Shown in pieces: positions 1 through 64,000 of a stretch of DNA of 64,000 nt. The DNA lies in assembly GCA_902774115.1 (NCBI GenBank), contig CACYHH010000004.1:186001-250000 (forward strand). Reading direction: 5' to 3'. Within the stretch, counting starts at the first letter, position 1; each line of letters opens with the position of its first letter. The stretch comes from an uncultured Spirochaetales bacterium. Its GTDB lineage: Bacteria > UBP6 > UBA1177. The notes under the pieces are model-generated. The model did no database searches. It was not told the origin of the DNA and was given only the letters and a program-made list of their open reading frames with translations. The position numbers and the translations under genes were made by a program.

Positions 1-1377
1 GGCATCCTTCACGCCTGAAACCGTGCCGTAACGCGGCGATTCGCCCTCTCCGAGAGCAGATCCGTCGCGGTGTTTGTTCCATCTTTCGTTGAAAAGCCCT
101 TCGAAATTCTTTGTTGCGTTACCCCACTTAAAAATAGAATCAAATACCTGAAATTTCTGGGAAAAATAGAAAACAGAATCCATCTCGTCATTCTGCGTGA
201 AGCTGCCAAGAAGAACATCGTCGCCGTCAAAAGCCTCACCGAAAATGAAGAAGTTCTCTTTGCCGATACTTTTCGCATAGTTTCTCATCGCCGGAGTGAA
301 AACCTGCCAGAACTCGTGCTCGACATGCTTGATCGTATCGACACGGAAACCGTCGATATCAAGCGCGCCGATCCAGTACTGGAAAACCGAAATAAGGGCG
401 TTCTGGACATCTGATCTTGTGGTGTCAAGGTCCTTGAGACCACCGGGGAAATCGCCTTTTACAACCTGATAGCGGCTGTCCCATGTGACAGTTCTGCCCA
501 TTCTGTTGTACCAGTCGTCGTTGTGGAACTCTGCCGGTTCAGGCGGAACACGGTTGATTTCAGGCATATAGACCCATTTTATCGGCGCGACACCCGACTC
601 TCCGGCATCGGAGAAAGAGCGGATTTTGCGCGGATCGAAGTCGGGATCCCATTCGCTGTAGCGGACAATTCCCATTTTCTGCGGATACTCCTCGTTTTTG
701 CATCTCCAGACGCAGTTGGCATAGCAGTCATTGCCTTCGGGAAGCCACGAAATGCTTTCGCGTGAATATTCCTGAGAGCAGATCTGATTTTTGACAGCTT
801 CGTCTTCAACTCCCGTAATGTGACCGCAGTAAGCGTCGCATGTCATGTCGCTGCCCATGACCATCTCGTCGGGCTGATCGTTCTTGTTCATGTCATAGTA
901 GAAAAGCTGACCGACGTGGTTCGCAACGATATCGAGAATGACTTTTATATTGTTTTCGTGGAGAATCTGAATCATTTCGCGCAGTTTTGCCAAGTCTCCG
1001 AAGTGCGGGTTTACCGCCTTGAAATTCTGCGTCCAGTAGCCGTGGTATCCTGCGATTCCCGCGTCCGAATCGACGTTTTTGACGACCGGACTGATCCAAA
1101 GCGCCGTCACACCGAGCTTTTTAAGGTAGTCGATGTTGTCGATTATACCCTGAAAATCGCCGCCGTTCCACGATGTGAGCGATTTTTTGTTGACGTTGTA
1201 GTTGTTGTTCACGTCGCCGTCGGCAAAGCGGTCGGTGATAAGCTGATAAATAACCTCGTCGCGCCAGTCAGTGACATGGTTCGTGATTTCTATCGGCCCT
1301 TCGACTTTGCCCGTGTCAACGCACGAAACCAGAAAAGCCGCAAAAACAAGAGAAAAAACAGTTGTAAATTTATTCAT
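1..1377 (-). CDS. alpha-amylase family (GH13) lipoprotein, partial at left edge
   Basis: The reverse strand is open from an ATG at 1377 to the first base of the window (459 codons), so the C-terminus is missing. The start has a GGAGAG site upstream. Residues 1-19 form a lipoprotein signal ending LVSC, so the enzyme is predicted to be anchored in the envelope. GH13 signatures are visible: DIVANHVG near residue 147 (region I), GFRVDTIKH near 345 with the nucleophile Asp (region II), and FGEAFDG near 381 with the acid/base Glu (region III). The third catalytic Asp (region IV) would lie beyond the edge. The family hydrolyses alpha-1,4-glucans. A cysteine-containing insertion lies between regions I and II. 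The family call is firm; substrate specificity is not readable. Confidence 0.9.
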   Translation of the reverse strand, partial: MNKFTTVFSLVFAAFLVSCVDTGKVEGPIEITNHVTDWRDEVIYQLITDRFADGDVNNNYNVNKKSLTSWNGGDFQGIIDNIDYLKKLGVTALWISPVVKNVDSDAGIAGYHGYWTQNFKAVNPHFGDLAKLREMIQILHENNIKVILDIVANHVGQLFYYDMNKNDQPDEMVMGSDMTCDAYCGHITGVEDEAVKNQICSQEYSRESISWLPEGNDCYANCVWRCKNEEYPQKMGIVRYSEWDPDFDPRKIRSFSDAGESGVAPIKWVYMPEINRVPPEPAEFHNDDWYNRMGRTVTWDSRYQVVKGDFPGGLKDLDTTRSDVQNALISVFQYWIGALDIDGFRVDTIKHVEHEFWQVFTPAMRNYAKSIGKENFFIFGEAFDGDDVLLGSFTQNDEMDSVFYFSQKFQVFDSIFKWGNATKNFEGLFNERWNKHRDGSALGEGESPRYGTVSGVKDA

Positions 1378-1403
1378 GAGTCTCTCCAACAAAAAAACGC
1401 GGT

Positions 1404-1431
1404 TTTATAGCAAAATCCCTGAAAATGGCAA
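1404..1431 (-). promoter_or_regulatory. promoter of the amylase gene
   Basis: On the reverse strand TTGCCA (1426-1431) and TATAAA (1404-1409) are separated by 16 bases, about 27 bases before the start codon. Confidence 0.6.
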
Positions 1432-1447
1432 GAAACTAATTGATTGA

Positions 1448-2503
1448 TTACTTCAAAAATGTTTCTGTTTGAGGCAGTAGTTTTTCCATAATCGGATAAA
1501 TCAAAGTTGTATCCTCGAATTTATTTATGGCACAAACTTTTTTCCCGGCATCTTTGGACGAAGCTCCGCAATGGAACACTTTTTCATCACTTGTTTTGTA
1601 GTCGATGATGATGAATCTGTCGTGACATTCCGGATTTGGTTTTACTGAAAGACGCGGATATTGGGAGTTAAAATCCTGAACCTCTGATTCCGTTAAAAAT
1701 CCTTTTTTGCCGTTTCCGTTCCGCGTAAACAGAAGCACTTCGACACCGGGTTTCTTATGTTTCAAAAGATTCAGCGTTTTGATATTCACATAATCGTCAA
1801 TCACATAAATGCTTTTGTTAGCCGTGCGGTAAATGTCCGTATATGCGACATCGGCTTCAAATTTCTGCCCTTTGTACACAACGAAATTCTTAAATTCAGT
1901 ATTGTTAGCAAAATTCTCGTTGATTTTATCTATGTTTTCGCAGATTTTTTTGATTTCGGCATCACTTTTTTGCTGTTTTTCCGCAATAGTCAGCACGGAA
2001 TTTTCAAGCAGCCGCATTTCACTGCGTGTGATAAACTGCCTGTTTTCCAGCACATAATGCTTTAACTCCCTGAATGCCCGCATTATAAAAATGCTTTGCT
2101 GATCTGCCAGTTCACCGCGCAAAACGGTTGCAAGCATATAAATGCCTTGTTCAGTGAAAGCATAAGGCAGTTTGCGGACACCGCCCCAACTTGAAGTCGC
2201 ATTTTGCGACATCAAGATTTCTTCTGTATTTCGTGAAGTCGCATTTTGCGACTTCACCAACTCTGTATTTTGTCTTGAAATCACAATTTGTGATATCAAG
2301 TTTGCGTATTCTTCTTTTGTCAGTTGAAACATAAAATCTTCAGGGAATCTAGAAATATTACGTCTCACCTGTTGATTAAGACTTCGAGCCTCATACCCGT
2401 AAATTTCTGCCAAATCGAAGTCGAGCATCACCGGAACTTCTCTTATAGTGTAAATTCTTGAACAAAGATCGTATTTTTCTTGAGATATCAATGTGTTTTT
2501 CAA
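1448..2503 (-). CDS. ORF6N-domain DNA-binding protein with PLD-like C-terminus
   Basis: Residues about 15-140 match the ORF6N domain of phage- and mobile-element-associated DNA-binding proteins: TIREVPVMLDFDLAEIYG, then LNQQVRRN, FPEDFMFQLT and LPYAFTEQGIYMLATVL. The C-terminal part (about 200-351) resembles a phospholipase-D-like fold, with an HDRFIIID motif near residue 300 that recalls half of an HKD active site. Between the ORF6N blocks lies an insertion carrying SQNATS twice, encoded by DNA palindromes. The start is uncertain: ATG at 2530 would leave a leader of only a few bases, whereas TTG at 2503 has AGGG six bases upstream and a leader of about 30 bases; I prefer TTG. Its function is unknown; a DNA-binding regulator or a nuclease are both possible. 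No phage genes flank it. Confidence 0.75.
   Translation of the reverse strand: MKNTLISQEKYDLCSRIYTIREVPVMLDFDLAEIYGYEARSLNQQVRRNISRFPEDFMFQLTKEEYANLISQIVISRQNTELVKSQNATSRNTEEILMSQNATSSWGGVRKLPYAFTEQGIYMLATVLRGELADQQSIFIMRAFRELKHYVLENRQFITRSEMRLLENSVLTIAEKQQKSDAEIKKICENIDKINENFANNTEFKNFVVYKGQKFEADVAYTDIYRTANKSIYVIDDYVNIKTLNLLKHKKPGVEVLLFTRNGNGKKGFLTESEVQDFNSQYPRLSVKPNPECHDRFIIIDYKTSDEKVFHCGASSKDAGKKVCAINKFEDTTLIYPIMEKLLPQTETFLK
2193..2300. repeat. three palindromic repeats inside the ORF6N gene
   Basis: Perfect inverted repeats lie at 2196-2210 (GTCGCA-TTT-TGCGAC), 2235-2255 (GAAGTCGCA-TTT-TGCGACTTC) and 2280-2294 (ATCACAA-T-TTGTGAT). All sit in a common frame of CTTGA before and TCAAG or close to it after. 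The spacing is about 40 bases. The first two share nearly all of their sequence, including the flanking TTCTGTATTT. Confidence 0.85.
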
Positions 2504-2541
2504 GCTAATCCCTAAATCTTTGGAACACAAAAACGATTTTT

Positions 2542-2569
2542 ATTATATTAATATAAAAAATTAAGTCAA
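2542..2569 (-). promoter_or_regulatory. promoter of the ORF6N gene
   Basis: TTGACT (2564-2569), 16-base spacer, TATAAT (2542-2547) on the reverse strand. Transcription would begin near 2535, which supports the inner TTG start at 2503. Confidence 0.75.
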
Positions 2570-2629
2570 TAAAACATGGTTTTATTGTTAAATTATTTGA
2601 AAAATTTTTACCATAATTTTCAATTTCAA

Positions 2630-2656
2630 CTTGAAGTCGAAAATTTCGACATCAAG
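2630..2656. repeat. intergenic copy of the ORF6N palindrome
   Basis: CTTGAA, then the perfect palindrome GTCGAAA-A-TTTCGAC (2636-2650), then ATCAAG. It has the same outer frame as the three copies inside the neighbouring gene. It lies about 60 bases upstream of that gene's -35 box and about 40 bases upstream of the -35 box of the divergent FMN reductase gene, so it could act as an operator for either. Confidence 0.7.
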
Positions 2657-2695
2657 ATTTCGCTTTTTGCATTTTTGAGATTTTTATTCTGAATC

Positions 2696-2724
2696 TTGCT
2701 TTAACCCCTGTTTTTCCCTAAAAT
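2696..2724 (+). promoter_or_regulatory. promoter of the FMN reductase gene
   Basis: TTGCTT (2696-2701), 17-base spacer, TAAAAT (2719-2724), 37 bases before the ATG. Confidence 0.5.
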
Positions 2725-2761
2725 CGTGTGTTTTGATTTGTTTTGAGGGAAGGAGACGAAA

Positions 2762-3319
2762 ATGACTAAGAAAATTTTTTTTATCATCGGTTCTTTGAGA
2801 AAGAAATCGTTCAACAGGCAGCTTGCCGAAAAATGCGCTGAAATGCTTAAGGAAATCGGGAATGTCGAGATCAAAACGCTTGATTACACTGATGTTCCTT
2901 TTATGAATCAGGATGTTGAGGCTGCTCTTCCGGCTGCTGTGAGCCGTGTCCGCGCAGAGGTTCAGGCTGCCGATGCTATCTGGATTTTCACGCCGGAATA
3001 CAATTTTGCGGTTCCGGGTGTGCTCAAAAACCTCCTTGACTGGCTTTCGCGCCCGATTGTTCCGGGTGATTTTTCAAGCGGAACGGCAGTTGCAGGCAAA
3101 AAAGTCACTTTCTGCGGTGTCGGCGGCAAAAATGCGACTAAAAATGTCCGTGCAGACCTCAAAAAACTTCTCGATTTCATCCGAATGGAAGTTCTCTGCG
3201 GCGAAGGAAACGGCTTTTCGGCCGACGCAACAGCTTTCCAGAGTGATATTCTCAATTTAAGCAGTGAAGATGCAGCAATTTTAAGAAAACAGGCTGAAGA
3301 ATTTTTGAAAGCTCTTTAA
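2762..3319 (+). CDS. NADPH-dependent FMN reductase family protein
   Basis: A 185-residue flavodoxin-fold protein. GSLRKKSFNRQLA near the N-terminus is the flavin-phosphate loop of the ChrR/YieF-type NAD(P)H:quinone or chromate reductases. TPEYNFAVPGVLKNLLDWLSR near residues 79-99 is the family's second signature. These soluble enzymes reduce quinones, chromate or azo compounds with FMN as cofactor. An AAGGAG site lies 6-7 bases before ATG. The gene ends three bases before the end of convergent recJ. Confidence 0.88.
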   Translation: MTKKIFFIIGSLRKKSFNRQLAEKCAEMLKEIGNVEIKTLDYTDVPFMNQDVEAALPAAVSRVRAEVQAADAIWIFTPEYNFAVPGVLKNLLDWLSRPIVPGDFSSGTAVAGKKVTFCGVGGKNATKNVRADLKKLLDFIRMEVLCGEGNGFSADATAFQSDILNLSSEDAAILRKQAEEFLKAL

Positions 3320-3322
3320 TTT

Positions 3323-5059
3323 CTACCGGTTATTCGATCCCGAATAGACGAAATCCTTGATGTAAAGCTGCATCATGATGTTGTCGCCGTAAACGTTTAT
3401 TCTCGGGAAATAGATTATGTCGATCAAATCGCCGACAACTGGTGCATTTCCGTGGTTCAGAAGACCGAAACCTATCGCGTTGAAAGTCATGTTCGTGTTT
3501 TTCGCGCCGAGTTTCCAGTGGAGATGACTTCTGTTTATGATGCTCTGCTTCAGGATCTTGACGTTTCTCGCGATGAAATTGGGTTCGGGGTTGTTGATTC
3601 CGAAAGGTTCGAGCTTCGAAAGGGCGACAACGAGGTCGGGAACAAGCTCTTTAAGCTGAAGTTCCGCATCGATTTCAGTCATCTGACCGCCGACTTCCTC
3701 TTCAAGCTCTTCAGCCACGATTTCATCAAATTTATCAATAAATTCAGCTATTTTTGATTCCTGGATCGTGAGTCCTGCCGCGTATTTGTGACCGCCGTAC
3801 TGAACTAAATAGTTGCTCAGTCTCTCCAGAACTTTGTAGATATGGAGCTGCGGAATGCTTCTTACGCTGCCGCGGCCGATTCCGTCTTCGACCGAAATCA
3901 TGATTGTCGGCTTGTAGAACTTTTCAACAAGGCGCGACGCGACGATTCCGATAACGCCGGGATGCCACTTTTCGGAATAAAGAACGATCGAATTTCGCTT
4001 TTGAATAATATCGCTGTTTTCGACTTTCGCCAGAGCCTGATCGAAAATCTCGGCCTCGAGCTGCTGACGGTATTCGTTTGTCAGATTGAGTTCTTCCGCC
4101 ATTTTGAGAGCCGCTTCGTAATCGGTACTTTCGATAAGTTCCAGGCCTTTTATCGCGTTTCCGATTCGACCTGCCGCATTGAGGCGCGGAGCCATTTTGT
4201 AGCTTATTACCGAAGGAGTTATCTCTTTGAGCGATTTGAGTCCGCAGATATTTGCCAGAGCCAAGAGTCCCGGACGCTGGTTTTTCTGCATCTGCATAAG
4301 GCCGTACTTGACGAAAATCCTGTTCGATTCAAGGAGCGGAACCATATCGGCAACCGTTCCGAGTGCGACGATATCGAGATATTCAACTAAATTCGGAAGC
4401 GTTCCCGTGAAAAATCCGTCTTTTTCGACTATTTTCTTGAAAACCATGAGGAACGAGAAAGCAACGCCTACAGCCGCCATCTCCTTGAACGGATACTGAC
4501 ATTCAGGCTGGTGCGGATTGACGATCGCGATAGCCGGAGGAACCGTTTCGCCGACATGGTGATGGTCGATGATTATAGTCGCCAGACCGAGATCTTTGGC
4601 GTATTTTACTTCATCGACACTCGTGATTCCGCAGTCAACCGTGATGACAAGCTCACCGCCGTTTGTCGCGATCTCTTCTAAAGTGTAGGTGTTGAGCCCG
4701 TAACCGTCTTCAAGCCTGTGCGGAATGTAGTGGTCAACGCTTGCGCCGAGATGAGACAGGAACTGATACATGATCAGAGTCGAAGTGATTCCGTCAACAT
4801 CGTAATCGCCGTAAATAACTATCTTTTTCTTATTTTTGATGTAGTCGATAATGATTCCGGCAGCCTTTTCCGCGTCTTTCAGAAGGAAAGGATCGGGAAG
4901 CGATTTGATTTTCGCCTGAAGGAACATGCTCGCAGTTTCGACCTCGTCGATTCCGCGGTTCACGAGGACAGTCGCAACAGTCTTGGAAATACCGAGCGTC
5001 TTGCTTAAAGTATCGATTTTGCCCGGATCAGGATTGAGTATTTGCCATTTAGGCTTCAT
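3323..5059 (-). CDS. recJ: single-stranded-DNA-specific exonuclease RecJ
   Basis: A 578-residue DHH-superfamily 5'-3' exonuclease acting in recombinational and mismatch repair. The DHH domain shows YGDYDVDGITST near residue 82, TVDCGI, and the name-giving IIDHHHVGE near 165. The DHHA1 domain carries QYGGHKYAAGL near 425, followed by an OB-fold C-terminus. Length is normal. The ATG follows directly after the secF stop (TAGATG), so it is probably translated with the yajC-secDF operon. RecJ next to secDF is an arrangement known from several bacterial groups. Confidence 0.96.
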   Translation of the reverse strand: MKPKWQILNPDPGKIDTLSKTLGISKTVATVLVNRGIDEVETASMFLQAKIKSLPDPFLLKDAEKAAGIIIDYIKNKKKIVIYGDYDVDGITSTLIMYQFLSHLGASVDHYIPHRLEDGYGLNTYTLEEIATNGGELVITVDCGITSVDEVKYAKDLGLATIIIDHHHVGETVPPAIAIVNPHQPECQYPFKEMAAVGVAFSFLMVFKKIVEKDGFFTGTLPNLVEYLDIVALGTVADMVPLLESNRIFVKYGLMQMQKNQRPGLLALANICGLKSLKEITPSVISYKMAPRLNAAGRIGNAIKGLELIESTDYEAALKMAEELNLTNEYRQQLEAEIFDQALAKVENSDIIQKRNSIVLYSEKWHPGVIGIVASRLVEKFYKPTIMISVEDGIGRGSVRSIPQLHIYKVLERLSNYLVQYGGHKYAAGLTIQESKIAEFIDKFDEIVAEELEEEVGGQMTEIDAELQLKELVPDLVVALSKLEPFGINNPEPNFIARNVKILKQSIINRSHLHWKLGAKNTNMTFNAIGFGLLNHGNAPVVGDLIDIIYFPRINVYGDNIMMQLYIKDFVYSGSNNR

Positions 5060-6196
5060 CTATGCTGCGTTTCCTCTTTTTTTGTTCATGTATCTTTCAA
5101 TGTAAAGCGTGATCGGTGAAGCGATGAAAAGCGAAGAATAGGTACCGACAACAACACCGATGCACATAACGCCTGCAAAACCCGAAATGATTTCGCCGCC
5201 GAAAATAAGAAGCGCGAGAACCGAGAAAAGAGTCGTGATCGAAGTGAGGAAAGTTCTCTGCAGAGTCTCGTTGAGGCTCGTGTTCATCTTGTCGGCAAGG
5301 GTTGCGCCCTTGTTCGGGTCTTTCATGTTTTCCCTGATTCTGTCGAAAATGACGATCGTATCGTTGATCGAGTAACCGACGATCGTAAGAAGCGCCGCAA
5401 CGACGGTAAGATCAAACGAAAATCCGAAAAGCGACCAGATTCCGAGAGCGATCATGACGTCGTGGAAAAGAGCAAGAACAGCGCCCGGAGCGAACATGAA
5501 GTTGAATCTGAAAGCGATGTAGACAAGAATTGCGATAAGTGCGTAGAAAACCGCCATAATCGCAGAAAGTTTCAACTGCTGGCCGACTTTCGGACCGACG
5601 AGTTCGACTCTGACGAGGTCTGCCTTAGCCTCAGTATTTATCTTGTCGATCGCATTGACGATTTCGTTCGTCATACCTTTGAGCATAAGTTTGTAGATGT
5701 GTCTGTCGCCGACTTTGTTGTATTTGATCGCATCCTTTTCGATAACCGGAAGCTTGGTTTCGGCGATAAGCGCGTTCATAGCTTCTTCGCTGATTTCCTT
5801 GTCGAACCAGATCTCGACTCTGTCGCCGACCTGTGAATCAAAGTGGGTTTTGAGCATCTTGGCGTCGCTGAATTTTGCTTTTGCAGCATTGAGGAACGCA
5901 TTGATCGTTGCATCGTCAACCATCGAAATGTTTTTGAAGCGGACGAGGTATTCATTCTGCTTGCCTTCAAACTGCTGGATGTCGTTTGCTCCGAACTGAC
6001 CCATAACTTCTCTGACCTGCTGCTGCGTTACGCCGTCAGCCTTGATCTGGATTTCGGTTCCGCCGGCAAAGTCGATACCGAAGTTAAAACTCTTGAAAAT
6101 GACAAGAAGGATCGAAATCGCGACTAAAACGCACGAAACCGGGAACAATATTTTTGATTTGCCGATAAAATCTATTTTGAGTTCATTTAATTTCAT
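5060..6196 (-). CDS. secF: protein translocase subunit SecF
   Basis: A 378-residue inner-membrane protein with six predicted membrane segments. It has a large periplasmic domain after segment 1 and the signatures FGIDFAGGTE near residue 42 and VGYSINDTIVIFDRIREN near residue 275. SecDF uses proton flow to pull secreted proteins out of the SecYEG channel. The start is ATG at 6196 with GGGAG six bases upstream, rather than the in-frame TTG two codons earlier. It lies 11 bases downstream of secD. Confidence 0.96.
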   Translation of the reverse strand: MKLNELKIDFIGKSKILFPVSCVLVAISILLVIFKSFNFGIDFAGGTEIQIKADGVTQQQVREVMGQFGANDIQQFEGKQNEYLVRFKNISMVDDATINAFLNAAKAKFSDAKMLKTHFDSQVGDRVEIWFDKEISEEAMNALIAETKLPVIEKDAIKYNKVGDRHIYKLMLKGMTNEIVNAIDKINTEAKADLVRVELVGPKVGQQLKLSAIMAVFYALIAILVYIAFRFNFMFAPGAVLALFHDVMIALGIWSLFGFSFDLTVVAALLTIVGYSINDTIVIFDRIRENMKDPNKGATLADKMNTSLNETLQRTFLTSITTLFSVLALLIFGGEIISGFAGVMCIGVVVGTYSSLFIASPITLYIERYMNKKRGNAA

Positions 6197-6207
6197 CTTC
6201 AACTCCC

Positions 6208-7935
6208 TTATTTAACGTGTGAAAACATCTTGATGTGTGCTTTCAGGAAATAGTTGAAAACAACTCTTGCTACGAATATTGCGGTAAACATACTCGAGCA
6301 GATACCGATGAGAAGCGTGATTGCGAAACCTTTGATCGCGCCGGTACCGAACTCCCAGAGAACGAAAGATGTTATCGCAGTCGTCAGGTTGGCATCGAAA
6401 ATCGCCGACCATGCCTTGTTGAAACCGCTTTCGATCGAAGCTTCGAGAGCCTTTCCGGTTCTGAGCTCTTCTTTGATTCTCTCGAAAATAATAACGTTTG
6501 CGTCAACCGCCATACCGACCGTAAGAAGGATACCTGCGATGCCGGGGAAGGTAAGCGTTGCGCCGAATGTAGCCATCGCGCCCATGATGAAAAGAAGGTT
6601 GAGGAAAAGGGCGAGATCTGCGATAAGTCCTGCAAAACCGTAGTAAAGGAACATGAAAACTACGACAACTGCAAAGCCGACAGAAACTGCAACTTTACCT
6701 TTGTCGATGGAGTCCTGACCAAGGCTCGGACCAACCGTTCTGTTTTCTTCAAATGTTACCGGAGCGGGAAGCGAACCTGCTCTGAGAACGAGTGCGAGGT
6801 CTTTTGCTTCCTCGAAGATCGAGTTGTAGTCGCCGTTTCCGCCGAGAGTGATCATTGCGCTTCCGCCTTCGATCCTCGACTGGATTACGGGTGCGCTGTT
6901 GACTTTTTCGTCAAGGATGATCGCCATTTTGCGTTTGATGTTTTTGCCTGTTACGTCTGCAAAAATCTCTGCGCCGACTTTATCGAAGTTCATGCTGACA
7001 TAAGGTCTGTTTTTCTGCTGGTCGATCGAAACTCTTGCATCGGTGAGCATGTCGCCCGTGATGTAAGCCTGGCGGTAAAGCAGCCATGACATATATTCTT
7101 TCGTTCCGTCTGCCAGTTCGTTCTCTTCAAGAAGGAATTCAGTTCCTTCCGGAGCTTTGTCCTTCAAGAAATCGCGAAGTTTAGCGCGGTCTTTTGAAGT
7201 TGCATATTTGTAAGTAAAAACTGCGCCTTCAGCGTTCGAGCCTCTGCCTGTAACAAGCGTGATTCCTTCAGGAACTTCGCCCTGATATTCGCCGAGCGGA
7301 TCTTTGTCTTCAGCAACGATCTTGAACTCAAGCTGAGCAGTCTGGCCGATGATGCTTCTCGCTCTCTCGACATCCTTGTAGCCCGGGAGCTGGACAAGGA
7401 TCGAGTTCTCGCCCTGTTTCGTAACGATGGGCTCTTTGAGTCCGAGTTCGTCGATTCTCGAACGGAGCGTTTCAAGCGTCTGGTCGACAGCATTCGTCTT
7501 GAGCTGCTGAACGTATTCGTCTCTCATCGTGAGAGTGTAGGAATTTCCGGAACTTCCGGTCTTTTTGAGGTCGCCGAAATAGTCGATGACCTTGTCTCTG
7601 AAAAGGTCTTTGTCCGCGCCGTCGGCAAGCTTAACTTCGATAGCATAGCTTTCGGGGAGAACTTTAACCGTTTCGTAAGGGATTTTCTCTTCGTCAAGTC
7701 TGATTCTGATCTCGTCGGTTCTGCGGTCGAGCCTGTCGGCAGCCGCCTTTTCGGTATCTACGCTGAGAACGAAGTGGATACCGCCTTTAAGATCGAGACC
7801 AAGGCTAAGCCCGCTGTTTATCTTTTCAGCCCACGGATTCGCTTCCGTGTCGATAAAAGTCGGGATAAGCGCAACACATGCCGCGGCAATAATCACAAGA
7901 ACAAAAATTGCTCTTGCCAACCAGTTTCTTTCCAT
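6208..7935 (-). CDS. secD: protein translocase subunit SecD
   Basis: A 575-residue membrane protein: one N-terminal segment, a long periplasmic P1 region, then five C-terminal segments. GLSLGLDLKGGIHFVL near residue 40 and TVGMAVDANVIIFERIKEEL near 465 are the SecD signatures. Start: AGGAG lies 10 bases before ATG 7935; an in-frame TTG at 7944 abuts the ribosome site and is less likely. It is followed by secF and forms the SecDF complex. Confidence 0.96.
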   Translation of the reverse strand: MERNWLARAIFVLVIIAAACVALIPTFIDTEANPWAEKINSGLSLGLDLKGGIHFVLSVDTEKAAADRLDRRTDEIRIRLDEEKIPYETVKVLPESYAIEVKLADGADKDLFRDKVIDYFGDLKKTGSSGNSYTLTMRDEYVQQLKTNAVDQTLETLRSRIDELGLKEPIVTKQGENSILVQLPGYKDVERARSIIGQTAQLEFKIVAEDKDPLGEYQGEVPEGITLVTGRGSNAEGAVFTYKYATSKDRAKLRDFLKDKAPEGTEFLLEENELADGTKEYMSWLLYRQAYITGDMLTDARVSIDQQKNRPYVSMNFDKVGAEIFADVTGKNIKRKMAIILDEKVNSAPVIQSRIEGGSAMITLGGNGDYNSIFEEAKDLALVLRAGSLPAPVTFEENRTVGPSLGQDSIDKGKVAVSVGFAVVVVFMFLYYGFAGLIADLALFLNLLFIMGAMATFGATLTFPGIAGILLTVGMAVDANVIIFERIKEELRTGKALEASIESGFNKAWSAIFDANLTTAITSFVLWEFGTGAIKGFAITLLIGICSSMFTAIFVARVVFNYFLKAHIKMFSHVK

Positions 7936-7961
7936 AACAACCAATCTCCTTTTATATGTTT

Positions 7962-8312
7962 TTACTCTTCAGTTCCCTTTGCAACAACGCTTGAAACAAC
8001 AGTTTTCTGCACGGTGACGACAACTTTCGGGTTTTGGCAGATCTCGACTTTGAGTTCCGCATCCTTGACCTCTGCAATACGACCCTGGAAGCCGTTGCTC
8101 ATCATGACAGTATCGCCTTTTTTAAGCTGATTGAGCATTTCATTATGTTTTTTCATCTGTTTTCTCTGCGGGAGAATAACAAGAAAGTAAAAAATACCGA
8201 AAATAAGGATAAAAGGCAGGAGCATATTCAAAATCCCCATAGCTCCGCCCTGCTGTGCAGCCTCTTGAGTTATTAACAAATTACCTAATAAATTCAATGT
8301 GTTAAGTGTCAC
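7962..8312 (-). CDS. yajC: preprotein translocase accessory protein YajC
   Basis: About 116 residues with a single membrane segment (GILNMLLPFILIFGIFYFLVI), then the YajC signature LPQRKQMKKHNEMLNQLKKGD and a basic SH3-like cytoplasmic tail. YajC associates with SecDF. GTG at 8312 has GGAG six bases upstream and is preferred over the ATG four codons earlier, which has no ribosome site. It is the first gene of yajC-secD-secF-recJ. Confidence 0.93.
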   Translation of the reverse strand: MTLNTLNLLGNLLITQEAAQQGGAMGILNMLLPFILIFGIFYFLVILPQRKQMKKHNEMLNQLKKGDTVMMSNGFQGRIAEVKDAELKVEICQNPKVVVTVQKTVVSSVVAKGTEE

Positions 8313-8355
8313 ACTAATCTCCATTTTTAAAGGTCAACAAAAAAACAAGCGGCAG

Positions 8356-8383
8356 AGTGTAGCACAAAAATTTTTTTTAGCAA
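8356..8383 (-). promoter_or_regulatory. promoter of the yajC-secD-secF-recJ operon
   Basis: TTGCTA (8378-8383), 16-base spacer, TACACT (8356-8361) on the reverse strand, about 45 bases before the proposed GTG start. Confidence 0.55.
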
Positions 8384-8426
8384 GAAATGCTGCGATATTT
8401 ATAGATTATATAATTAAGTGTTCCGG

Positions 8427-9929
8427 TCATTTTCCGCCGAGAAGTTTTTTCTCAGCCTTGATAACTGCACCGCGCAGAAGCGGTTCTTTGAAAACGACTA
8501 TTGCCGCAAAAACAAGAAGAAGCACGGTTTTAAAAACAAAAGGAACGATTTTCCCTTCAACCGGAACAAATGCCGCTGCAGCCCGGAAAATCATGGCGAG
8601 CGCAAAATAGAAAACTCCGCTTTTTACGCGGTATGAGATCGGGAAATACTTCTGTCCGATGAAATATGAAGCTGTCATGATCACTAAATTCGAGATCAGT
8701 GATGCCCATGCACACGCCATAAAACCGAATTTCGGCACGAAAATCACTATGATAAGCACCGTTATGATGCAGGCAACAAGCGAAAAATAGCTTCCCCATT
8801 TCGTTCTGTCGGTAAGTTTGTACCAGATCGAAAGATTGGAATAAATTCCAAAGAAAAGTTCGCCGAGCATGACTATCGGCACAACTGCAAGACCTGCAAA
8901 GTATGCGCTTCCGATCAAATGTTTGAAAATATCGAGATAGAATGTAATCCCGAGAAAAACAAAAAGCGAAAAAAGGAGAAAATAGTGCATGACATCGACG
9001 TAAATCGAGGTATCGTCCCCTTTTTTGTAACGGAAAACAAACGGTTCGTAGGCATATCTGAAAGCCTGAAGCGACATCACCATTATCACGCTGATCTTAA
9101 AGCACGCGCCGTAAATACCGAGCTGGGAATTGGCTTCTGCCGGATCTGAAAACAGGTACGGAAAGAGGATCTTGTCGGCAGTCTGGTTGAAAATTCCGGC
9201 AACTCCGAAAAGAAGGATCGGGAACGAATATGCAAAAATCCTCTTCATAAGTTTTGCGTCGAAATGCCACTTGAAAAGGAAATCGGGCGAAAGCGCAAGC
9301 AGGGTGAAAGCCGACGAAACCACGTTGGAAACGAAGACATAACGGATTTCAAGCCCCGGAGACCAGATCAGATTTACAGCTGTAAAACCGTTTTTCGAAA
9401 GCCACGGCGCGGCAATCAGGAAAAAGAGGTTGAGCCCGATATTTATAGCGATCGAAGCTAATTTTATACCTGCAAAACGGAACGCCTTCTGCTTGTGACG
9501 CAGATTCGCGAAAGGAACAGCGCAGAAAGCATCCATAGCGACGATCACGGCGAGCATCATGACGAATTCGCTGTACCCGGCATAGCCCATCGCAGCCGAT
9601 AGCGGTCTTAAAAACAGCGCAACCGCAAGGATGAAAAGCGTTGAAGTCGCTGCAAGCGAAGTGAGGATCGTGCCGTAGACCCGCTTAGGATCGGGCTCTT
9701 TGTTGATGAATCTGAAAAACCCCGTCTCCATTCCGTAAGTCAGGATGACGAGCATGAGAGCCGTCCAGCCGTAAAGATTCGTAACTATGCCGTAATCGCT
9801 CGTTCTCACAAGCACTCTCGTGTAGACAGGCACCAGCATCCAGTTGAGAAAACGCCCGACAATGCTGCTCAAACCGTAAACCGCACTCTCTCCGAGCAGC
9901 TTTTTCATTATTGAACCGTTTGAAGTCAT
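8427..9929 (-). CDS. polysaccharide flippase (MATE/Wzx-like), oligosaccharide exporter
   Basis: A 500-residue polytopic membrane protein with about 12-14 hydrophobic segments. The N-terminal KLLGESAVYGLSSIVGRFLNW is typical of the Wzx/MurJ-like polysaccharide biosynthesis branch of the MOP superfamily. The motif YTRVLVRTSDYGIVTNLYG follows. These proteins flip lipid-linked sugar units across the inner membrane. No glycosyltransferases neighbour it, so the cargo is unknown. ATG 9929 follows GGGGA; an in-frame TTG four codons earlier is less likely. It is a single-gene unit. Confidence 0.85.
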   Translation of the reverse strand: MTSNGSIMKKLLGESAVYGLSSIVGRFLNWMLVPVYTRVLVRTSDYGIVTNLYGWTALMLVILTYGMETGFFRFINKEPDPKRVYGTILTSLAATSTLFILAVALFLRPLSAAMGYAGYSEFVMMLAVIVAMDAFCAVPFANLRHKQKAFRFAGIKLASIAINIGLNLFFLIAAPWLSKNGFTAVNLIWSPGLEIRYVFVSNVVSSAFTLLALSPDFLFKWHFDAKLMKRIFAYSFPILLFGVAGIFNQTADKILFPYLFSDPAEANSQLGIYGACFKISVIMVMSLQAFRYAYEPFVFRYKKGDDTSIYVDVMHYFLLFSLFVFLGITFYLDIFKHLIGSAYFAGLAVVPIVMLGELFFGIYSNLSIWYKLTDRTKWGSYFSLVACIITVLIIVIFVPKFGFMACAWASLISNLVIMTASYFIGQKYFPISYRVKSGVFYFALAMIFRAAAAFVPVEGKIVPFVFKTVLLLVFAAIVVFKEPLLRGAVIKAEKKLLGGK

Positions 9930-9958
9930 ATTTCCCCGCAAAAAATCAAAACTGGGCG

Positions 9959-9986
9959 ATTATAGTTTCCGAAGAACCTTTTGCAA
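9959..9986 (-). promoter_or_regulatory. promoter of the flippase gene
   Basis: TTGCAA (9981-9986), 16-base spacer, TATAAT (9959-9964) on the reverse strand, 30 bases before the ATG. Confidence 0.75.
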
Positions 9987-9995
9987 GTGGGAACC

Positions 9996-10023
9996 TTGAT
10001 TTTCTAATAATTATTTGTATAAA
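9996..10023 (+). promoter_or_regulatory. promoter of the TPR protein-leuS unit
   Basis: TTGATT (9996-10001), 16-base spacer, TATAAA (10018-10023). It is divergent from and adjacent to the flippase promoter, only nine bases apart. Confidence 0.7.
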
Positions 10024-10050
10024 AACCGTGCTTTGTTTGCGGGAGGTTTT

Positions 10051-12489
10051 ATGAGCAGAAAACTTCAGACACTGGAAGAGCAGTACAATTCGAATCCGAA
10101 TCTGCCGAATTTAATTGAATATCTCGAAGAGTGCAAACGCGAATCGGAGTGGCAGACGATCATTAAGGTGACCGAGATCAGAAGCGGCTCGGAAACTCCT
10201 GAAGTCCACTTCTACCGCGGGACAGCGCTCATAAACCTCGGCAAAAAAAAGGAAGGCATCAAAGAACTGAAAATGGTCATCGCCGCGAATCCGAACCACT
10301 TTGCAGCAAAACGCGAACTTGAAAAATACGCGGATGACGAAGAGGCTGAAACTTCCGACACGAAGGCGAACAAAACGGTGCGCGACATCGTCATCGTCAA
10401 ACCGGCGCTCGAAACGAACGAGCACTACAACAGGCTGAAACTGCGGAATTTTGCAATCGCGGTCGTCTTTATTGCCGGAATTATCGCTGCTCTCTGCTTC
10501 GCTTTGAAGGAAAATCCGGCGAAAAAATACGAAGAAATGCTCGAAAATCCGCTTGCAAGTTTCACTTCGCTCTCGTTTGCAGACTATGCGGCGACTGTGC
10601 GCGAACTCAAATTAGCCGACATCCGGGAAGGAATGGGCGACAACATCAAAAAGTCGATTCTGTGGATGTACGCCCTTGCAATACTTGATTTTCATATCAC
10701 TCCGGACTTTGAAGACAGCGACATCCCGCAGTTCAGGATCTATTCGACTCTCGTTTCGGACAAAGGGAAAGAGCTCACACAGCTTGTAGATTCGATTGAA
10801 AACCGCGTTCCGCCGGTCGATACCGAATATTTCCACAAACTCGATTTCGAATATCCTGCAACGAAGCAGAAAATAGCGGTTCTCGAACTTGATATCCCCG
10901 AGAAAATCGAAAAATCGAATCTCCGCGAAAGTTTTTACACCGCGCTCATGCTTTTCAGACAGGATAAATTTCAGAATGCAGCAGAACTTAACAACCGGAT
11001 TTTAGAGGCTTTTCCGCACTATGAACTTTCACAGAAACTGAAAATAATGGTTGATGCGAAAGATGCGCTTGAAAACGGAAAAGAACTTGAAAACGCCGAG
11101 CACAGCGGAGCGATTCTAGACAACTGGAAGAATCTGAGCCAGGAAAGGTACTTCTTCGGCGAAGCAAAAATCCTTCTCGGCCAGGCTATGAAAGACGAAA
11201 AAGTTGTCGTCGACGGCTTTTATTCGGTCTGCCCGGGACGCACTTTCTGCCGTAACATTGCACGTGAATTTATTAAGAAAAATCCGAACGAAGCATACCG
11301 TATGGCGCTTTACATGAAAGAAAAAAAGGACACGGCGCGCGACGGCGAAGATATCAAACTCGTTCTCGAAGCAAGCCTTGCCAATAACGACTACAGCAAC
11401 TGCTACTTTGCATACCACGAACTCCAGCAGTTCTTTCCGGACAGCGTAAACAGCGATATTTTCAAGGCCGGAGCCCTCTGCAGCGAGAAAAACGGCTACT
11501 TCGAAGAAGCGGTTGCGGCTTACGAACAGATAAACGAGAAAGACAAAAACGACAATACCACCGCGAAAATCCTGAGTATGAAATACCGCCTCACAAACGA
11601 AGAGCTTTACCTTAACCAGCTCAAGGGGCTTGTCGGGAAAAATCCAGAAAATTTAGGTATGCTCTACGCGTTTTTTGATGTTCTTGCACACAAAAACGAT
11701 ATTCCCGAAGTAATAAAACTGCTTGAAAGGATCTATGCTCTTGAAACTGCCGAAAACAAGATGAACGTGATAAACGAATTCCTGAAATTCGGCGCGGTTT
11801 ACCAGGCTGTAAAAACTCTGGAAAAGCTGAACACGAAAGAGGCGCGCTCTAAACTCAACGAAATCTACAACCGCTACATGCTTTTCGACAAGGCCGATTC
11901 CTATCTCGAACTCGGCAAAAACAACGATCCGATCTGGATCGCACTCAGAGAACAGATCAAAATGAAGGATGCAGGCGAACTCGAAATCGTCTCGAAAGAG
12001 ACCGACAAACTTATGGGAACACTGCAGCGCTGCGAACCGGCACTGCTCTATCTCAAAGCCGAAATCTACAGAAGTCAGGGAGACAAACAGCGCACTTTCG
12101 CAACGATCGACGCAATGCTCGAATGCAACAGGTTCTATCTGCCCGCTCTCGCCTTCGCTTCGGAAATAACTTACTATCAGGGCGATCTGACAAAGGCGAA
12201 AAACGGGCTCAACTACATTCTCGAAAACGAAAAATTTCTCTCTCCCGGCGAGCTCATCATGCACAACTATCTGATTTTACTGAACGCCGAGATCATGGTA
12301 AACGAAGGTCTGGAAAACAAAATCATCGCATATATGCAGAAAAATCTCGACAAAAAGCAGCCGATGGGTCTGCGCGAAGTCGAAATCATCACCGACATAA
12401 CGGAAAAGCTCAAAGATGCAAAGCAGAAAGTTTTAAGAAAGTTCCTTTTGAAAAATTATAAATTTTCAGTTCCTTTTAACGAAAGATGA
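10051..12489 (+). CDS. single-pass membrane protein with TPR-like repeats
   Basis: 812 residues, no named family recognised. ATG 10051 follows GGGAGG. Residues about 1-110 look like short tetratricopeptide-type helices (for example HFYRGTALINLGKKKEGIKEL). One membrane segment sits at about 130-152 (NFAIAVVFIAGIIAALCFAL). The remaining 650 residues are helical and Lys/Glu-rich with many TPR-like units, probably on the far side of the membrane. TPR proteins are usually scaffolds for complexes. The stop codon lies 12 bases before the leuS ATG, so the two genes are coupled. A role in translation is not implied by that alone. Confidence 0.75.
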   Translation: MSRKLQTLEEQYNSNPNLPNLIEYLEECKRESEWQTIIKVTEIRSGSETPEVHFYRGTALINLGKKKEGIKELKMVIAANPNHFAAKRELEKYADDEEAETSDTKANKTVRDIVIVKPALETNEHYNRLKLRNFAIAVVFIAGIIAALCFALKENPAKKYEEMLENPLASFTSLSFADYAATVRELKLADIREGMGDNIKKSILWMYALAILDFHITPDFEDSDIPQFRIYSTLVSDKGKELTQLVDSIENRVPPVDTEYFHKLDFEYPATKQKIAVLELDIPEKIEKSNLRESFYTALMLFRQDKFQNAAELNNRILEAFPHYELSQKLKIMVDAKDALENGKELENAEHSGAILDNWKNLSQERYFFGEAKILLGQAMKDEKVVVDGFYSVCPGRTFCRNIAREFIKKNPNEAYRMALYMKEKKDTARDGEDIKLVLEASLANNDYSNCYFAYHELQQFFPDSVNSDIFKAGALCSEKNGYFEEAVAAYEQINEKDKNDNTTAKILSMKYRLTNEELYLNQLKGLVGKNPENLGMLYAFFDVLAHKNDIPEVIKLLERIYALETAENKMNVINEFLKFGAVYQAVKTLEKLNTKEARSKLNEIYNRYMLFDKADSYLELGKNNDPIWIALREQIKMKDAGELEIVSKETDKLMGTLQRCEPALLYLKAEIYRSQGDKQRTFATIDAMLECNRFYLPALAFASEITYYQGDLTKAKNGLNYILENEKFLSPGELIMHNYLILLNAEIMVNEGLENKIIAYMQKNLDKKQPMGLREVEIITDITEKLKDAKQKVLRKFLLKNYKFSVPFNER

Positions 12490-12500
12490 TTGGAGGAATC

Positions 12501-15047
12501 ATGCTTTACGAACACAAGAAAATAGAGCCGAAATGGCAGAAAAAGTGGAGAGAATCGGGAATTTTTGAATACAAAGGTGCGGCCGATCCGCGTCCGAAAT
12601 ACTACATGCTTGAGATGTTCCCCTACCCGTCAGGCAGACTTCACATGGGGCATGTCAGAAACTATTCGATAGGCGATGTCGTCGCACGTTACTACTTCAG
12701 AAAAGGGTTCAACGTCCTTCATCCAATAGGCTGGGACTCGTTCGGTCTTCCGGCAGAAAACGCTGCAATCGAAAACAAGATTCCGCCGGCAAAATGGACT
12801 TATGCCAACATCGACAACATGCGCGAACGCTTCCATCAGCTCGGTTTCAGCTATGACTGGAGCCGCGAAACCGCGACATGCAGGCCGGAATACTACCGCT
12901 GGGAACAGAAATTCTTCATCGAGATGTTCAACCGAGGCCTTGTCTACAAAAAGAACAGCGAAGTCAACTGGTGCCCGAAATGCAACACCGTCCTTGCCAA
13001 CGAGCAGGTCGAAAACGGCATCTGCTGGAGACATGGCTGCCAGGTCGAAAAACGCAAGATCGAGCAGTGGTATTTCAAAATCACCGACTATGCGCAGGAG
13101 CTTCTCGACTGTCTTGACGAGCTCAAAGGCTGGCCCGACAACGTAAAAGAGATGCAGCGCAACTGGATCGGAAGAAGCGAAGGTACCTACATCGACTTCA
13201 AATTTGCCGACAGTGATGAAACCGCGACTGTCTTTACGACACGTCCTGACACGCTCATGGGTGTAACTTTCGTCAGCATGGCGGTCGAGCACGAGTTCAC
13301 TGCGAAATTTCTTGAAGACGCTCCCAACCGCGCCGAGATGCAGGCATTTATCGACGAAGTCAAGCGTCTGCACCTTGAGACACGCGATGAAAACTACGAA
13401 AAGAAGGGCTTCTTCACGGGCAAATATCTGATCCATCCGCTCACCGGCGAGAAGGTTCCTCTCTACTTCGCGAACTTCGTCCTTGCAGGCTACGGAACGG
13501 GAATCGTAATGGCGGTTCCGGCTCACGACCAGCGCGATTTTGACTTCGCAAAGAAGTACGGCCTTCCGGTAAAAATCGTTATCCAGCCTGAAGACAAAGC
13601 TCTTGAAGAACCGCTTGCAGAGGCTTATACCGAGCCCGGTGTCCTCGTCAACAGCGGCATTTTCGATGGCACAAAATCGACTGACGCAAAAAAGAAGATC
13701 AGCGATTACGTCATCAAAGAAGGAAAAGGAAGAATCGGCGTCAACTACAGGCTTCGCGACTGGGGCATCAGCCGTCAGAGATACTGGGGAACACCGATCC
13801 CGATGATAAACTGCCCGAAATGCGGCACGGTTCCCGAAAAAATCGAGAATCTTCCTGTCAGACTTCCCGAAAACGTCGAATTTACAGGCGTTACAAGTCC
13901 GCTCAAGGATATGCCCGAATTTTACGAGACGACTTGCCCGATCTGCGGCGGCAAGGCGACACGCGAGACAGACACGATGGACACTTTCGTCGAAAGTTCG
14001 TGGTATCACATGAGATACTGCGATCCGAAGAGCTCGGACGTTCCCTTCTCACGCAAGGAAGTCGATCACGCTATGCCGGTCGACCAGTATATCGGAGGAG
14101 TAGAACACGCCGTAATGCACCTGCTCTACACCAGGTTTTTCACCAAAATCCTGGCCGATTTAGGTTATGTCGGATTCCGCGAGCCGGTCAAAAACCTTCT
14201 TACGCAGGGAATGGTCTGCATGGAGTCTTATTCCAACGATTCCGGCTACTTATATCCTGATGAAGTTTACAAGAAAGACGGCAAATATTACACCATTTCC
14301 GATGATTCTCCGGTAAATGTCGGCAGAGTCGAAAAAATGAGCAAATCGAAGAAAAACGTCGTCGATCCGCTCGTTCTCATCGACAAATACGGTGCCGACA
14401 CGGCAAGACTTTTCGTCCTCTTCGCGGCTCCGCCCGAGAAAGACCTCGAATGGTCGGAAGAAGGCGTCGAAGGATGCAGCAGATTCCTCACCAGGATCTG
14501 GAACATCGTCACAGCTAACGAAGAGATCATCAGAAACTTCGCCGACCCCGAAAATGTTGAAGGCGCCGGCAAGGAACTCTGGTCGAAAACCCACGAAACA
14601 ATCAAAAAAGTCGGTGACGAAATCGAAAGATTCCACTTTAACACCGCAATCAGCGCGATCATGGAACTTGTCAACGCGGCATACAAACTTAAGCCCGTTG
14701 CCGACATCGAAAAAGCAGTCCTCGCACAGGCTCTCCGCTCGATAATCCTCCTTCTCAACCCGTTTGCGCCGCACATCACCGAAGAACTTGCGGAAATCTG
14801 CGGCATGAAGGAAATCGCCGAAACACCGTTCCCCAAACTCGACGAAAAAGCGCTCGTCAAAGACGAAATCCTCGTCGTAGTCCAGGTAAACGGCAAACTC
14901 CGCGACAAAATGAACTTCCCCGCAAACGTCACCGCAGCCGAAGTCGAAGCGGCAGTCAGGGCGAAAGACTACTCGAAATTCCTCAAATCGGGCGAAATCA
15001 AAAAAGTCGTCTACATCCCCGGCAAACTCGTGAATGTGGTCGGGTAA
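12501..15047 (+). CDS. leuS: leucyl-tRNA synthetase
   Basis: An 848-residue class I aminoacyl-tRNA synthetase that charges tRNA-Leu. It has HMGH within PYPSGRLHMGHVRNYS near residue 46 (HIGH signature), a CP1 editing domain with TTRPDTLMGVTF near 246 and GIVMAVPAHDQRDFDFA near 334, zinc-ribbon-like Cys pairs (CPKCN near 158, CPKC and CPIC near 440-480), and KMSKSKKNV near 613. The C-terminal anticodon-binding and Leu-specific domains are present. ATG 12501 is chosen because GGAGG precedes it, whereas an ATG five codons earlier overlaps the upstream stop. Confidence 0.97.
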   Translation: MLYEHKKIEPKWQKKWRESGIFEYKGAADPRPKYYMLEMFPYPSGRLHMGHVRNYSIGDVVARYYFRKGFNVLHPIGWDSFGLPAENAAIENKIPPAKWTYANIDNMRERFHQLGFSYDWSRETATCRPEYYRWEQKFFIEMFNRGLVYKKNSEVNWCPKCNTVLANEQVENGICWRHGCQVEKRKIEQWYFKITDYAQELLDCLDELKGWPDNVKEMQRNWIGRSEGTYIDFKFADSDETATVFTTRPDTLMGVTFVSMAVEHEFTAKFLEDAPNRAEMQAFIDEVKRLHLETRDENYEKKGFFTGKYLIHPLTGEKVPLYFANFVLAGYGTGIVMAVPAHDQRDFDFAKKYGLPVKIVIQPEDKALEEPLAEAYTEPGVLVNSGIFDGTKSTDAKKKISDYVIKEGKGRIGVNYRLRDWGISRQRYWGTPIPMINCPKCGTVPEKIENLPVRLPENVEFTGVTSPLKDMPEFYETTCPICGGKATRETDTMDTFVESSWYHMRYCDPKSSDVPFSRKEVDHAMPVDQYIGGVEHAVMHLLYTRFFTKILADLGYVGFREPVKNLLTQGMVCMESYSNDSGYLYPDEVYKKDGKYYTISDDSPVNVGRVEKMSKSKKNVVDPLVLIDKYGADTARLFVLFAAPPEKDLEWSEEGVEGCSRFLTRIWNIVTANEEIIRNFADPENVEGAGKELWSKTHETIKKVGDEIERFHFNTAISAIMELVNAAYKLKPVADIEKAVLAQALRSIILLLNPFAPHITEELAEICGMKEIAETPFPKLDEKALVKDEILVVVQVNGKLRDKMNFPANVTAAEVEAAVRAKDYSKFLKSGEIKKVVYIPGKLVNVVG

Positions 15048-15063
15048 ACAGACTCTTCACTCA

Positions 15064-15154
15064 TTTCGACAGGCTCAATGACCAGAATACCGGTTTGCGT
15101 CATGTTGAGGCTTGCCGAAACATCTCTAAGATTCTTCGCTCTGCTCAGAATGAC
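15064..15154. repeat. palindromic dispersed-repeat element between leuS and the HAD gene
   Basis: TTTCGACAGGCTCAATGAC (15064-15082) pairs imperfectly with the segment at 15099-15120 that reads GTCATGTTGAGGCTTGCC and continues GAAA. It is followed by a segment (15129-15154) whose reverse complement reads GTCATTCTGAGCAGAGCG then AAGAATCT. Repeats of the type GTCATTCTGAGC...CGAAGAATC are, from memory, scattered through many bacterial genomes. The two genes are convergent, so the element could also stop transcription from both sides. Confidence 0.55.
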
Positions 15155-15810
15155 TAATTTTTATCAGCCAGTTCAAGAAGTTCTTTCGGCTCAGAAATAA
15201 GGATATCGGCTCCAAGAGCAATTAAATCCTCTTTTCTGCCGAAGCCCCAGAGGCATCCGACAGAGGTTATCCCCGCATTTTTCGCAGTCAGGATATCGGC
15301 TTTCATGTCGCCGACATAAACGGTTTGCGAAAGCGGAACTTTCGTTATTTCAGATATTTCGAATATCCCGTCGGGAGCGGGTTTGAGCGGCTTTCCGGGG
15401 CGTTCGCCAAGGATCGCGTCAAAATGGAATTCGCCGAGAATGGTTTCGGCGTTTAGAAGCGCGTATTTGTGCTCTTTGTTGGTAAGAATCGAGATTTTTA
15501 TCCTTCTTTCAACAAGCCCCGAAAGTGTTTCCCTGATCCCTAGAAAGGGCGGGATCGTGCCTACTCCTTCTTCGTGGTAAAGGTCGAGAACTTCTGGCAG
15601 AAGGACCGGGATCACATCGTCCGGAGCCTCTTTCGGAAGCGCACGGCGAAGCAGCATCCGCATTCCGTCACCGACAAAACTTTTGTATTCTTCGATGGTA
15701 TGCGTTGAAAAGCCGTGTTTCTTCAAAATTCTGTTGTTTGTCCTTGAAATGATGTCGAGCGTGTCAAGAAGCGTTCCGTCCATATCGAAAATTACCGATT
15801 TCAGCTGCAT
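15154..15810 (-). CDS. HAD-superfamily phosphatase, phosphoglycolate phosphatase-like
   Basis: 218 residues. DMDGTLLDT near residue 9 holds the nucleophile Asp and acid/base Asp of HAD hydrolases. SILTNKEHKY near 107 is motif II, the conserved Lys lies in GKPLKPAPDG near 137, and GDMKADILTAKNAG near 168 is motif IV. It is closest in layout to Gph-type phosphoglycolate phosphatases, but substrates vary in this family. GAGG precedes the ATG. It is the last gene of an operon with the LtaS-like and Lgt-like genes, so a phosphorylated by-product of lipid metabolism (for example glycerol phosphate) is a possible substrate; that is inference. Confidence 0.88.
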   Translation of the reverse strand: MQLKSVIFDMDGTLLDTLDIISRTNNRILKKHGFSTHTIEEYKSFVGDGMRMLLRRALPKEAPDDVIPVLLPEVLDLYHEEGVGTIPPFLGIRETLSGLVERRIKISILTNKEHKYALLNAETILGEFHFDAILGERPGKPLKPAPDGIFEISEITKVPLSQTVYVGDMKADILTAKNAGITSVGCLWGFGRKEDLIALGADILISEPKELLELADKN

Positions 15811-15829
15811 TTTTCCTCAATTTTACAGT

Positions 15830-17704
15830 TTATTTTTTGCCGTTTACAGCTCTGCTGTTTAACTCATAATTTTTGTATTCGATGTAAATTCTTAATTGTT
15901 TCAGCCTATTGTCATCAAGCGTATCTGCAAGATTATTTTCTTCCATAGGATCTGCCTTAAGGTCAAAATAATAATTTTTGCCCGTAACATGGTTAAAGAA
16001 AAATTTGCGGTTTCCGTCCAAAATTCCGCTGTGAAGATTCATCGCTCTCGTGTAGATAAATACCGGTTTTGCGGTTCCGTCAAACATATTGCTGCCGTTC
16101 CACGAACTTTCGGGTTCGATTCCGGCCAGAGCGGCCATGGTCGGCGCAACATCGAGAACAGTTGTCGGATTCGTAATTGTTTCAGGCGATTTATCGGTAA
16201 TTCCCTTGATGTAAATCAGAAACGGAACATGAAGATTTTCATCCCACAGATAATTCGGATGGATAAAGTTTCCGACTTTTCTGCCGAATCCCTCTCCGTG
16301 GTCACTGGTAAAGACAACTATTGAATGTTCAAGAATATTTTCTTCTTCAAGCCTGTTCAGGAACTCTTTCATTTTTTCGTTCATATATTCCTGAGATTTG
16401 TAGTAACGCTCCAGATGACCGAGCTTTGAAGTGTCTTCAAACGGAACCTCGTAAGGCGCGTGAGTCCAGTATGGAAAATAGAGGGCGAAAAACGGTTTGT
16501 TTTTTGACCTGACTTCCTGAATATGCTTGAAAAAATATTCCTGAACGATTTCCTCCTCTATTGCTGTTTCCGTGCCGAACTTCTTTTTGAAACCGCCGTT
16601 TGCAATGATTTCAGAAGGCTCGAAAACATAGTCGATTTTTTTGATTATTCCTGAATTTTCGAATTCATCGAAATCAAGTGTGACGGGTGAATAGAACGAA
16701 GTCGAATATCCGTTTTTCCTGAATGCGTCAAAAATCGAAACGCAGTCGAAAGATACGTCCGATTTTGTGATCGAAGCGTAATCGGTTCCCGGAATATCGG
16801 AACAGAAAAGCGAAAGAACAGATCTTGTCGTAGCGGGGAAAACGGTTCTATGCGAAACAAAACTTATTGATTTTTTTGACAAATCCGTCAAAAACAAAAG
16901 TCTGCTGTTTATATCGCCGCCGATCGGAGTTCTTTCAAAAGCGGTACTTTCCAAAATGACGAAAATCACGTTTTTCCATTTTGTCTGCGAATAGTCGAAG
17001 TCGATTTTCGGGAAAGTTTCGTCTTCACCGGAAATCCCAGGGTATTGGACTTCTTCAGCCTCCTTGTTGACGTCGAGATAGTAACTGCTTAAAATCCTTG
17101 TCGAAAAATACTCAAAGAGAGGACTTTTTTCAAGATCAACCTTCTCTTCGAACGGAAAAAACATCGGAATAAAAAAGAAAATAATATTCAGTCCGAGCAG
17201 AACCTGCACAGCTTTGTCCGAAAAAGGTTTTACACAAGGTTTCTTTTTTGCGGCAAAAAGCAGCATCAAAACAAGTACAAGAAAATAAGATAAAATGATT
17301 CCTGCAAAAAATATGTTCATCGAATAAACGACGTATCTTGATATTTCACCTGAACTGTAAGCCAGAAATTTTGTCAGACCGTAGTTGTTGAACTTGCGGA
17401 AATATTGAAAAAGAGCGACATCGTAAAAAAAGAAAATTACCGACGACAGGAAAAGAAGAGAATAGAACCAGCTCAGCAGCTTGAATTTATTAAATAAATC
17501 GCAAATTCTAAAAAACATGAACAGCAGAATAAAGTCAGCTGCGGCAAAAATCACAGAAAACGGCGGAAAAAACAGGACCGGATGATGGTTCGGAACAAAA
17601 TAAAGATACTGCCCCGCCAGCAGCACTTTGTAAAGCAGCATGAAAAGATAGGAAAGTGTCAGAAAATATCTTGACGATTGAGAAAGTTTAAAAAATTTAA
17701 TCAT
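15830..17704 (-). CDS. LtaS-like sulfatase/phosphoglycerol transferase membrane protein
   Basis: 624 residues: five predicted N-terminal membrane segments, then a large extracytoplasmic alkaline-phosphatase-superfamily domain. Visible are VIFVILESTAFERTP near residue 243 (metal-binding Glu), the FPATTRSVLS segment near 290 with the likely nucleophile Thr, and VVFTSDHGEGFGRK near 468 (metal-binding Asp and His). The architecture matches LTA synthases and related phosphoglycerol or phosphoethanolamine transferases that take head groups from phospholipids. ATG 17704 overlaps the end of the Lgt-like gene by eight bases and is preceded by AGGA. In a diderm the acceptor is more likely a periplasmic glycan, lipid A or a lipoprotein than lipoteichoic acid. 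Confidence 0.82.
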   Translation of the reverse strand: MIKFFKLSQSSRYFLTLSYLFMLLYKVLLAGQYLYFVPNHHPVLFFPPFSVIFAAADFILLFMFFRICDLFNKFKLLSWFYSLLFLSSVIFFFYDVALFQYFRKFNNYGLTKFLAYSSGEISRYVVYSMNIFFAGIILSYFLVLVLMLLFAAKKKPCVKPFSDKAVQVLLGLNIIFFFIPMFFPFEEKVDLEKSPLFEYFSTRILSSYYLDVNKEAEEVQYPGISGEDETFPKIDFDYSQTKWKNVIFVILESTAFERTPIGGDINSRLLFLTDLSKKSISFVSHRTVFPATTRSVLSLFCSDIPGTDYASITKSDVSFDCVSIFDAFRKNGYSTSFYSPVTLDFDEFENSGIIKKIDYVFEPSEIIANGGFKKKFGTETAIEEEIVQEYFFKHIQEVRSKNKPFFALYFPYWTHAPYEVPFEDTSKLGHLERYYKSQEYMNEKMKEFLNRLEEENILEHSIVVFTSDHGEGFGRKVGNFIHPNYLWDENLHVPFLIYIKGITDKSPETITNPTTVLDVAPTMAALAGIEPESSWNGSNMFDGTAKPVFIYTRAMNLHSGILDGNRKFFFNHVTGKNYYFDLKADPMEENNLADTLDDNRLKQLRIYIEYKNYELNSRAVNGKK

Positions 17705-18503
17705 TCTTCCTGAAAGATTCCGCAATCTCTTTTCTGTTTTTGATGAAGAAAATCGTACCTGCCGCAATCAAAACCAATGAAATCCACTGAGACATTGAAA
17801 GGACACCCCAGAATTCGCGCGGATCAATCCTGAAAAATTCGACCGTAAATCTGCCCAAACCGTACAAAAACGCATGTGCAAAGAAGTAAAAATAAGGATA
17901 TTTAGTTTTGTTTCTGCAAAAAAGAATCAATAAAAACAAGAAGATGGCAAAATCTCCGGCAAAAGAGACCAGTTGGGTCGGCAGCAGCGGAACAGTCGCA
18001 TTGTTTATGACCAAAGCAGTATTTTTCAAATGGGTATAAGCTATTGTTTTATTGGAAAAAGATACTCCGAAAGTTTCGCTCGGCTGACCGTAACAGCAAC
18101 CGCCCGCAAAACAGCCTAACCGCCAAATCGAAAATAAAAGAGAGGTCGATATGGCAGATATATCCAGAAAATCGGAAAATTTCTTCTGCCTTGTAAAAAA
18201 ATCAGCAAGAAACAATCCGAGAATCAGACCGAAATATCCGCCGAACAAAACTTTCCCTCTCTTGTTTTTAGGATTGAGAACATCAACAAGGACACTGAAA
18301 AAAGAATCCTTTGCAGACAATGTTGAATCTGCACCGTTGAGAAACAGCGCGAACAAAGTCGCCACCACCAATCCGAAATAAATAGCGACTATCGGCACAA
18401 ACCAGTTTTTCGACAGCTTTACCGAGCGGACTTTAAGCAGAATTAAAAATACCGGAATATATGAAAAAAGCGCGATGTTTGCAATGACTGGCGGTTTAAG
18501 CAT
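17697..18503 (-). CDS. divergent prolipoprotein diacylglyceryl transferase-like protein
   Basis: 268 residues and about seven membrane segments. RLGCFAGGCCYG near residue 126 corresponds to the RLGNFINGE signature of Lgt, and YGLGRFTVEFFRID near 212 to its GGVRFIVEFFR signature, including the conserved Arg residues. The loop that carries the His of classical Lgt (SFHGGLIG) reads VLFGGYFGLILG near 92, without His. Lgt moves diacylglycerol from phosphatidylglycerol to the lipobox Cys. This copy may be a second or altered Lgt. GGAGG precedes the ATG. It heads the operon with the LtaS-like and HAD genes. Confidence 0.78.
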   Translation of the reverse strand: MLKPPVIANIALFSYIPVFLILLKVRSVKLSKNWFVPIVAIYFGLVVATLFALFLNGADSTLSAKDSFFSVLVDVLNPKNKRGKVLFGGYFGLILGLFLADFFTRQKKFSDFLDISAISTSLLFSIWRLGCFAGGCCYGQPSETFGVSFSNKTIAYTHLKNTALVINNATVPLLPTQLVSFAGDFAIFLFLLILFCRNKTKYPYFYFFAHAFLYGLGRFTVEFFRIDPREFWGVLSMSQWISLVLIAAGTIFFIKNRKEIAESFRKND

Positions 18504-18534
18504 AAAAACCTCCGAGAAAAATCAAAATCGCCGT

Positions 18535-18562
18535 ATTATAATCATTTTTTTGAAAAAATCTA
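18535..18562 (-). promoter_or_regulatory. possible promoter of the Lgt-like operon
   Basis: A clear TATAAT (18535-18540, reverse strand) lies about 32 bases before the ATG. The -35 region 16 bases away (TAGATT) is a poor match. Confidence 0.4.
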
Positions 18563-18583
18563 TTTGGTTTTTTAATAACTTTC

Positions 18584-18618
18584 AGGTTCCTGGGCTTGTC
18601 GAAGGAGTCGAAGGAACA
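18584..18618. repeat. second copy of the TTCGACA-type dispersed repeat
   Basis: GTTCCT (18586-18591) and AGGAAC (18612-18617) form a short stem. The reverse complement begins TTCCTTCGACTCCTTCGACA and continues AGCCCAGGAACC, resembling the TTCGACAGGCTCAATGACC element at 15064. It lies in the 255-base divergent gap between the Lgt-like operon and radC, which is otherwise AT-rich and shows no gene. Confidence 0.5.
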
Positions 18619-18712
18619 AACACTAATTTCAAACAAAAAGTCAATGAAACCGTTTCATGATCGTTAGCACATTATTCTACAAAATTTTATCTACAATAGC
18701 AAAATTTCATTC

Positions 18713-18739
18713 TTGACTTTTAAATTATTAGAATATAAA
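18713..18739 (+). promoter_or_regulatory. promoter of radC
   Basis: TTGACT (18713-18718), 15-base spacer, TATAAA (18734-18739), 19 bases before the ATG. Confidence 0.5.
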
Positions 18740-18758
18740 TTTAAAAACGGAGGTCATT

Positions 18759-19478
18759 ATGAAACAGATAAAAGATCTTTACGAAAAGGATAAGCCGCGG
18801 GAGAAGCTGCTTTTGAAAGGGGTTTCCGCGCTGAGCAACCGGGAACTCATAGCCTTGATTTTCGGAAGCGGCGGCAAAGATCACCCGCTGATGACTATTG
18901 CAAAAGAACTTGAAACCATGCTCGAAAACGAGAAACTTGGTGCTCTCGACATCAAAAAACTTTCAGCAATTCAGGGTGTAGGCACATCGAAAGCCTGCCA
19001 GATCTTAGCTGCGTTCGAACTTACGAAACGCTTTTACATTGAAAGCGAAAAGCCGCTCATAAGAACTCCTGAAGATTTGCTTCCGCTCCTTAAAGATTAT
19101 TCCGAAAAAAAACAGGAACACTTTCTGACAGTGACTCTTGACGGTTCGAGACGGGTGATCGACGTTCATCTTACATTCATCGGAACCTTGAACTACACGC
19201 CGCTCCATCCGAGAGAGGTTTTTGCCGTAGCCTGCACTGATCGCGCCGCGGCAATAATCGTAGCGCACAACCATCCTTCCGGCAGCCTGATCCCTTCAAA
19301 TGAAGACAAAAAAATAACAAAACAGCTGAGAGAAATCAGCTTTTTAATGGGAATCGAACTTTTAGATCACATTATTTTTACGAAAGGGAACGGATACTAC
19401 TCTTTTGCAGGAAACGGCTGGTTTCCAGAAAATTGCCTTGAAATGTTAAAGGTTTCCGAAGAAATTAAACAAGTGTGA
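18759..19478 (+). CDS. radC: RadC-family JAB-domain protein
   Basis: 239 residues. An N-terminal helix-hairpin-helix region (IQGVGTSKACQILAAFEL near residue 70) is followed by an MPN+/JAB metalloprotease-like domain with the signature HNHPSGSLIPSNED near 169-182 and an upstream conserved Glu (HPREVF). RadC proteins were named for DNA repair, but their true role is unsettled; many sit on mobile elements. Here it stands alone behind its own promoter. GGAGG precedes ATG. It converges with purL with no bases between the two stop codons. Confidence 0.93.
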   Translation: MKQIKDLYEKDKPREKLLLKGVSALSNRELIALIFGSGGKDHPLMTIAKELETMLENEKLGALDIKKLSAIQGVGTSKACQILAAFELTKRFYIESEKPLIRTPEDLLPLLKDYSEKKQEHFLTVTLDGSRRVIDVHLTFIGTLNYTPLHPREVFAVACTDRAAAIIVAHNHPSGSLIPSNEDKKITKQLREISFLMGIELLDHIIFTKGNGYYSFAGNGWFPENCLEMLKVSEEIKQV

Positions 19479-22400
19479 TTATTTCATCTTGTTCATAAGA
19501 CCTTTCCAGCTCTTTTTGAGATCGTTGACATCGAGATCAACGACACTTTCATCTTTGAGTCCGTTGATTTTGAGGAATGTTCCGGATGTTACTTCTCCGA
19601 TTTCGGCACAGTCGCAGCCTTTCATAACCTGCTTGAACGATTCTGCATTTTCAGGTTTTACCGAAACAAGGATTCTGCCGTTCGACTCGCTGAAAAGAAG
19701 GGTGTCATTTCTTGTGACATCGTTTGATTTTATTATCTTTTTGAGGTCAACCTTTGCACCGAAGCTGCCCGCAAACGCCGATTCCGCAACGGCAATCGCA
19801 AAACCGCCGTCGGAAAGGTCGTGGGCACTTGCGACAAGCCCCTGCTTCATTGCTTCGTGGAGATCGCGGTAACTTTTCATAAATTTCGCCGAATCGACTT
19901 TCGGAACGAATCCTTCATATTTTATGCCGTGATAGAGGTAATATTCGCTGCCGCCGAGCTCGTCTTTAGTTTCGCCGATGAGGAAAATTTTGTCGTTTTC
20001 GTGTTTGAAATCCATGGTGACCATCTTTTCGACATCGTCCATCTTCGAAATCAGCGTGAAAAGGAGTGTCGGCGGAATGGAAATTTTGTTTTTGCCGCTG
20101 CCGTAGTCGTTGTGCATGCTGTCCTTGCCGCTGATGAGCGGGATCGCATATTCGGTGCAGTATTTGTAAAGTGCTTTGTTGGAGCGGACAAGCTGGGCGA
20201 GCTTCTCTTTTCCGTCGGGGTTTTTCTCCTCGTCGTAAATCGGGTCAGGCCAGCAGAAATTGTCGAGACCGCTCATAAAATCGGGGTCTGCGCCGACACA
20301 TACCGCGTTTCTTACAGCCTCGTCGATGACGCTTGCCGTCATGTGATAGCAGTCAAGGTCGCTGAAGGACGGTTTTATTCCGTGGGAAACGACGATCGCG
20401 TTTTTCTTAAAAGGAGAAACTCTGAGAACGCCTGCGTCACTCGGACCGTCGTGTTCGGCACCGCAGAAAGGCTTGCCTGCGCTTCTTCCCTGGACTTCGT
20501 GGTCGTATTGTCTTACCCAGTCTTCCTTCGAAGCGATGTTGACGCGTCCTATCATGTCAAGCAGAATGTGGTTGAGATTGCTTTTTTCAGCCGGGACATA
20601 CTCCTTTTCAGGCTGTTTTTCGCGGTAATTCCAAAGTGCGTCAAGATGGTATTTCGGATTTCCTTTGTGGAGGAATTCCATTTCAAGGTAAGCAGCCTTG
20701 ATGTCGTTGTAGTAGATCTCAAGGTAGCCTGTATTCGTATATTCGCCGACGATCGTGATTTCGACTTCGTGGATGTCAGCGATTTTCTTGAGCTCGTCGT
20801 ATTTTTCTTTCGGAACCGAAAGGGTCATACGCTCCTGAGCTTCCGAAATAAAGATTTCCCACGGCTGCAAGCCCTGATATTTGAGCGGAACTTTTTCAAG
20901 ATAAACTTTCGCGCCGCCTGTATCCTGCGCCATTTCACCGACACTTGAGCTGAGTCCGCCCGCGCCGTTGTCGGTGATTGCGTTGAAAAGGTCTTTGTCA
21001 CGCGCTTCAAGAATGAAGTCGAGCATCCTTTTCTGAACGATGGCGTCGCCGATCTGGACTGCCGTGACGGGGCTTCCTTCGTGAAGTTCCTCGCTGCTGA
21101 ATGTTGCACCGTGTATTCCGTCCTTGCCTACTCTTCCGCCCGACATGATGATAAGGTCACCGGCTTTAGCCTCCTTTTTCCATGAAGGTTTGCCGTTGAG
21201 CTCCATCGGCATAAGTCCGCCTGTTCCGCAGAAGACGAGAGGCTTGCCTAGGTAGCGGTTGTCGAAGTAAATAGAACCGTTTACGACCGGGATTCCGCTT
21301 TCGTTGCCGCCGTCTTTTACTCCTCTGTGGACTCCTCTGAAAATTCTGCCGGGATGAAGCAGTTTTTCAGGGATTTCACCGCGGAAGAAGGGGCTTGCAA
21401 AGCAGAAAACATCAGTGTTGAGGATCGGTTTTGCACCCATTCCGCAGCCGATGATGTCGCGGTTTACGCCGACGATTCCCGTGAGTGCGCCGCCGTACGG
21501 GTCAAGTGCGCTCGGAGAATTGTGAGTTTCCACTTTCATCGCGAAAAGGGTGTCGTCATCGATCTGGACGATTCCGGCGTTGTCGTCGAAAACCGATTTT
21601 ATCCACGGTTTTTTCTCAAGCATGTCGGTCGTGGTCTTTTTGATGCACGATTTGTAGAGAGAGTGGATTTCTTCAGCTTTATCGGCAGTTTTATCTTCGT
21701 ATTTTATGTCTGCCGCAAAAATTTTGTGTTTGCAGTGTTCGCTCCATGTCTGGGCAAAAACTTCGACTTCGCAGTCGGTAGCTTCCGCCGACATTCCGTG
21801 TGCGACTCTTTCTTTGATGACATCCTCGCGCTTGAAGTAGTCACGGATCGCCTTCATCTCGTCGATATTGAGTGCGAGAACACGCGATTTCGAAATTTTC
21901 ATCAGGTCTTCGTCGGAAACGTCAAGAGCCATTTTTTCGACAACGGGCTGCGTTTTGTCAACGACTCTCGGAACCGCGTCGCCTATCCTCTGCCCTTTTT
22001 TCCACTGTTTCGCGCTGAGAATCGAATAACGCTGGATTACGCCGTTCGCAAGAAGATCGGAAGCGATTTTTTTGATTTCTTCCTCGCTGATTTTTCCGCT
22101 TATCAGGTATTTTCTGCCGGAGAAAACCATGTCGTTCTCACCGATGTGTCCGAGAAAAGTCTTGAGTCCCCAGAGAGCCGTTTTTCCTTCGTTGTCGGTA
22201 ACACCGGGGAGATATCCGGTCTCGACGATCCAGTCAAACGAATAGTTGTCAGCCAGAACTTCGCGCGTTTCGAAAACTTCTGTTACGGGGTCGGCAAGGA
22301 CTTCCGCCGCAAAAGCGCTTACCTGCTGAGCTGTCACATCTTCGCAGTCGATCAGGTAGACTTTAAGCATTTTTACATCTTCAACAGTTCTGATTCCGAG

Positions 22401-22484
22401 ATCGGTTTCGATCCTTCTTTTCCAGGTCAATCCCTGAGCATCCTTCACTTCTTCGTTCAATCCGACTTCGACTCTGAAAACCAT
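19479..22484 (-). CDS. purL: phosphoribosylformylglycinamidine synthase, PurSL form
   Basis: 1001 residues. Residues 1-175 look like two PurS-type units (VFRVEVGLNEEVKDAQGLTW; and LPGVTDNEGKTALWGLKTFL), followed by two AIR-synthase-type ATP-binding halves. THNSPSALDPYGGALTGIVG near residue 320 and SAHDLSDGGFAIAVAES near 890 are PurL signatures. The glutaminase domain of large E. coli-type PurL is absent, so ammonia must come from a separate PurQ not found here. The enzyme makes FGAM from FGAR in purine synthesis. AGGAGG precedes ATG. It lies nine bases after ptsN, in the rpoN-ptsN-purL unit. Confidence 0.93.
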   Translation of the reverse strand: MVFRVEVGLNEEVKDAQGLTWKRRIETDLGIRTVEDVKMLKVYLIDCEDVTAQQVSAFAAEVLADPVTEVFETREVLADNYSFDWIVETGYLPGVTDNEGKTALWGLKTFLGHIGENDMVFSGRKYLISGKISEEEIKKIASDLLANGVIQRYSILSAKQWKKGQRIGDAVPRVVDKTQPVVEKMALDVSDEDLMKISKSRVLALNIDEMKAIRDYFKREDVIKERVAHGMSAEATDCEVEVFAQTWSEHCKHKIFAADIKYEDKTADKAEEIHSLYKSCIKKTTTDMLEKKPWIKSVFDDNAGIVQIDDDTLFAMKVETHNSPSALDPYGGALTGIVGVNRDIIGCGMGAKPILNTDVFCFASPFFRGEIPEKLLHPGRIFRGVHRGVKDGGNESGIPVVNGSIYFDNRYLGKPLVFCGTGGLMPMELNGKPSWKKEAKAGDLIIMSGGRVGKDGIHGATFSSEELHEGSPVTAVQIGDAIVQKRMLDFILEARDKDLFNAITDNGAGGLSSSVGEMAQDTGGAKVYLEKVPLKYQGLQPWEIFISEAQERMTLSVPKEKYDELKKIADIHEVEITIVGEYTNTGYLEIYYNDIKAAYLEMEFLHKGNPKYHLDALWNYREKQPEKEYVPAEKSNLNHILLDMIGRVNIASKEDWVRQYDHEVQGRSAGKPFCGAEHDGPSDAGVLRVSPFKKNAIVVSHGIKPSFSDLDCYHMTASVIDEAVRNAVCVGADPDFMSGLDNFCWPDPIYDEEKNPDGKEKLAQLVRSNKALYKYCTEYAIPLISGKDSMHNDYGSGKNKISIPPTLLFTLISKMDDVEKMVTMDFKHENDKIFLIGETKDELGGSEYYLYHGIKYEGFVPKVDSAKFMKSYRDLHEAMKQGLVASAHDLSDGGFAIAVAESAFAGSFGAKVDLKKIIKSNDVTRNDTLLFSESNGRILVSVKPENAESFKQVMKGCDCAEIGEVTSGTFLKINGLKDESVVDLDVNDLKKSWKGLMNKMK

Positions 22485-22493
22485 AACTTCCTC

Positions 22494-22943
22494 CTATAAA
22501 TTTGAGATTAAATCGATTATTTCATCAGGATTTTCTGCCGCGACAAGGCTTTCACGCATTTTTTCATCATTGCAGAGCATTGAAATCCGGCTTATCAGCT
22601 TGAGGTAAAGCAGATTGTTGCCTTCAGGCACGATAAGCGAAAATACAAGACGGACACCTTCTCCGTCAGCACTTCCGTAAGGCATAGGTTCAGCCAGCGA
22701 AATCAGCTGGATCACTACATTTTTAGAGCCTTTTATGCGGCAGTGCGGCACGGCGACACCCTTTCCGATGCCGGTCGAACCGTAAGTTTCGCGTTCCAGC
22801 AGGCTTTTAAGCACCGAATCTTCCGGTATTCCGGCGTTTGCCTCGGCATTTTCGGCGATATATTTGAAAAGTTCCTCTTTGGTTTTCAGTTCCATGCGGC
22901 ATGCAATACATTCTTTTTTCAGAAAATTCGCAATCTTGCACAT
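22494..22943 (-). CDS. ptsN: PTS EIIA domain protein, nitrogen-regulatory (PtsN) type
   Basis: 149 residues. GKGVAVPHCRIKGSKN near residue 68 holds the phosphorylated His of the fructose/nitrogen family of EIIA domains. No EIIB or EIIC is attached. PtsN proteins are regulators phosphorylated through NPr and often neighbour rpoN, as here. ATG 22943 overlaps the rpoN stop region, with GGGA upstream; an in-frame TTG at 22961 lies inside rpoN. The N-terminus has two Cys residues (ECIAC) before the domain. hpf and rapZ, common companions in proteobacteria, are missing. Confidence 0.88.
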   Translation of the reverse strand: MCKIANFLKKECIACRMELKTKEELFKYIAENAEANAGIPEDSVLKSLLERETYGSTGIGKGVAVPHCRIKGSKNVVIQLISLAEPMPYGSADGEGVRLVFSLIVPEGNNLLYLKLISRISMLCNDEKMRESLVAAENPDEIIDLISNL

Positions 22944-22944
22944 T

Positions 22945-24471
22945 TCAGTTCCCGACTTCAAATTGATAGTTTCTTTTGCGTTCCCTTGCGAGCGGAATAT
23001 TCATTTTGGAACGGTATTTCGCGACGGTTCTGCGTGCGACTTCGATCCCTTCCTTGCTTAAAATGTGGGCGATATCGTCATCGCTGTAAGGATTCTCGCG
23101 GTTTTCCCCTTCGATTATCTCGACGATTTTCTGCTCCAGACGCTTGTTTGTCGTCAGATTGTCGTTTACCTGCTTGACGAAGAAGTATTTGAGCTCGAAA
23201 ATCCCGTGCGGAGTCTGCGCGTATTTGCCGTTCGTGAGTCTTGAAACAGTTGCGATGTGGCGGCCGATGTCATCCGAAACGTCTTTCAGAGTAAGCGGTT
23301 TAAGGAATTTGTCGCCGTGCTCGAGGAATGCTTTCTGATGCGAGAAAATACTTGCCGCGACCTGATAAAGCGTACGGTTGCGGTCACTCACCGATTTGAT
23401 TATCCACTCCGCGTTTTTGTATTTTTCACGGATAAAATGCTTTTCACTGCGGTTTTTGACGTTTTTCATGTTGTCTTCAAACAACTCTGTTTTGAGAACG
23501 ACAGTCGGCAGCATTTTATCATCGATATAGATCACCGGCTCGCCTTCACGCATGAAAACCATGAGATCGGCTTTGACGTATTCAGTCCGCTCCTGCTCGT
23601 AACCGAATGCCGGATAAGGGGAAGCCACACCGCTTCTGAAGAAAAGCAGAAGTTCCGTAAGTTCCTGCTGCGTGATCCCGAGACTTCCGCAGAGAGCGTC
23701 GAAATTTTTCTTCACGAGCAGATCGAGCATCGTCTCGTCGCTGAAAAGACGATTGACAGATTTTTCGAATTTTTCAGGAATATCGACCGAGCCGTGCTCA
23801 ATGAAAATGAATCTCAGATACTCGGGAAAATTGCGGCATCCGCAGCCTGAAGGTTCAAAATTTTTAAGGATCTCTCTTGCTTCAGCCACGGTTTCAACGT
23901 CAGCAGCTATCTGCAGGGCGATATCCTCGTCGCTGTCGGCAAGAAAACCTCTTGCATCAAGGTTGTAAGCCATATAGATGAGAACGTCCTTCATCGTTTC
24001 GGGATAAGACGAAACCGAAATCTGGAAGTCAAGCGACTGGGCGAAACTCTCTTCCGCCGGAACCGTGTTTTCAAAATTGAAATCGTTGGGGATATCGTTC
24101 GATTTTTTAAGGTTCGTCTCACCGAAATTGTTCGAAGAAGTCTCTCTGATCTGCTCCCAGTCGAAATCGGCGAGGATCGAACTCATGTCGGCTGAATCAT
24201 CGTTTATTTTCAGCGGAACCGTGACGTCTTCACTTTTAGTGTCGGCGATTTCGGCTTCCTCTCCGTGCTGCAAGGGTTCTTCCTGAATATCATCGCCCCA
24301 GTCTTCGACTTCGAGGAACGGATTTTCCGAAACTTCCTCAAGGATCATCTCCCTCAGTTCGAACTGGTTTTTCAGCAGCATCTCGATGCTCTGACGCATC
24401 TGAAGCGTCATCCTGAGATCGGTTTTAAGCACTAAATTCTGCTGCTGCTGTATCTTCAAAGAAGAACTCAT
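22945..24471 (-). CDS. rpoN: RNA polymerase sigma-54 factor
   Basis: 508 residues. The Gln-rich region I (LKIQQQQNLVLKTDLRMTL) recognises enhancer-binding proteins. An acidic linker follows, then the core-binding region and DNA-binding region. The RpoN box near 487 reads ARRTVAKYR and contacts the -24 promoter element. Length is normal. No clear -24/-12 promoter was found in the intergenic regions of this window. ptsN and purL follow closely. Confidence 0.96.
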   Translation of the reverse strand: MSSSLKIQQQQNLVLKTDLRMTLQMRQSIEMLLKNQFELREMILEEVSENPFLEVEDWGDDIQEEPLQHGEEAEIADTKSEDVTVPLKINDDSADMSSILADFDWEQIRETSSNNFGETNLKKSNDIPNDFNFENTVPAEESFAQSLDFQISVSSYPETMKDVLIYMAYNLDARGFLADSDEDIALQIAADVETVAEAREILKNFEPSGCGCRNFPEYLRFIFIEHGSVDIPEKFEKSVNRLFSDETMLDLLVKKNFDALCGSLGITQQELTELLLFFRSGVASPYPAFGYEQERTEYVKADLMVFMREGEPVIYIDDKMLPTVVLKTELFEDNMKNVKNRSEKHFIREKYKNAEWIIKSVSDRNRTLYQVAASIFSHQKAFLEHGDKFLKPLTLKDVSDDIGRHIATVSRLTNGKYAQTPHGIFELKYFFVKQVNDNLTTNKRLEQKIVEIIEGENRENPYSDDDIAHILSKEGIEVARRTVAKYRSKMNIPLARERKRNYQFEVGN

Positions 24472-24496
24472 GAGCCACCCGTCAAAAAAACGGGAA

Positions 24497-24524
24497 ATTA
24501 TAATGCCAAAAAAGATGACGGCAA
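24497..24524 (-). promoter_or_regulatory. promoter of rpoN-ptsN-purL
   Basis: TTGCCG (24519-24524), 16-base spacer, TATAAT (24497-24502) on the reverse strand, 25 bases before the ATG. Confidence 0.7.
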
Positions 24525-24546
24525 GATTTTTGCTATAAGAAAAGTG

Positions 24547-25821
24547 TTACGACATCAGGAATTTGGAAAAAACTTCGACAACATTCGGGTCGAACTGTTT
24601 GTTGACGTTCTTTTTAAGTTCACTCAAAGCCTCTTCCTGCTGTTTTTTTCTGTGGTAAGGACGGTTTGAAGTGATTGCGTCGTAAGCGTCGGCAACATGC
24701 ATTATTCTCGAAGCAAGAGGAATCTTCTCCCCTTTAAGACCTTCGGGATAGCCTGAACCGTCCTGATTTTCGTGGTGATAGAGAATGTAATATGCAATCT
24801 TATCCATTCCCGCGACTTTGTTGAGTATGTCGTAACCTCTCTGCGGATGCGCCTTTACATTCAGCCACTCTTCATCAGTGAGTTTTTCGCGCTTGCGGTA
24901 AACCGAGCGGTTTCCTGCGAGCTTGCCGATGTCGTGCAGGAACGAAGCCCAGCGGATAGTAAGGATCTCGCTTTCGTTGAGTTTCATCAGATAAGCCATC
25001 TGCACCGAAAGTTCAGCCACGCGCAGCGAATGATTGTATTCGGACGATGTCAGATTGTCGGCTATTGATGCCACCATTTTGAAAAAGCGGTTCAAAGTGT
25101 CGGGTGAAGAGAGCAGATGGTGGTCTGTCATCTCTTTTTTCAGTTCCGCTATGCTCTTTTCAACAGCTTCGCTGTTTTTTACCGCGTCGAAAAGCGCCTC
25201 GTTTTTCACAAGGTCGACAAAAATTTTATAAATTTCCGGGTCGAACTCTTCCTCGGAAAATATTCCGAGCAGAGAGATGATTTCATCGGGATCATCCACC
25301 GAATGAACCTGCGCGGCTATCTCGACCGCGTCTGCGACTCTGATTATGCGTGAGCAGAGCGGGATTTTGTCGCCTTTCAGACCTTTAGGAAAACCGGTGC
25401 CGTCGTAAAATTCGTGATGAGTTCCTACGATCTCACTGATATTTCTGAAAGTCGGGAAAGTGCCGAGTATCGTTTCTCCTCTGTGCGGATGAACAAAAAT
25501 ACGGAAATTGCTTTTCTGACCGTAAACATCGGGAATCTGGGTCAGAAGGTCTATTACATGACCGCCTACCATGACTCCGCCGATATCATGAAGCAGAGAT
25601 GCAAAAAACAGCTCTTTCATCGTATTTCTGTCGAGATTCAGTTTTTTGCCGATCCTGCATGCCATGATGCAGACTTTCCAGCTGTGATAAATTTCGCTGC
25701 CGGAATTGTCGAGTTCGCACGCTTTGACGAACTCAGATACAAAATCGGCAGCGAAAGAAGAAGGAAAATCTATATCCTGAATAGGAAGTTGAGTGAGTCT
25801 TGCCTGCGGGTAGATAGTCAA
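24547..25821 (-). CDS. tandem HD-GYP domain protein, putative c-di-GMP phosphodiesterase
   Basis: 424 residues with two HD-GYP domains. Domain 1 (about 45-200) has LLHDIGG, VHPHRGE and HHEFYDGTGFP. Domain 2 (about 260-420) has FLHDIGK, KAHPQRGYDIL and HHENQDGSGYP. Metal-binding His/Asp residues appear intact in both, but domain 1 deviates from the HDIGK and GYP consensus, so domain 2 is the better catalytic candidate. HD-GYP enzymes hydrolyse cyclic di-GMP. The likely start is TTG directly after the receiver-gene stop with GGAG eight bases upstream; no nearby ATG exists. It has no receiver domain of its own; the single-domain receiver encoded just upstream may pair with it. Confidence 0.9.
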   Translation of the reverse strand: MTIYPQARLTQLPIQDIDFPSSFAADFVSEFVKACELDNSGSEIYHSWKVCIMACRIGKKLNLDRNTMKELFFASLLHDIGGVMVGGHVIDLLTQIPDVYGQKSNFRIFVHPHRGETILGTFPTFRNISEIVGTHHEFYDGTGFPKGLKGDKIPLCSRIIRVADAVEIAAQVHSVDDPDEIISLLGIFSEEEFDPEIYKIFVDLVKNEALFDAVKNSEAVEKSIAELKKEMTDHHLLSSPDTLNRFFKMVASIADNLTSSEYNHSLRVAELSVQMAYLMKLNESEILTIRWASFLHDIGKLAGNRSVYRKREKLTDEEWLNVKAHPQRGYDILNKVAGMDKIAYYILYHHENQDGSGYPEGLKGEKIPLASRIMHVADAYDAITSNRPYHRKKQQEEALSELKKNVNKQFDPNVVEVFSKFLMS

Positions 25822-26238
25822 TTAAAGTGCTCCAAGCTGTTTGATTACACCCTGCCAGCGGATCAGCTTCTTTTCCGATTCTTCAACGATCGAAACAACG
25901 TGTTCGAGGTTGTCGAACGGTTTAAGAAGGAAATCGTTTGCACCGTTTTCAAGAGCAGCGATAACTCTGTCGGTCGTAGCGTAAGCGCTCATCATGATGA
26001 TCTGCGTAAGACCGTTGACCTCTTTCATCATGCTGAGAGCGGAAAGACCGTCCATGTTCGGCATGGTGATGTCGACAAGGGCGATGTGAACAATATTGTT
26101 TCTCATGTATTCGATCGCTGCAGCCGGATTGCTGTTCGTGACGACATTGTAACCTTTGTCTTCAAGAAGTCTGCGGAGGCTGGAAAGAATGCTCTCTTCG
26201 TCGTCAATGATAAGAACGTTGATGTTTTTATTGCTCAT
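25822..26238 (-). CDS. single-domain response regulator (receiver)
   Basis: 138 residues, a CheY-like receiver. IIDDEES holds the acidic pair, VDITMPNMDG near residue 54 the phospho-accepting Asp, MMSAYA the switch Ser, and LLKPFDN the conserved Lys. There is no output domain, and the tail of about 20 residues is short. ATG 26238 follows GGAGG with five bases between. It lies between an HTH protein and the tandem HD-GYP gene, so a role in cyclic di-GMP signalling is likely. No histidine kinase is in the window. Confidence 0.93.
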   Translation of the reverse strand: MSNKNINVLIIDDEESILSSLRRLLEDKGYNVVTNSNPAAAIEYMRNNIVHIALVDITMPNMDGLSALSMMKEVNGLTQIIMMSAYATTDRVIAALENGANDFLLKPFDNLEHVVSIVEESEKKLIRWQGVIKQLGAL

Positions 26239-26253
26239 AGTTGCCTCCAAACC

Positions 26254-26838
26254 TTAGAAGTTAAAGAAAGTTTTAACAACATTTCTGGAATCAAGCATCT
26301 TTACGATCGATTTGTAGTTGTTCCAGAAATAAATTTTTTCAGCGTAATCCATAACCGATTTTTCGTTGAGAGAAATCGTGTCGATAACCTTTACGAGAAC
26401 TCTGAAGCCGGTTTTCTCATAAATATAGTCGCTGAGATCCTTTGCCGGGAAAGAGTGTGCGAGGACGGTGAGAACGACGTTGTTTCTAAGGTATGAAACA
26501 AAGCCTGCGAGTGTCTTCGGAGCGAATTCTTCGATGAAAGCCGCGCCGCACTTCATGATTTTGTTGATGGTCTTTTCCTCTTCCTTGAAAAGAGTGGTGA
26601 TAGGTTCATAAAGGAAGTGCTTGTCGTTAAGGTTATAATGATAAGCGTTGCCGACCTGTTCTCTCAAAACAAGACCTGTTTCGATAAGGAAATCAAGAGC
26701 TTTCTTGTTTGAATTAGGATTCGTGCTGCTGAGAACGGCGATTTTTCTGCCTGTGTAATTCTGTCTGTTGACGAGAATTCTGATGATGTCTACTTTCGCT
26801 CTTGAACCGAGCAAGTAGGAAAGCGGTAAATAAGTCAT
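26254..26838 (-). CDS. winged-helix protein with nucleotidyltransferase-like C-terminus
   Basis: 194 residues. Residues about 5-80 form a MarR-like winged helix (LLGSRAKVDIIRILVNRQN, then GRKIAVLS and KALDFLIETGLVLRE). This is the kind often fused to minimal nucleotidyltransferase domains of toxin-antitoxin type. The C-terminal 110 residues are hydrophobic with no clear GSx10DxD catalytic motif, so any transferase fold would be inactive. It probably regulates its own operon with the receiver and HD-GYP genes. AGGAGG precedes ATG. The function is inferred only from the fold-like pattern. Confidence 0.6.
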   Translation of the reverse strand: MTYLPLSYLLGSRAKVDIIRILVNRQNYTGRKIAVLSSTNPNSNKKALDFLIETGLVLREQVGNAYHYNLNDKHFLYEPITTLFKEEEKTINKIMKCGAAFIEEFAPKTLAGFVSYLRNNVVLTVLAHSFPAKDLSDYIYEKTGFRVLVKVIDTISLNEKSVMDYAEKIYFWNNYKSIVKMLDSRNVVKTFFNF

Positions 26839-26887
26839 AACAACCTCCTGAAAAAATTGTTTCGTTAAAAGAGCCTAAAATCGCGGA

Positions 26888-26915
26888 ATTATAGAGTTTT
26901 ACAAATTCAAGTCAA
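26888..26915 (-). promoter_or_regulatory. promoter of the HTH-receiver-HD-GYP operon
   Basis: TTGACT (26910-26915), 16-base spacer, TATAAT (26888-26893) on the reverse strand, about 50 bases before the ATG. Confidence 0.8.
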
Positions 26916-27001
26916 TAAAAAAATAAACAAAAAACCGCGATTTTTTGAAATAAATAAAACAAACGCCAAAGTATAAAGGCAAATATGTATCAAAAACTTT
27001 T

Positions 27002-28042
27002 TTAAAGAATCAGCATCGAATCGCCGTAGGAATAAAACCTGTATCTGTTTTCAACAGCCTCTCTGTATGCATCCATAACAAATTCGCGTCCGGCAAACGC
27101 AGAAATCATCATAAGGAGAGTGCTGCACGGAAGGTGGAAGTTCGTAAGTATGCGGTCGGTAAAGCGGAATTCGTATCCCGGATAAATGAAAATCCCCGTC
27201 TCTTTGTCACACGGTTCGATGATATTTTTTGCAACCGCAGCGCTTTCAAGCGCCCTGACTGTCGTTGTTCCCACCGCAAGGATCTTTCTTCCTGCAGCCT
27301 TGTCCGCATTAAGCCGCGCCGCAGTCGCACCGTCGATCACAAAATGTTCCTTGTGCATCGTGTGTTCTTCGACTTTTTCGCTTTTTACAGGAAGAAACGT
27401 TCCCAGACCGACATCCAGAACGACGTTTTCGACGTGTCCGCCGGTGATTTCGCGGATTTTCCCGATTATCTCTTTACTGAAATGAAGCCCGGCAGTCGGA
27501 GCTGCGACCGATCCGGCAGTTTCGGCATAGACAGTCTGATATTTTTCCTTGTCGTCAGGTCTGCTGTGCTTTTCGTTACGCCTTTTCAGAATGTAGGGCG
27601 GCAGCGGAATGTCACCGAATTTGTCGAGATAATCAAAAAGTTCATTCTCACCGAGAGAAAATTTTACATCGGCAAACTGTTCCGATCTCGAAACAAGTTC
27701 GGCCGTAAGTCCGTTTTCAAAAAATACGACCTCGCCTTTGTCAATATGTTTCGAACACTTGACCATCACCTGCCAGAGTCCGTTCTGAAGCACTTTCAGC
27801 AGCAGGAATTCGACTCTTCCTCCGCTGGAACGCTTGCCGAAAATACGCGCCGGAATAACTTTCGTCGAATTGAAAACGACCGTCGTCATGTCGTCGATAT
27901 AATCGGTTATAGAGCTGAAATCCGAGTGCGTTATCGAATTTGTGCTTCTGTCGAGAACCATCATCTTTCCGGTTCCGCGCGCCGAGGGATCGTCCGCTAT
28001 CAGCTCTTCCGGGAGTTCGTAGTTGAAAATTTCGGTATCCAT
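27002..28042 (-). CDS. queA: S-adenosylmethionine:tRNA ribosyltransferase-isomerase
   Basis: 346 residues, the normal length of QueA, which adds the cyclopentane ring precursor to 7-aminomethyl-7-deazaguanine in tRNA during queuosine synthesis. Signatures: YELPEELIADDPSARG near the N-terminus, FNSTKVIPARIFGKR near 57, ETAGSVAAPTAGLHFS near 170, LDVGLGTFLPVK near 208, and GTTTVRALES near 258. It is the last gene behind the activase and DUF58 genes, 17 bases after DUF58. Confidence 0.96.
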   Translation of the reverse strand: MDTEIFNYELPEELIADDPSARGTGKMMVLDRSTNSITHSDFSSITDYIDDMTTVVFNSTKVIPARIFGKRSSGGRVEFLLLKVLQNGLWQVMVKCSKHIDKGEVVFFENGLTAELVSRSEQFADVKFSLGENELFDYLDKFGDIPLPPYILKRRNEKHSRPDDKEKYQTVYAETAGSVAAPTAGLHFSKEIIGKIREITGGHVENVVLDVGLGTFLPVKSEKVEEHTMHKEHFVIDGATAARLNADKAAGRKILAVGTTTVRALESAAVAKNIIEPCDKETGIFIYPGYEFRFTDRILTNFHLPCSTLLMMISAFAGREFVMDAYREAVENRYRFYSYGDSMLIL

Positions 28043-28059
28043 TTTTCCGCCTTAAAAAG

Positions 28060-29361
28060 TTATTGAAAATCTATTTTTGTTTCATACCGGCCAAGCTCAG
28101 CATCGCTTTCGGCATTTCCTGCATAAAATATCCTGATGCACAGCCCTGATCCTGCCAGCGTTTTAAAAGCCTTTTTTCTGTTTTCGTCGTATTTCGAAGT
28201 GAAAAAGAAGATCGTTGATGCACTCTGCCCTGCTTCCAAAAGGGTTTCAAGGCAGTTTTCGAATTTGTTTTCCGCATCGTTTTCAGCGAGAGCGAGCGTA
28301 GAGAGAGCATTGGAAAAACTTCTTTTCGAGCTGTCCGGAATTTCGTGCATTTCCCTTCCGACAAAAAGGATCTGAGGAAGATTTTCCTCCCGCTGCATTG
28401 CGTTAAGGAGCGAAGCCGCCGCAGAAAGGACTTTCTCAAAATCTTCGCTGTAGTGCTCTTCAAAAAAGTTGTCGACAAAAACGACCGATCCCGAATCGAC
28501 CTCTTTGTAGAACTCTTTCGTCCTCAGCTGACCGCTTTTTGCGCTCGATTTCCAGTGGATGTTCCTTATTGAATCGCCGGGCACGAAATCACGCAGCGAC
28601 CGCAGCTCGAAACCGTTTCCCGCCTCCTGCATTTCGCGCGTTTTTTCGTTTTTTTCATTCGCCGCAGCCCCTTCGTTTTCGGGAATTTCAAACGATTCCA
28701 TTATTTCGGGAAGTACAAGAAAACTTCCGGGATTGGCGATGATTTTTCCTCTTTTCAAAAGTCCGAAAATACCTTTGTGGAAAACGTATGCGCCGCTGAA
28801 AGCGATTTTTCCGCGTCTGTCCGGAACAAAGGAAGCATTGAAAAGGATCCCGCCGCCGGTTTTCCTGCCGGTAACGGCAAATTCCTCATATTTCCCGCCG
28901 CAGTTTTTATCTATGAGCCACTTCCAGCGGTAATACCCCATCTTCCGGTCGAAGGCGTTGCGCTTCTCTTCACCGGGTTCTTTCGTCGAGTTGAAAACTT
29001 CGAAAGTCGGAACCGGAGCAGCCGGAACTTCCGCATAAAAAAGATTTTCCAAATCCGCTTTATCGCTTTTTGCCCGCATGATCACGGGATACTTCACTTC
29101 TCCTTTGGAAGCACACTCAGGCAGAAACCTTTCGAACTCGAACGCGAAAGATTTGAACAAAAGAGAGACCGCATCGGTAACAAGCAGGGCTAAAGACGCG
29201 GCAAAAACGACGAAAAGCATACTTGAGCGCGTGTTCAGACCGAAAAAAACAAGGGCAAAAGCGCATAAAAAGATAACCTTTCCGGAAGTCGTCAACTTCC
29301 TTTCGATTTTGTCATTCAGGCTGTAAGTCGCCGAATACCATCTGTAGTGCCGCTTTTTCAC
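28060..29361 (-). CDS. DUF58 domain protein
   Basis: About 433 residues. Two N-terminal membrane segments (about 20-65) are followed by a soluble region. LRSLRDFVPGDSIRNIHWKS near residue 255 and the following LRTKEF are the DUF58 signature. The C-terminal part resembles a von Willebrand A fold (SGSVVFVDNFF). DUF58 proteins are usually partners of MoxR AAA ATPases, but none lies here. GTG 29361 follows GGTGGA; a TTG five codons earlier is the alternative. It sits between the activase gene and queA. A second DUF58 gene begins at 63504. Confidence 0.85.
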   Translation of the reverse strand: MKKRHYRWYSATYSLNDKIERKLTTSGKVIFLCAFALVFFGLNTRSSMLFVVFAASLALLVTDAVSLLFKSFAFEFERFLPECASKGEVKYPVIMRAKSDKADLENLFYAEVPAAPVPTFEVFNSTKEPGEEKRNAFDRKMGYYRWKWLIDKNCGGKYEEFAVTGRKTGGGILFNASFVPDRRGKIAFSGAYVFHKGIFGLLKRGKIIANPGSFLVLPEIMESFEIPENEGAAANEKNEKTREMQEAGNGFELRSLRDFVPGDSIRNIHWKSSAKSGQLRTKEFYKEVDSGSVVFVDNFFEEHYSEDFEKVLSAAASLLNAMQREENLPQILFVGREMHEIPDSSKRSFSNALSTLALAENDAENKFENCLETLLEAGQSASTIFFFTSKYDENRKKAFKTLAGSGLCIRIFYAGNAESDAELGRYETKIDFQ

Positions 29362-29397
29362 GATTCCACCATTCAACGGAGCTATACATGCAAACTG

Positions 29398-32300
29398 TTA
29401 TTTTCTCATTCTCAGGATATTTGCGACTCTGTCGTTTATATCGATGTCGCCGTCGTAGAACTGAGAAACGACCGGGATATTAAGAGTGTTCTTTATTTCC
29501 TGAAAGATCGAATCGGTGATCGTTCCGTGCATACAGCCGAAAGGAGCGACATTGACTATCATCGATGCGCCCTGTTTTACGAACTCTACCGCGCGTCCGA
29601 CTGTAAGGATCGCCTCTCCGACAAATTCCGGATGAAGATATTTCATTCCGTCTTCAAGAGTATCCTTGATCGAAGGTTCGTGACGGTCGGCAAGGATTGT
29701 GTCCGTCGCTTTGCAGTACGATTCGTCAAAATGGGAAACATAAAGGTTTTTGATGAGAGATTCGCCTCTTCCGAAAAGGGAGAACGCCTTCTGTTTCGCC
29801 ATGAAATCCTGAACCCAGACTGTATAGATCAGCCACTCGAAAAGCGGTGCAAGCCATGCTTCGCCGCCGTTTTCCTCGATGACACGGATAAGATTTTCGT
29901 TCGCGCAGGCGTTGCTTCGGACGTATATTTCACCGACAATTCCGACAAGCGGTTTTCTCTCGTTGTAACGCGGGACTCTTGAAAGTTCGGAAGCGAGTTC
30001 CTCTACAACAGGAAGCGGATTTTTCTTCTGCTCGAAGACTTTTTCCAGAGTTTTGAGAGCCTTTTCCAGAAAAGCGTCGACATCGCCTTTCGTCTTTTCG
30101 TAAGGTCTTGTTCTCGTCGACATTTTCATAAGCACGTCACTCGTGATTACCGAATGCATCAGGTATCTCCTGAGCTGCTCTTCGACTCCCTGATACGAAT
30201 TTATGCTCGACGGAGCCAGAATGTCGATATTATCAAGCCCCAGATGTTCGAAAGCGATCCGCTCAAGCATGTTGTACTGACCGAGTCTGCACGGACCTTC
30301 CGAAGACGGCATGAAAAGCGTGTGCTGTTTTTCAGGCTCTTTTTTTATACAGTTGAGAAATGCGCCCAAAGTGAGGATCATCGGCAGACACTCCTGACCT
30401 CTGACATAGCGTTTGCCGGTGATAAGATCGTGCTTTGTCTCAAGCGGGATCGCTTCGGCTTCATATCCGAAAGCACGGAATGCCGCAGCAAAAAGCGGAG
30501 AACCGAAGTGCATCGGCGGAATCCAGATTTTACCGGGCTTGGTCTGTTTATTTGCAAGATAGATGTCGGGAAGCGGATGTTCCGCCGGTTCAGGTCTGTT
30601 TTTCATGTAGCCTTTGACGACATCGATGAAAGCCTCTATCCTCGTGAGGTAGCCGCCGTCGCTCGAATGCTCGTCAAGCTCCAGGATAAGCATCGGTCTT
30701 CCTTTCATTTCGTTCTCTGCAAACGAAAGAATGAAGCTGTCGGGACCGCATGAGAAGTTGGTCAGGTATATCGGAAAAACGTTTTCCTCTTTTTTTGCCC
30801 GTTTAAGTGCGGCAATGATCTTCTGCCCGTAATTCCAGAAGAGATTCCAATAGTTCGTGTCGGCGAGTGTACCGACGTTTATCTTCATCATATCGATAGG
30901 AAGAACGTTGAAGCCCATTCCCGCGATGGTTTCGGGAATTCCGAGGTTGATCCCTTTGTCGTAAAGGTTGTACGGGCGTCCGGCAAGCAGGAACACCGGT
31001 TTTTTAGCCGACTTCGCGTTTTCAAGCAGAGCTTCGCCCTCTTCGATAAGCCTTGTGGTTTCGCTTCTGTAGTAGTCGTGCGCCTCTTTCCACGCCTTTT
31101 TCACATGTCTTTCCTTGAGAGTCGGGAAAAAAGGCAGAAGAGCTTTGAAAATAAGTGCTCCGTTTTTGTCGTCCGACATTCTGAAATCGATGACCGGATC
31201 TATGATTTTCGTCTTCGGATCCATTCCGTTCTTTTCCATAACGGTCGAAATTATCGACGGATTGCTCTGGACGTAAGGACAGAAGAAACTGATCGCCGTT
31301 TTTACGTTGTCGCCCGCCGAAATGAGCGTCGGGAAAAACACCGGAAGGTTCTTATCCGTCAGACCGAGCGTGTGTCCGATCGATGTTTTGACCGGAAAAC
31401 AGAAGTCCGATGCCGAATATTTTGACGAAAGTCCTTTGATCGCAGGAGTTGTCGAAGGTGCCGAAATCTCGCTTTCAATATTGAGCAGAGAGAACATTTT
31501 TCTCCAGAGCGGAAGAAAGGTCCAGCTTGAGACCGCAAGCGGGATTCCCACTTTTCCGATACTCTCTTTTTCAGGCATGAAATTTTTGAAAAACGATGAA
31601 TTTCTGTGCTTTATAAGCTCGAACTCCTTTATTTCCTTGCGGACAGGCGTTTCGGGATCTCTGCCGCAGCCGTAACCCCACGATGATTCTCTTCCTCCCT
31701 TTTCGGAAATGTGATTGATCCGGCAGAAGTTGCTGCAGAATTTGCATGTTTCAGTCCGCGAACTGACTTCGATAGTCACCGATTCAGCTCCGCGGAACGC
31801 CGATTTTTTCGTTTCACCGGTTGACGAGACTTCTTCAAAAGCCGCCAATGCCGCACCGATGCAGCCCATGACGTGACAGAAAGGAGAAACTACGATCTCG
31901 ACGCCCAGAATGTTCTCGAATGCCGCGACAAGCCCTTTGTTGCGTGCCGTAGCACCCTGGAAAAATATGCGGTCTCTGCTGATTTTACGGTTTCCCACAA
32001 CTCTGTTGAGATAGTTTTTGACAACAGAGTAATGAACTGCGGCGAGGACTTCGTTTTTGTCGAAACCCTGCTGCAGAAGCGCGCGGATATCCTGCTCCAT
32101 AAATACTGTGCAGCGGTCGCTCGTTACTGGCGGAGCAACGTTCTCGGTCAGCTGACCTGCAAGATTTATCGGAATTCCGAGTTTGCGCGCCTGTTCTTCC
32201 ACAAAAGAACCAGTGCCTGCTGCGCAGACGTAGTTCATGTTGACATCGGTCACGAAACCGTGCGAAAGTCTTATGAATTTTGCGTCCTGACCGCCTATTT

Positions 32301-33519
32301 CAAAAATCGTTTCGACTTCCGGGAATATCGAAGCGGTTCCTTTTGCGTGAGCTGTGATCTCGTTTATTATCGCATCGGCACCGAAAATTATACCGGAAAG
32401 TTTTCTGCCGGAGCCGGTCGTTCCGAATGCGCGTACCGTCGTTTTTTCAGGATCTATGAGCGAATACAAGGCTTTGAAGAGCTTTTTCGCCGAATTTACC
32501 GGATCGCCGCCCGTTTTTCTGTAAATGTCAAGGATCGGCTCTCCTTTGAGGTCAAGCAGTGCTATTTTTGTGCTTGTCGAACCGATATCCATGCCGAGGA
32601 TCGCTTCGGGAATTTCACGGTAATCCGCCTTGTGGATTCTGATTTCATTGTTTTCTTCATCGAGCGAAGGCTCTGCAAACTGCGGATATCTGCTCTTTTT
32701 CAGCGTCAGCGGCGGCATTTTTTCAAATGCTGCAGAATGGGAGAATTTTTCAGGATCGATCTCCGTCACCTTGACACAGGCACTCTCGGCCGCGCCTTTT
32801 GCGATGAAGGCTTCGCTGAACTCGGGAACGAGCCATTCAGACGAGGGAAAAAGCGTTCTGAACCAGCGGACAACTTCTTTGTTGAGACTGACTCCGCCGA
32901 TGAGAAGGAAGTTTCCTTTGATTTCAAGCCCCTTGAAAAGAGTATTCGTTGCCGAAATGACAAGTGCACGGCACATTCCCGCCCACATTTCGTCTTTCGT
33001 GCGCCCTTCCTGCTGATGGTGAATGAGATCGCTTTTTGCAAAAACGGTGCATCTGCTTGCAACCGACGGCGGATCGGTTATCTCAAGCGGCGGCATGTTT
33101 TCAAGGTCGATGGAAAGCCTTTCAGCCTGCTCTTCCAGAAAAAGCCCTGTTCCAGAAGCGCATAGCGAATTTGACGAAATATCTGAAATTGTGCCCGATT
33201 TTATTGTATATTTCTTGAGTGACGATGCGCCGACACTAATTATTGCGAAATCCTTTCCGCCGAAAAAACTCTCATTTTTTATCACTGAGTTTATTGCTTC
33301 AGCCTCTGAAATACAGAGGTTTTCTTTGATCCCTGAAAATTCCTGAGCCGTTTTTCCGGTCAGCTGAATCAAAGTGCCGCTGTCAGCATCCGCAAAAATC
33401 TTCTTCAGCGATTCCGCTATCTTTCCGCGATGTCTCGCACGGAAAACGACCTTGTTTTCATTCTTTGAAAAAACAGTGATGAATGTTGACCCGATGTCAA
33501 TTCCGAGACGCTCCTGCAT
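29398..33519 (-). CDS. giant CoA-dehydratase activase: two ASKHA domains, DUF2229, HgdB-like
   Basis: 1373 residues. The first BadF/BadG/HgdC ATPase domain starts GIDIGSTFITV with CASGTGLFLEEQ near residue 125. The second starts LGMDIGSTSTKIALLDL near 310 with GGQDAKFIRL and CAAGTGSFVEEQ. In each, a second Cys (RCTVF) follows, matching ligands of the bridging [4Fe-4S] cluster. A CKFCSNFC cluster lies near 593, then a DUF2229 region (VGIPLAVSSWTFLPLW). A C-terminal HgdB-like region has NFSCGPDSFI near 925 and LELDEHSSDGGYLTRIEAF. HgdC-type activases drive ATP-dependent electron transfer to oxygen-sensitive 2-hydroxyacyl-CoA dehydratases or benzoyl-CoA reductases. The substrate of these long fused forms is unknown. 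GGAGGAG precedes ATG. Confidence 0.9.
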   Translation of the reverse strand: MQERLGIDIGSTFITVFSKNENKVVFRARHRGKIAESLKKIFADADSGTLIQLTGKTAQEFSGIKENLCISEAEAINSVIKNESFFGGKDFAIISVGASSLKKYTIKSGTISDISSNSLCASGTGLFLEEQAERLSIDLENMPPLEITDPPSVASRCTVFAKSDLIHHQQEGRTKDEMWAGMCRALVISATNTLFKGLEIKGNFLLIGGVSLNKEVVRWFRTLFPSSEWLVPEFSEAFIAKGAAESACVKVTEIDPEKFSHSAAFEKMPPLTLKKSRYPQFAEPSLDEENNEIRIHKADYREIPEAILGMDIGSTSTKIALLDLKGEPILDIYRKTGGDPVNSAKKLFKALYSLIDPEKTTVRAFGTTGSGRKLSGIIFGADAIINEITAHAKGTASIFPEVETIFEIGGQDAKFIRLSHGFVTDVNMNYVCAAGTGSFVEEQARKLGIPINLAGQLTENVAPPVTSDRCTVFMEQDIRALLQQGFDKNEVLAAVHYSVVKNYLNRVVGNRKISRDRIFFQGATARNKGLVAAFENILGVEIVVSPFCHVMGCIGAALAAFEEVSSTGETKKSAFRGAESVTIEVSSRTETCKFCSNFCRINHISEKGGRESSWGYGCGRDPETPVRKEIKEFELIKHRNSSFFKNFMPEKESIGKVGIPLAVSSWTFLPLWRKMFSLLNIESEISAPSTTPAIKGLSSKYSASDFCFPVKTSIGHTLGLTDKNLPVFFPTLISAGDNVKTAISFFCPYVQSNPSIISTVMEKNGMDPKTKIIDPVIDFRMSDDKNGALIFKALLPFFPTLKERHVKKAWKEAHDYYRSETTRLIEEGEALLENAKSAKKPVFLLAGRPYNLYDKGINLGIPETIAGMGFNVLPIDMMKINVGTLADTNYWNLFWNYGQKIIAALKRAKKEENVFPIYLTNFSCGPDSFILSFAENEMKGRPMLILELDEHSSDGGYLTRIEAFIDVVKGYMKNRPEPAEHPLPDIYLANKQTKPGKIWIPPMHFGSPLFAAAFRAFGYEAEAIPLETKHDLITGKRYVRGQECLPMILTLGAFLNCIKKEPEKQHTLFMPSSEGPCRLGQYNMLERIAFEHLGLDNIDILAPSSINSYQGVEEQLRRYLMHSVITSDVLMKMSTRTRPYEKTKGDVDAFLEKALKTLEKVFEQKKNPLPVVEELASELSRVPRYNERKPLVGIVGEIYVRSNACANENLIRVIEENGGEAWLAPLFEWLIYTVWVQDFMAKQKAFSLFGRGESLIKNLYVSHFDESYCKATDTILADRHEPSIKDTLEDGMKYLHPEFVGEAILTVGRAVEFVKQGASMIVNVAPFGCMHGTITDSIFQEIKNTLNIPVVSQFYDGDIDINDRVANILRMRK

Positions 33520-33552
33520 TTCTCCTCCGATTACAAAAAAAACAGTCGCAAC

Positions 33553-33580
33553 CTTATATTTTTAAAAAATTTTATTGCAA
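33553..33580 (-). promoter_or_regulatory. promoter of the activase-DUF58-queA operon
   Basis: TTGCAA (33575-33580), 16-base spacer, TATAAG (33553-33558) on the reverse strand. Confidence 0.65.
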
Positions 33581-33597
33581 GTACAGAAAGAAAAATG

Positions 33598-34833
33598 TCA
33601 GATGATCCTTTTCCCTTTCACAAACACTTTTTCGCAGTGGTTGTGGGCAAAGTGGTAGATCGGATATGAGACGCTCGGAGAATCCATTATGACAAGGTCT
33701 GCGTCCTTGCCGGTTTCGATGGAGCCTTTGGTTTTGTCTCTTCTGAGAGATTTCGCGCCGTTTATCGTGATTCCTCTGAGCGAGTCTTCCACGCTGAGAC
33801 GGAGCTGTGTCGCACCTAAACTTGCCGCAAGCGGTAAGAATCCGCACATGCAGCTTCCGGGGTTCATGTCGGTAGCAAGAGCGACAGTTACGCCGTTTTC
33901 AAGCATTTTTCGCGCCGGAGCGAACGGAAGCCTCGAAAAAACGGATGTTATCGGCAGAACGCCCGCGACAACGCCGTTTTCGGCAAGTTTTCTGATCCCT
34001 TCGTCGCTTATCGCCTCGAGATGGTCAACCGATGCAGCTCCCATTTCGGCCGCGAGTTCAGTTCCGCCGAGAGAATGGAATTCGTCCGCGTGAAGTTTAA
34101 GCCCGAAACCGAATTCTTTCGCTCTGAGCATAAGTTTTTCGGTCTCTTTGAGCGAAAAATAGCCTTCCTCGCAGAAAACATCGGCGAATTCGGCAAGATT
34201 GCGAGCCTTTATCTCAGGCAGCATCTCGTTGTTTATCATGCTGATGTAGCCTTCGTGGTCGTTTTTGAATTCCGGCGGATAAGCGTGTGCGCCGAGGAAA
34301 GTCGAAACTATTTCGATCGGGAAACGTTTTTTGAGTTCTGCTATCGCAGTGAGCAGTTTGAGCTCGCTTTCGGTGTCGAGCCCGTAGCCCGATTTGATTT
34401 CGACCGTCGTTACGCCGTAAGAAACGAGCTGAGACAGGCGTTTTGAAGCCTGTTCGACTATTTCTTCAAGCGACGCTTTTTTCGTTTTGACCGTGCTGTT
34501 GATTATTCCGCCGCCGGCAGCCGCGATTTCCTCGTAGGTAGCCCCTCTCGATTTCATCGCGAACTCGTCCTCGCGTGTCGCCGCAAAAACAAGATGCGTG
34601 TGGCTGTCGACAAGACCCGGAAAAACCGCTTTGTTTCCGGCATCGACAATGACTTCCCTGAATTTTGTTTCGAAATCGGGTTCCGTTTTTCTGAAATCCG
34701 CGCTTTCACCGGCAAAAGAGATTTTTCCCTCTTCGTCAGCTGCAATAAGAAGAGATGAACCTTTTAAAACCGGAGATAAAGTTGCAGCGGTAAAAATTTC
34801 AGAAATGTTTCGGAGTATAAGAGAGTATTTCAA
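33598..34833 (-). CDS. hutI: imidazolonepropionase
   Basis: 411 residues, an amidohydrolase-superfamily metalloenzyme of histidine degradation that opens imidazolone propionate to formiminoglutamate. DSHTHLVFAATREDEF near residue 78 has the metal-binding HxH. TVEIKSGYGLD near 143, FLGAHAYPPEF near 180, HADEFHSLGG near 243 and ATDMNPGSC near 318 complete the family pattern. The start is a TTG four bases after the rpsT stop with almost no ribosome site, suggesting translational coupling to rpsT. hutH lies 28 kb away and no urocanase gene is in the window. Confidence 0.95.
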   Translation of the reverse strand: MKYSLILRNISEIFTAATLSPVLKGSSLLIAADEEGKISFAGESADFRKTEPDFETKFREVIVDAGNKAVFPGLVDSHTHLVFAATREDEFAMKSRGATYEEIAAAGGGIINSTVKTKKASLEEIVEQASKRLSQLVSYGVTTVEIKSGYGLDTESELKLLTAIAELKKRFPIEIVSTFLGAHAYPPEFKNDHEGYISMINNEMLPEIKARNLAEFADVFCEEGYFSLKETEKLMLRAKEFGFGLKLHADEFHSLGGTELAAEMGAASVDHLEAISDEGIRKLAENGVVAGVLPITSVFSRLPFAPARKMLENGVTVALATDMNPGSCMCGFLPLAASLGATQLRLSVEDSLRGITINGAKSLRRDKTKGSIETGKDADLVIMDSPSVSYPIYHFAHNHCEKVFVKGKRII

Positions 34834-34836
34834 AAC

Positions 34837-35109
34837 TTATTTTGAGAAAGTTCTGTTGAACTGGCGTGCAAGTCTTGCGACCTTTCTTGCAGCGGTGTTT
34901 TTGTGAAGAACGCCTTTGCTTGCAGCTTTCTGGATTTCGCTTATTGCCGTATTAAGTTTTGCGACTGCGTCTTCGCGGTTCTCAGCTGTCTCAGCAGCAA
35001 CCTCGAAGTAGTGCGAGAAAGTTTTTACTCTTGATTTGATAGAACGGTTGTAAAGTCTTCTTTTTTCACTTGTTCTAATTCTTTTTTTTGCCGATCTGTG
35101 GTGAGCCAA
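34837..35109 (-). CDS. rpsT: 30S ribosomal protein S20
   Basis: 90 residues, helical and basic, with HHRSAKKRIRTSEKRRLYN at the N-terminus and KGVLHKNTAARKVARLARQFN at the C-terminus. S20 binds 16S rRNA. The start is TTG at 35109, five bases after GGAGG; the in-frame ATG at 35121 overlaps the ribosome site itself. A UUG start is also known for E. coli rpsT. hutI follows four bases after its stop. Confidence 0.96.
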   Translation of the reverse strand: MAHHRSAKKRIRTSEKRRLYNRSIKSRVKTFSHYFEVAAETAENREDAVAKLNTAISEIQKAASKGVLHKNTAARKVARLARQFNRTFSK

Positions 35110-35159
35110 AATATCCTCCATTCATAAATTTAAGTCTCACGGAACCAAAAAACCGCCGT

Positions 35160-35187
35160 GTTATATTCAAAAAAGTCCGAATGTCAA
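35160..35187 (-). promoter_or_regulatory. promoter of rpsT-hutI
   Basis: TTGACA (35182-35187), 16-base spacer, TATAAC (35160-35165) on the reverse strand. Confidence 0.75.
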
Positions 35188-35221
35188 GTTTTAAAGTGAT
35201 TACGCTGTTTTCCGCAGCCTC

Positions 35222-35251
35222 TTGACTTAAATCGCGATTTGGCTTTAATAA
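35222..35251 (+). promoter_or_regulatory. promoter of the PpiC lipoprotein gene
   Basis: TTGACT (35222-35227) and TTAATA or TAATAA about 17-18 bases further (ending 35250 or 35251). It is divergent from the rpsT promoter. Confidence 0.5.
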
Positions 35252-35303
35252 TGCGTTTTTTCCGTTTTGACGGAAAGTTTTTTGCATTTTAAGGAGGTTT
35301 ATT

Positions 35304-36422
35304 ATGAAAAAATTATTGGTTGTTATTGTGTTTGCTATGCTGACAGCTTTTTCAGGCTGCTGCAACGATTCCGGAAAAGTGGTACTTTATCCGAATGAAG
35401 GCGGAAAAACGATTGCCGAATTCGGCGGAGTAAAGCTCAGTGAAAAATACATGAAGGCTTATGTCAACAATCTCAACGACTATCTCAAAGCCCGCTACAA
35501 CACGCCGGAAAGAAAGGAAGAGCTTATGACGAAAATCACGGAAGGCGAACTTGTCGCGATGAAAGCCATAAAAGACGGCGCACTTAACGATCCGATCCTT
35601 CTTTCTCAGGTTAAAAACACGATCGCAAGGTATTACAGCGGCACTAAGATGAAAGTTCAGATCGAAGAAAGCCTTAAAATTTCCGAAGACGAAATGAAGA
35701 GCTACTACGAAGAAAAGAAAGACTCATTCAATACTCCGGAAAAAGTCAAAGCAAGCCACATCCTCATCAAGATAACGGATTCAAGAGACAAGGAAGCTGC
35801 AAGAAAACTTGCCGAGAAAGTTGCTGCAGAAGCTGAAAAAAGCGCAAAAGATATGGGTAGTTTCGCGAAACTTGCAGAAAAATACAGCGAAGACGACGGC
35901 TCTAAGAAAAGAGGCGGCGACCTCGGCTACTTCCAGAGAACGGAAGAAGGCGGCAGCATGGTCAAAGAGTTCAGCGACGGCGCTTTCGCGCTCCAGAATG
36001 TCGGCGATATCAGCAAACCGGTTGAATCTCAGTTCGGTTTCCACATCATCAAACTGACCGGTAAAAAAGACAAGGTTGTAAAAACCTTTGAAGATGTTAA
36101 GGCAAACATCGAAAACACGCTCAAAACCGAAAAGAGAAAAACGGCATACACCGATATGATCGAAAGCTACAAAAAGGAACTCGGTTTCAAATTCGACAAA
36201 GACGCAGCTCTTGCAATCGAAATCTCAACTTCGGAAAGTGCACAAACCGCTTCCGAAAATTTCGACAAAAACCAGCTGCAGAGATCGAAAATGCAGAAAC
36301 CCCTTCTTACGAAAGAACAGCTCGAACAGTTGAGAAAGCAGCAGGAAGAAATCAAAAAGAACGGCGGAGAACCGAACCAGAACATGAAAATCCAGCTCGG
36401 CAAACCGGCAAAACAACAATAA
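35304..36422 (+). CDS. parvulin-type peptidyl-prolyl isomerase lipoprotein (PrsA-like)
   Basis: 372 residues. The signal peptide ends FSGC, with lipidated Cys at 19. A SurA-N-like helical region (about 30-135) is followed by one parvulin domain (about 145-255) with VKASHILIK, GGDLGYFQR and QFGFHIIKL. A Lys/Gln-rich tail follows. It likely helps envelope proteins fold on the periplasmic side. AAGGAGG precedes ATG. The next gene encodes a second parvulin-family protein seven bases downstream. Confidence 0.92.
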   Translation: MKKLLVVIVFAMLTAFSGCCNDSGKVVLYPNEGGKTIAEFGGVKLSEKYMKAYVNNLNDYLKARYNTPERKEELMTKITEGELVAMKAIKDGALNDPILLSQVKNTIARYYSGTKMKVQIEESLKISEDEMKSYYEEKKDSFNTPEKVKASHILIKITDSRDKEAARKLAEKVAAEAEKSAKDMGSFAKLAEKYSEDDGSKKRGGDLGYFQRTEEGGSMVKEFSDGAFALQNVGDISKPVESQFGFHIIKLTGKKDKVVKTFEDVKANIENTLKTEKRKTAYTDMIESYKKELGFKFDKDAALAIEISTSESAQTASENFDKNQLQRSKMQKPLLTKEQLEQLRKQQEEIKKNGGEPNQNMKIQLGKPAKQQ

Positions 36423-36429
36423 GTAAATA

Positions 36430-37359
36430 ATGAAATTCAAACTCGTTTTCCTACTTATCTGCATTTCATTTTTTTCCATTTTTGCGGAAGAACAGCTTTT
36501 AAACAAGATGGTTGTCCGCGTCAACGGCAAAGTCTACACGATTTACGACTGCAAGAAGCTGCTGCGGTTCGACGATCCGGCAAGCGTACAGACTCAGGCG
36601 GTACTTGACAGAAAGGACAAACTCATCGATCAGCTCATAAACAACGCCATTTCGAAGCAGGAAGCCGAAGCACTCGATATTAAAGTTCCGGATGACGAAC
36701 TTGATTCCGCAGTGGAGTCGGTTTTGGCTCAGAACAGAATGACGCGCGAGCAGTTCGAGCAGGAACTCGCCAAAAGCGGCATGTCGTTCGATACTTACCG
36801 CAACGAAGTTCTGAGGGAACAGCTCCTGCTCCTCAAACTGAAAAAACGTATAATCGTCACAATGGATGTCGATGAACGGGCTCTGCGCGAAATCTACGAA
36901 AAGGAGTTCAGCAAAGAACAGGAACTCTACTTCACAGCTTCCCATATCATTCTTCAGGCGAATGAAAGCAACGACGCCGAAATCAAGGATGCCGTAGCCG
37001 CTATATATAAAGAGGTTACTGAAGGAAAAACCACTTTCACGGAAGCTGCAAAATCCTATTCCCAGGACGGTTCGGCTGCAAACGGCGGAGCGCTCGGCAC
37101 TTTTTCTGCACGCGATATGGTTCCCGAATTTTCGGAAAGACTTGCGGTGATGAAGGAAGGCGAAGTTAGCGAACCTTTCAGAACGCGCTACGGCTGGCAC
37201 ATAGTAAAACTCGACAAGGTTGAAAAACACGATCCTCCGACATACAACGAATCATACGAAATGCTGAGGAGCATCTATTATCAGCGCAATGTCGAAAAAA
37301 TGTTTCAGACCTGGTTAAAAAAGAAACGCAGTGAAAGCAAGATAGACATTCTTCTCTGA
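36430..37359 (+). CDS. SurA-like periplasmic chaperone/peptidyl-prolyl isomerase
   Basis: 309 residues with a cleavable signal (FLLICISFFSIFA). Residues about 25-155 form a SurA N-terminal chaperone region (LLNKMVVRVNGKVYTIYDC). A parvulin domain follows (about 165-270) with FTASHIILQ, GGALGTFSARDMVPEF and RYGWHIVKLDK. SurA escorts outer-membrane barrels to the BAM complex. It has a single PPIase domain rather than the two of E. coli SurA. No clear ribosome site; probably coupled to the lipoprotein gene before it. Confidence 0.9.
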   Translation: MKFKLVFLLICISFFSIFAEEQLLNKMVVRVNGKVYTIYDCKKLLRFDDPASVQTQAVLDRKDKLIDQLINNAISKQEAEALDIKVPDDELDSAVESVLAQNRMTREQFEQELAKSGMSFDTYRNEVLREQLLLLKLKKRIIVTMDVDERALREIYEKEFSKEQELYFTASHIILQANESNDAEIKDAVAAIYKEVTEGKTTFTEAAKSYSQDGSAANGGALGTFSARDMVPEFSERLAVMKEGEVSEPFRTRYGWHIVKLDKVEKHDPPTYNESYEMLRSIYYQRNVEKMFQTWLKKKRSESKIDILL

Positions 37360-37424
37360 TTTTTTCTCCGACAGATTTCAATCGAAGTGTTGTTTTAAGT
37401 GCAGGTTTCACCTGTTTCGGACTC

Positions 37425-37491
37425 AAAAACGGCAAAAAAACGCAAAAAAAATGCCGCAGCAGATAAAAAAACAACAAAAAAAGCAAAAAAA
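37425..37491 (+). promoter_or_regulatory. phased A-tracts (predicted curved DNA) upstream of the HU-like gene
   Basis: Runs of 5-8 A occur at 37425-37429, 37434-37440, 37444-37451, 37465-37471, 37476-37482 and 37485-37491. Their centres are about 10, 10, 20, 11 and 9 bases apart, close to helical phase. The last tract ends 25 bases before the -35 box. Confidence 0.65.
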
Positions 37492-37515
37492 CGTCTTAAT
37501 TTTACTGAAAAATAT

Positions 37516-37543
37516 TTGACAAGCACTGCGACAATCTTAAAAT
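37516..37543 (+). promoter_or_regulatory. promoter of the HU-like gene
   Basis: A consensus TTGACA (37516-37521), 16-base spacer, TAAAAT (37538-37543), about 38 bases before the ATG. Confidence 0.8.
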
Positions 37544-37580
37544 GGCGTGTTGTTTGTTAACCTTTTTTATGGAGAGTGTT

Positions 37581-37901
37581 ATGGCAAAAGCAGCAAAGAA
37601 AAAAAGAGAGTACCTCGTAGCAACCACGAAAACCGATTTCGTTAAAAAGATGAAAGAAACGGTTAAATCTGTTGCTCTTACGAACGATCAGGCTAAAGAG
37701 CTTTACGATGTTTTCACAGCTATCCTTAAGGATACTGTTATTTCTGAGAAAAGACTCAGCCTTAACGGTGTTGGAACTTTCAAAGTAAACGAAAGAAAAG
37801 CTCGCAAGGGTATCAACCCGAAGACCCGTCAGGAAATCAAAATCCCGGCAACGAAGACTGTTTCTTTCAAACCGACACCTGTTTTCAAGAAGGAACTCTA
37901 A
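37581..37901 (+). CDS. HU/IHF-family DNA-binding protein
   Basis: 106 residues. After a Lys-rich start (AKAAKKKREY), residues about 15-105 follow the HU fold: TKTDFVKKMKETV, LSLNGVGTFKVNERKARKG, NPKTRQEIKIPATKTVSFKP and a short Lys/Phe tail. HU proteins bend and compact DNA. Start: GGAGAG seven bases before ATG 37581, rather than an ATG 13 codons upstream near the -10 box. A strong promoter, phased A-tracts and a strong terminator fit a highly expressed gene. Confidence 0.93.
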   Translation: MAKAAKKKREYLVATTKTDFVKKMKETVKSVALTNDQAKELYDVFTAILKDTVISEKRLSLNGVGTFKVNERKARKGINPKTRQEIKIPATKTVSFKPTPVFKKEL

Positions 37902-37929
37902 TCTCCGTTTTTTAAATCCTTTTCAGGAT

Positions 37930-37966
37930 AGCGGTCATGCGATTTTTCGTGTGACCGCTTTTTTTT
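37930..37966 (+). terminator. rho-independent terminator of the HU-like gene
   Basis: AGCGGTCA (37930-37937) pairs perfectly with TGACCGCT (37952-37959), followed by a run of eight T. The loop can extend with CGA/TCG pairing. It faces only the plus strand; no T-run serves the convergent parA gene. Confidence 0.9.
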
Positions 37967-37981
37967 GCCCTGATTCTGCGA

Positions 37982-38734
37982 TTATTTGATTCTTTCGAGA
38001 AACTCTTCCGCAAGTTCGAGATATTTTTTCGCACCGATCGAAGCGACATCGTAAAGAAGTATCGGCATTCCGAAGCTCGGAGATTCGCTCAGTTTGACGT
38101 TGCGCGGGATCACCGTTTTAAAAACTAAATCTCCAAAGTGCTCACGGACATCGTCTTCGACCTCGAAGGTCAGTTTGACGCGTTTGTCGAACATCGTGAG
38201 AAGTATTCCGTAAATCTCTACCGCCGGATTCAGTTTCTGTATCCCTTTCATAGTTTCAATTATCCTGCTCAAACCTTCGAGCGCGAAATATTCGCACTGT
38301 ATCGGAATAATTATACCGTCGGAAGCGATCATGTTGTTCACAGTGAGGATATTGAGTGTCGGCGGCGAGTCGATGATTATGAAATCAAACTTGTCTTTCA
38401 GCTTGTCAAGCGTCTCTTTCAGGACAAATTCGCGGTTTTCGACTTCAAGAAGCTCTATCTCGGCCCCGGTCAGATCCGAATTGCACGGAATCACTTTCAA
38501 AGACGGAAGTTTCGTCGGATAGACTGCCAGGACTTCAGGATCAGCCATCATGTCGTAGATCGTATTGAAGTTTTCTTCTTTGATCGAACTCATCGAAGTT
38601 GCGTTTCCCTGCGGATCCATGTCGATAAGCAGCACTTTTTTTTCAAGCGCGCTGAGAGATGCCGCAAAGTTCACTGCGGTCGTGGTTTTGCCGACGCCGC
38701 CTTTCTGATTGATTACGGAAATCGTTTTTCCCAT
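37982..38734 (-). CDS. parA: ParA/Soj-family ATPase
   Basis: 250 residues, usual for chromosomal ParA. NQKGGVGKTTTAVNFAASL holds the deviant Walker A motif, LIDMDPQGNATS the A' motif, and IIIDSPPTLN the Walker B. There is no N-terminal HTH, so it is Soj-like. ParA works with ParB and parS in chromosome segregation. No parB was seen next to it, unlike the usual parAB arrangement. It ends the purD-engB-SurA-like-parA operon. Confidence 0.93.
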   Translation of the reverse strand: MGKTISVINQKGGVGKTTTAVNFAASLSALEKKVLLIDMDPQGNATSMSSIKEENFNTIYDMMADPEVLAVYPTKLPSLKVIPCNSDLTGAEIELLEVENREFVLKETLDKLKDKFDFIIIDSPPTLNILTVNNMIASDGIIIPIQCEYFALEGLSRIIETMKGIQKLNPAVEIYGILLTMFDKRVKLTFEVEDDVREHFGDLVFKTVIPRNVKLSESPSFGMPILLYDVASIGAKKYLELAEEFLERIK

Positions 38735-38745
38735 TTTTATCTCCG

Positions 38746-39258
38746 TTAAGGCATTGAAAAAATCATAAGTTTCTGCCGTTTCAGAAGATTTTTCTTCCAG
38801 TCTTCAACGGCTTTTCGTTTTTCTTCTTCCGAAATCCGCTTTCCTTTCGGAAATTTCTGCTCAAGAAAGCGGTTCGTCATCTTGTCGGTGATGAGCCGCA
38901 TTTTGATTATGGTCTTAAATTCAAAATCGGTAAGCTCGTATTTTTCGATGAACGCCTTCATGTTGACATTTTTTTTGTAAGTATCGACTTTCTGCCTGAC
39001 AAGTTTTTCATCGACCGTGACTTCGTGTTCGCGCGCCTCTTCGAATGCGATTATCCTGAAGAATATCAGTTCGAGTATCGTCTGCTTCATTTCGGCTGAA
39101 AGCGGCGTTTCGGGCGGAAAGTTGTTCTCGATGTTGAGAAGTTCCCCTTCCTGAAGTACTTCCGAGTATGTTATTGCCCGGTTGTTCATGCTTGCGACAA
39201 CTGTTTCAAGCGGAACAGCCTGTGAAAAAAACATGAGAGAAAGCAGAGCGAAAATCAT
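38746..39258 (-). CDS. SurA N-terminal-like secreted protein without PPIase domain
   Basis: 170 residues. A short hydrophobic N-terminus (MIFALLSLMFFSQA) suggests a signal peptide. The mature part starts LETVVASMNNRAITYSEV, like the SurA N-terminal chaperone module, and is helical and charged to the end. No parvulin signature is present. It may be a stand-alone periplasmic chaperone for outer-membrane proteins. The ATG overlaps the engB stop (ATGA), so translation is coupled. Confidence 0.65.
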   Translation of the reverse strand: MIFALLSLMFFSQAVPLETVVASMNNRAITYSEVLQEGELLNIENNFPPETPLSAEMKQTILELIFFRIIAFEEAREHEVTVDEKLVRQKVDTYKKNVNMKAFIEKYELTDFEFKTIIKMRLITDKMTNRFLEQKFPKGKRISEEEKRKAVEDWKKNLLKRQKLMIFSMP

Positions 39259-39830
39259 TCCTTCCCCTCTCTGCCTTCAAGATTTTTTTCAATATAATCA
39301 AGCAGCTGCTCTTTTCCGCTTCCGTTCATTGCACTTGCGAAAAAATAATCCGGATTTTTCTGCTTCGCCGCCGAAAGCTCAGTTTTCGTGAGTTTGTCCG
39401 TCTTCGTAAAAACCGGCGTGTAACCGATCTGGTAATGATCCAGAAACTCTATCATCTGCATATCGTTAGGCAGAATCCCGTGACGCGAATCGATGAGAAG
39501 AAAAATGTCGACGAGGCTTTTTCTCGTCCTGAGATACTTTTCAATAACGACACGCCAGAGATCCTGCTCGGATTTCGAGCGCGATGCGAAGCCGTAACCC
39601 GGAAGATCAACGAAATAAAAGGAATCATTCACGTTGAAGTAGTTGAGAAGGACTGTTTTTCCAGGTTTTTTCGAGGTTTTCACCAGATTTTTGCGCCCGA
39701 GCAGCATATTCATCAGACTCGATTTCCCCACATTTGAACGCCCGATGAATGCAAATTCGGGTCTGCCGTCTTCGGGAAGACCGGCCATGGATGACGCACT
39801 TTTTACAAATTCGGCTTTTTTTATCTGCAT
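39255..39830 (-). CDS. engB: ribosome biogenesis GTPase YsxC/EngB
   Basis: 191 residues. G-motifs in order: GRSNVGKSSLMN near residue 30 (G1), SKKPGKT (G2), FVDLPGYGFA near 75 (G3), FTKTDKL near 140 (G4) and ASAMNGSGKEQLL (G5). EngB assists assembly of the large ribosomal subunit. Start and stop overlap with purD (TAATG) and with the SurA-like gene (ATGA). Confidence 0.95.
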   Translation of the reverse strand: MQIKKAEFVKSASSMAGLPEDGRPEFAFIGRSNVGKSSLMNMLLGRKNLVKTSKKPGKTVLLNYFNVNDSFYFVDLPGYGFASRSKSEQDLWRVVIEKYLRTRKSLVDIFLLIDSRHGILPNDMQMIEFLDHYQIGYTPVFTKTDKLTKTELSAAKQKNPDYFFASAMNGSGKEQLLDYIEKNLEGREGKE

Positions 39831-41146
39831 TAGTTCCTTTCCATTTCGCGGTGTGCGATATCGTGCCTGAAGTAAGCCTTGTCAAAAGTTATCTTTTCAA
39901 CGTTTCTGTACGTGTTTTCGACGGCTTCTGCTATGCCTTTGCCTGCCGAAGTTACCATGAGAACCCTGCCGCCGTCGGTCACGATGTTTCCTTCAGTGTC
40001 GTACTTTGTTCCGGCATGGAATACAACGCAGTTTTCATCGACCGAATCAAGTCCGGAAATGATTTTTCCTTTTTCATAGCCTTCGGGATAGCCGCCGCTT
40101 GCGAGGACGACACACATTCCGTAGCCGCTTCTCCAGACGAGTTCCGGCAGAGCTTCAAGCGTCGTGCACAGAGGCAGAGAGCCGTTTTTATCAGCCTGAG
40201 AGCCCTCTTTTCCTGCAACTGCCCAGAAGTAAGGAACGATATCGCTTATGAGCATGAACATCAGCGGCTCCGTTTCGGGATCGCCGAAGCGGACGTTGTA
40301 TTCGAGGACGAAAGGTTCGCCGTCAACTATCATAAGACCGATATAAAGGATTCCGCGGTAGTTTATGCCGCGCTTTTTCAGTTCGCCAAGAAGCGGCTGC
40401 GTGATAGTTTTATCGACTTTTTCATAAAGTTCGTCAGTTCCTGATTTTACCGGCGTGTAAGCTCCCATTCCGCCTGTATTCAAACCTGTATCGCCGTCGT
40501 TGAGCGCCTTGTGATCCTGCGAAAAAAGGAGTCTTTTGACAGTTTTTCCGTCGGTAAGAAGAAGAAGTGAAAGTTCCTCGCCCTTCAGAAACTCTTCGAT
40601 TACGACTTTTGCGCCGGCCGCTTTGAATTTGCCGCCCAGCATCTGGGAAAGTTCGGAAGCGGCTTCTTCATAAGTCATGCAGATTATTACGCCTTTTCCT
40701 GCAGCCAGACCGTCAGCCTTTAAAACTACCGGATATTTTGAAGTTTTCAGTATTTTGTCGCCGCTTTCAAAATCGGTGACTGTCGAATATGCCGCTGTCG
40801 GGATTTTCGCCGATTTCATCACTTCTTTCGCGAAAGCCTTGCTCGATTCAAGGCGGGCAGCCTCTTTGTTGACACCGAAAATGCGGAGTCCTTTCGATTC
40901 AAAGGCGTCAACTATTCCTTTTGCAAGGTAATCTTCCGGGCCGACGACAGTGAGATCTATCGATTCCTTTATTGCGAAATCAAGAAGGGATTCAACTGAA
41001 TCATCAGCAATATCAGGTATTTCAGCAACTTCAGCGATTCCTGCGTTTCCAGGAAAGCAAAAGAGTTTGTCAACATAAAAACTTTGAGCGATTTTCCATG
41101 CAAGAGCGTGTTCGCGCCCCCCTTTTCCGACTACCAGAACTTTCAT
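39830..41146 (-). CDS. purD: phosphoribosylamine-glycine ligase
   Basis: 438 residues of the ATP-grasp family. MKVLVVGKGGREHALAWKIA is the classical start; VVLKADGLAAGKGV near 136, ALNDGDTGLNTGGMGAYTPV near 210 and NVRFGDPETEP near 288 are the GARS signatures. It performs the second step of purine synthesis. It heads the operon and is one of two purine genes in the window. Confidence 0.96.
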   Translation of the reverse strand: MKVLVVGKGGREHALAWKIAQSFYVDKLFCFPGNAGIAEVAEIPDIADDSVESLLDFAIKESIDLTVVGPEDYLAKGIVDAFESKGLRIFGVNKEAARLESSKAFAKEVMKSAKIPTAAYSTVTDFESGDKILKTSKYPVVLKADGLAAGKGVIICMTYEEAASELSQMLGGKFKAAGAKVVIEEFLKGEELSLLLLTDGKTVKRLLFSQDHKALNDGDTGLNTGGMGAYTPVKSGTDELYEKVDKTITQPLLGELKKRGINYRGILYIGLMIVDGEPFVLEYNVRFGDPETEPLMFMLISDIVPYFWAVAGKEGSQADKNGSLPLCTTLEALPELVWRSGYGMCVVLASGGYPEGYEKGKIISGLDSVDENCVVFHAGTKYDTEGNIVTDGGRVLMVTSAGKGIAEAVENTYRNVEKITFDKAYFRHDIAHREMERN

Positions 41147-41184
41147 TTTTCCCTGTTTTCCTCTAAAAATCAGTAAAACGTGAT

Positions 41185-41212
41185 ATTTTAAGGAATAAGT
41201 CCGTCATGTCAA
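41185..41212 (-). promoter_or_regulatory. promoter of purD-engB-SurA-like-parA
   Basis: TTGACA (41207-41212), 16-base spacer, TAAAAT (41185-41190) on the reverse strand. No purine-riboswitch-like fold was recognised in the 39-base leader. Confidence 0.75.
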
Positions 41213-41232
41213 ACTTTGAGCGTGCGACAAAT

Positions 41233-41260
41233 TTGCAATATATGTTTAAATTCCTAAAAT
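41233..41260 (+). promoter_or_regulatory. promoter of the M18 aminopeptidase gene
   Basis: TTGCAA (41233-41238), 16-base spacer, TAAAAT (41255-41260). It lies divergent from and 20 bases beyond the purD promoter. Confidence 0.7.
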
Positions 41261-41304
41261 ATTGCGTTTTTTTGGTGTATTACAAATTACAGGGGAGTTT
41301 ACAA

Positions 41305-42591
41305 ATGAAAAAGGAAATCAAACAGCTTGGACGAGAACTAATTGATTTTATTGACAAATCTCCAACAGCTTTCCATGCCGCACAGAACATTGCCGAAACT
41401 TTGGCTAAAAAAGGCTTCACCGAACTCGACGAAGCAAAACCGTGGAAACTTGAGAAAGGTAAAGGATACTTCGTCAGAAGAAACAGCTCTTCTCTCATCG
41501 CTTTCAGGCTCGGAACCGATACTCCGGTAAACACCGGTTTCAAAATCGCCGGTGCCCACACCGACAGCCCGCTTCTTAAGTTAAAGGAAAACGCGGAAAA
41601 CATTTCGGCGGGATGCGTCAGAGTCACGACTGAGATCTACGGCGGACTGCTCGTCTACACATGGCTTGACAGAAATCTCGGAATTGCCGGCCGTGTAATG
41701 GTCAAAACCAAAAAAGGCGAAGTCGAAAAGCTCGTCAACATAAACAAACCTGTCGCCATCGTTCCTTCTCTTGCGATCCACATGAACCGCGAGGCGAACA
41801 AAGGCTTCGAATTCAACCCGCAGAACCATCTTCAGGTCGTTCTCACTGCCGACAGCGAAGCCAAGAATGTTCTGAAGACGCTCGTTGCGAAGGAAATCGG
41901 CGAAAAACCTGAAAATATCGGTCAGACAGACCTTTTCGTCTACGATCTTCAGGGCGGAACCTTCGGCGGAATCGACGACGAATTCATTTCGACCGGCAGA
42001 CTCGACAACCTTCAGATGTGCCACTCGATTCTGACAGCATTCCTTGCCGCAAAACCTGGCAAGGCAACGACTGTCGCCGCTTTCTACGACAACGAGGAAA
42101 TCGGTTCGAGAACTCCGATGGGGGCTGATTCATCCTTCACGAGAACGATTCTTGAAAGGATCGTCGCACTTACTTCCGACGGACGTGACGACCGTTTTGT
42201 CGCATTCTCGAAGAGTTTCCTCATCAGTGCCGACGGTGCACACACACAGCATCCGAATTTTCCCGAAAAACACGATCCGGCTTACGCTCCGAAAATGAAC
42301 AAAGGACCGGTCATCAAATTCAGTTCGAGTTTCAGATACGCAACGACTGCAGAAACGAGCTCGGTTTTCGAACAGCTTTGCGAGAATGCCGGAGTTCCGT
42401 GCCAGAAAATCGCGAACCGCTCCGACGTCCCGTCAGGCAGCACGATAGGTCCGATGTCTTCGGCCGCTCTCGGCATAAAAGCGGTCGATGTAGGCAACGC
42501 GATGTGGGCTATGCACTCGATCAGAGAAACCGCAGGAACGGCCGATCATTACTACATGACAAAGGCGATCGAGTATTTCTTCGGCAAATAG
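41305..42591 (+). CDS. M18-family aspartyl aminopeptidase
   Basis: 428 residues. Zinc-site motifs: GAHTDSPLLKLK near residue 80, GRLDNLQM near 232, DNEEIGSRTPMGA near 263 and SADGAHTQHPNFPEKHDP near 310. M18 enzymes remove N-terminal Asp, Glu or other residues from peptides in the cytoplasm. ATG 41305 follows GGGGAG, and codons further upstream overlap the promoter. It stands alone. Confidence 0.94.
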   Translation: MKKEIKQLGRELIDFIDKSPTAFHAAQNIAETLAKKGFTELDEAKPWKLEKGKGYFVRRNSSSLIAFRLGTDTPVNTGFKIAGAHTDSPLLKLKENAENISAGCVRVTTEIYGGLLVYTWLDRNLGIAGRVMVKTKKGEVEKLVNINKPVAIVPSLAIHMNREANKGFEFNPQNHLQVVLTADSEAKNVLKTLVAKEIGEKPENIGQTDLFVYDLQGGTFGGIDDEFISTGRLDNLQMCHSILTAFLAAKPGKATTVAAFYDNEEIGSRTPMGADSSFTRTILERIVALTSDGRDDRFVAFSKSFLISADGAHTQHPNFPEKHDPAYAPKMNKGPVIKFSSSFRYATTAETSSVFEQLCENAGVPCQKIANRSDVPSGSTIGPMSSAALGIKAVDVGNAMWAMHSIRETAGTADHYYMTKAIEYFFGK

Positions 42592-42602
42592 GGCAAAATT
42601 TT

Positions 42603-42630
42603 TTGATATTTTATTTTTTTTTGCTAATCT
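42603..42630 (+). promoter_or_regulatory. promoter of the HEAT-like lipoprotein gene
   Basis: TTGATA (42603-42608), 16-base spacer, TAATCT (42625-42630), in a very T-rich stretch. Confidence 0.5.
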
Positions 42631-42683
42631 CTCTGCCGATGTTTTTTTGTTGCTTTAAACCATTATTTTTTTAAGAGGTTGTT

Positions 42684-44603
42684 ATGAAATTGAAAAGTTT
42701 GATGCTTTTGGTTTTGATTCCGGTTGCAATGATGCTTGTTTCATGTAATCCGGAAGACGAGTACCTTGGAAAACTTTACTCGAAAGACACGAGAAACTAC
42801 GCGATCCAGGGTCTTAAAAAGATGAAAGGCGAGATCGTCAATATGGACAAAGCCTGCTCGAAGCTCCTCAAGCTCGATCAGACTCCCGAAGCAGGTCTTG
42901 CAGTTCTTACCGCAGGCGAAATCGGCTGCACGCAGTCTGTAGACAGAATCAGCGAAATCGTTGACAAATGTCTCACCACGACAAACGTAAGAAACCTTAA
43001 AACACTTGAAAGTGCGGCTATGGCTTTCGGACTTCTCGAACAGCCTTCCTCTGTTCCGACACTTGCAAAGTATTTCACGCTTCAGACTCCTGAAGTTCTC
43101 GCTCCCGGAATGCGTGAAAAAGCTGAATCTGTTGCAAAACGTGCAGCAATCGAAGCTTTGGCTAAGATGCCGAACGAAAGTAAGCACCTTGTTCCTGAAA
43201 TCCTTAAGGTTTTCGACTCGAAAATCGAAGATTTCGGTACAAAATACACCACAGCCGGTCTTCTCGGCGAATGGCGTGATCCTTCAACGGTCCGTCCGCT
43301 CGTAACCGCTCTTTTCTACGAAGAGCAGGGTTTCAGCCTTTTCCCGGAAGCAAGAAAATCGCTCATCAAACTCGGCAAAATGGCTGAGGAAGAGCTCATC
43401 AAGGCCTACAACGGCGAAAACCCGAAAGTAAACGAGATCCAGAACGACAACAAGGAAAGAGCTACAAAACAGTTCTGCCCGGAATACATCGGCAACGAAG
43501 AAGCTAAGAAAAAAGGCGAATGCCCGAAAGACGACGAATACATGGCAACTATCGCTTCGATCGAAACGACAACAAAGCTCAAAACTTCGATCGTTCTTGC
43601 TGATATCCGTTCGAAACAGGCAGTTGACATGGTTATCAAAGAGCTCGAAACACAGCTCGCAACCGACAAGAAACAGCCTTTCCTCGCTGAGCACCTTGCA
43701 GTTCAACTTGCAAAATTCGGTGACTTCAGAGCTACAGACACGCTTCTCAAAATGGTCAGCAAGAAGTTCACGAAAGACACTACCAACGACAAGAAATCCA
43801 AAGGTCAGCTTTCAAAAGAGGAAAAAGCTCAGGCTAAGCTTGCAGACAGAGGTCAGGAAATTTCGATCATGATGAAAGGCGCTGAAGCTCTTGCGATCCT
43901 CGGCGACCCGAAAGCTCTTCCGTATCTTGAAGAAGTCATCAAACAGAAACCGGTTTCCGAGTACAACGAAATGAACGAAAAGATCATTTTCTACGAAGCT
44001 ACGGTTTGGGCTGCTGATGCTCTTACAAGAATGGTTTCCGATCCTGAAATGGCTGACAGATTCATCGCTGTTGCAAAAGGCGTCATTGAAGAAGGCGAAA
44101 AATATGTTGCAAACGTTGAAAAGAAATCGGCTGAAAAAGTTAAAAAGGAACTTCCTGTAGGTCAGGAAATTTCTAAAGACGATATGGACAAGAAAGTCAA
44201 GACGGAATCGAGACTTGACGTAAACTACGATTCGACCAACAAGACTGTCGAAATGTTCAAAAGATTCGTTGACAGAGCAAACGCTGCAAAAGAGTGCAAA
44301 GCTGACAACGCATGTTATGTTGCAAAACTCGGCGACAAAAATCCGGCAGTTGTAGAAAAGGCTGTTTACATGCTTGGTTACTCAGGCAAACTCGGCGACT
44401 ACAAAGAACAGCTTAAACCTGTTATGAAACACGCTGAACCTTATGTCCGCGAAGCTATGTCGATCGCTCTTCTCAAAACGGAAGACAAAGGCTTTGCTCC
44501 TATTCTTGATGAAGTTCTCAAGGCTGAAGGCGACAAAGTCGAATACGCAGCAGCTATGAAGGAATTCAAGGCAATCTCCAGCTATCTCAGCTCTGTAAAC
44601 TAA
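42684..44603 (+). CDS. lipoprotein with HEAT-like repeats
   Basis: 639 residues. The signal peptide ends LVSC with lipidated Cys at 21. The rest is helical with repeating units that resemble HEAT repeats (for example MLGYSGKLGDYKEQLKPVMKH near 575 and EALAILGDPKALPYLEEVI near 400). It is rich in Lys and Glu. Ala and Leu codons are biased towards GCT and CTT more than in neighbouring genes, which may indicate high expression. Two Cys pairs (CPEY..CPKDD, CKADNAC) may form disulfides. No enzyme family was recognised; a periplasmic scaffold is the best guess. AGAGG precedes ATG. Confidence 0.72.
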   Translation: MKLKSLMLLVLIPVAMMLVSCNPEDEYLGKLYSKDTRNYAIQGLKKMKGEIVNMDKACSKLLKLDQTPEAGLAVLTAGEIGCTQSVDRISEIVDKCLTTTNVRNLKTLESAAMAFGLLEQPSSVPTLAKYFTLQTPEVLAPGMREKAESVAKRAAIEALAKMPNESKHLVPEILKVFDSKIEDFGTKYTTAGLLGEWRDPSTVRPLVTALFYEEQGFSLFPEARKSLIKLGKMAEEELIKAYNGENPKVNEIQNDNKERATKQFCPEYIGNEEAKKKGECPKDDEYMATIASIETTTKLKTSIVLADIRSKQAVDMVIKELETQLATDKKQPFLAEHLAVQLAKFGDFRATDTLLKMVSKKFTKDTTNDKKSKGQLSKEEKAQAKLADRGQEISIMMKGAEALAILGDPKALPYLEEVIKQKPVSEYNEMNEKIIFYEATVWAADALTRMVSDPEMADRFIAVAKGVIEEGEKYVANVEKKSAEKVKKELPVGQEISKDDMDKKVKTESRLDVNYDSTNKTVEMFKRFVDRANAAKECKADNACYVAKLGDKNPAVVEKAVYMLGYSGKLGDYKEQLKPVMKHAEPYVREAMSIALLKTEDKGFAPILDEVLKAEGDKVEYAAAMKEFKAISSYLSSVN

Positions 44604-44650
44604 TTTTCCGCTCATATAAATCCGTTCATTCTCACATTTGAGGTTTTCAA

Positions 44651-46525
44651 ATGAAGATAGCCATCATCAATGTCAATAAGTCAAGAGTAGTAAAAAACAC
44701 GGAATATCATGTTTTTACCGCCAAGGCATTTGTTGAAGCGAGATCGTGGAACGAAATAAGCGCCGAAATAGTCAATGTATACATGACAGACGACATGTCG
44801 ACTTCCGCCGGAATAATAGAAAACCAGCAGGCCGACATCGTCGTTTTCAGAGTGCTTTACTGGAATGCCGGCTACATCCTGAAACTGGCGAAATCATGCA
44901 AAAACATGAAGTTCACCAAAGGACTCTGGGGTTACGACACCTTCGCGAGCCCGGAAGAATACTTCAAAAAAGAATTTGACTTCGATTTCATCATTCAGGA
45001 CGAGCCGGAACTTTCACTCTACGAAATGGCGATGCTGAAACGGAACGGAGAAAGCATAGGAAAAGCTTCAGGCATCGTTTTCAAAGATAAAAAGAGCCAC
45101 TCTTTTGTTTACGGCGAAAACCGTGTCATTACCGATCTGGACACCATTCCGTCGCCTTATCTCAACGGAATGATACCTGTCAGCGAAGCGACGTCGGTTT
45201 ACTGGGAAATAGCGCGCGGCTGCCTTTTCAAATGCGATTTCTGCATTGATTTTTCGCACTCCGGCAATCTGCGCTACCACAGTTTCGCCTACCTTGAAAA
45301 AGAGCTGAAATTTTTTGCCGAAAAAGGTGTTACGCAGATATCTGTCGGCTGTCCGATCGCGAATTTGAGCCATCAGCATTTCAGCAAGATACTTTCCATG
45401 ATAAACGAGTATCTGCCGAACGCGATTTTCGAAATGTCCGTAAGGGCGGATCTGCTTTCAAAAAGCGATATAGAGACTTTAGCCGACATGAACATTTTTT
45501 TAAATATCGGACTTCAGACGACAAACCAGAAAGTTCATGAAAATCTTCTCACGTCGTTCAATGTCAACAAAGCTCTGGCAAACATCAGGTATATGGCGAA
45601 TTTTCCGGCTCTAATGTTCGGAATAGACGTAATTGCAGGCCTTCCCAGAATGTCCTACGAAGATTTTCTCAACGATCTTGAAGTCGTTTTCAATCTTTGG
45701 CCGATATCCATAAATCTCAAAGGTCTCTCGGTCTATCCGGGAACGAAAATATACAACCGGATGCGCGAATTCGGCTATATTATTGAAAATTCATATCCCT
45801 ACAACGCACTGGAAAGCGCGCAGTTCACTAAAAAGGATATGGAAAAGGCAGCGGAACTTTCCGACGGTATAGATCTCCTTTACAACAAAGGACGCATGGT
45901 TTCGATAATTACGATGCTCGCAAAAGGGCTTGAAATGCCGTGTCACGAAATCATCATGCGCTGGAACAAGTGGATAAGAAAACAGGCACCTGATATAGTC
46001 GCAGCCGACATAGATTCTATCGAATATTCGCGTCTTTTCGGCTATATCCATGAGTTTTTCGCCTACATTTTCGACCGTTTCCAGAAGAAAAAACTGTGGC
46101 CTGTAGCCTCGGATCTTCTGAAGCACAACCACTTTTACACTACCTCTCTCATGGTCGAAAGCGAAGACAAGGTGGCAATGCCTTACCAGCTCGATACAAT
46201 CTGCGATTCAACGGTTTTCGGCATCAACGATTCGGCGTTTTTCGACAAATTCTCTTATGACATCGAAGATTTGATCGATACCGGTTACATCGACCTCAAG
46301 AAGTATGCTTCAGAAGTCGACAAAGAGGAACTTTACGGCATTGTCTACCGCATTGACGGTTCGGTTTTTGCAAAAGTCATCTCGAATGAAGAGTTCATGG
46401 TGTTCGATTATATCCGCTCCAAAGGAACGGCGACATTTGCCGAGCTGAAGAAAAAATTCAAAAAGGCAGATGTTCTCGACATTCTCTACACATGGTGCGA
46501 AGACGGCGTTCTTTTCGTAGCCTAA
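44651..46525 (+). CDS. radical SAM protein, B12-binding-like N-terminus
   Basis: 624 residues. CLFKCDFC near residues 191-198 is the CxxxCxxC motif that binds the [4Fe-4S] cluster of radical SAM enzymes. The N-terminal 150 residues resemble the cobalamin-binding domain of the BchE-like class, but the DxHxxG motif that gives His to cobalt was not found. GLQTTNQKVHENLL and IDVIAGLPRMSYEDF follow, as in that class. The C-terminal 200 residues are unassigned and end with an HTH-like FAELKKKFKKADVLDIL. Substrate unknown. GAGG precedes ATG; it may be cotranscribed with the lipoprotein gene before it. Confidence 0.85.
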   Translation: MKIAIINVNKSRVVKNTEYHVFTAKAFVEARSWNEISAEIVNVYMTDDMSTSAGIIENQQADIVVFRVLYWNAGYILKLAKSCKNMKFTKGLWGYDTFASPEEYFKKEFDFDFIIQDEPELSLYEMAMLKRNGESIGKASGIVFKDKKSHSFVYGENRVITDLDTIPSPYLNGMIPVSEATSVYWEIARGCLFKCDFCIDFSHSGNLRYHSFAYLEKELKFFAEKGVTQISVGCPIANLSHQHFSKILSMINEYLPNAIFEMSVRADLLSKSDIETLADMNIFLNIGLQTTNQKVHENLLTSFNVNKALANIRYMANFPALMFGIDVIAGLPRMSYEDFLNDLEVVFNLWPISINLKGLSVYPGTKIYNRMREFGYIIENSYPYNALESAQFTKKDMEKAAELSDGIDLLYNKGRMVSIITMLAKGLEMPCHEIIMRWNKWIRKQAPDIVAADIDSIEYSRLFGYIHEFFAYIFDRFQKKKLWPVASDLLKHNHFYTTSLMVESEDKVAMPYQLDTICDSTVFGINDSAFFDKFSYDIEDLIDTGYIDLKKYASEVDKEELYGIVYRIDGSVFAKVISNEEFMVFDYIRSKGTATFAELKKKFKKADVLDILYTWCEDGVLFVA

Positions 46526-48420
46526 GGTCTTCTTTCCGTAAATACAGTATTGAAAAGATTCAGGAATTCTTCTTCCGAAGTATCCGCCGGTTTTTCCGTA
46601 TTTATAGTTTTCATCGATTTTTCATCCGAAAAATAGAGGAATTTTTTGTCGAAGCCTATAGATTTTTCCTTTCTTTCCGCCGCAAAAAGGCTTTGTCCCC
46701 ACCATCCGGCAGGTTTTTCTATCCCCAGAATGTGGGCAATCGTCGGCGCGATATCTGTCTGGTCGGCACGAGTTGAAAAATCGGCTTCAGGAAGAGCGCG
46801 CTTCGAAAGAAAAATAAGCGGGATCTTCGCCAGATTGTTCCTCGGATGACCCGGTATTTTCGCAGTAACATTGTTGAGCGGACACGAGTGGTCTGCCGAA
46901 ACGATAATGAGCGTGGAATCGTCGAAAAGTCCCTCTTTATCGAGGTTTTCTATAAAACCGGCTATGTCAAAATCCATCCTGTCGAGAGAAGTCAGCCACA
47001 GTTTCGCCGCACGGTTCTTTATATTTTCGATTTCAGGCGCAGACGGATAGTCCAAATGAAGATATTTAATCTGCCCTGAAGGCGGATGCGTATCGGTTCC
47101 AAGAATCGAAACAAACAATTTACTGTCACGATTTTTCTTAATATAGTCGGCCACTTGTTCATACAGTTTCCTGTCTTCAAGTCCCCAGCCGTAAATATAT
47201 TTTTTCAGATTTTCATTTTCGAAAAAGTCTTCCCTGCCGATGATCTCGGAAAATCCCATATTCTGAAAAACAAGGTTTTCGTTGGCGAAAAATTTTGAAG
47301 CGCTTCTGATGAAAACCGGCTTATACCCGTATTTTTTCAAGATTTTCGGAAGTGAATTCCTGTGACCGGTTGGTTCCTGAATATTGTAATTCGGATGCGA
47401 GTCAAACGTCACCGTAAGCCCTTGCAGCGTGGGAGATCCGCTCGTGGTAATATTGGTGAAAGTCCGCTCCATAATATCGGCGCGGCAGAAAAAGCGTTTT
47501 GCGAAATCTCCTTTGATTTTGCTATTATAGCACGGAAGCGCATCAAGCGAGAGCGATTCGGTAAAAATGTAGATAACTCTCGAATAACTGCCTGCTTCAA
47601 GCGGTTTTTCTCCGTCTTTTCCGAGGTTCACTCCAAGAGTTCCGATCGTTTTTTCGTATGGTGAAAAGTCGTTCGTCACCGTAAAATCTTCAGAAAAAAG
47701 CCGGTAGTCGCCGACAAATCTTTCAGTCACGGGGGTAAGCACTTTGAATCTTTCTCCTAAAGCGGGAAAAATCACGTCGGTCATAAAATCGATCCACTGA
47801 TTCTGCGTGACATAGTATATCTGAGCGTTTCTGAAACCAGTTATGACACGGTCGAACCTCTCGTCTTTATCAAACAGAGCCGATGCAGAGATATTCAATA
47901 AATTCAGCAATATACAAACAACAAGCCAGAAAAAAGACTTCTTGAAAAGATCCTCTTTAGGAATCCTTCTTATGCAGAAAAACGATACTGCAAAAACAGC
48001 TGAAACAAATGCAAAAATCGCTACAAATCCGTACCAAGGAACGAAAGACGTAACGCTGTAAGGCGTGATCAGAGCGAAATGACTGCGCTCGACAAGAGTG
48101 TTTCCGAAGTAGTAAAGCAGGATGTCGGCAACTGCAAGAGTCGTGTTTGCCGTAACATACAGTGCCGGAACGAAAGCAATTCTGAACACAGCCTTCAAAA
48201 TCAGCATAAAAAACAGGAAAAACGCCGCATCGAACAGAAGTTTTATCGCAAAATGGAAGCAGATATCGGCATCTGTTATTGAAAAACCGTTTTTCTGCGA
48301 TGCAATGACGAGAAAAACAATGTTGAGAATCGTGAAAAAAACGACCGAAAGTATCTGAAAAATGTCAAAACGCGGAAGAAATCTTTTTAAAAATCCGAAA
48401 ATTTCAGTTTTACCGGTCAT
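46522..48420 (-). CDS. second LtaS-like sulfatase/phosphoethanolamine-transferase-type membrane protein
   Basis: 632 residues. Five predicted membrane segments (about 20-180) precede an alkaline-phosphatase-superfamily domain. VIYIFTESLSLDALP near residue 280 holds a metal-binding Glu. The TTSGSPTLQGL segment near 320 probably holds the nucleophile, and IIVSADHSCPLNN near 500 the metal-binding Asp and His. It resembles the protein at 15830-17704 in layout but is clearly diverged. It likely transfers a phospholipid head group to an envelope acceptor. It converges with the radical SAM gene, overlapping by four bases. Confidence 0.82.
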   Translation of the reverse strand: MTGKTEIFGFLKRFLPRFDIFQILSVVFFTILNIVFLVIASQKNGFSITDADICFHFAIKLLFDAAFFLFFMLILKAVFRIAFVPALYVTANTTLAVADILLYYFGNTLVERSHFALITPYSVTSFVPWYGFVAIFAFVSAVFAVSFFCIRRIPKEDLFKKSFFWLVVCILLNLLNISASALFDKDERFDRVITGFRNAQIYYVTQNQWIDFMTDVIFPALGERFKVLTPVTERFVGDYRLFSEDFTVTNDFSPYEKTIGTLGVNLGKDGEKPLEAGSYSRVIYIFTESLSLDALPCYNSKIKGDFAKRFFCRADIMERTFTNITTSGSPTLQGLTVTFDSHPNYNIQEPTGHRNSLPKILKKYGYKPVFIRSASKFFANENLVFQNMGFSEIIGREDFFENENLKKYIYGWGLEDRKLYEQVADYIKKNRDSKLFVSILGTDTHPPSGQIKYLHLDYPSAPEIENIKNRAAKLWLTSLDRMDFDIAGFIENLDKEGLFDDSTLIIVSADHSCPLNNVTAKIPGHPRNNLAKIPLIFLSKRALPEADFSTRADQTDIAPTIAHILGIEKPAGWWGQSLFAAERKEKSIGFDKKFLYFSDEKSMKTINTEKPADTSEEEFLNLFNTVFTERRP

Positions 48421-48450
48421 TTCATATCCTCAATCCCTAAAAAACAGCCA

Positions 48451-48478
48451 TTTATAATAAATCGGCGAAAAACTGCAA
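48451..48478 (-). promoter_or_regulatory. proximal promoter of the second LtaS-like gene
   Basis: TTGCAG (48473-48478), 16-base spacer, TATAAA (48451-48456) on the reverse strand, 30 bases before the ATG. Confidence 0.6.
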
Positions 48479-48586
48479 ACATATCGAAGAACCTTTGGGG
48501 ATTATAATGGCCAAGCATTTCCGGACAAAAAAATCCTCCCCAAAAGTGTTTTTTGCAACCGCATGAGTATCTATCCATGACATCAT
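48452..48586 (-). CDS. small open reading frame downstream of the T4SS-like operon
   Basis: 44 codons starting ATGATG at 48586 with AGAGGAG seven bases upstream, a better ribosome site than most genes here. It begins 52 bases after the stop of the giant lipoprotein on the same strand. The product (MSWIDTHAVAKNTFGED and on) has a short hydrophobic stretch (CLAIIIP) and matches nothing I know. Both promoters of the next gene lie inside it, which argues against strong selection on the protein. It could be a real small gene or a remnant. Confidence 0.35.
   Translation of the reverse strand: MMSWIDTHAVAKNTFGEDFFVRKCLAIIIPKGSSICLQFFADLL
48501..48528 (-). promoter_or_regulatory. distal promoter of the second LtaS-like gene
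   Basis: TTGTCC (48523-48528), 16-base spacer, TATAAT (48501-48506) on the reverse strand, about 80 bases before the ATG. Confidence 0.55.
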
Positions 48587-48638
48587 GCCGTTTCTCCTCT
48601 TTTCAACCTCTGTCCGGTTTTTGTTTACCACTATACCG

Positions 48639-51600
48639 CTACTGTAAAATTATTGTTTTGTACTTTCCTCCGAAACAGCTCGGTGAAGCACTCAGCTTAT
48701 TGACGCATTTTTTACAGTTTCTGTTGTCATACTCATCATAATCGCCCGATTCATCGTAAAAAACGACCTCAGCTTCAGAGTGTTCGCACTGAACGCTTGA
48801 ATCAGGTGAAATCTCGAATGTCTTTCCGCTGCCGTAAGCGATTTTCAGCTTTGTACCTGATGCAAAGTTGTGCGTTTCGGCAGCACACGAATGGATCACA
48901 TCGAGACAAGGAGTGAAAGTGCCGCAATCAAAGGTGTGTCCGTGATTTTCGTCTTTGAAAAATACAAAATCACCCTTGAGCGTAAAGTTGTTCTGATAAT
49001 TTTTCACTGTTGAAACGGAAGTAGTGAGAGCTTCCTTTCCTCCGCAGACAGAAGGCATTTCGGCATTCAAAGTTAAAGTATAATCGTTTTCGGAAACGCA
49101 CGCCGGTTTGTCAAAACGGACATTGAGAGCTTTGTTTTTGAAACTTACAGAGGCTTTGTCAGGCCTTTCATCGGAAGCAAGAAGGCAGTAGAGAAAGGAA
49201 TTTGCCGAAGACTGCGTAAAATTTTTAACATAGTTGCTCGTATCCGAAAAAGTTATGACCGCCTTCATATTCCTGAACTGACCGGCACTTTCAGCAGAAA
49301 GCGCTGAAGACAGTATGTTGTTTAAAGAGGATACCGGAACCTGATAACTTCTGCTTATGACAAGTTTTTCACTGTTATCCTGAAGGACACCGCCCAGATA
49401 CCTGCCGTAAAGATAAAGTTCTATATTTGAAATTTCCGCCATTTTTCCGGAATCCACCGTAAGTCTTACTTTGAAATTATCACCCGGATAAAGGAACTGC
49501 CCTTTTTGCGGCTCCAGAGAAAGATCTATATCGGACATATCGAAAAATCTGAATTCGGCGACATCGGTTCTTTGCGTCGAAGCCGATTTGCTTTCTACGG
49601 AAACCGTATAATAACCGCTTCCTGAAAGCATTGACGGCATAATATCCATACTGTTCGAGCAATCCGCCGAAAAAACCGTATTTCCGCGTTTCATTATCGT
49701 ACACTTGTAATCGACCCCGCTTTTTGTATCCCACCACAGATTCGATTTGCTCTTACTGGTAAAAAACTTTCTCGTTAAATTTATCTTCACAGGCTCTACA
49801 GGAGTAAAATCCATAGGTATCGTCAGGGAATGCTCCGAACGGTTGCCGACTTCATCGTAAGCTATGATCTTGAAGTTGTTGATACCGTCGACACTGCCTT
49901 CAAGATCGCAGTAAAATTCGTTGCATGTCCCGCCAATCACACCGGCTGCATTCGGCACATACTGACAGCTTTTTATCCAACCGGCTTCCGAAGACTGGAT
50001 GAAAAGGCGCATATCTTCGGGTGCGGAAAAATTATCCCCATATAAAAACAGGATCTGGGGTTTTCTGGGTCCGATAACCAGGTATCCCCCGCTGTTGCAG
50101 TTCGGGGCATTTAAGCAACGATTGACTGAAAAAGAAGATTCGGAATCTATACATTCGGTAAAAACGGACTTTTCCGTATCGTAAGAAATAAAAACAGGAG
50201 CCCGGTTATCTATAAAAAAAGAACCGAAAGAATCGCTGAAATCTTTATTCGTACAGTTGCCGACTTCATCGCAGACAGAGACAAAACCTCTGCATTCCAC
50301 GACCATGCTGTCTTCAGCCGGAGTAAGCAGATTGAAGAAATCGAGGCTTTCGTCTGCGGCGACATAACCTCCTGTCTTATCCTGAGAAACAGAGCCGTCG
50401 GAAACACCGCATGAAACCTTGAGCGCCCATCTGGCTACATCCTTGTCAGGCTCTATCAGAGACGCGGTAAAATAATTTCTGTTCGTGACACTGTTTTTAA
50501 AAAGCACTCTTCCGTCAGATTCAAGGCTGACAAGCGGAACTTCAGGCGGAGTCGTATCGACTTTGAACGAACCGTAGACCGTCGAACGGTTTCCGGCATG
50601 GTCGGCAGCGGCAAGAGTGATCTTGTAAAGACCGTCCGCAGCACTGCCGGGAATCCCGGCATCAGGCAGGGCTTCGGCAAATTTTTCAGCCGTAAAAGAA
50701 CATTCATCCGCAGCGCAGCTTTCCCTCTCTTCTTCAAAAACTACCGTTTCCTCTTCTTCCCATCTGGCAAGAGTAAATTTTATATTTTCAATCAGACTGT
50801 CGGAAACGCTCCACGAAATATCGACATCTCCGCTTCTGACGGTTCCTTCAGGATAATTCAGATTTAAAGAAGGTCTTTTGTTGTCGAGAAAAACCGTTAC
50901 ATCTTTTTCTGCGATATTGAAAGCTATATCCTGCGCCGAAACAGAAAACCCGACCTGTTTTTCCATCGGAACGCCGGAGTCGTCTGAATATTCGGCAAGC
51001 ATGGTAAATTCGCGGCTTTCGTCTGAAAATCCGCTTCCTTCGATATTTTGAGGTTCAATCCGCTTTACCCTGAAAACAAAATCGGCATATTTGCTCTTCA
51101 AGGTAACGGAATCGATATCGGCAAAACTTCCATCCTGAGGAGTTACCCTGAATTTAAGAAGAAAAGCCTTCGCGAAATGAGGTATCGGGCCGTTCTGAGA
51201 ATCATACTGAACAAACTCCCCTTTTGTGTAACTTCCCAGATCACCGGTTATATCGGCAATCTCTTCATCTTCGGTTTCAAAAAGGTCGTGAAAACCAAGA
51301 ATCTCTATTTCAGGTCCCGGAGAATCAACAGGCACAGGCACGCTTTCGGCGGGAAAAAGAAACTGATCGGAATTCGCTGCGATATTTCCGACAATACTGC
51401 CGAGTTGTGAAAAAACCGTTTCATTGAAAGGACTCGCAAGGAACCTCTTTATCGAAAGGGCGTAATAGTATCTGAAAAAATTGGGATCAAGTTCCGTTTT
51501 TTTATTGTCTTCACCGAAAAAAAGCTGTGTTTCACCGTTTTTTCCGTCAAAAGAAGTATCTTTATAATCTTCCTGCAAAAGCTGAAGAACATTGGAGACA

Positions 51601-53513
51601 TCGTAGATCCCGTGCTCCGAGCCGATATTCGTCTCCATGAAACATGCAAGGTATTCAAGCCCGGCAAGAAGAACAAAATATTTCGTCCTGCCGTCTGCGG
51701 CATTCGTATCAAAAGGCTCTTCGTTCCAGTCAAACGCATGGCTCAAGTGCAGGGACAGGTGCTCTGAAACCAAGTTATAGAGCTCTTCATCGGAAACATT
51801 TCCCTGATTTCTGCGGCTCGTAAAAATATAAGCGCCGACTGTCGTAAGCGGCGTAACGACGACATCTTCATCAGTGACCGGAATAAATACAGCCGACAAA
51901 GTGCCGTTGAACCGTCTCGCTTCAGAACTTTCAGAAACTACCGGCTCATAGCTGCCGCCGCTTACAGTCACGATGCAGACTTCACCGAGTTTCACTGTTA
52001 TTTCATCGCCGGAAGAGCTCCTGCTGCCAGTTTTGCCCTCCGAAACACCGCCGCATGAGACCGAAACGCTTTCAACGCCGCCAAGAGGGTTTGTCACAAA
52101 AGGCTTCACCTTAACTGAAACCGTGTTTTTAGTATAAAACGGAAACGAAGTCCTGTATTCTCTCTTGTTAACCGAAACAGCACATTCAAGGATATTCTTT
52201 CCGTCCGGAAGTTTTTCGGTATCTACGACAGCTTTATACTGATAATCCGCGCTGCTCCGGTTTTCCATAGAATAACCTTCTATCGAGCATGAAACATCTT
52301 CGACAGAATATCTTTTGTGGCTTGCCTCGACCTTTATATCGATGCTGTTTCTTGCAGGATCATCTTCCGTAGCGGTTAAATCAAGAGTTCCGTGCCTGTA
52401 AAAAACGGCATGCACTGCAGGCGCGCCGTTATTAACTACTATCGTTTTTTCAGCGCTATTTACGGTTACGCCGTTGCTTGCTTCGCAGCGGATAACGACC
52501 TCTTTTTCGTCCTCGATATTTTCAGTCGTGAAACTTCCCTGAAAATAAGCCGCTTCTTCATCTTTGTCAGCCACTTCTTTCCCGTCGGCGGAACAGTTGA
52601 GCGTTACTATCATATTTTCAGGTCCCGCCTTGGCTTCAATTGCAACAGCACCGCTGAAATACTCGGGTTCAGCCCCCTTGTTTCCTTCGGGATAGACTTC
52701 TATCTCTATTGAAACTCCGCTTTTTTCAGTTTCTTCGCCGCCTAAAAATCCTGCTTCGGAAGTCCTTATTTTTTCACTCCATTCCTTAAGTTCGGCAGCC
52801 GAAAATTTGTCGCTGACTTCACTTAAAAAATCACTCATTAGTCCTTTCATAAAGGCTGCATTCACCGCCGCGCTCCCGAATTTTGCATAAGTCGAGCCGT
52901 TGATAACATTGTCGTCCGTGAGATCGTCATAAAGCATATTGAGCAGATTTTCTGTCGAGAACTGTGTCTCGGCCTGTGTACCGTTAGCGTCAGATACAGT
53001 TGCCGCGATTTTTGAGAAAGCCTGCTGCCAAAGCCACCGTTTTGCAGCATCAGTCAGAGAGTTCTGAAGTTCAGGAAAGACATCGCCGGTAATATCGAGA
53101 TATTCAAACCATTCTGACTGAGAGGTATCAGATCTGTATTTTTCGATAAAAGAAGAGAGAAAATCTACTACAACGACGATACTTTTTTCATCTGCCGCAA
53201 CCACGCTGCCTTCACTGCATCCGTTCCACGCGACAGCCTCTTCGGACGAGACCAGATCGACCGCTCCGCCGCACACTTTGACCTTGAGATCGCCGATATT
53301 CCGCACCGATCCGAAAACTGCAGCACCAGTCTCATCGGTTTTTCCCGACAAGATCGCATTTTTTCCGTCAAGAACTTCGACGGAAGCGTTTTTCTGAACT
53401 GATCTCACCGTCAGATCGAATTCGAGGATACCGTTGTCTGGTCTTTTGCCGTCGCACGAAACAGCACATAAAAAGAGAGCGGAACAAAAGAAAAAATAAA
53501 AAATCTTTTTCAT
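48639..53513 (-). CDS. giant Ig-like-repeat surface lipoprotein of the T4SS-like operon
   Basis: 1624 residues. The signal peptide ends AVSC with lipidated Cys at 20. The N-terminal third has carboxypeptidase-regulatory-like and helical segments. The middle and C-terminal parts contain repeated beta-sandwich units with the bacterial Ig-like hallmark: DHAGNRS near 970 followed by FKVDTTPP, DEVGNCTN near 1081 followed by FIDNRAP, and DEVGNRSE near 1221. Cysteines recur in pairs, especially in the last 150 residues (CKKC near the end), suggesting disulfides. Its start overlaps the barrel-gene stop (ATGA), tying it to the secretion operon as last full-size gene. It could be an outer-membrane surface adhesin, a substrate, or a cap of the machine. 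Confidence 0.8.
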   Translation of the reverse strand: MKKIFYFFFCSALFLCAVSCDGKRPDNGILEFDLTVRSVQKNASVEVLDGKNAILSGKTDETGAAVFGSVRNIGDLKVKVCGGAVDLVSSEEAVAWNGCSEGSVVAADEKSIVVVVDFLSSFIEKYRSDTSQSEWFEYLDITGDVFPELQNSLTDAAKRWLWQQAFSKIAATVSDANGTQAETQFSTENLLNMLYDDLTDDNVINGSTYAKFGSAAVNAAFMKGLMSDFLSEVSDKFSAAELKEWSEKIRTSEAGFLGGEETEKSGVSIEIEVYPEGNKGAEPEYFSGAVAIEAKAGPENMIVTLNCSADGKEVADKDEEAAYFQGSFTTENIEDEKEVVIRCEASNGVTVNSAEKTIVVNNGAPAVHAVFYRHGTLDLTATEDDPARNSIDIKVEASHKRYSVEDVSCSIEGYSMENRSSADYQYKAVVDTEKLPDGKNILECAVSVNKREYRTSFPFYTKNTVSVKVKPFVTNPLGGVESVSVSCGGVSEGKTGSRSSSGDEITVKLGEVCIVTVSGGSYEPVVSESSEARRFNGTLSAVFIPVTDEDVVVTPLTTVGAYIFTSRRNQGNVSDEELYNLVSEHLSLHLSHAFDWNEEPFDTNAADGRTKYFVLLAGLEYLACFMETNIGSEHGIYDVSNVLQLLQEDYKDTSFDGKNGETQLFFGEDNKKTELDPNFFRYYYALSIKRFLASPFNETVFSQLGSIVGNIAANSDQFLFPAESVPVPVDSPGPEIEILGFHDLFETEDEEIADITGDLGSYTKGEFVQYDSQNGPIPHFAKAFLLKFRVTPQDGSFADIDSVTLKSKYADFVFRVKRIEPQNIEGSGFSDESREFTMLAEYSDDSGVPMEKQVGFSVSAQDIAFNIAEKDVTVFLDNKRPSLNLNYPEGTVRSGDVDISWSVSDSLIENIKFTLARWEEEETVVFEEERESCAADECSFTAEKFAEALPDAGIPGSAADGLYKITLAAADHAGNRSTVYGSFKVDTTPPEVPLVSLESDGRVLFKNSVTNRNYFTASLIEPDKDVARWALKVSCGVSDGSVSQDKTGGYVAADESLDFFNLLTPAEDSMVVECRGFVSVCDEVGNCTNKDFSDSFGSFFIDNRAPVFISYDTEKSVFTECIDSESSFSVNRCLNAPNCNSGGYLVIGPRKPQILFLYGDNFSAPEDMRLFIQSSEAGWIKSCQYVPNAAGVIGGTCNEFYCDLEGSVDGINNFKIIAYDEVGNRSEHSLTIPMDFTPVEPVKINLTRKFFTSKSKSNLWWDTKSGVDYKCTIMKRGNTVFSADCSNSMDIMPSMLSGSGYYTVSVESKSASTQRTDVAEFRFFDMSDIDLSLEPQKGQFLYPGDNFKVRLTVDSGKMAEISNIELYLYGRYLGGVLQDNSEKLVISRSYQVPVSSLNNILSSALSAESAGQFRNMKAVITFSDTSNYVKNFTQSSANSFLYCLLASDERPDKASVSFKNKALNVRFDKPACVSENDYTLTLNAEMPSVCGGKEALTTSVSTVKNYQNNFTLKGDFVFFKDENHGHTFDCGTFTPCLDVIHSCAAETHNFASGTKLKIAYGSGKTFEISPDSSVQCEHSEAEVVFYDESGDYDEYDNRNCKKCVNKLSASPSCFGGKYKTIILQ

Positions 53514-54136
53514 ACTTTCCCCCAGTTATAATAGTTTACAAAGAATGCTGCTCCGAAAAAACCGAAGAGATCAAGCGAGTGATCGTGCGGCGACCACTTG
53601 TAGAGCACTTGAGTTGAAAGAATTATCCACTCCCACACTCTGAACTGAAGATCGATCCCGGCTGCGACCACACCGTTTACTTCCGCATAGTCATCCTTTT
53701 TGTAAGTGGCTATGCTTCTTCCCCGGCCGTCAATAAATTCGATGTCTGAAAAAGTCTCGACCTTGAAACCTCCTCCTGCAATAAGATGAGGCGAAAAAAA
53801 TGTTCCCGGAAAAATGTTGTATCTCACCAGAACAAGCGTCTGAACCCGCCAGTAGTCGAAATATTCCTTGCCTTTTATATCCTGAAATTCCGCTTTTCTC
53901 GAAGTATCGCCCACTCTCGTAAATGAAGGCTGCAAGCCTATATCGAAGTTGTCGGTAAGACCGAAAAACAGATTCAAACCCGCATTCCAGCTTGCATATA
54001 CGACAGTCGTCCTGTCATCGGTTTTAAGAGAAAACGGAAAAAATCCGCCTCCGCCGATATTTATCTGGATCTCCCCTTCTTCGGCAGAAAGTGCAAAAGA
54101 AAACATAAGCAAAATCAGAAAAATAAGTTTTTTCAT
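53510..54136 (-). CDS. predicted outer-membrane beta-barrel protein
   Basis: 208 residues. A cleavable signal (LIFLILLMFSFALSA) is followed by alternating hydrophobic and polar strands with many Gly and aromatic residues (GGGGFFPFSL, FDIGLQPSF, SPHLIAGGGFKVETF, FGAAFFVNYYNWGKV). This is typical of eight-strand-type porin-like barrels. No named family recognised. The start ATG 54136 lies one base after the VirB10-like stop. It could provide an outer-membrane exit or anchor for the complex, replacing or assisting the VirB7/9/10 pore. Confidence 0.7.
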   Translation of the reverse strand: MKKLIFLILLMFSFALSAEEGEIQINIGGGGFFPFSLKTDDRTTVVYASWNAGLNLFFGLTDNFDIGLQPSFTRVGDTSRKAEFQDIKGKEYFDYWRVQTLVLVRYNIFPGTFFSPHLIAGGGFKVETFSDIEFIDGRGRSIATYKKDDYAEVNGVVAAGIDLQFRVWEWIILSTQVLYKWSPHDHSLDLFGFFGAAFFVNYYNWGKV

Positions 54137-54137
54137 G

Positions 54138-55175
54138 CTATTCAAGATAAACAAGAAACGAGGTCCCGGCAGGAACTCTGTATTCCTGCTTCATTTTGTT
54201 TGCTTCTTCCTGCTTTGAGAGTTCGTCCGTTGCGGGATTCACCGTATTTGCAGCAGTCACTCCGGCCGTACTTCCGACACTTCCGGCAAGTCTGGTTAAA
54301 ACAGTACCTGCCGTTTTGGTGACACCTTGCTTAACTTCCGACTTGATGTTTTCATCGGCGATATCGGTCACTTCCGATTCGATCCCCGGATCTTTCCCCG
54401 AAACGGCGAACCCTTTGACCGAAAATTCGTCAGCACCGATGATCAGTTTTGAAAATGCAAGCTGAGTCCGCTTGTTGACAAAACTTTTAGCGGAACCATA
54501 GAACTTTGCCCCTTTCGGAATTTCTCCGACTTCTTCAAGAACTGTCGCAACAACGGTGGATTGAGCGGTAGAGCGTATCGAAAAATCGAGTTTGACCTTA
54601 ACTTTGACGTCGTGCAGGGCAAGAATTTTCTCTTTTTTCGCCTCATCTTTCCGCCCTTTTACAAAAACTCCGCCGCCGGAACTTTCTCCGCCGGGCACGA
54701 AATGCCTTTTTCTGCCTGTCTGAATGCCGCCCGAAGCAGCCGCATCGCTTATTTTTGCATAAGCCTCAAGGATCTCCCTGTCCTTTTCCTCATTTTTATT
54801 TTTTTTCTTCGGCAAAGCCGCATCTGTAGGAGCTTTGGCGCGTTTTTCTTCCGTTTCGGCAGTGTAATTTTTCTTAGATTTCGTACTATTCATCGCCGAC
54901 TTTATGTCACCGACAACTCTGCCGCGTGCAAGCTCGCTGAAGTCAGTGAATTTAACTTCTTCCGTTCCTTCCTTCTCCCGCTTTCCGCCGCCGAAAGCGA
55001 GCGCAGTAAAAACCAAAATTACGGCAACAAGACTCAGAAGCACCGCGTAAAAAGTAACTTTCCGGCGCAGAGCCGCATATTTATCAGCGTTTTCTTCCTG
55101 CTTAAAAGATACTGTTTCTGCGCTTTTTTCACTTTCAGCCAGAATTTCGAGAGGCGATTTTTCCTTTTTTTCCAT
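54138..55175 (-). CDS. VirB10/TrbI/TraB-like type IV secretion protein
   Basis: 345 residues. A short cytoplasmic N-terminus, one membrane segment near 40-62 (VTFYAVLLSLVAVILVFTALAF), a long charged periplasmic linker, and a C-terminal beta-rich domain. The end of the protein, VPAGTSFLVYLE, and IPKGAKFYGSAKS near 220 match the end of VirB10/TraB beta-barrels. VirB10 spans both membranes and gates the T4SS channel. The Pro-rich linker of classical VirB10 is replaced by a Lys/Glu-rich one. ATG overlaps the stop before it (TGATG). Confidence 0.75.
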   Translation of the reverse strand: MEKKEKSPLEILAESEKSAETVSFKQEENADKYAALRRKVTFYAVLLSLVAVILVFTALAFGGGKREKEGTEEVKFTDFSELARGRVVGDIKSAMNSTKSKKNYTAETEEKRAKAPTDAALPKKKNKNEEKDREILEAYAKISDAAASGGIQTGRKRHFVPGGESSGGGVFVKGRKDEAKKEKILALHDVKVKVKLDFSIRSTAQSTVVATVLEEVGEIPKGAKFYGSAKSFVNKRTQLAFSKLIIGADEFSVKGFAVSGKDPGIESEVTDIADENIKSEVKQGVTKTAGTVLTRLAGSVGSTAGVTAANTVNPATDELSKQEEANKMKQEYRVPAGTSFLVYLE

Positions 55176-56122
55176 CAAAACGACACCTTCAGTTCAAGTT
55201 TCCGCTTCTTTCCGGCACTTTCGTTCACTTCGATTATATATTCACGTGAATAGTCTTCGTCGCTTATTTTAAAGGCGATACCGCCGCTTACTATCTCGTC
55301 GAACTGCATGGAAAATTTGTCGATGTGATACTGCGCGTTGTCGATTTCAACCTTTCCCCCTTTTGTAGAATAGATCTTCACCGACTCTATGTGGAAACGC
55401 TGCCGGTAACGGTTTTTGACTGAAAAATTGACCGTAACGAGGGCATCTTTTCCGATTTTGCAGATGCGGTCGCTTCTTAAGAAAACAAGATTTTCTTCTG
55501 TTCTTGCAGAATAGCTGCTGCACTGGAAAAACTCGCTGAAAGATTTTGCCATCATTCCTATCATGTTTCTGTCGATCTCTTTTTTTATCTCCTTCATCCG
55601 CTTTTCGTACTTTCCTTCAAGCTCTTTCCGCAGCATTTCAAGGTGTTTGTTGACCGCTTTGTTTGAATTCTCCCACTCTGGATATGAAAAAATTATCCTG
55701 TTGCTTGCTTCTTCAGTCGGACGTATCACGAAATTGAAGATAAAAGCCTGACCTGAATTTATTTTGAACTGCACATTTGAACTTAAGCCGTACATCAGAG
55801 CCTCTTCGGGGGCTTCGCTGAATATGAGTCCCCACACTTTCATCTTCAAAGGTTCAGTTTCGACCTCGATTTTCAGAAGTCCGGCATCACCTACCGTAGG
55901 AGTTTCCGTAAGCGAGATATTTTCAGGGAACTCGAAAACAAAAACTTCACCCAAAGCGATGTTCACCGTTCTGTAAATCACAGTATCGCTGTTCTGTATC
56001 GTAATGACTGCGACTTTTTCCGTGATCGGGATAAATTTCGTCTTTTCCTCAACGCTCTCAAAATCTCTGCCAAGCGCATTCAATACAGTAGAAAAAGCTA
56101 ATAAAATCAAAAGTTTTCTCAT
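55175..56122 (-). CDS. VirB9/TraK-position secreted component
   Basis: 315 residues. A signal peptide (MRKLLILLAFSTVLNALG) leads into a beta-rich periplasmic domain (about 25-150). A charged coiled-coil-like helix follows near 160-195 (LEMLRKELEGKYEKRMKEI), then a second beta-rich domain (about 200-315). It sits between the VirB8-like and VirB10-like genes, the place of virB9 in P-type operons. Sequence resemblance to VirB9/TraK is weak, so the call rests on position, signal peptide and beta content. The ATG overlaps the VirB8-like stop (ATGA). Confidence 0.55.
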   Translation of the reverse strand: MRKLLILLAFSTVLNALGRDFESVEEKTKFIPITEKVAVITIQNSDTVIYRTVNIALGEVFVFEFPENISLTETPTVGDAGLLKIEVETEPLKMKVWGLIFSEAPEEALMYGLSSNVQFKINSGQAFIFNFVIRPTEEASNRIIFSYPEWENSNKAVNKHLEMLRKELEGKYEKRMKEIKKEIDRNMIGMMAKSFSEFFQCSSYSARTEENLVFLRSDRICKIGKDALVTVNFSVKNRYRQRFHIESVKIYSTKGGKVEIDNAQYHIDKFSMQFDEIVSGGIAFKISDEDYSREYIIEVNESAGKKRKLELKVSF

Positions 56123-56859
56123 TCAGCCTGCTCTTTTTCCTCTCCAATAAGATATTCTTTTCCGTTTTCAGTCAGATAAGCCCTGAGTTCCCTGAAATCA
56201 TCAAAACTTTTTCCGGTGTAGAAATCGACAAGAAGCCCGTCGGGAGAGAGTTCGAGCGATACAGGAACAACAAGCAGCAGCGCCGAAAACCAGACCAGAG
56301 TTTTCTTTTTTTCGTTCTCTCCGGAATAGTCTACGGCATTTCCGAAAGTCATCTCTCCCAAACCTTCGACAGTTACCGCTGAACCTACATTCAGCGCACC
56401 TTTCACGACTTTCAGCTTTGTCAGAGAGAACTTCGTTTCGAAATTTTTGTTTTTCCATGTTTCTATCTTTTCGTTATGAACTGACTTATCGAGAAGGATC
56501 TGCCTGAATTTAGGCGTCAGCATATTGTAAGCCTCTTTTAAATCCTCATCGATATTGGGACTCACGCCGTCGAATTTTCCGATAAAATCGGCAATAAAGC
56601 GGTGGACTCTGACAAGATTCGTGGAAGTTTCCAAAGTCTCGCTTCCTGAAAAAACCATCCGCCTTCCGTCTTTGTCGAAAGCTATTACCGGTGCGGGTTT
56701 CACCGATACCGACCACGCGAAAAGAAGGGCTGCGGCAGTGATCAGAAACATCATCAGACAGAAAGCAAAAGCAAGAATCCGGAAAAATTTTCTCATTTTT
56801 TCAATATCGCGATACTTTATTGCATCGAAAAATTTTGAAGCATCATCTTTTTTCATCAT
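56119..56859 (-). CDS. VirB8/TraE-like type IV secretion protein
   Basis: 246 residues: about 25 cytoplasmic residues, one membrane segment (ILAFAFCLMMFLITAAALLFAW), then a periplasmic domain. WSVSVKPAPVIAFDKDGRR after the membrane and FIADFIGKFDGVSP are like TraE/VirB8, which nucleate the inner-membrane complex. It overlaps its neighbours by four bases at both ends. Confidence 0.72.
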   Translation of the reverse strand: MMKKDDASKFFDAIKYRDIEKMRKFFRILAFAFCLMMFLITAAALLFAWSVSVKPAPVIAFDKDGRRMVFSGSETLETSTNLVRVHRFIADFIGKFDGVSPNIDEDLKEAYNMLTPKFRQILLDKSVHNEKIETWKNKNFETKFSLTKLKVVKGALNVGSAVTVEGLGEMTFGNAVDYSGENEKKKTLVWFSALLLVVPVSLELSPDGLLVDFYTGKSFDDFRELRAYLTENGKEYLIGEEKEQAE

Positions 56860-57746
56860 TTCATCCTGTAACGGTCAATATGAGCCGAAGTTATTGTCCT
56901 TATATTCGTGACAGCGTTTCTGATCTGCTCGGAACCGGCAGCCTTCGAAGCGAAAAGGGGGATCGTGCTTATACCGAGCCCCATGAAAATAAGACCTGAA
57001 ATCACCGAAACGGTGTCTCTGTCGATCCTGAAACTGTAAGGACAAGTACATATTTCCGAAGCGAGCTTCATGATTTCGACCTGTGCCTTACCCGTAACAA
57101 AGATAAAAACGGCGTAAAGCACAGGCCACAGGGCAACAACAGCGATTGAACGGAAAAAACCTCCGATTGAGGCAAAACCCTGATCGGGAAAGGCGGGGAA
57201 AACAAGCGCGAAGCATAATCCTACCATGTTAAGGGACATCAGAGTCCCCCAGCCGTATGAAAAAATCACCTCTTTTGCAGTCCAGACAAAAAGCATGAGG
57301 AGAAAGACTGCAAGTTTGCAGAAATACTGGAAATAAAAAGATGTGATGAGAGTCGTTCCCGCATCCCCCAGCAGAGGATCGGAAAACTGCGGACACGCTG
57401 ACGGAACACTGCCCGAAAAACCTGAAATCATCAAAAGGTTCGACGAATAAAGAGAGAAGGCTTTGAAAAACTCTTCGTCAAGCTCTTCAACTATCGGAAA
57501 ACGGTATGTGATAAGCATGATTTTTTCAATAAAATCAGGCAGATAGAGATAAAGCAGGATCGTAAGCGCTCCTTTCCACGCAACTCCTGCAAAATCGGGT
57601 TTTTCAGATTTCTGGATTTTGAAGATCTCGCTTACAAAACTTATGGCAAGCCCTATCGAAATCACGATGAAGACTACGCTCCACAGCCAGCCGGCACCGG
57701 CTGATTCAAGCAGGGTTTTAGGGTTGTAGCAGATGTTGAGATTCAT
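56856..57746 (-). CDS. VirB6/TrbL-like polytopic membrane protein
   Basis: 296 residues with about six membrane segments, including WLWSVVFIVISIGLAISFV near 20, a central pair near 150-185, and LIFMGLGISTIPLF near 260. A Cys-containing loop (VPSACPQFSDPLLG) lies near 110-125 and CTCPYSF near 236. VirB6 family members line the inner-membrane part of the T4SS channel and vary greatly in sequence. Position after virB4 and before virB8 supports the call. Start and stop overlap neighbours by four bases. Confidence 0.62.
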   Translation of the reverse strand: MNLNICYNPKTLLESAGAGWLWSVVFIVISIGLAISFVSEIFKIQKSEKPDFAGVAWKGALTILLYLYLPDFIEKIMLITYRFPIVEELDEEFFKAFSLYSSNLLMISGFSGSVPSACPQFSDPLLGDAGTTLITSFYFQYFCKLAVFLLMLFVWTAKEVIFSYGWGTLMSLNMVGLCFALVFPAFPDQGFASIGGFFRSIAVVALWPVLYAVFIFVTGKAQVEIMKLASEICTCPYSFRIDRDTVSVISGLIFMGLGISTIPLFASKAAGSEQIRNAVTNIRTITSAHIDRYRMK

Positions 57747-60088
57747 ATTTTATCCCTTAAAAATTCTTTCACAGCATCCATAACAAAAAGATTCTTTTTA
57801 TATGCGAGCAGAGCCGCTTCGGCACAGGCGTCGACAAGGTTGAGCCCCCGTGTTTCAGCGAATTTTGCAAGCAGTCTGTTTTCCTCCTTGTCGCTTGTCG
57901 CGACAGCGTAATCAAAAGGGGAAAGCTCGATCTTCACGACTTCCGATTCAAGATCCGCCCCGATCTGAGTTCTGAAAAGGACTGTCGAATACTCTCCTTT
58001 CACCGTTTTCAGACTTTCGAAAGCCTCTTTTTCCGCGGCGCTCAGACCGAAATCATCCGCAATCACCCGCTTTGCCTCTTCATCGTTCGCGTGACTCAGG
58101 AATATCGTTGTGGTCGTATTGATTTTGATTTTCGAAGAGAGCGAAACCTCTTTGAAACTGAGGAAATTCTGCGTTACCGTCCAGACACCCGTGTTATATT
58201 TTCTCGCCGTGGCGAAAAGCTCTTCTATAAGGTCGGCAAGACGCGGATCTTTGATAAGCTGTGCCGCTTCATCGAACACAATGAAGCTGTTCGTTATCTC
58301 GAAAGCGCTCCGTTTAGCCTCCTGAATGACGATGAAAGTCAGAAGTTCCTTCAGTTTTTCGTTCAGTCCTGAAATTCCCTGCAAGTCATAGATTACAAAA
58401 GGCTCTCCGCCGTAATCGACCGTAGATTTTCCGTTTATGATGCGTGAAACGGGATCATCCAGAAAACCGCGGAGAAGTCTTCGGATGACCTCTGCCTTTG
58501 CTGTGTCTTCGTCTTCGATAAAATCGACCAGATCTTCGAGAACAGGTTCGCTTTCAGCCGCATACATACTGCGTACCGCCTTCGAAACGATGTTTCTGAA
58601 AAGGTCTGCGTTCATGTTTTTTTCCCGGATTTCAAGAATGATATCAAGAATAGTATTCAGAAAGTTGAGTGCCGAGCTGTTCCACTTCCCGCCGGCATAT
58701 ACTTTATCCCGCTCCGGAAAAGGGTTTATCACGATTTTTCCGCGCGGATCTACAGGAATGAAAACTCCGCCGTAAAGTTTAACCATTTTCAGATAGCTTG
58801 AGTTTTCCGCTCCGGCGAAATCGACTATGAAGATACGTCCCGGAAAGTTTCTGTCGTACTTTATGTTCGGGAAAAAAGTGTGTGCGATGAGAGTATTCAC
58901 CGTCACCGATTTTCCGCTTCCGGAACAGCCGAAAATAGAACCGTTCTTGTTGTTCCGCTTTGAAGAACCGGCATCGAAACCGTAAATTTCCCCGAAACGG
59001 TTCCTTAAAAACAGCGGAAATCTGCCGTCGAAGTCTCCGTGTCCGTGTTTCGAGGCAGGGATCATGTCGATAAAATTTGCGCTGAGGATCCGGATCTGGC
59101 GTCCCGAAAGACTCATAAGAGTCGGAAGAGATCTGAAAAACTCAAGATCGTGCCCCCAAGTTTCCTCTTCAAAAAAGAATCCGCCGTTTTTCATGAAAAC
59201 AGATATTTCTTCAGCCCGTTTTTCAAGAAGTACCGGATCACTTTCGGAAACAACGATTTTTGCCGAAAGGAATCCGATTTTGTGCTTTGAAACGGTAAGA
59301 AGATTCATCAGCTCGTCCGATTCCTTCGCGTTTTTAGCTGCTCCTCTGCCGCTCGTCGCAATGTAGAAACGCTCTTTCGCTTCGAGAGAAAGGAGCTCTT
59401 TAGACTGCGGAAGCACAGTGAATGAAACCGAATAGGTGAAATTTCCCGAAAAAGTATCGATTATGCGGGAAACCATAAACGGATCAGTCTCTTTCGGCAT
59501 GAATTTAAGCGAAAGAACTTTGCAGAAAGTGCCGCCTACTTTGAAATATCCGGGAGCCGCCATGCACTGTTTCTGAATAAGTTCTTCACGGACGCTCATT
59601 TCAGGATGGATCTTCATCTCTCCGTTGAAAGATATGAGTTCATATAGAAGTTCCTTGATTTCCGCGGTGTCGAGGCGGCGCACACTCATCTCAAAACTCT
59701 GAAGAAGATTTTTGTGGTATGTGACATCCGGAGTGTCAGCCGGTAACCCGCTTTTCGGCAGATCGCTTGAAACCGCAAAAAAACAGCGGCTTTTTTTGAT
59801 CCCTCTTTTGCGAAGAAAACCGAGACGCTGCCTTATCACAGGCTCGCTTTCGGAAGCAGCGCGTTCTTCGACAAGTTCGTCTTCCCCCCGTATAACGGCA
59901 AAAAATTCGACAGTCGTCCCCTCTCTTGCTTCACGCATGAAAAACGAATTCGCCCTTTGAAGACCTGGCGAGGAAAAGTAGCTGTCGGCTCCTTCCGTTT
60001 CCCATACTGAAAAACGCTGCATCGAAGAATTGAAGATGAGATCCTCTTCGACAGCGGCTATTTTGAGCATTTCAAAAATGCTTTTCAT
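57743..60088 (-). CDS. VirB4/TraC-family type IV secretion ATPase
   Basis: 781 residues. Walker A FGCSGSGKSVTV near residue 390 and Walker B FIVFDEAAQLI near 604 are followed by LIEELFATARKYNTGVWTVTQN, the typical VirB4/TraC helicase-like pattern. The N-terminal 350 residues are the variable VirB4 domain. VirB4 powers pilus assembly and substrate transfer at the inner membrane. This is the strongest single sequence match in the cluster. GGAG precedes ATG; the start overlaps the VirB3-like gene by 17 bases. Confidence 0.9.
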   Translation of the reverse strand: MKSIFEMLKIAAVEEDLIFNSSMQRFSVWETEGADSYFSSPGLQRANSFFMREAREGTTVEFFAVIRGEDELVEERAASESEPVIRQRLGFLRKRGIKKSRCFFAVSSDLPKSGLPADTPDVTYHKNLLQSFEMSVRRLDTAEIKELLYELISFNGEMKIHPEMSVREELIQKQCMAAPGYFKVGGTFCKVLSLKFMPKETDPFMVSRIIDTFSGNFTYSVSFTVLPQSKELLSLEAKERFYIATSGRGAAKNAKESDELMNLLTVSKHKIGFLSAKIVVSESDPVLLEKRAEEISVFMKNGGFFFEEETWGHDLEFFRSLPTLMSLSGRQIRILSANFIDMIPASKHGHGDFDGRFPLFLRNRFGEIYGFDAGSSKRNNKNGSIFGCSGSGKSVTVNTLIAHTFFPNIKYDRNFPGRIFIVDFAGAENSSYLKMVKLYGGVFIPVDPRGKIVINPFPERDKVYAGGKWNSSALNFLNTILDIILEIREKNMNADLFRNIVSKAVRSMYAAESEPVLEDLVDFIEDEDTAKAEVIRRLLRGFLDDPVSRIINGKSTVDYGGEPFVIYDLQGISGLNEKLKELLTFIVIQEAKRSAFEITNSFIVFDEAAQLIKDPRLADLIEELFATARKYNTGVWTVTQNFLSFKEVSLSSKIKINTTTTIFLSHANDEEAKRVIADDFGLSAAEKEAFESLKTVKGEYSTVLFRTQIGADLESEVVKIELSPFDYAVATSDKEENRLLAKFAETRGLNLVDACAEAALLAYKKNLFVMDAVKEFLRDKI

Positions 60089-60356
60089 TTTTCACTCCGA
60101 TAAAGTCTCTCCGCTGGCGGCAGTAGAAAACTTTTCCGCCGTAAAACATCCTTAGAACGAAGATCCACCAGTCCGGTGAACCGGAAAAAACTCTTTCGCG
60201 GATAAAAAAAGTCACGGCAAAAATCACTCCCGGAAAGATAAGAAGAAGAAAAATATCCTTCAAAACCGCGCCGAAAAAGAAAAAAAGCATCATGACGAAC
60301 ACCTGACCTTTGTCGACAAAAGTCTGTTTTGTTCCCAAAATCCCGAAAACCTTCAT
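60072..60356 (-). CDS. VirB3/TraL-like small membrane protein
   Basis: 94 residues. Two adjacent hydrophobic segments (about 18-50: FVMMLFFFFGAVLKDIFLLL and on) and a basic C-terminus (FYCRQRRDF) match the shape of VirB3/TraL, which joins VirB4 at the inner membrane. It lies between the pilin-like and VirB4-like genes as in virB operons. The start overlaps the pilin-like stop (ATGA). Confidence 0.68.
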   Translation of the reverse strand: MKVFGILGTKQTFVDKGQVFVMMLFFFFGAVLKDIFLLLIFPGVIFAVTFFIRERVFSGSPDWWIFVLRMFYGGKVFYCRQRRDFIGVKNEKHF

Positions 60357-60661
60357 ATCCAGCCCGCGATAATGCTTAAAATCGTTGAAAAGGCGGCAAG
60401 TCCTGCACCAGCACCGAGGATTTTGAGAGCGTCCGACCAGATGTTCTGGTCTTTGTTGATATACCTGAAAAGAAGCGAGACTATTGCTCCGCCAAGCCCG
60501 CCGTAAATCCCGATGTATCTTGCGACATCGAAAACGGTGTCAGCCATCTCCTGAAATTTCGACTTTATTCCGCTGGTATCTGCAGCTGCAAATAAAAAAT
60601 CAGGGGAAGTCAAAACGACAATCATAAAAACAACAAGAACACTCAATTTGATTTTTCTCAA
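60353..60661 (-). CDS. VirB2/TraA-like pilin subunit
   Basis: 102 residues. A signal peptide (LSVLVVFMIVVLTSPDFLFA) would leave a mature protein of about 75 residues with two hydrophobic helices (YIGIYGGLGGAIVSLLFRYI; LKILGAGAGLAAFSTILSII). This is the size and layout of VirB2 and F-pilin. Start: TTG 60661 lies behind AGAGGTGA; the GTG three codons earlier overlaps this ribosome site. It is the first gene of the nine-gene unit. Confidence 0.75.
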   Translation of the reverse strand: MRKIKLSVLVVFMIVVLTSPDFLFAAADTSGIKSKFQEMADTVFDVARYIGIYGGLGGAIVSLLFRYINKDQNIWSDALKILGAGAGLAAFSTILSIIAGWI

Positions 60662-60706
60662 AATTATCACCTCTCAAATATTACAATTAGCAAATTAGCA
60701 AATTTA

Positions 60707-60734
60707 TATTTACTTAAAAAATTTATTTTTTCAA
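60707..60734 (-). promoter_or_regulatory. possible promoter of the T4SS-like operon
   Basis: TTGAAA (60729-60734), 16-base spacer, TAAATA (60707-60712) on the reverse strand. The leader would contain two tandem copies of TTGCTAAT (60686-60701). Upstream at 60746-60763 two AATATT boxes 12 bases apart form an imperfect dyad. The whole gap is strongly AT-rich. Confidence 0.4.
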
Positions 60735-60832
60735 CTTTTTTATCGAATATTAGAAACAATATTGAATAAACTTTTGAAATTGTTACCATTATACTCGTAA
60801 AAATTTCAAAGCATATTCTCGATTTTCAACAT

Positions 60833-60860
60833 TTGAAATAATCGTAAATCGGTGCATAAT
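60833..60860 (+). promoter_or_regulatory. promoter of the lipid kinase gene
   Basis: TTGAAA (60833-60838), 16-base spacer, CATAAT (60855-60860), about 40 bases before the ATG. Confidence 0.5.
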
Positions 60861-60901
60861 CCCGCGTCTGTTGCGAAGAACGACTGAAACAGGAGTCTTT
60901 C

Positions 60902-61825
60902 ATGCTTGCAGTCATCATAAATCCGAAATCGGGCAAAAAACACCTGAAGCTGCAGCGGCAGTATCTGATGCGTCAGCTTGAAGAACACAATATCGCTTTC
61001 ACTTCCAAAGATACTGAGTACAAAGGCCACGCCACGGAAATCGCGCGGGATTTTGTAGAATCAGGATATGATCAGATTATGGTCTGGGGCGGCGACGGAA
61101 CTCTCAGCGAGACTGTGAACGGCATAATGACGGCAAAAATCCCCGAAGAGAAGCGGAAAAACATTCAGCTCGGCCTTATTCCGCGTGGCACTGGCAACGA
61201 TTTCGGACGTTTCTGGAGACTGACAAGAAATTACAAACGTTCTCTCGACATCTTTTTTGCCGGCAAGCCCCAGCCTTTGGATGTAGGATGTCTCACCTAC
61301 TTCAGCAACGGCAATGAACGGCATAAATATTTCATCAACTCGATCGGCTACGGCGTCGATCCGCTGACATGCGTCTATGCCGACAAGCTGAAACCCTTCA
61401 TTGGCTCGCATCATCTCAACTATCTTTTCGGTCTGATCGCGGCGCTTTTCAAACAAAAACCTGTTCCTGTCACGCTGAAAGTTGACGGAACCGAGTGCTT
61501 CAGGGCGGGACTTTTCACGATGAATGTAGGAAACGGCCCTTATTCCGGCGGCGGGATACGCCAGAACCCCGATGCAGACCCGCGGGACGGCATTTTCAAC
61601 GCGATGTTTGTCGAAAAACCGACTCTGAAACAACTTTTCAAGGCACTTCCCAATCTCTTCAACGGACATCTCACCGATGTGCCGGTGATCCACACGATAA
61701 AAGGCAGAGAAATAGAGATCGAAACTGAACAAAATGTTATTGTCGAAACTGACGGAATCTTAATGAATTATGAAGGGAACGGACGCTTAAGCTGCATCCA
61801 TAACGCGATAAATTTTATTATTTGA
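60902..61825 (+). CDS. diacylglycerol/lipid kinase family protein (YegS/DgkB-like)
   Basis: 307 residues. INPKSGKKHLK at the start, VWGGDGTLSETVNGI near 61 and GLIPRGTGNDFGRF near 91 are the ATP-site motifs of the DAGK catalytic family. These enzymes phosphorylate diacylglycerol or related lipids and recycle lipids left by envelope synthesis. The C-terminal beta domain (TMNVGNGPYSGGGIRQNPDA) is present. AGGAG precedes ATG. It overlaps convergent hutH by eight bases. Confidence 0.92.
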   Translation: MLAVIINPKSGKKHLKLQRQYLMRQLEEHNIAFTSKDTEYKGHATEIARDFVESGYDQIMVWGGDGTLSETVNGIMTAKIPEEKRKNIQLGLIPRGTGNDFGRFWRLTRNYKRSLDIFFAGKPQPLDVGCLTYFSNGNERHKYFINSIGYGVDPLTCVYADKLKPFIGSHHLNYLFGLIAALFKQKPVPVTLKVDGTECFRAGLFTMNVGNGPYSGGGIRQNPDADPRDGIFNAMFVEKPTLKQLFKALPNLFNGHLTDVPVIHTIKGREIEIETEQNVIVETDGILMNYEGNGRLSCIHNAINFII

Positions 61826-63344
61826 GAGCGCCGACAGCCTTTTCAGCCGTTTTTACGATCTCGTATTCCTTCTTGAGGACATTCATGAACATCGGGTGAA
61901 GGAAAGCGTCGTTTTCCATGAAAGGAACATCCTTGCGGATAAGTTTGTAAACTGGTTCGATTCCGATTCCTGCCTTCATCGGTTTTCTGAAATCGATCGC
62001 CTGCATTGCAGTGAGAAGCTCGATGCAGATGATCTTTACGGTGTTTTCAACAACAGCGGTGCACTTTCTTGCAGCAGTAGTACCCATGCTGACGTGGTCT
62101 TCCTTTCCGGCAGATGTCGGGATCGAATCGACTGTTGCGGGGAAAGACTGCGTTTTGTTTTCGCTTGCCAGACTTGCAGCCGCGACGTGAGCGATCATAA
62201 AGCCGCTGTTGAGACCTTTGTTTTTAACCAAAAATGCCGGAGCTGAGTTGAAAACGGGGTTGATGAGCTGCTCGATTCTTCTTTCGGAAATGCTTCCGAG
62301 CTCGGAAACAGCCGCAGTGAGATAGTCCATAACGAGTCCGATCGGCTCGCCGTGGAAGTTGCCGGCAGAGATCGTCTCTTTTTCGTCGGGGAAAATGAGC
62401 GGGTTATCAGTCGAAGAATTGAGCTCTGTCGTGATGACTTTTTCGACGTGGCGAAGAGCATCACGAACCGCGCCGTGAACCTGCGGAGCGCAGCGGAGGC
62501 TGTATGCGTCCTGGACTTTCGGGCAGTTGCGGTGGCTTTCGCGGATTTCAGAGTTTGCGATAAGTTTGAGAACGTTCTCGGAAACTTCCGCCTGTCCGGG
62601 GTGAGCTCTGACGATATTTACTTTCTGGTCGAAAGCGCGGTCAGTTCCCATGATGCCTTCGATCGTCGAAGTAAGCGCGATATCTGCAAGTTTAAGAAGG
62701 TTGTGGACTCTGTGGACTGCGAGAGCGCCGAGAGCCGTCATAACCTGCGTTCCGTTGATGAGAGCAAGTCCTTCTTTCGCCTTGAGGGTGATGGGTTTGA
62801 TCTTTTTCGCTTTGAAAACTTCGGCTGTATCGACCATTTTTCCGTCGTTAGTCATTACGAAACCTTCTCCGCAGAGAACGATCGCGAGATGAGCCAGAGG
62901 AGCAAGGTCGCCGCTTGCGCCGACACTGCCCTGCGACGGGATGAAAGGAATTATGTCTTTATTGAGGAGTTCAAGAAGTTTGTCGAAAGTCTCAAGTGAA
63001 ATTCCGCTGAAACCTTTCGCAAGAACGTTTGCGCGAAGAAGCATGATCGCTCTGACAGTCTCTTTGTTGAAAGGTGCGCCGACACCGATCGCGTGGCTGC
63101 GGATAAGGTTGATCTGAAGCGTTTCAAGGTCTTTGTGCTCGACTTTGACATCACTTAAGATTCCGAAACCGGTGTTGATACCGTAAACAGCCTTGTCATT
63201 TTTAAGAATCGAATCGACGAATTTGCGGCACTTCGCCATTTTAGCGCGCGTCTTTTCGTTGATCGCGACTTCCGCCTGACCTTTGGCAACTAAAACGACA
63301 TCATCGATCGTGAGATTTTCACCGTTAAGAAAAACTTTTTTCAT
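61818..63344 (-). CDS. hutH: histidine ammonia-lyase
   Basis: 508 residues, the usual length. GASGDLAPLAHLA near residue 142 forms the MIO electrophile from Ala-Ser-Gly. SQGSVGASG precedes it; the central QDAYSLRC and the STDNPL segment near 330 are also present. The enzyme converts histidine to urocanate, the first step of the Hut pathway. hutI is 28 kb away and hutU is not in the window. A TATAAG (63386-63391) upstream has no good -35 box. Confidence 0.96.
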   Translation of the reverse strand: MKKVFLNGENLTIDDVVLVAKGQAEVAINEKTRAKMAKCRKFVDSILKNDKAVYGINTGFGILSDVKVEHKDLETLQINLIRSHAIGVGAPFNKETVRAIMLLRANVLAKGFSGISLETFDKLLELLNKDIIPFIPSQGSVGASGDLAPLAHLAIVLCGEGFVMTNDGKMVDTAEVFKAKKIKPITLKAKEGLALINGTQVMTALGALAVHRVHNLLKLADIALTSTIEGIMGTDRAFDQKVNIVRAHPGQAEVSENVLKLIANSEIRESHRNCPKVQDAYSLRCAPQVHGAVRDALRHVEKVITTELNSSTDNPLIFPDEKETISAGNFHGEPIGLVMDYLTAAVSELGSISERRIEQLINPVFNSAPAFLVKNKGLNSGFMIAHVAAASLASENKTQSFPATVDSIPTSAGKEDHVSMGTTAARKCTAVVENTVKIICIELLTAMQAIDFRKPMKAGIGIEPVYKLIRKDVPFMENDAFLHPMFMNVLKKEYEIVKTAEKAVGALK

Positions 63345-63428
63345 AATTCCCTCTCAATTCAAGTTTATAAAACAAAAAACGGATGCTTATAGCACAAAAA
63401 ACTGAAAAAAGAATTTTAAAAAGATTTT

Positions 63429-63456
63429 TTGCCAGATTCTGAAATAATTTTAATAT
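63429..63456 (+). promoter_or_regulatory. promoter of the right-edge DUF58 gene
   Basis: TTGCCA (63429-63434), 16-base spacer, TAATAT (63451-63456), 47 bases before the ATG. Confidence 0.5.
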
Positions 63457-63503
63457 TAGCGCTGTTTTTTGACCGTTTTGGTCGTCATTTGCAGGGAATT
63501 GCG

Positions 63504-64000
63504 ATGCTGAACGAGGAATTGCTCAAAAAAATCAGATACATAGAGTTGAATGTAAAAAAGAAGGTGGACAGCTATTTCCAGGGCTCGTACCAGACTCTGT
63601 TCAAAGGGCACGGTCTGGAGTTTCAGGAAGTGCGCGAATACACCGAAAACGATGATGCAAGACTCATCGACTGGAACGTTACGGCGAGAACGGGAAAGCC
63701 TTTCGTCAAACTTTACCAGGAGGAACGCGAGCTTACAGTTCTGATCGTAGCAGATATTTCGGGTTCGAGTATTTACGGGCAGAACGAAGGGATCCGCGAC
63801 GCGATGACAACGATAGCGGCGGCACTCACTTTCAGCGCGATAAAAAATTCGGATAAAGTCGGCCTTCTTCTTTTTTCGGATAAGGTCGAGGAATACATTC
63901 CGCCGAGAAAAGGAAAGAACCACCTGCTCACCGTAATCCGCTCGCTTCTTACAGCCGAACCGACAGGGCACGGGACTGATCCAGACGCGGCTTTTACGTT
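63504..64000 (+). CDS. DUF58 domain protein, partial at right edge
   Basis: Open from ATG 63504 (AGGGA upstream) to the window end, 165 residues seen. GLEFQEVREYTENDDARLIDWN near residue 39 is the DUF58 signature, and TVLIVADISGSS near 77 starts a von Willebrand A-like fold with a DxSxS-type metal site. This soluble form without membrane segments is the one usually found beside MoxR ATPases. A moxR or further VWA genes may lie beyond the edge. Confidence 0.88.
   Translation, partial: MLNEELLKKIRYIELNVKKKVDSYFQGSYQTLFKGHGLEFQEVREYTENDDARLIDWNVTARTGKPFVKLYQEERELTVLIVADISGSSIYGQNEGIRDAMTTIAAALTFSAIKNSDKVGLLLFSDKVEEYIPPRKGKNHLLTVIRSLLTAEPTGHGTDPDAAFT

Follow-up and report, generated by a model that had tools for sequence, protein, structure and literature searches.

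A VirB-type operon without a coupling protein on the chromosome of rumen UBP6 bacteria

A block of nine genes on the chromosome of an uncultured bacterium of candidate phylum UBP6 encodes a VirB-type core together with an outer-membrane barrel and a giant lipoprotein, which raises the question of what a conjugation-like machine may do in a genome in which no coupling protein is found. T4SSs without VirD4 are an established group that includes B. pertussis Ptl, Brucella VirB, H. pylori ComB and Bartonella Trw (PMC12857230), and the UBP6 operon resembles them in being a chromosomal VirB core without coupling protein. It differs from them in its VirB4 lineage, in that no VirB11 or VirB5 was found, and in the addition of the barrel and the giant Ig lipoprotein; furthermore, it spans an order of a candidate phylum, whereas each of the known systems belongs to one host-associated genus. 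The T4SS of Patescibacteria (PMC12102498) is likewise widespread, chromosomal, mostly without relaxase and thought to be co-opted, but it is a monoderm MPF_FATA system in which VirD4 homologues are common, in contrast to the diderm VirB9/B10 system of UBP6. The operon is thus a member of the VirD4-less T4SSs that is undescribed in the literature searched, and its surface module is common to plasmid systems that have gone unrecognised.

The operon and its VirB-type core

The window, which is the whole 64,000-nucleotide stretch that was analysed, is part of contig C4; the source genome comprises 2.5 Mb in 15 contigs and is 99% complete. Several records matching congeners of the source genome are of ruminant origin. 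Positions 48639-60670 are filled by nine co-oriented ORFs on the minus strand, as the original prediction stated, and the base composition of this stretch is similar to that of the remainder of the window. The predicted overlaps between neighbouring genes are also present, but the 1-base gap proposed for one junction is not, as the eight junctions are all overlaps, of 4, 17, 4, 4, 4, 4, 17 and 4 bases (stop codons included). The arrangement is far beyond chance, because the gene order is conserved in every complete locus of the taxonomic order despite VirB4 identities down to about 40%. The sole variation in gene order is a swap of B9 and B10 in family f3, which also carries a second VirB8. 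In one genome (G015), VirB2 and VirB3 are separated by a Schlafen AlbA_2/HATPase regulator-like gene (L054:2988-4436).

The VirB4-type ATPase (781 aa, 57743..60088) matches TIGR00929 (2.1e-44), the TraG P-loop model P-loop_TraG (7.5e-15) and CagE_TrbE_VirB (2.4e-5) without reaching the curated cut-offs of the VirB4 models, and agrees with the original view that this gene is a clear VirB4 homologue. The VirB8-like inner-membrane protein (246 aa, 56119..56859) is recognised through its relatives, since 11 of 15 orthologues match Pfam VirB8, with a best value of 5.1e-7. PDB profile searches that started from the B10, B9, B8 and VirB4 alignments returned no useful match, therefore a comparison of predicted folds was needed. 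The AF2 model of the VirB9-like outer-membrane core protein (315 aa, 55175..56122), which was built from the orthologue alignment, has a pLDDT of 79, and its top six Foldseek matches in the PDB are T4SS chains of the VirB9/TraK/DotH type, the best being TrwF/VirB9 (4.7e-8). The VirB10-like envelope-spanning protein (346 aa, 54138..55178) consists of one N-terminal TM helix and a C-terminal beta domain, and its model has a low mean pLDDT of 61, but the beta domain that produces the matches reaches 83-93. All 23 PDB matches of this model with E<=2.2e-3 are VirB10-type complexes, and they include X. citri VirB10 (3.5e-6), DotG, TrwE, CagY and ComB10. In addition, VirB10-like orthologues match Pfam Transposon_TraM, the Bacteroidetes VirB10 family (7.5e-5), a match of the TraM/TrbI kind.

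The three remaining core genes encode small or polytopic membrane proteins. The putative VirB2-like pilin (105 aa, 60353..60670), assigned mainly by position, is a single-copy gene whose product has an N-terminal hydrophobic, signal-like segment and a C-terminal hydrophobic helix. It matches the TrbC/VirB2 family at E=0.047 in the window, the orthologous first gene of another locus (L059) matches TrbC at 3.1e-6, and the mature region is almost invariant in an alignment of 11 sequences. The candidate VirB3 (94 aa, 60072..60356) is a small inner-membrane protein with two adjacent hydrophobic segments, and a search for a family match gave none, so that its assignment is based on topology and its place between B2 and B4; its orthologues retain size and place, and the B3 profile picks up positions 10193-10462 of L059. 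The VirB6-like polytopic inner-membrane protein (296 aa, 56856..57746) was assigned from five hydrophobic segments and its position, and its profile weakly matches B6 of L059 and L060 (35-41 bits) and of the Myxococcus plasmid MxC21-1 (15 bits).

Taken together, VirB4 and VirB8 are identifiable by sequence matches and VirB9 and VirB10 by predicted fold, and the identities of VirB2, B3 and B6, weakly supported by sequence, come mainly from gene order, hydrophobic topology and orthologues. The operon is a genuine T4SS core. The proposal of VirB2/3/4/6/8/9/10-type genes in virB order is supported by these results, including the structure predictions, in which the two models agree with solved structures of VirB9 and VirB10.

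Distribution, mobility and the search for DNA-transfer parts

The operon is present as a single chromosomal copy in 22 of the 25 genomes of its order, which is part of the uncultured rumen phylum UBP6. The barrel and VirB9 occur in an identical set of 22 genomes, and the other three (G021-G023) are without VirB4, VirB9 and barrel. One further genome (G002) apparently lacks VirB4 solely because its contig begins inside B6. With the VirB9 profile, about 360 genomes from outside the order yielded no genuine VirB9, and the barrel was found in none of 36 such genomes. A match of the B9 profile in one genome (G037, 2.7e-5) was rejected as spurious, as it falls inside a glycosyltransferase gene. Searches of phages and viral contigs gave no close relative.

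Median dN/dS values across the nine genes range from 0.03 to 0.21, which are approximate figures because synonymous divergence is high, and they indicate purifying selection on all nine genes; VirB9 is the slowest-evolving of them. In most of the genus the operon adjoins genes for a diacylglycerol kinase and a histidine ammonia-lyase. It is found elsewhere in four genomes (G013, G007, G005 and G016), two of which (G013 and G005) have the kinase-lyase pair without the operon. When compared to the window genome, G007 has 99% identical LeuRS and lyase but a VirB4 of only 74% identity, and the corresponding values in G005 are 90% for LeuRS and 63% for VirB4. At loci L051, L052, L055, L057, L155 and L157, the operon of some congeners is located at other sites and is diverged far beyond LeuRS and histidine ammonia-lyase. 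The simplest reading of these comparisons is that whole operons have been exchanged among UBP6 lineages, and have also been relocated. A strictly vertical origin was set aside, since position and divergence disagree with the core genes.

The original prediction, which made no mention of the known VirD4-less T4SSs, had also held that coupling protein, relaxase and VirB11 are missing, and the first of these absences extends well beyond the operon, because VirD4 (PF02534) has no match in the source genome and none in 24 of the 25 genomes of the order. Coupling proteins of the TrwB type are within reach of this search, as it recovered those of the single exception (G020), in which TrwB genes lie on two short contigs (C126 and C266; 4.7 and 3.3 kb in length), with a TrwC (MOBF) relaxase as neighbour in L090 and a TrwC-like frame as neighbour in L091. 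These contigs are unlinked to the VirB operon in the assembly, and a relaxase and VirD4 adjacent to the operon were not found in the related genomes. The absence of a relaxase holds for MOBP (PF03432, 0 of 25 genomes), the one MOB family that the genome-wide search covered, and has to be qualified for G020, in which TrwC was seen incidentally. Six T2SSE matches were obtained in the source genome, namely one below the cut-off, three long frames of PilB/GspE size and two of PilT size above the cut-off. Both PilT-size ATPases classify as PilT/PilU, not as VirB11, and one long frame classifies as PilB, the two other long frames being judged by their length alone. VirB11 was thus found, in agreement with the prediction, nowhere among the classified T2SSE ATPases of this genome, and the operon contains no VirB5.

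Predicted surface components and plasmid relatives

The last two genes of the operon are not standard members of a VirB set. The first encodes a small predicted outer-membrane beta-barrel protein with a signal peptide (214 aa, 53510..54154), which matches a TDE1717-family barrel at 1.7e-5, below the cut-off. The second encodes a giant multi-domain protein of 1624 aa with Ig-like domains and 36 cysteines (48639..53513), a predicted lipoprotein with a Big_13 match (4.1e-5) and, in all orthologues, an N-terminal hydrophobic segment and a lipobox-like Cys20. It is the fastest-evolving of the nine genes, with a median dN above that of all others and the lowest identities, and within the genus its identity is 45-81% as compared to 85-97% for B9. 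Most of the 36 cysteines are invariant in the genus, against 3-9 cysteines in the plasmid lipoproteins, which is odd for a surface protein in a bacterium presumed to be anaerobic.

The lipoprotein superfamily also includes stand-alone Vibrionaceae genes with no T4SS match within about 15 kb. Those of Vibrio and Photobacterium (L127, L128 and L131) are very large lipoproteins of 2215-3229 aa. The Burkholderia plasmid matches obtained with the lipoprotein are short proteins that adjoin T4P-like genes. Both groups rule out the superfamily alone as a T4SS marker.

The barrel and the lipoprotein had been regarded as two non-standard genes that complete the unit, and both are indeed present, but they are not private to it: plasmids of Myxococcus and Ca. 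Tenderia carry the two of them together with a VirB set. Among plasmids, VirB4 has its best match in pYRE of Myxococcus stipitatus (NZ_CP102771), which has VirD4, a VirB set, the barrel and a 1605-aa lipoprotein with Ig-like content, and one of its proteins is matched by the B9 profile at 40 bits. The MxC21-1 plasmid of Myxococcus sp. (NZ_CP123279) has a VirB set, the barrel and a giant lipoprotein, and the plasmid of Ca. Tenderia electrophaga (CP013100) has the order B2-B3-B4-x-B6-B8-B9-B10-barrel-lipoprotein, identical to that of UBP6 apart from one extra gene. The tblastn searches with the lipoprotein or barrel of the window gave no plasmid match, therefore this homology is visible only by profiles and gene order. 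Comparison of the UBP6 and plasmid sets with hhalign gave 100 for B4, 99.2 for the lipoprotein, 95.6 for B8, 94.1 for B10, 93.9 for B9, 60 for the barrel and 11.6 for B6, with every off-diagonal value below 2 and those of the barrel below 0.3, and residues 530-740 (approximately) of the lipoprotein match all three plasmid lipoproteins. By profile comparison, VirB4, B8, B9, B10, the barrel and the giant lipoprotein thus appear homologous one to one, although the barrel value by itself could reflect general barrel likeness and it is the gene order that carries the homology of this protein.

The plasmids differ from UBP6 in several respects. pYRE and the Tenderia plasmid have VirD4-like genes, the latter a weakly matching one adjoining the set, together with a MOBP relaxase according to PLSDB typing. 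An extra gene is found between B4 and B6, and both Myxococcus plasmids encode a protein kinase with the VirB10 domain fused behind it (L121:25489-27930 and L124:20386-22761, annotated 'protein kinase'). Both Myxococcus plasmids (L121 and L124) are non-mobilizable according to MOB-suite, yet both contain a VirB set and pYRE also VirD4.

In the VirB4 tree the UBP6 sequences form one clade (100/100) apart from the sampled F and T rows, in a tree that covers, of the MPF classes, F, T and one long-branch row of B. The Tenderia sequence joins UBP6 weakly (79/85) and pYRE joins Thermus (95/94), on very long branches, and the three plasmids and UBP6 form no clade. The UBP6 and plasmid systems are thus likely, but not proven, to represent a single new class. 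A more tentative proposal, which we put at somewhat below even odds, is that there is a class of diderm mating apparatus that has gone undescribed and has the barrel and the giant Ig lipoprotein as its surface end, that its members, most of them left untyped by MOB-suite, are scattered on plasmids of Myxococcota and Gammaproteobacteria, and that the UBP6 order made the apparatus a core, VirD4-free organelle for contact with cells or particles.

Possible functions of the machine

In the original prediction the machine was inferred to build a fibre or to move a cognate protein to the surface, and both ideas are still hypotheses. The favoured reading, to which we give a probability of about 50%, is that a conjugation (mating-pair-formation) apparatus devoid of the parts that recruit DNA is retained on the chromosome as a surface fibre or adhesion machine. 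VirB4, together with B3, B6 and B8, would drive extraction of the VirB2 pilin and its polymerisation through the B9/B10 core, and the barrel and the lipoprotein would form the surface end of the device, where the lipoprotein may substitute for the missing VirB7 anchor and VirB5 tip. As nothing would be recruited from the cytoplasm without VirD4, a contact fibre would be built or displayed instead of DNA being exported, and the variable Ig lipoprotein may determine what is bound, which could be neighbouring cells, feed particles or the host surface. Since the barrel and the lipoprotein also accompany VirB genes on plasmids, the machine looks like a domesticated plasmid apparatus.

This contact-machine reading is supported by the conserved gene set and order, the VirB9/B10 folds and the VirB8 and TraM/TrbI matches, as well as by the absence of VirD4 from 24 of 25 genomes and of MOBP from all 25, and by ATPases of the PilT type and not of VirB11. 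The co-occurrence of VirB9 and barrel (22/25), purifying selection and the fast lipoprotein also speak for it, and the plasmid homologues with VirD4-like genes, barrel and lipoprotein are consistent with it. Known systems offer precedents by analogy. In IncHI plasmids, Ig-domain proteins bind the conjugative pili and favour contact between cells (PMC8730810), and these RSP/RSP2 (Big) proteins are, like the UBP6 lipoprotein, surface proteins of very large size with Ig domains that are linked to a conjugation apparatus; however, they are exported to the medium, in contrast to a predicted lipoprotein, and the likeness drawn here is one of description. Adhesive pili have been proposed for the VirD4-less Trw system of Bartonella (PMC12857230). 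Trw has multiple variable VirB2 and VirB5, whereas the UBP6 operon has no VirB5 and a single, highly conserved VirB2-like gene. The latter counts against the contact machine, and the fast evolution of the lipoprotein could also mean loose constraint. Further points against it are the weak sequence support for VirB2, B3 and B6 and a genome-wide relaxase search confined to one family.

Other readings have to be weighed, each of which is possible because the known VirD4-less systems provide examples (PMC12857230). A two-step exporter resembling Ptl, in which Sec delivers proteins to the periplasm and the VirB core with the barrel then moves them across the outer membrane, is rather unlikely. Its substrate might be the lipoprotein or periplasmic proteins, and it would fit an operon that encodes a signal-sequence lipoprotein without VirD4, the uptake of Ptl and some Brucella substrates in the periplasm (PMC12857230), and the reported use of the conjugative-pilus export machinery by IncHI Ig proteins (PMC8730810). 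However, the operon, which is the same in 22 genomes, contains no further candidate substrate, and the stand-alone Vibrionaceae lipoproteins indicate that surface display does not always depend on a T4SS. It is still more doubtful that the operon provides mobile elements with a mating apparatus in trans, or that it is a remnant of a conjugative element, transferring DNA when an element supplies VirD4 and a relaxase. The VirD4-like genes of the plasmid relatives, the separate TrwB and TrwC genes of G020, and the several chromosomal positions and out-of-step divergence of the operon all agree with such a role, but a VirD4 match is missing in 24 of 25 genomes, and a single copy under purifying selection across the whole order argues for a host function. 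The least probable reading is ComB-like DNA uptake, by which a VirB2 pseudopilus would pull DNA into the periplasm and ComEC would pass it to the cytoplasm: H. pylori ComB is likewise chromosomal and without VirD4 and VirB5, and 23 of 25 genomes carry ComEC, but this reading is disfavoured because ComB needs VirB11 (PMC13395361), none of which was seen among the classified ATPases, and because the presence of ComEC does not follow that of the operon, ComEC being equally carried by the three operon-less genomes, and, moreover, the source genome encodes PilB and two PilT ATPases, through which uptake usually proceeds, and ComB has no counterpart of the giant lipoprotein.

To conclude, if the contact-machine reading is true, a lineage can keep, as a core organelle, the half of a conjugation machine that makes cell contact. 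The barrel and the Ig lipoprotein would then be two surface components that plasmid typing leaves unused, and therefore plasmids classified as "non-mobilizable", such as pYRE and MxC21-1, may be conjugative. For the rumen candidate phylum UBP6, this would be the first envelope machine to be described, as far as the literature searched shows.
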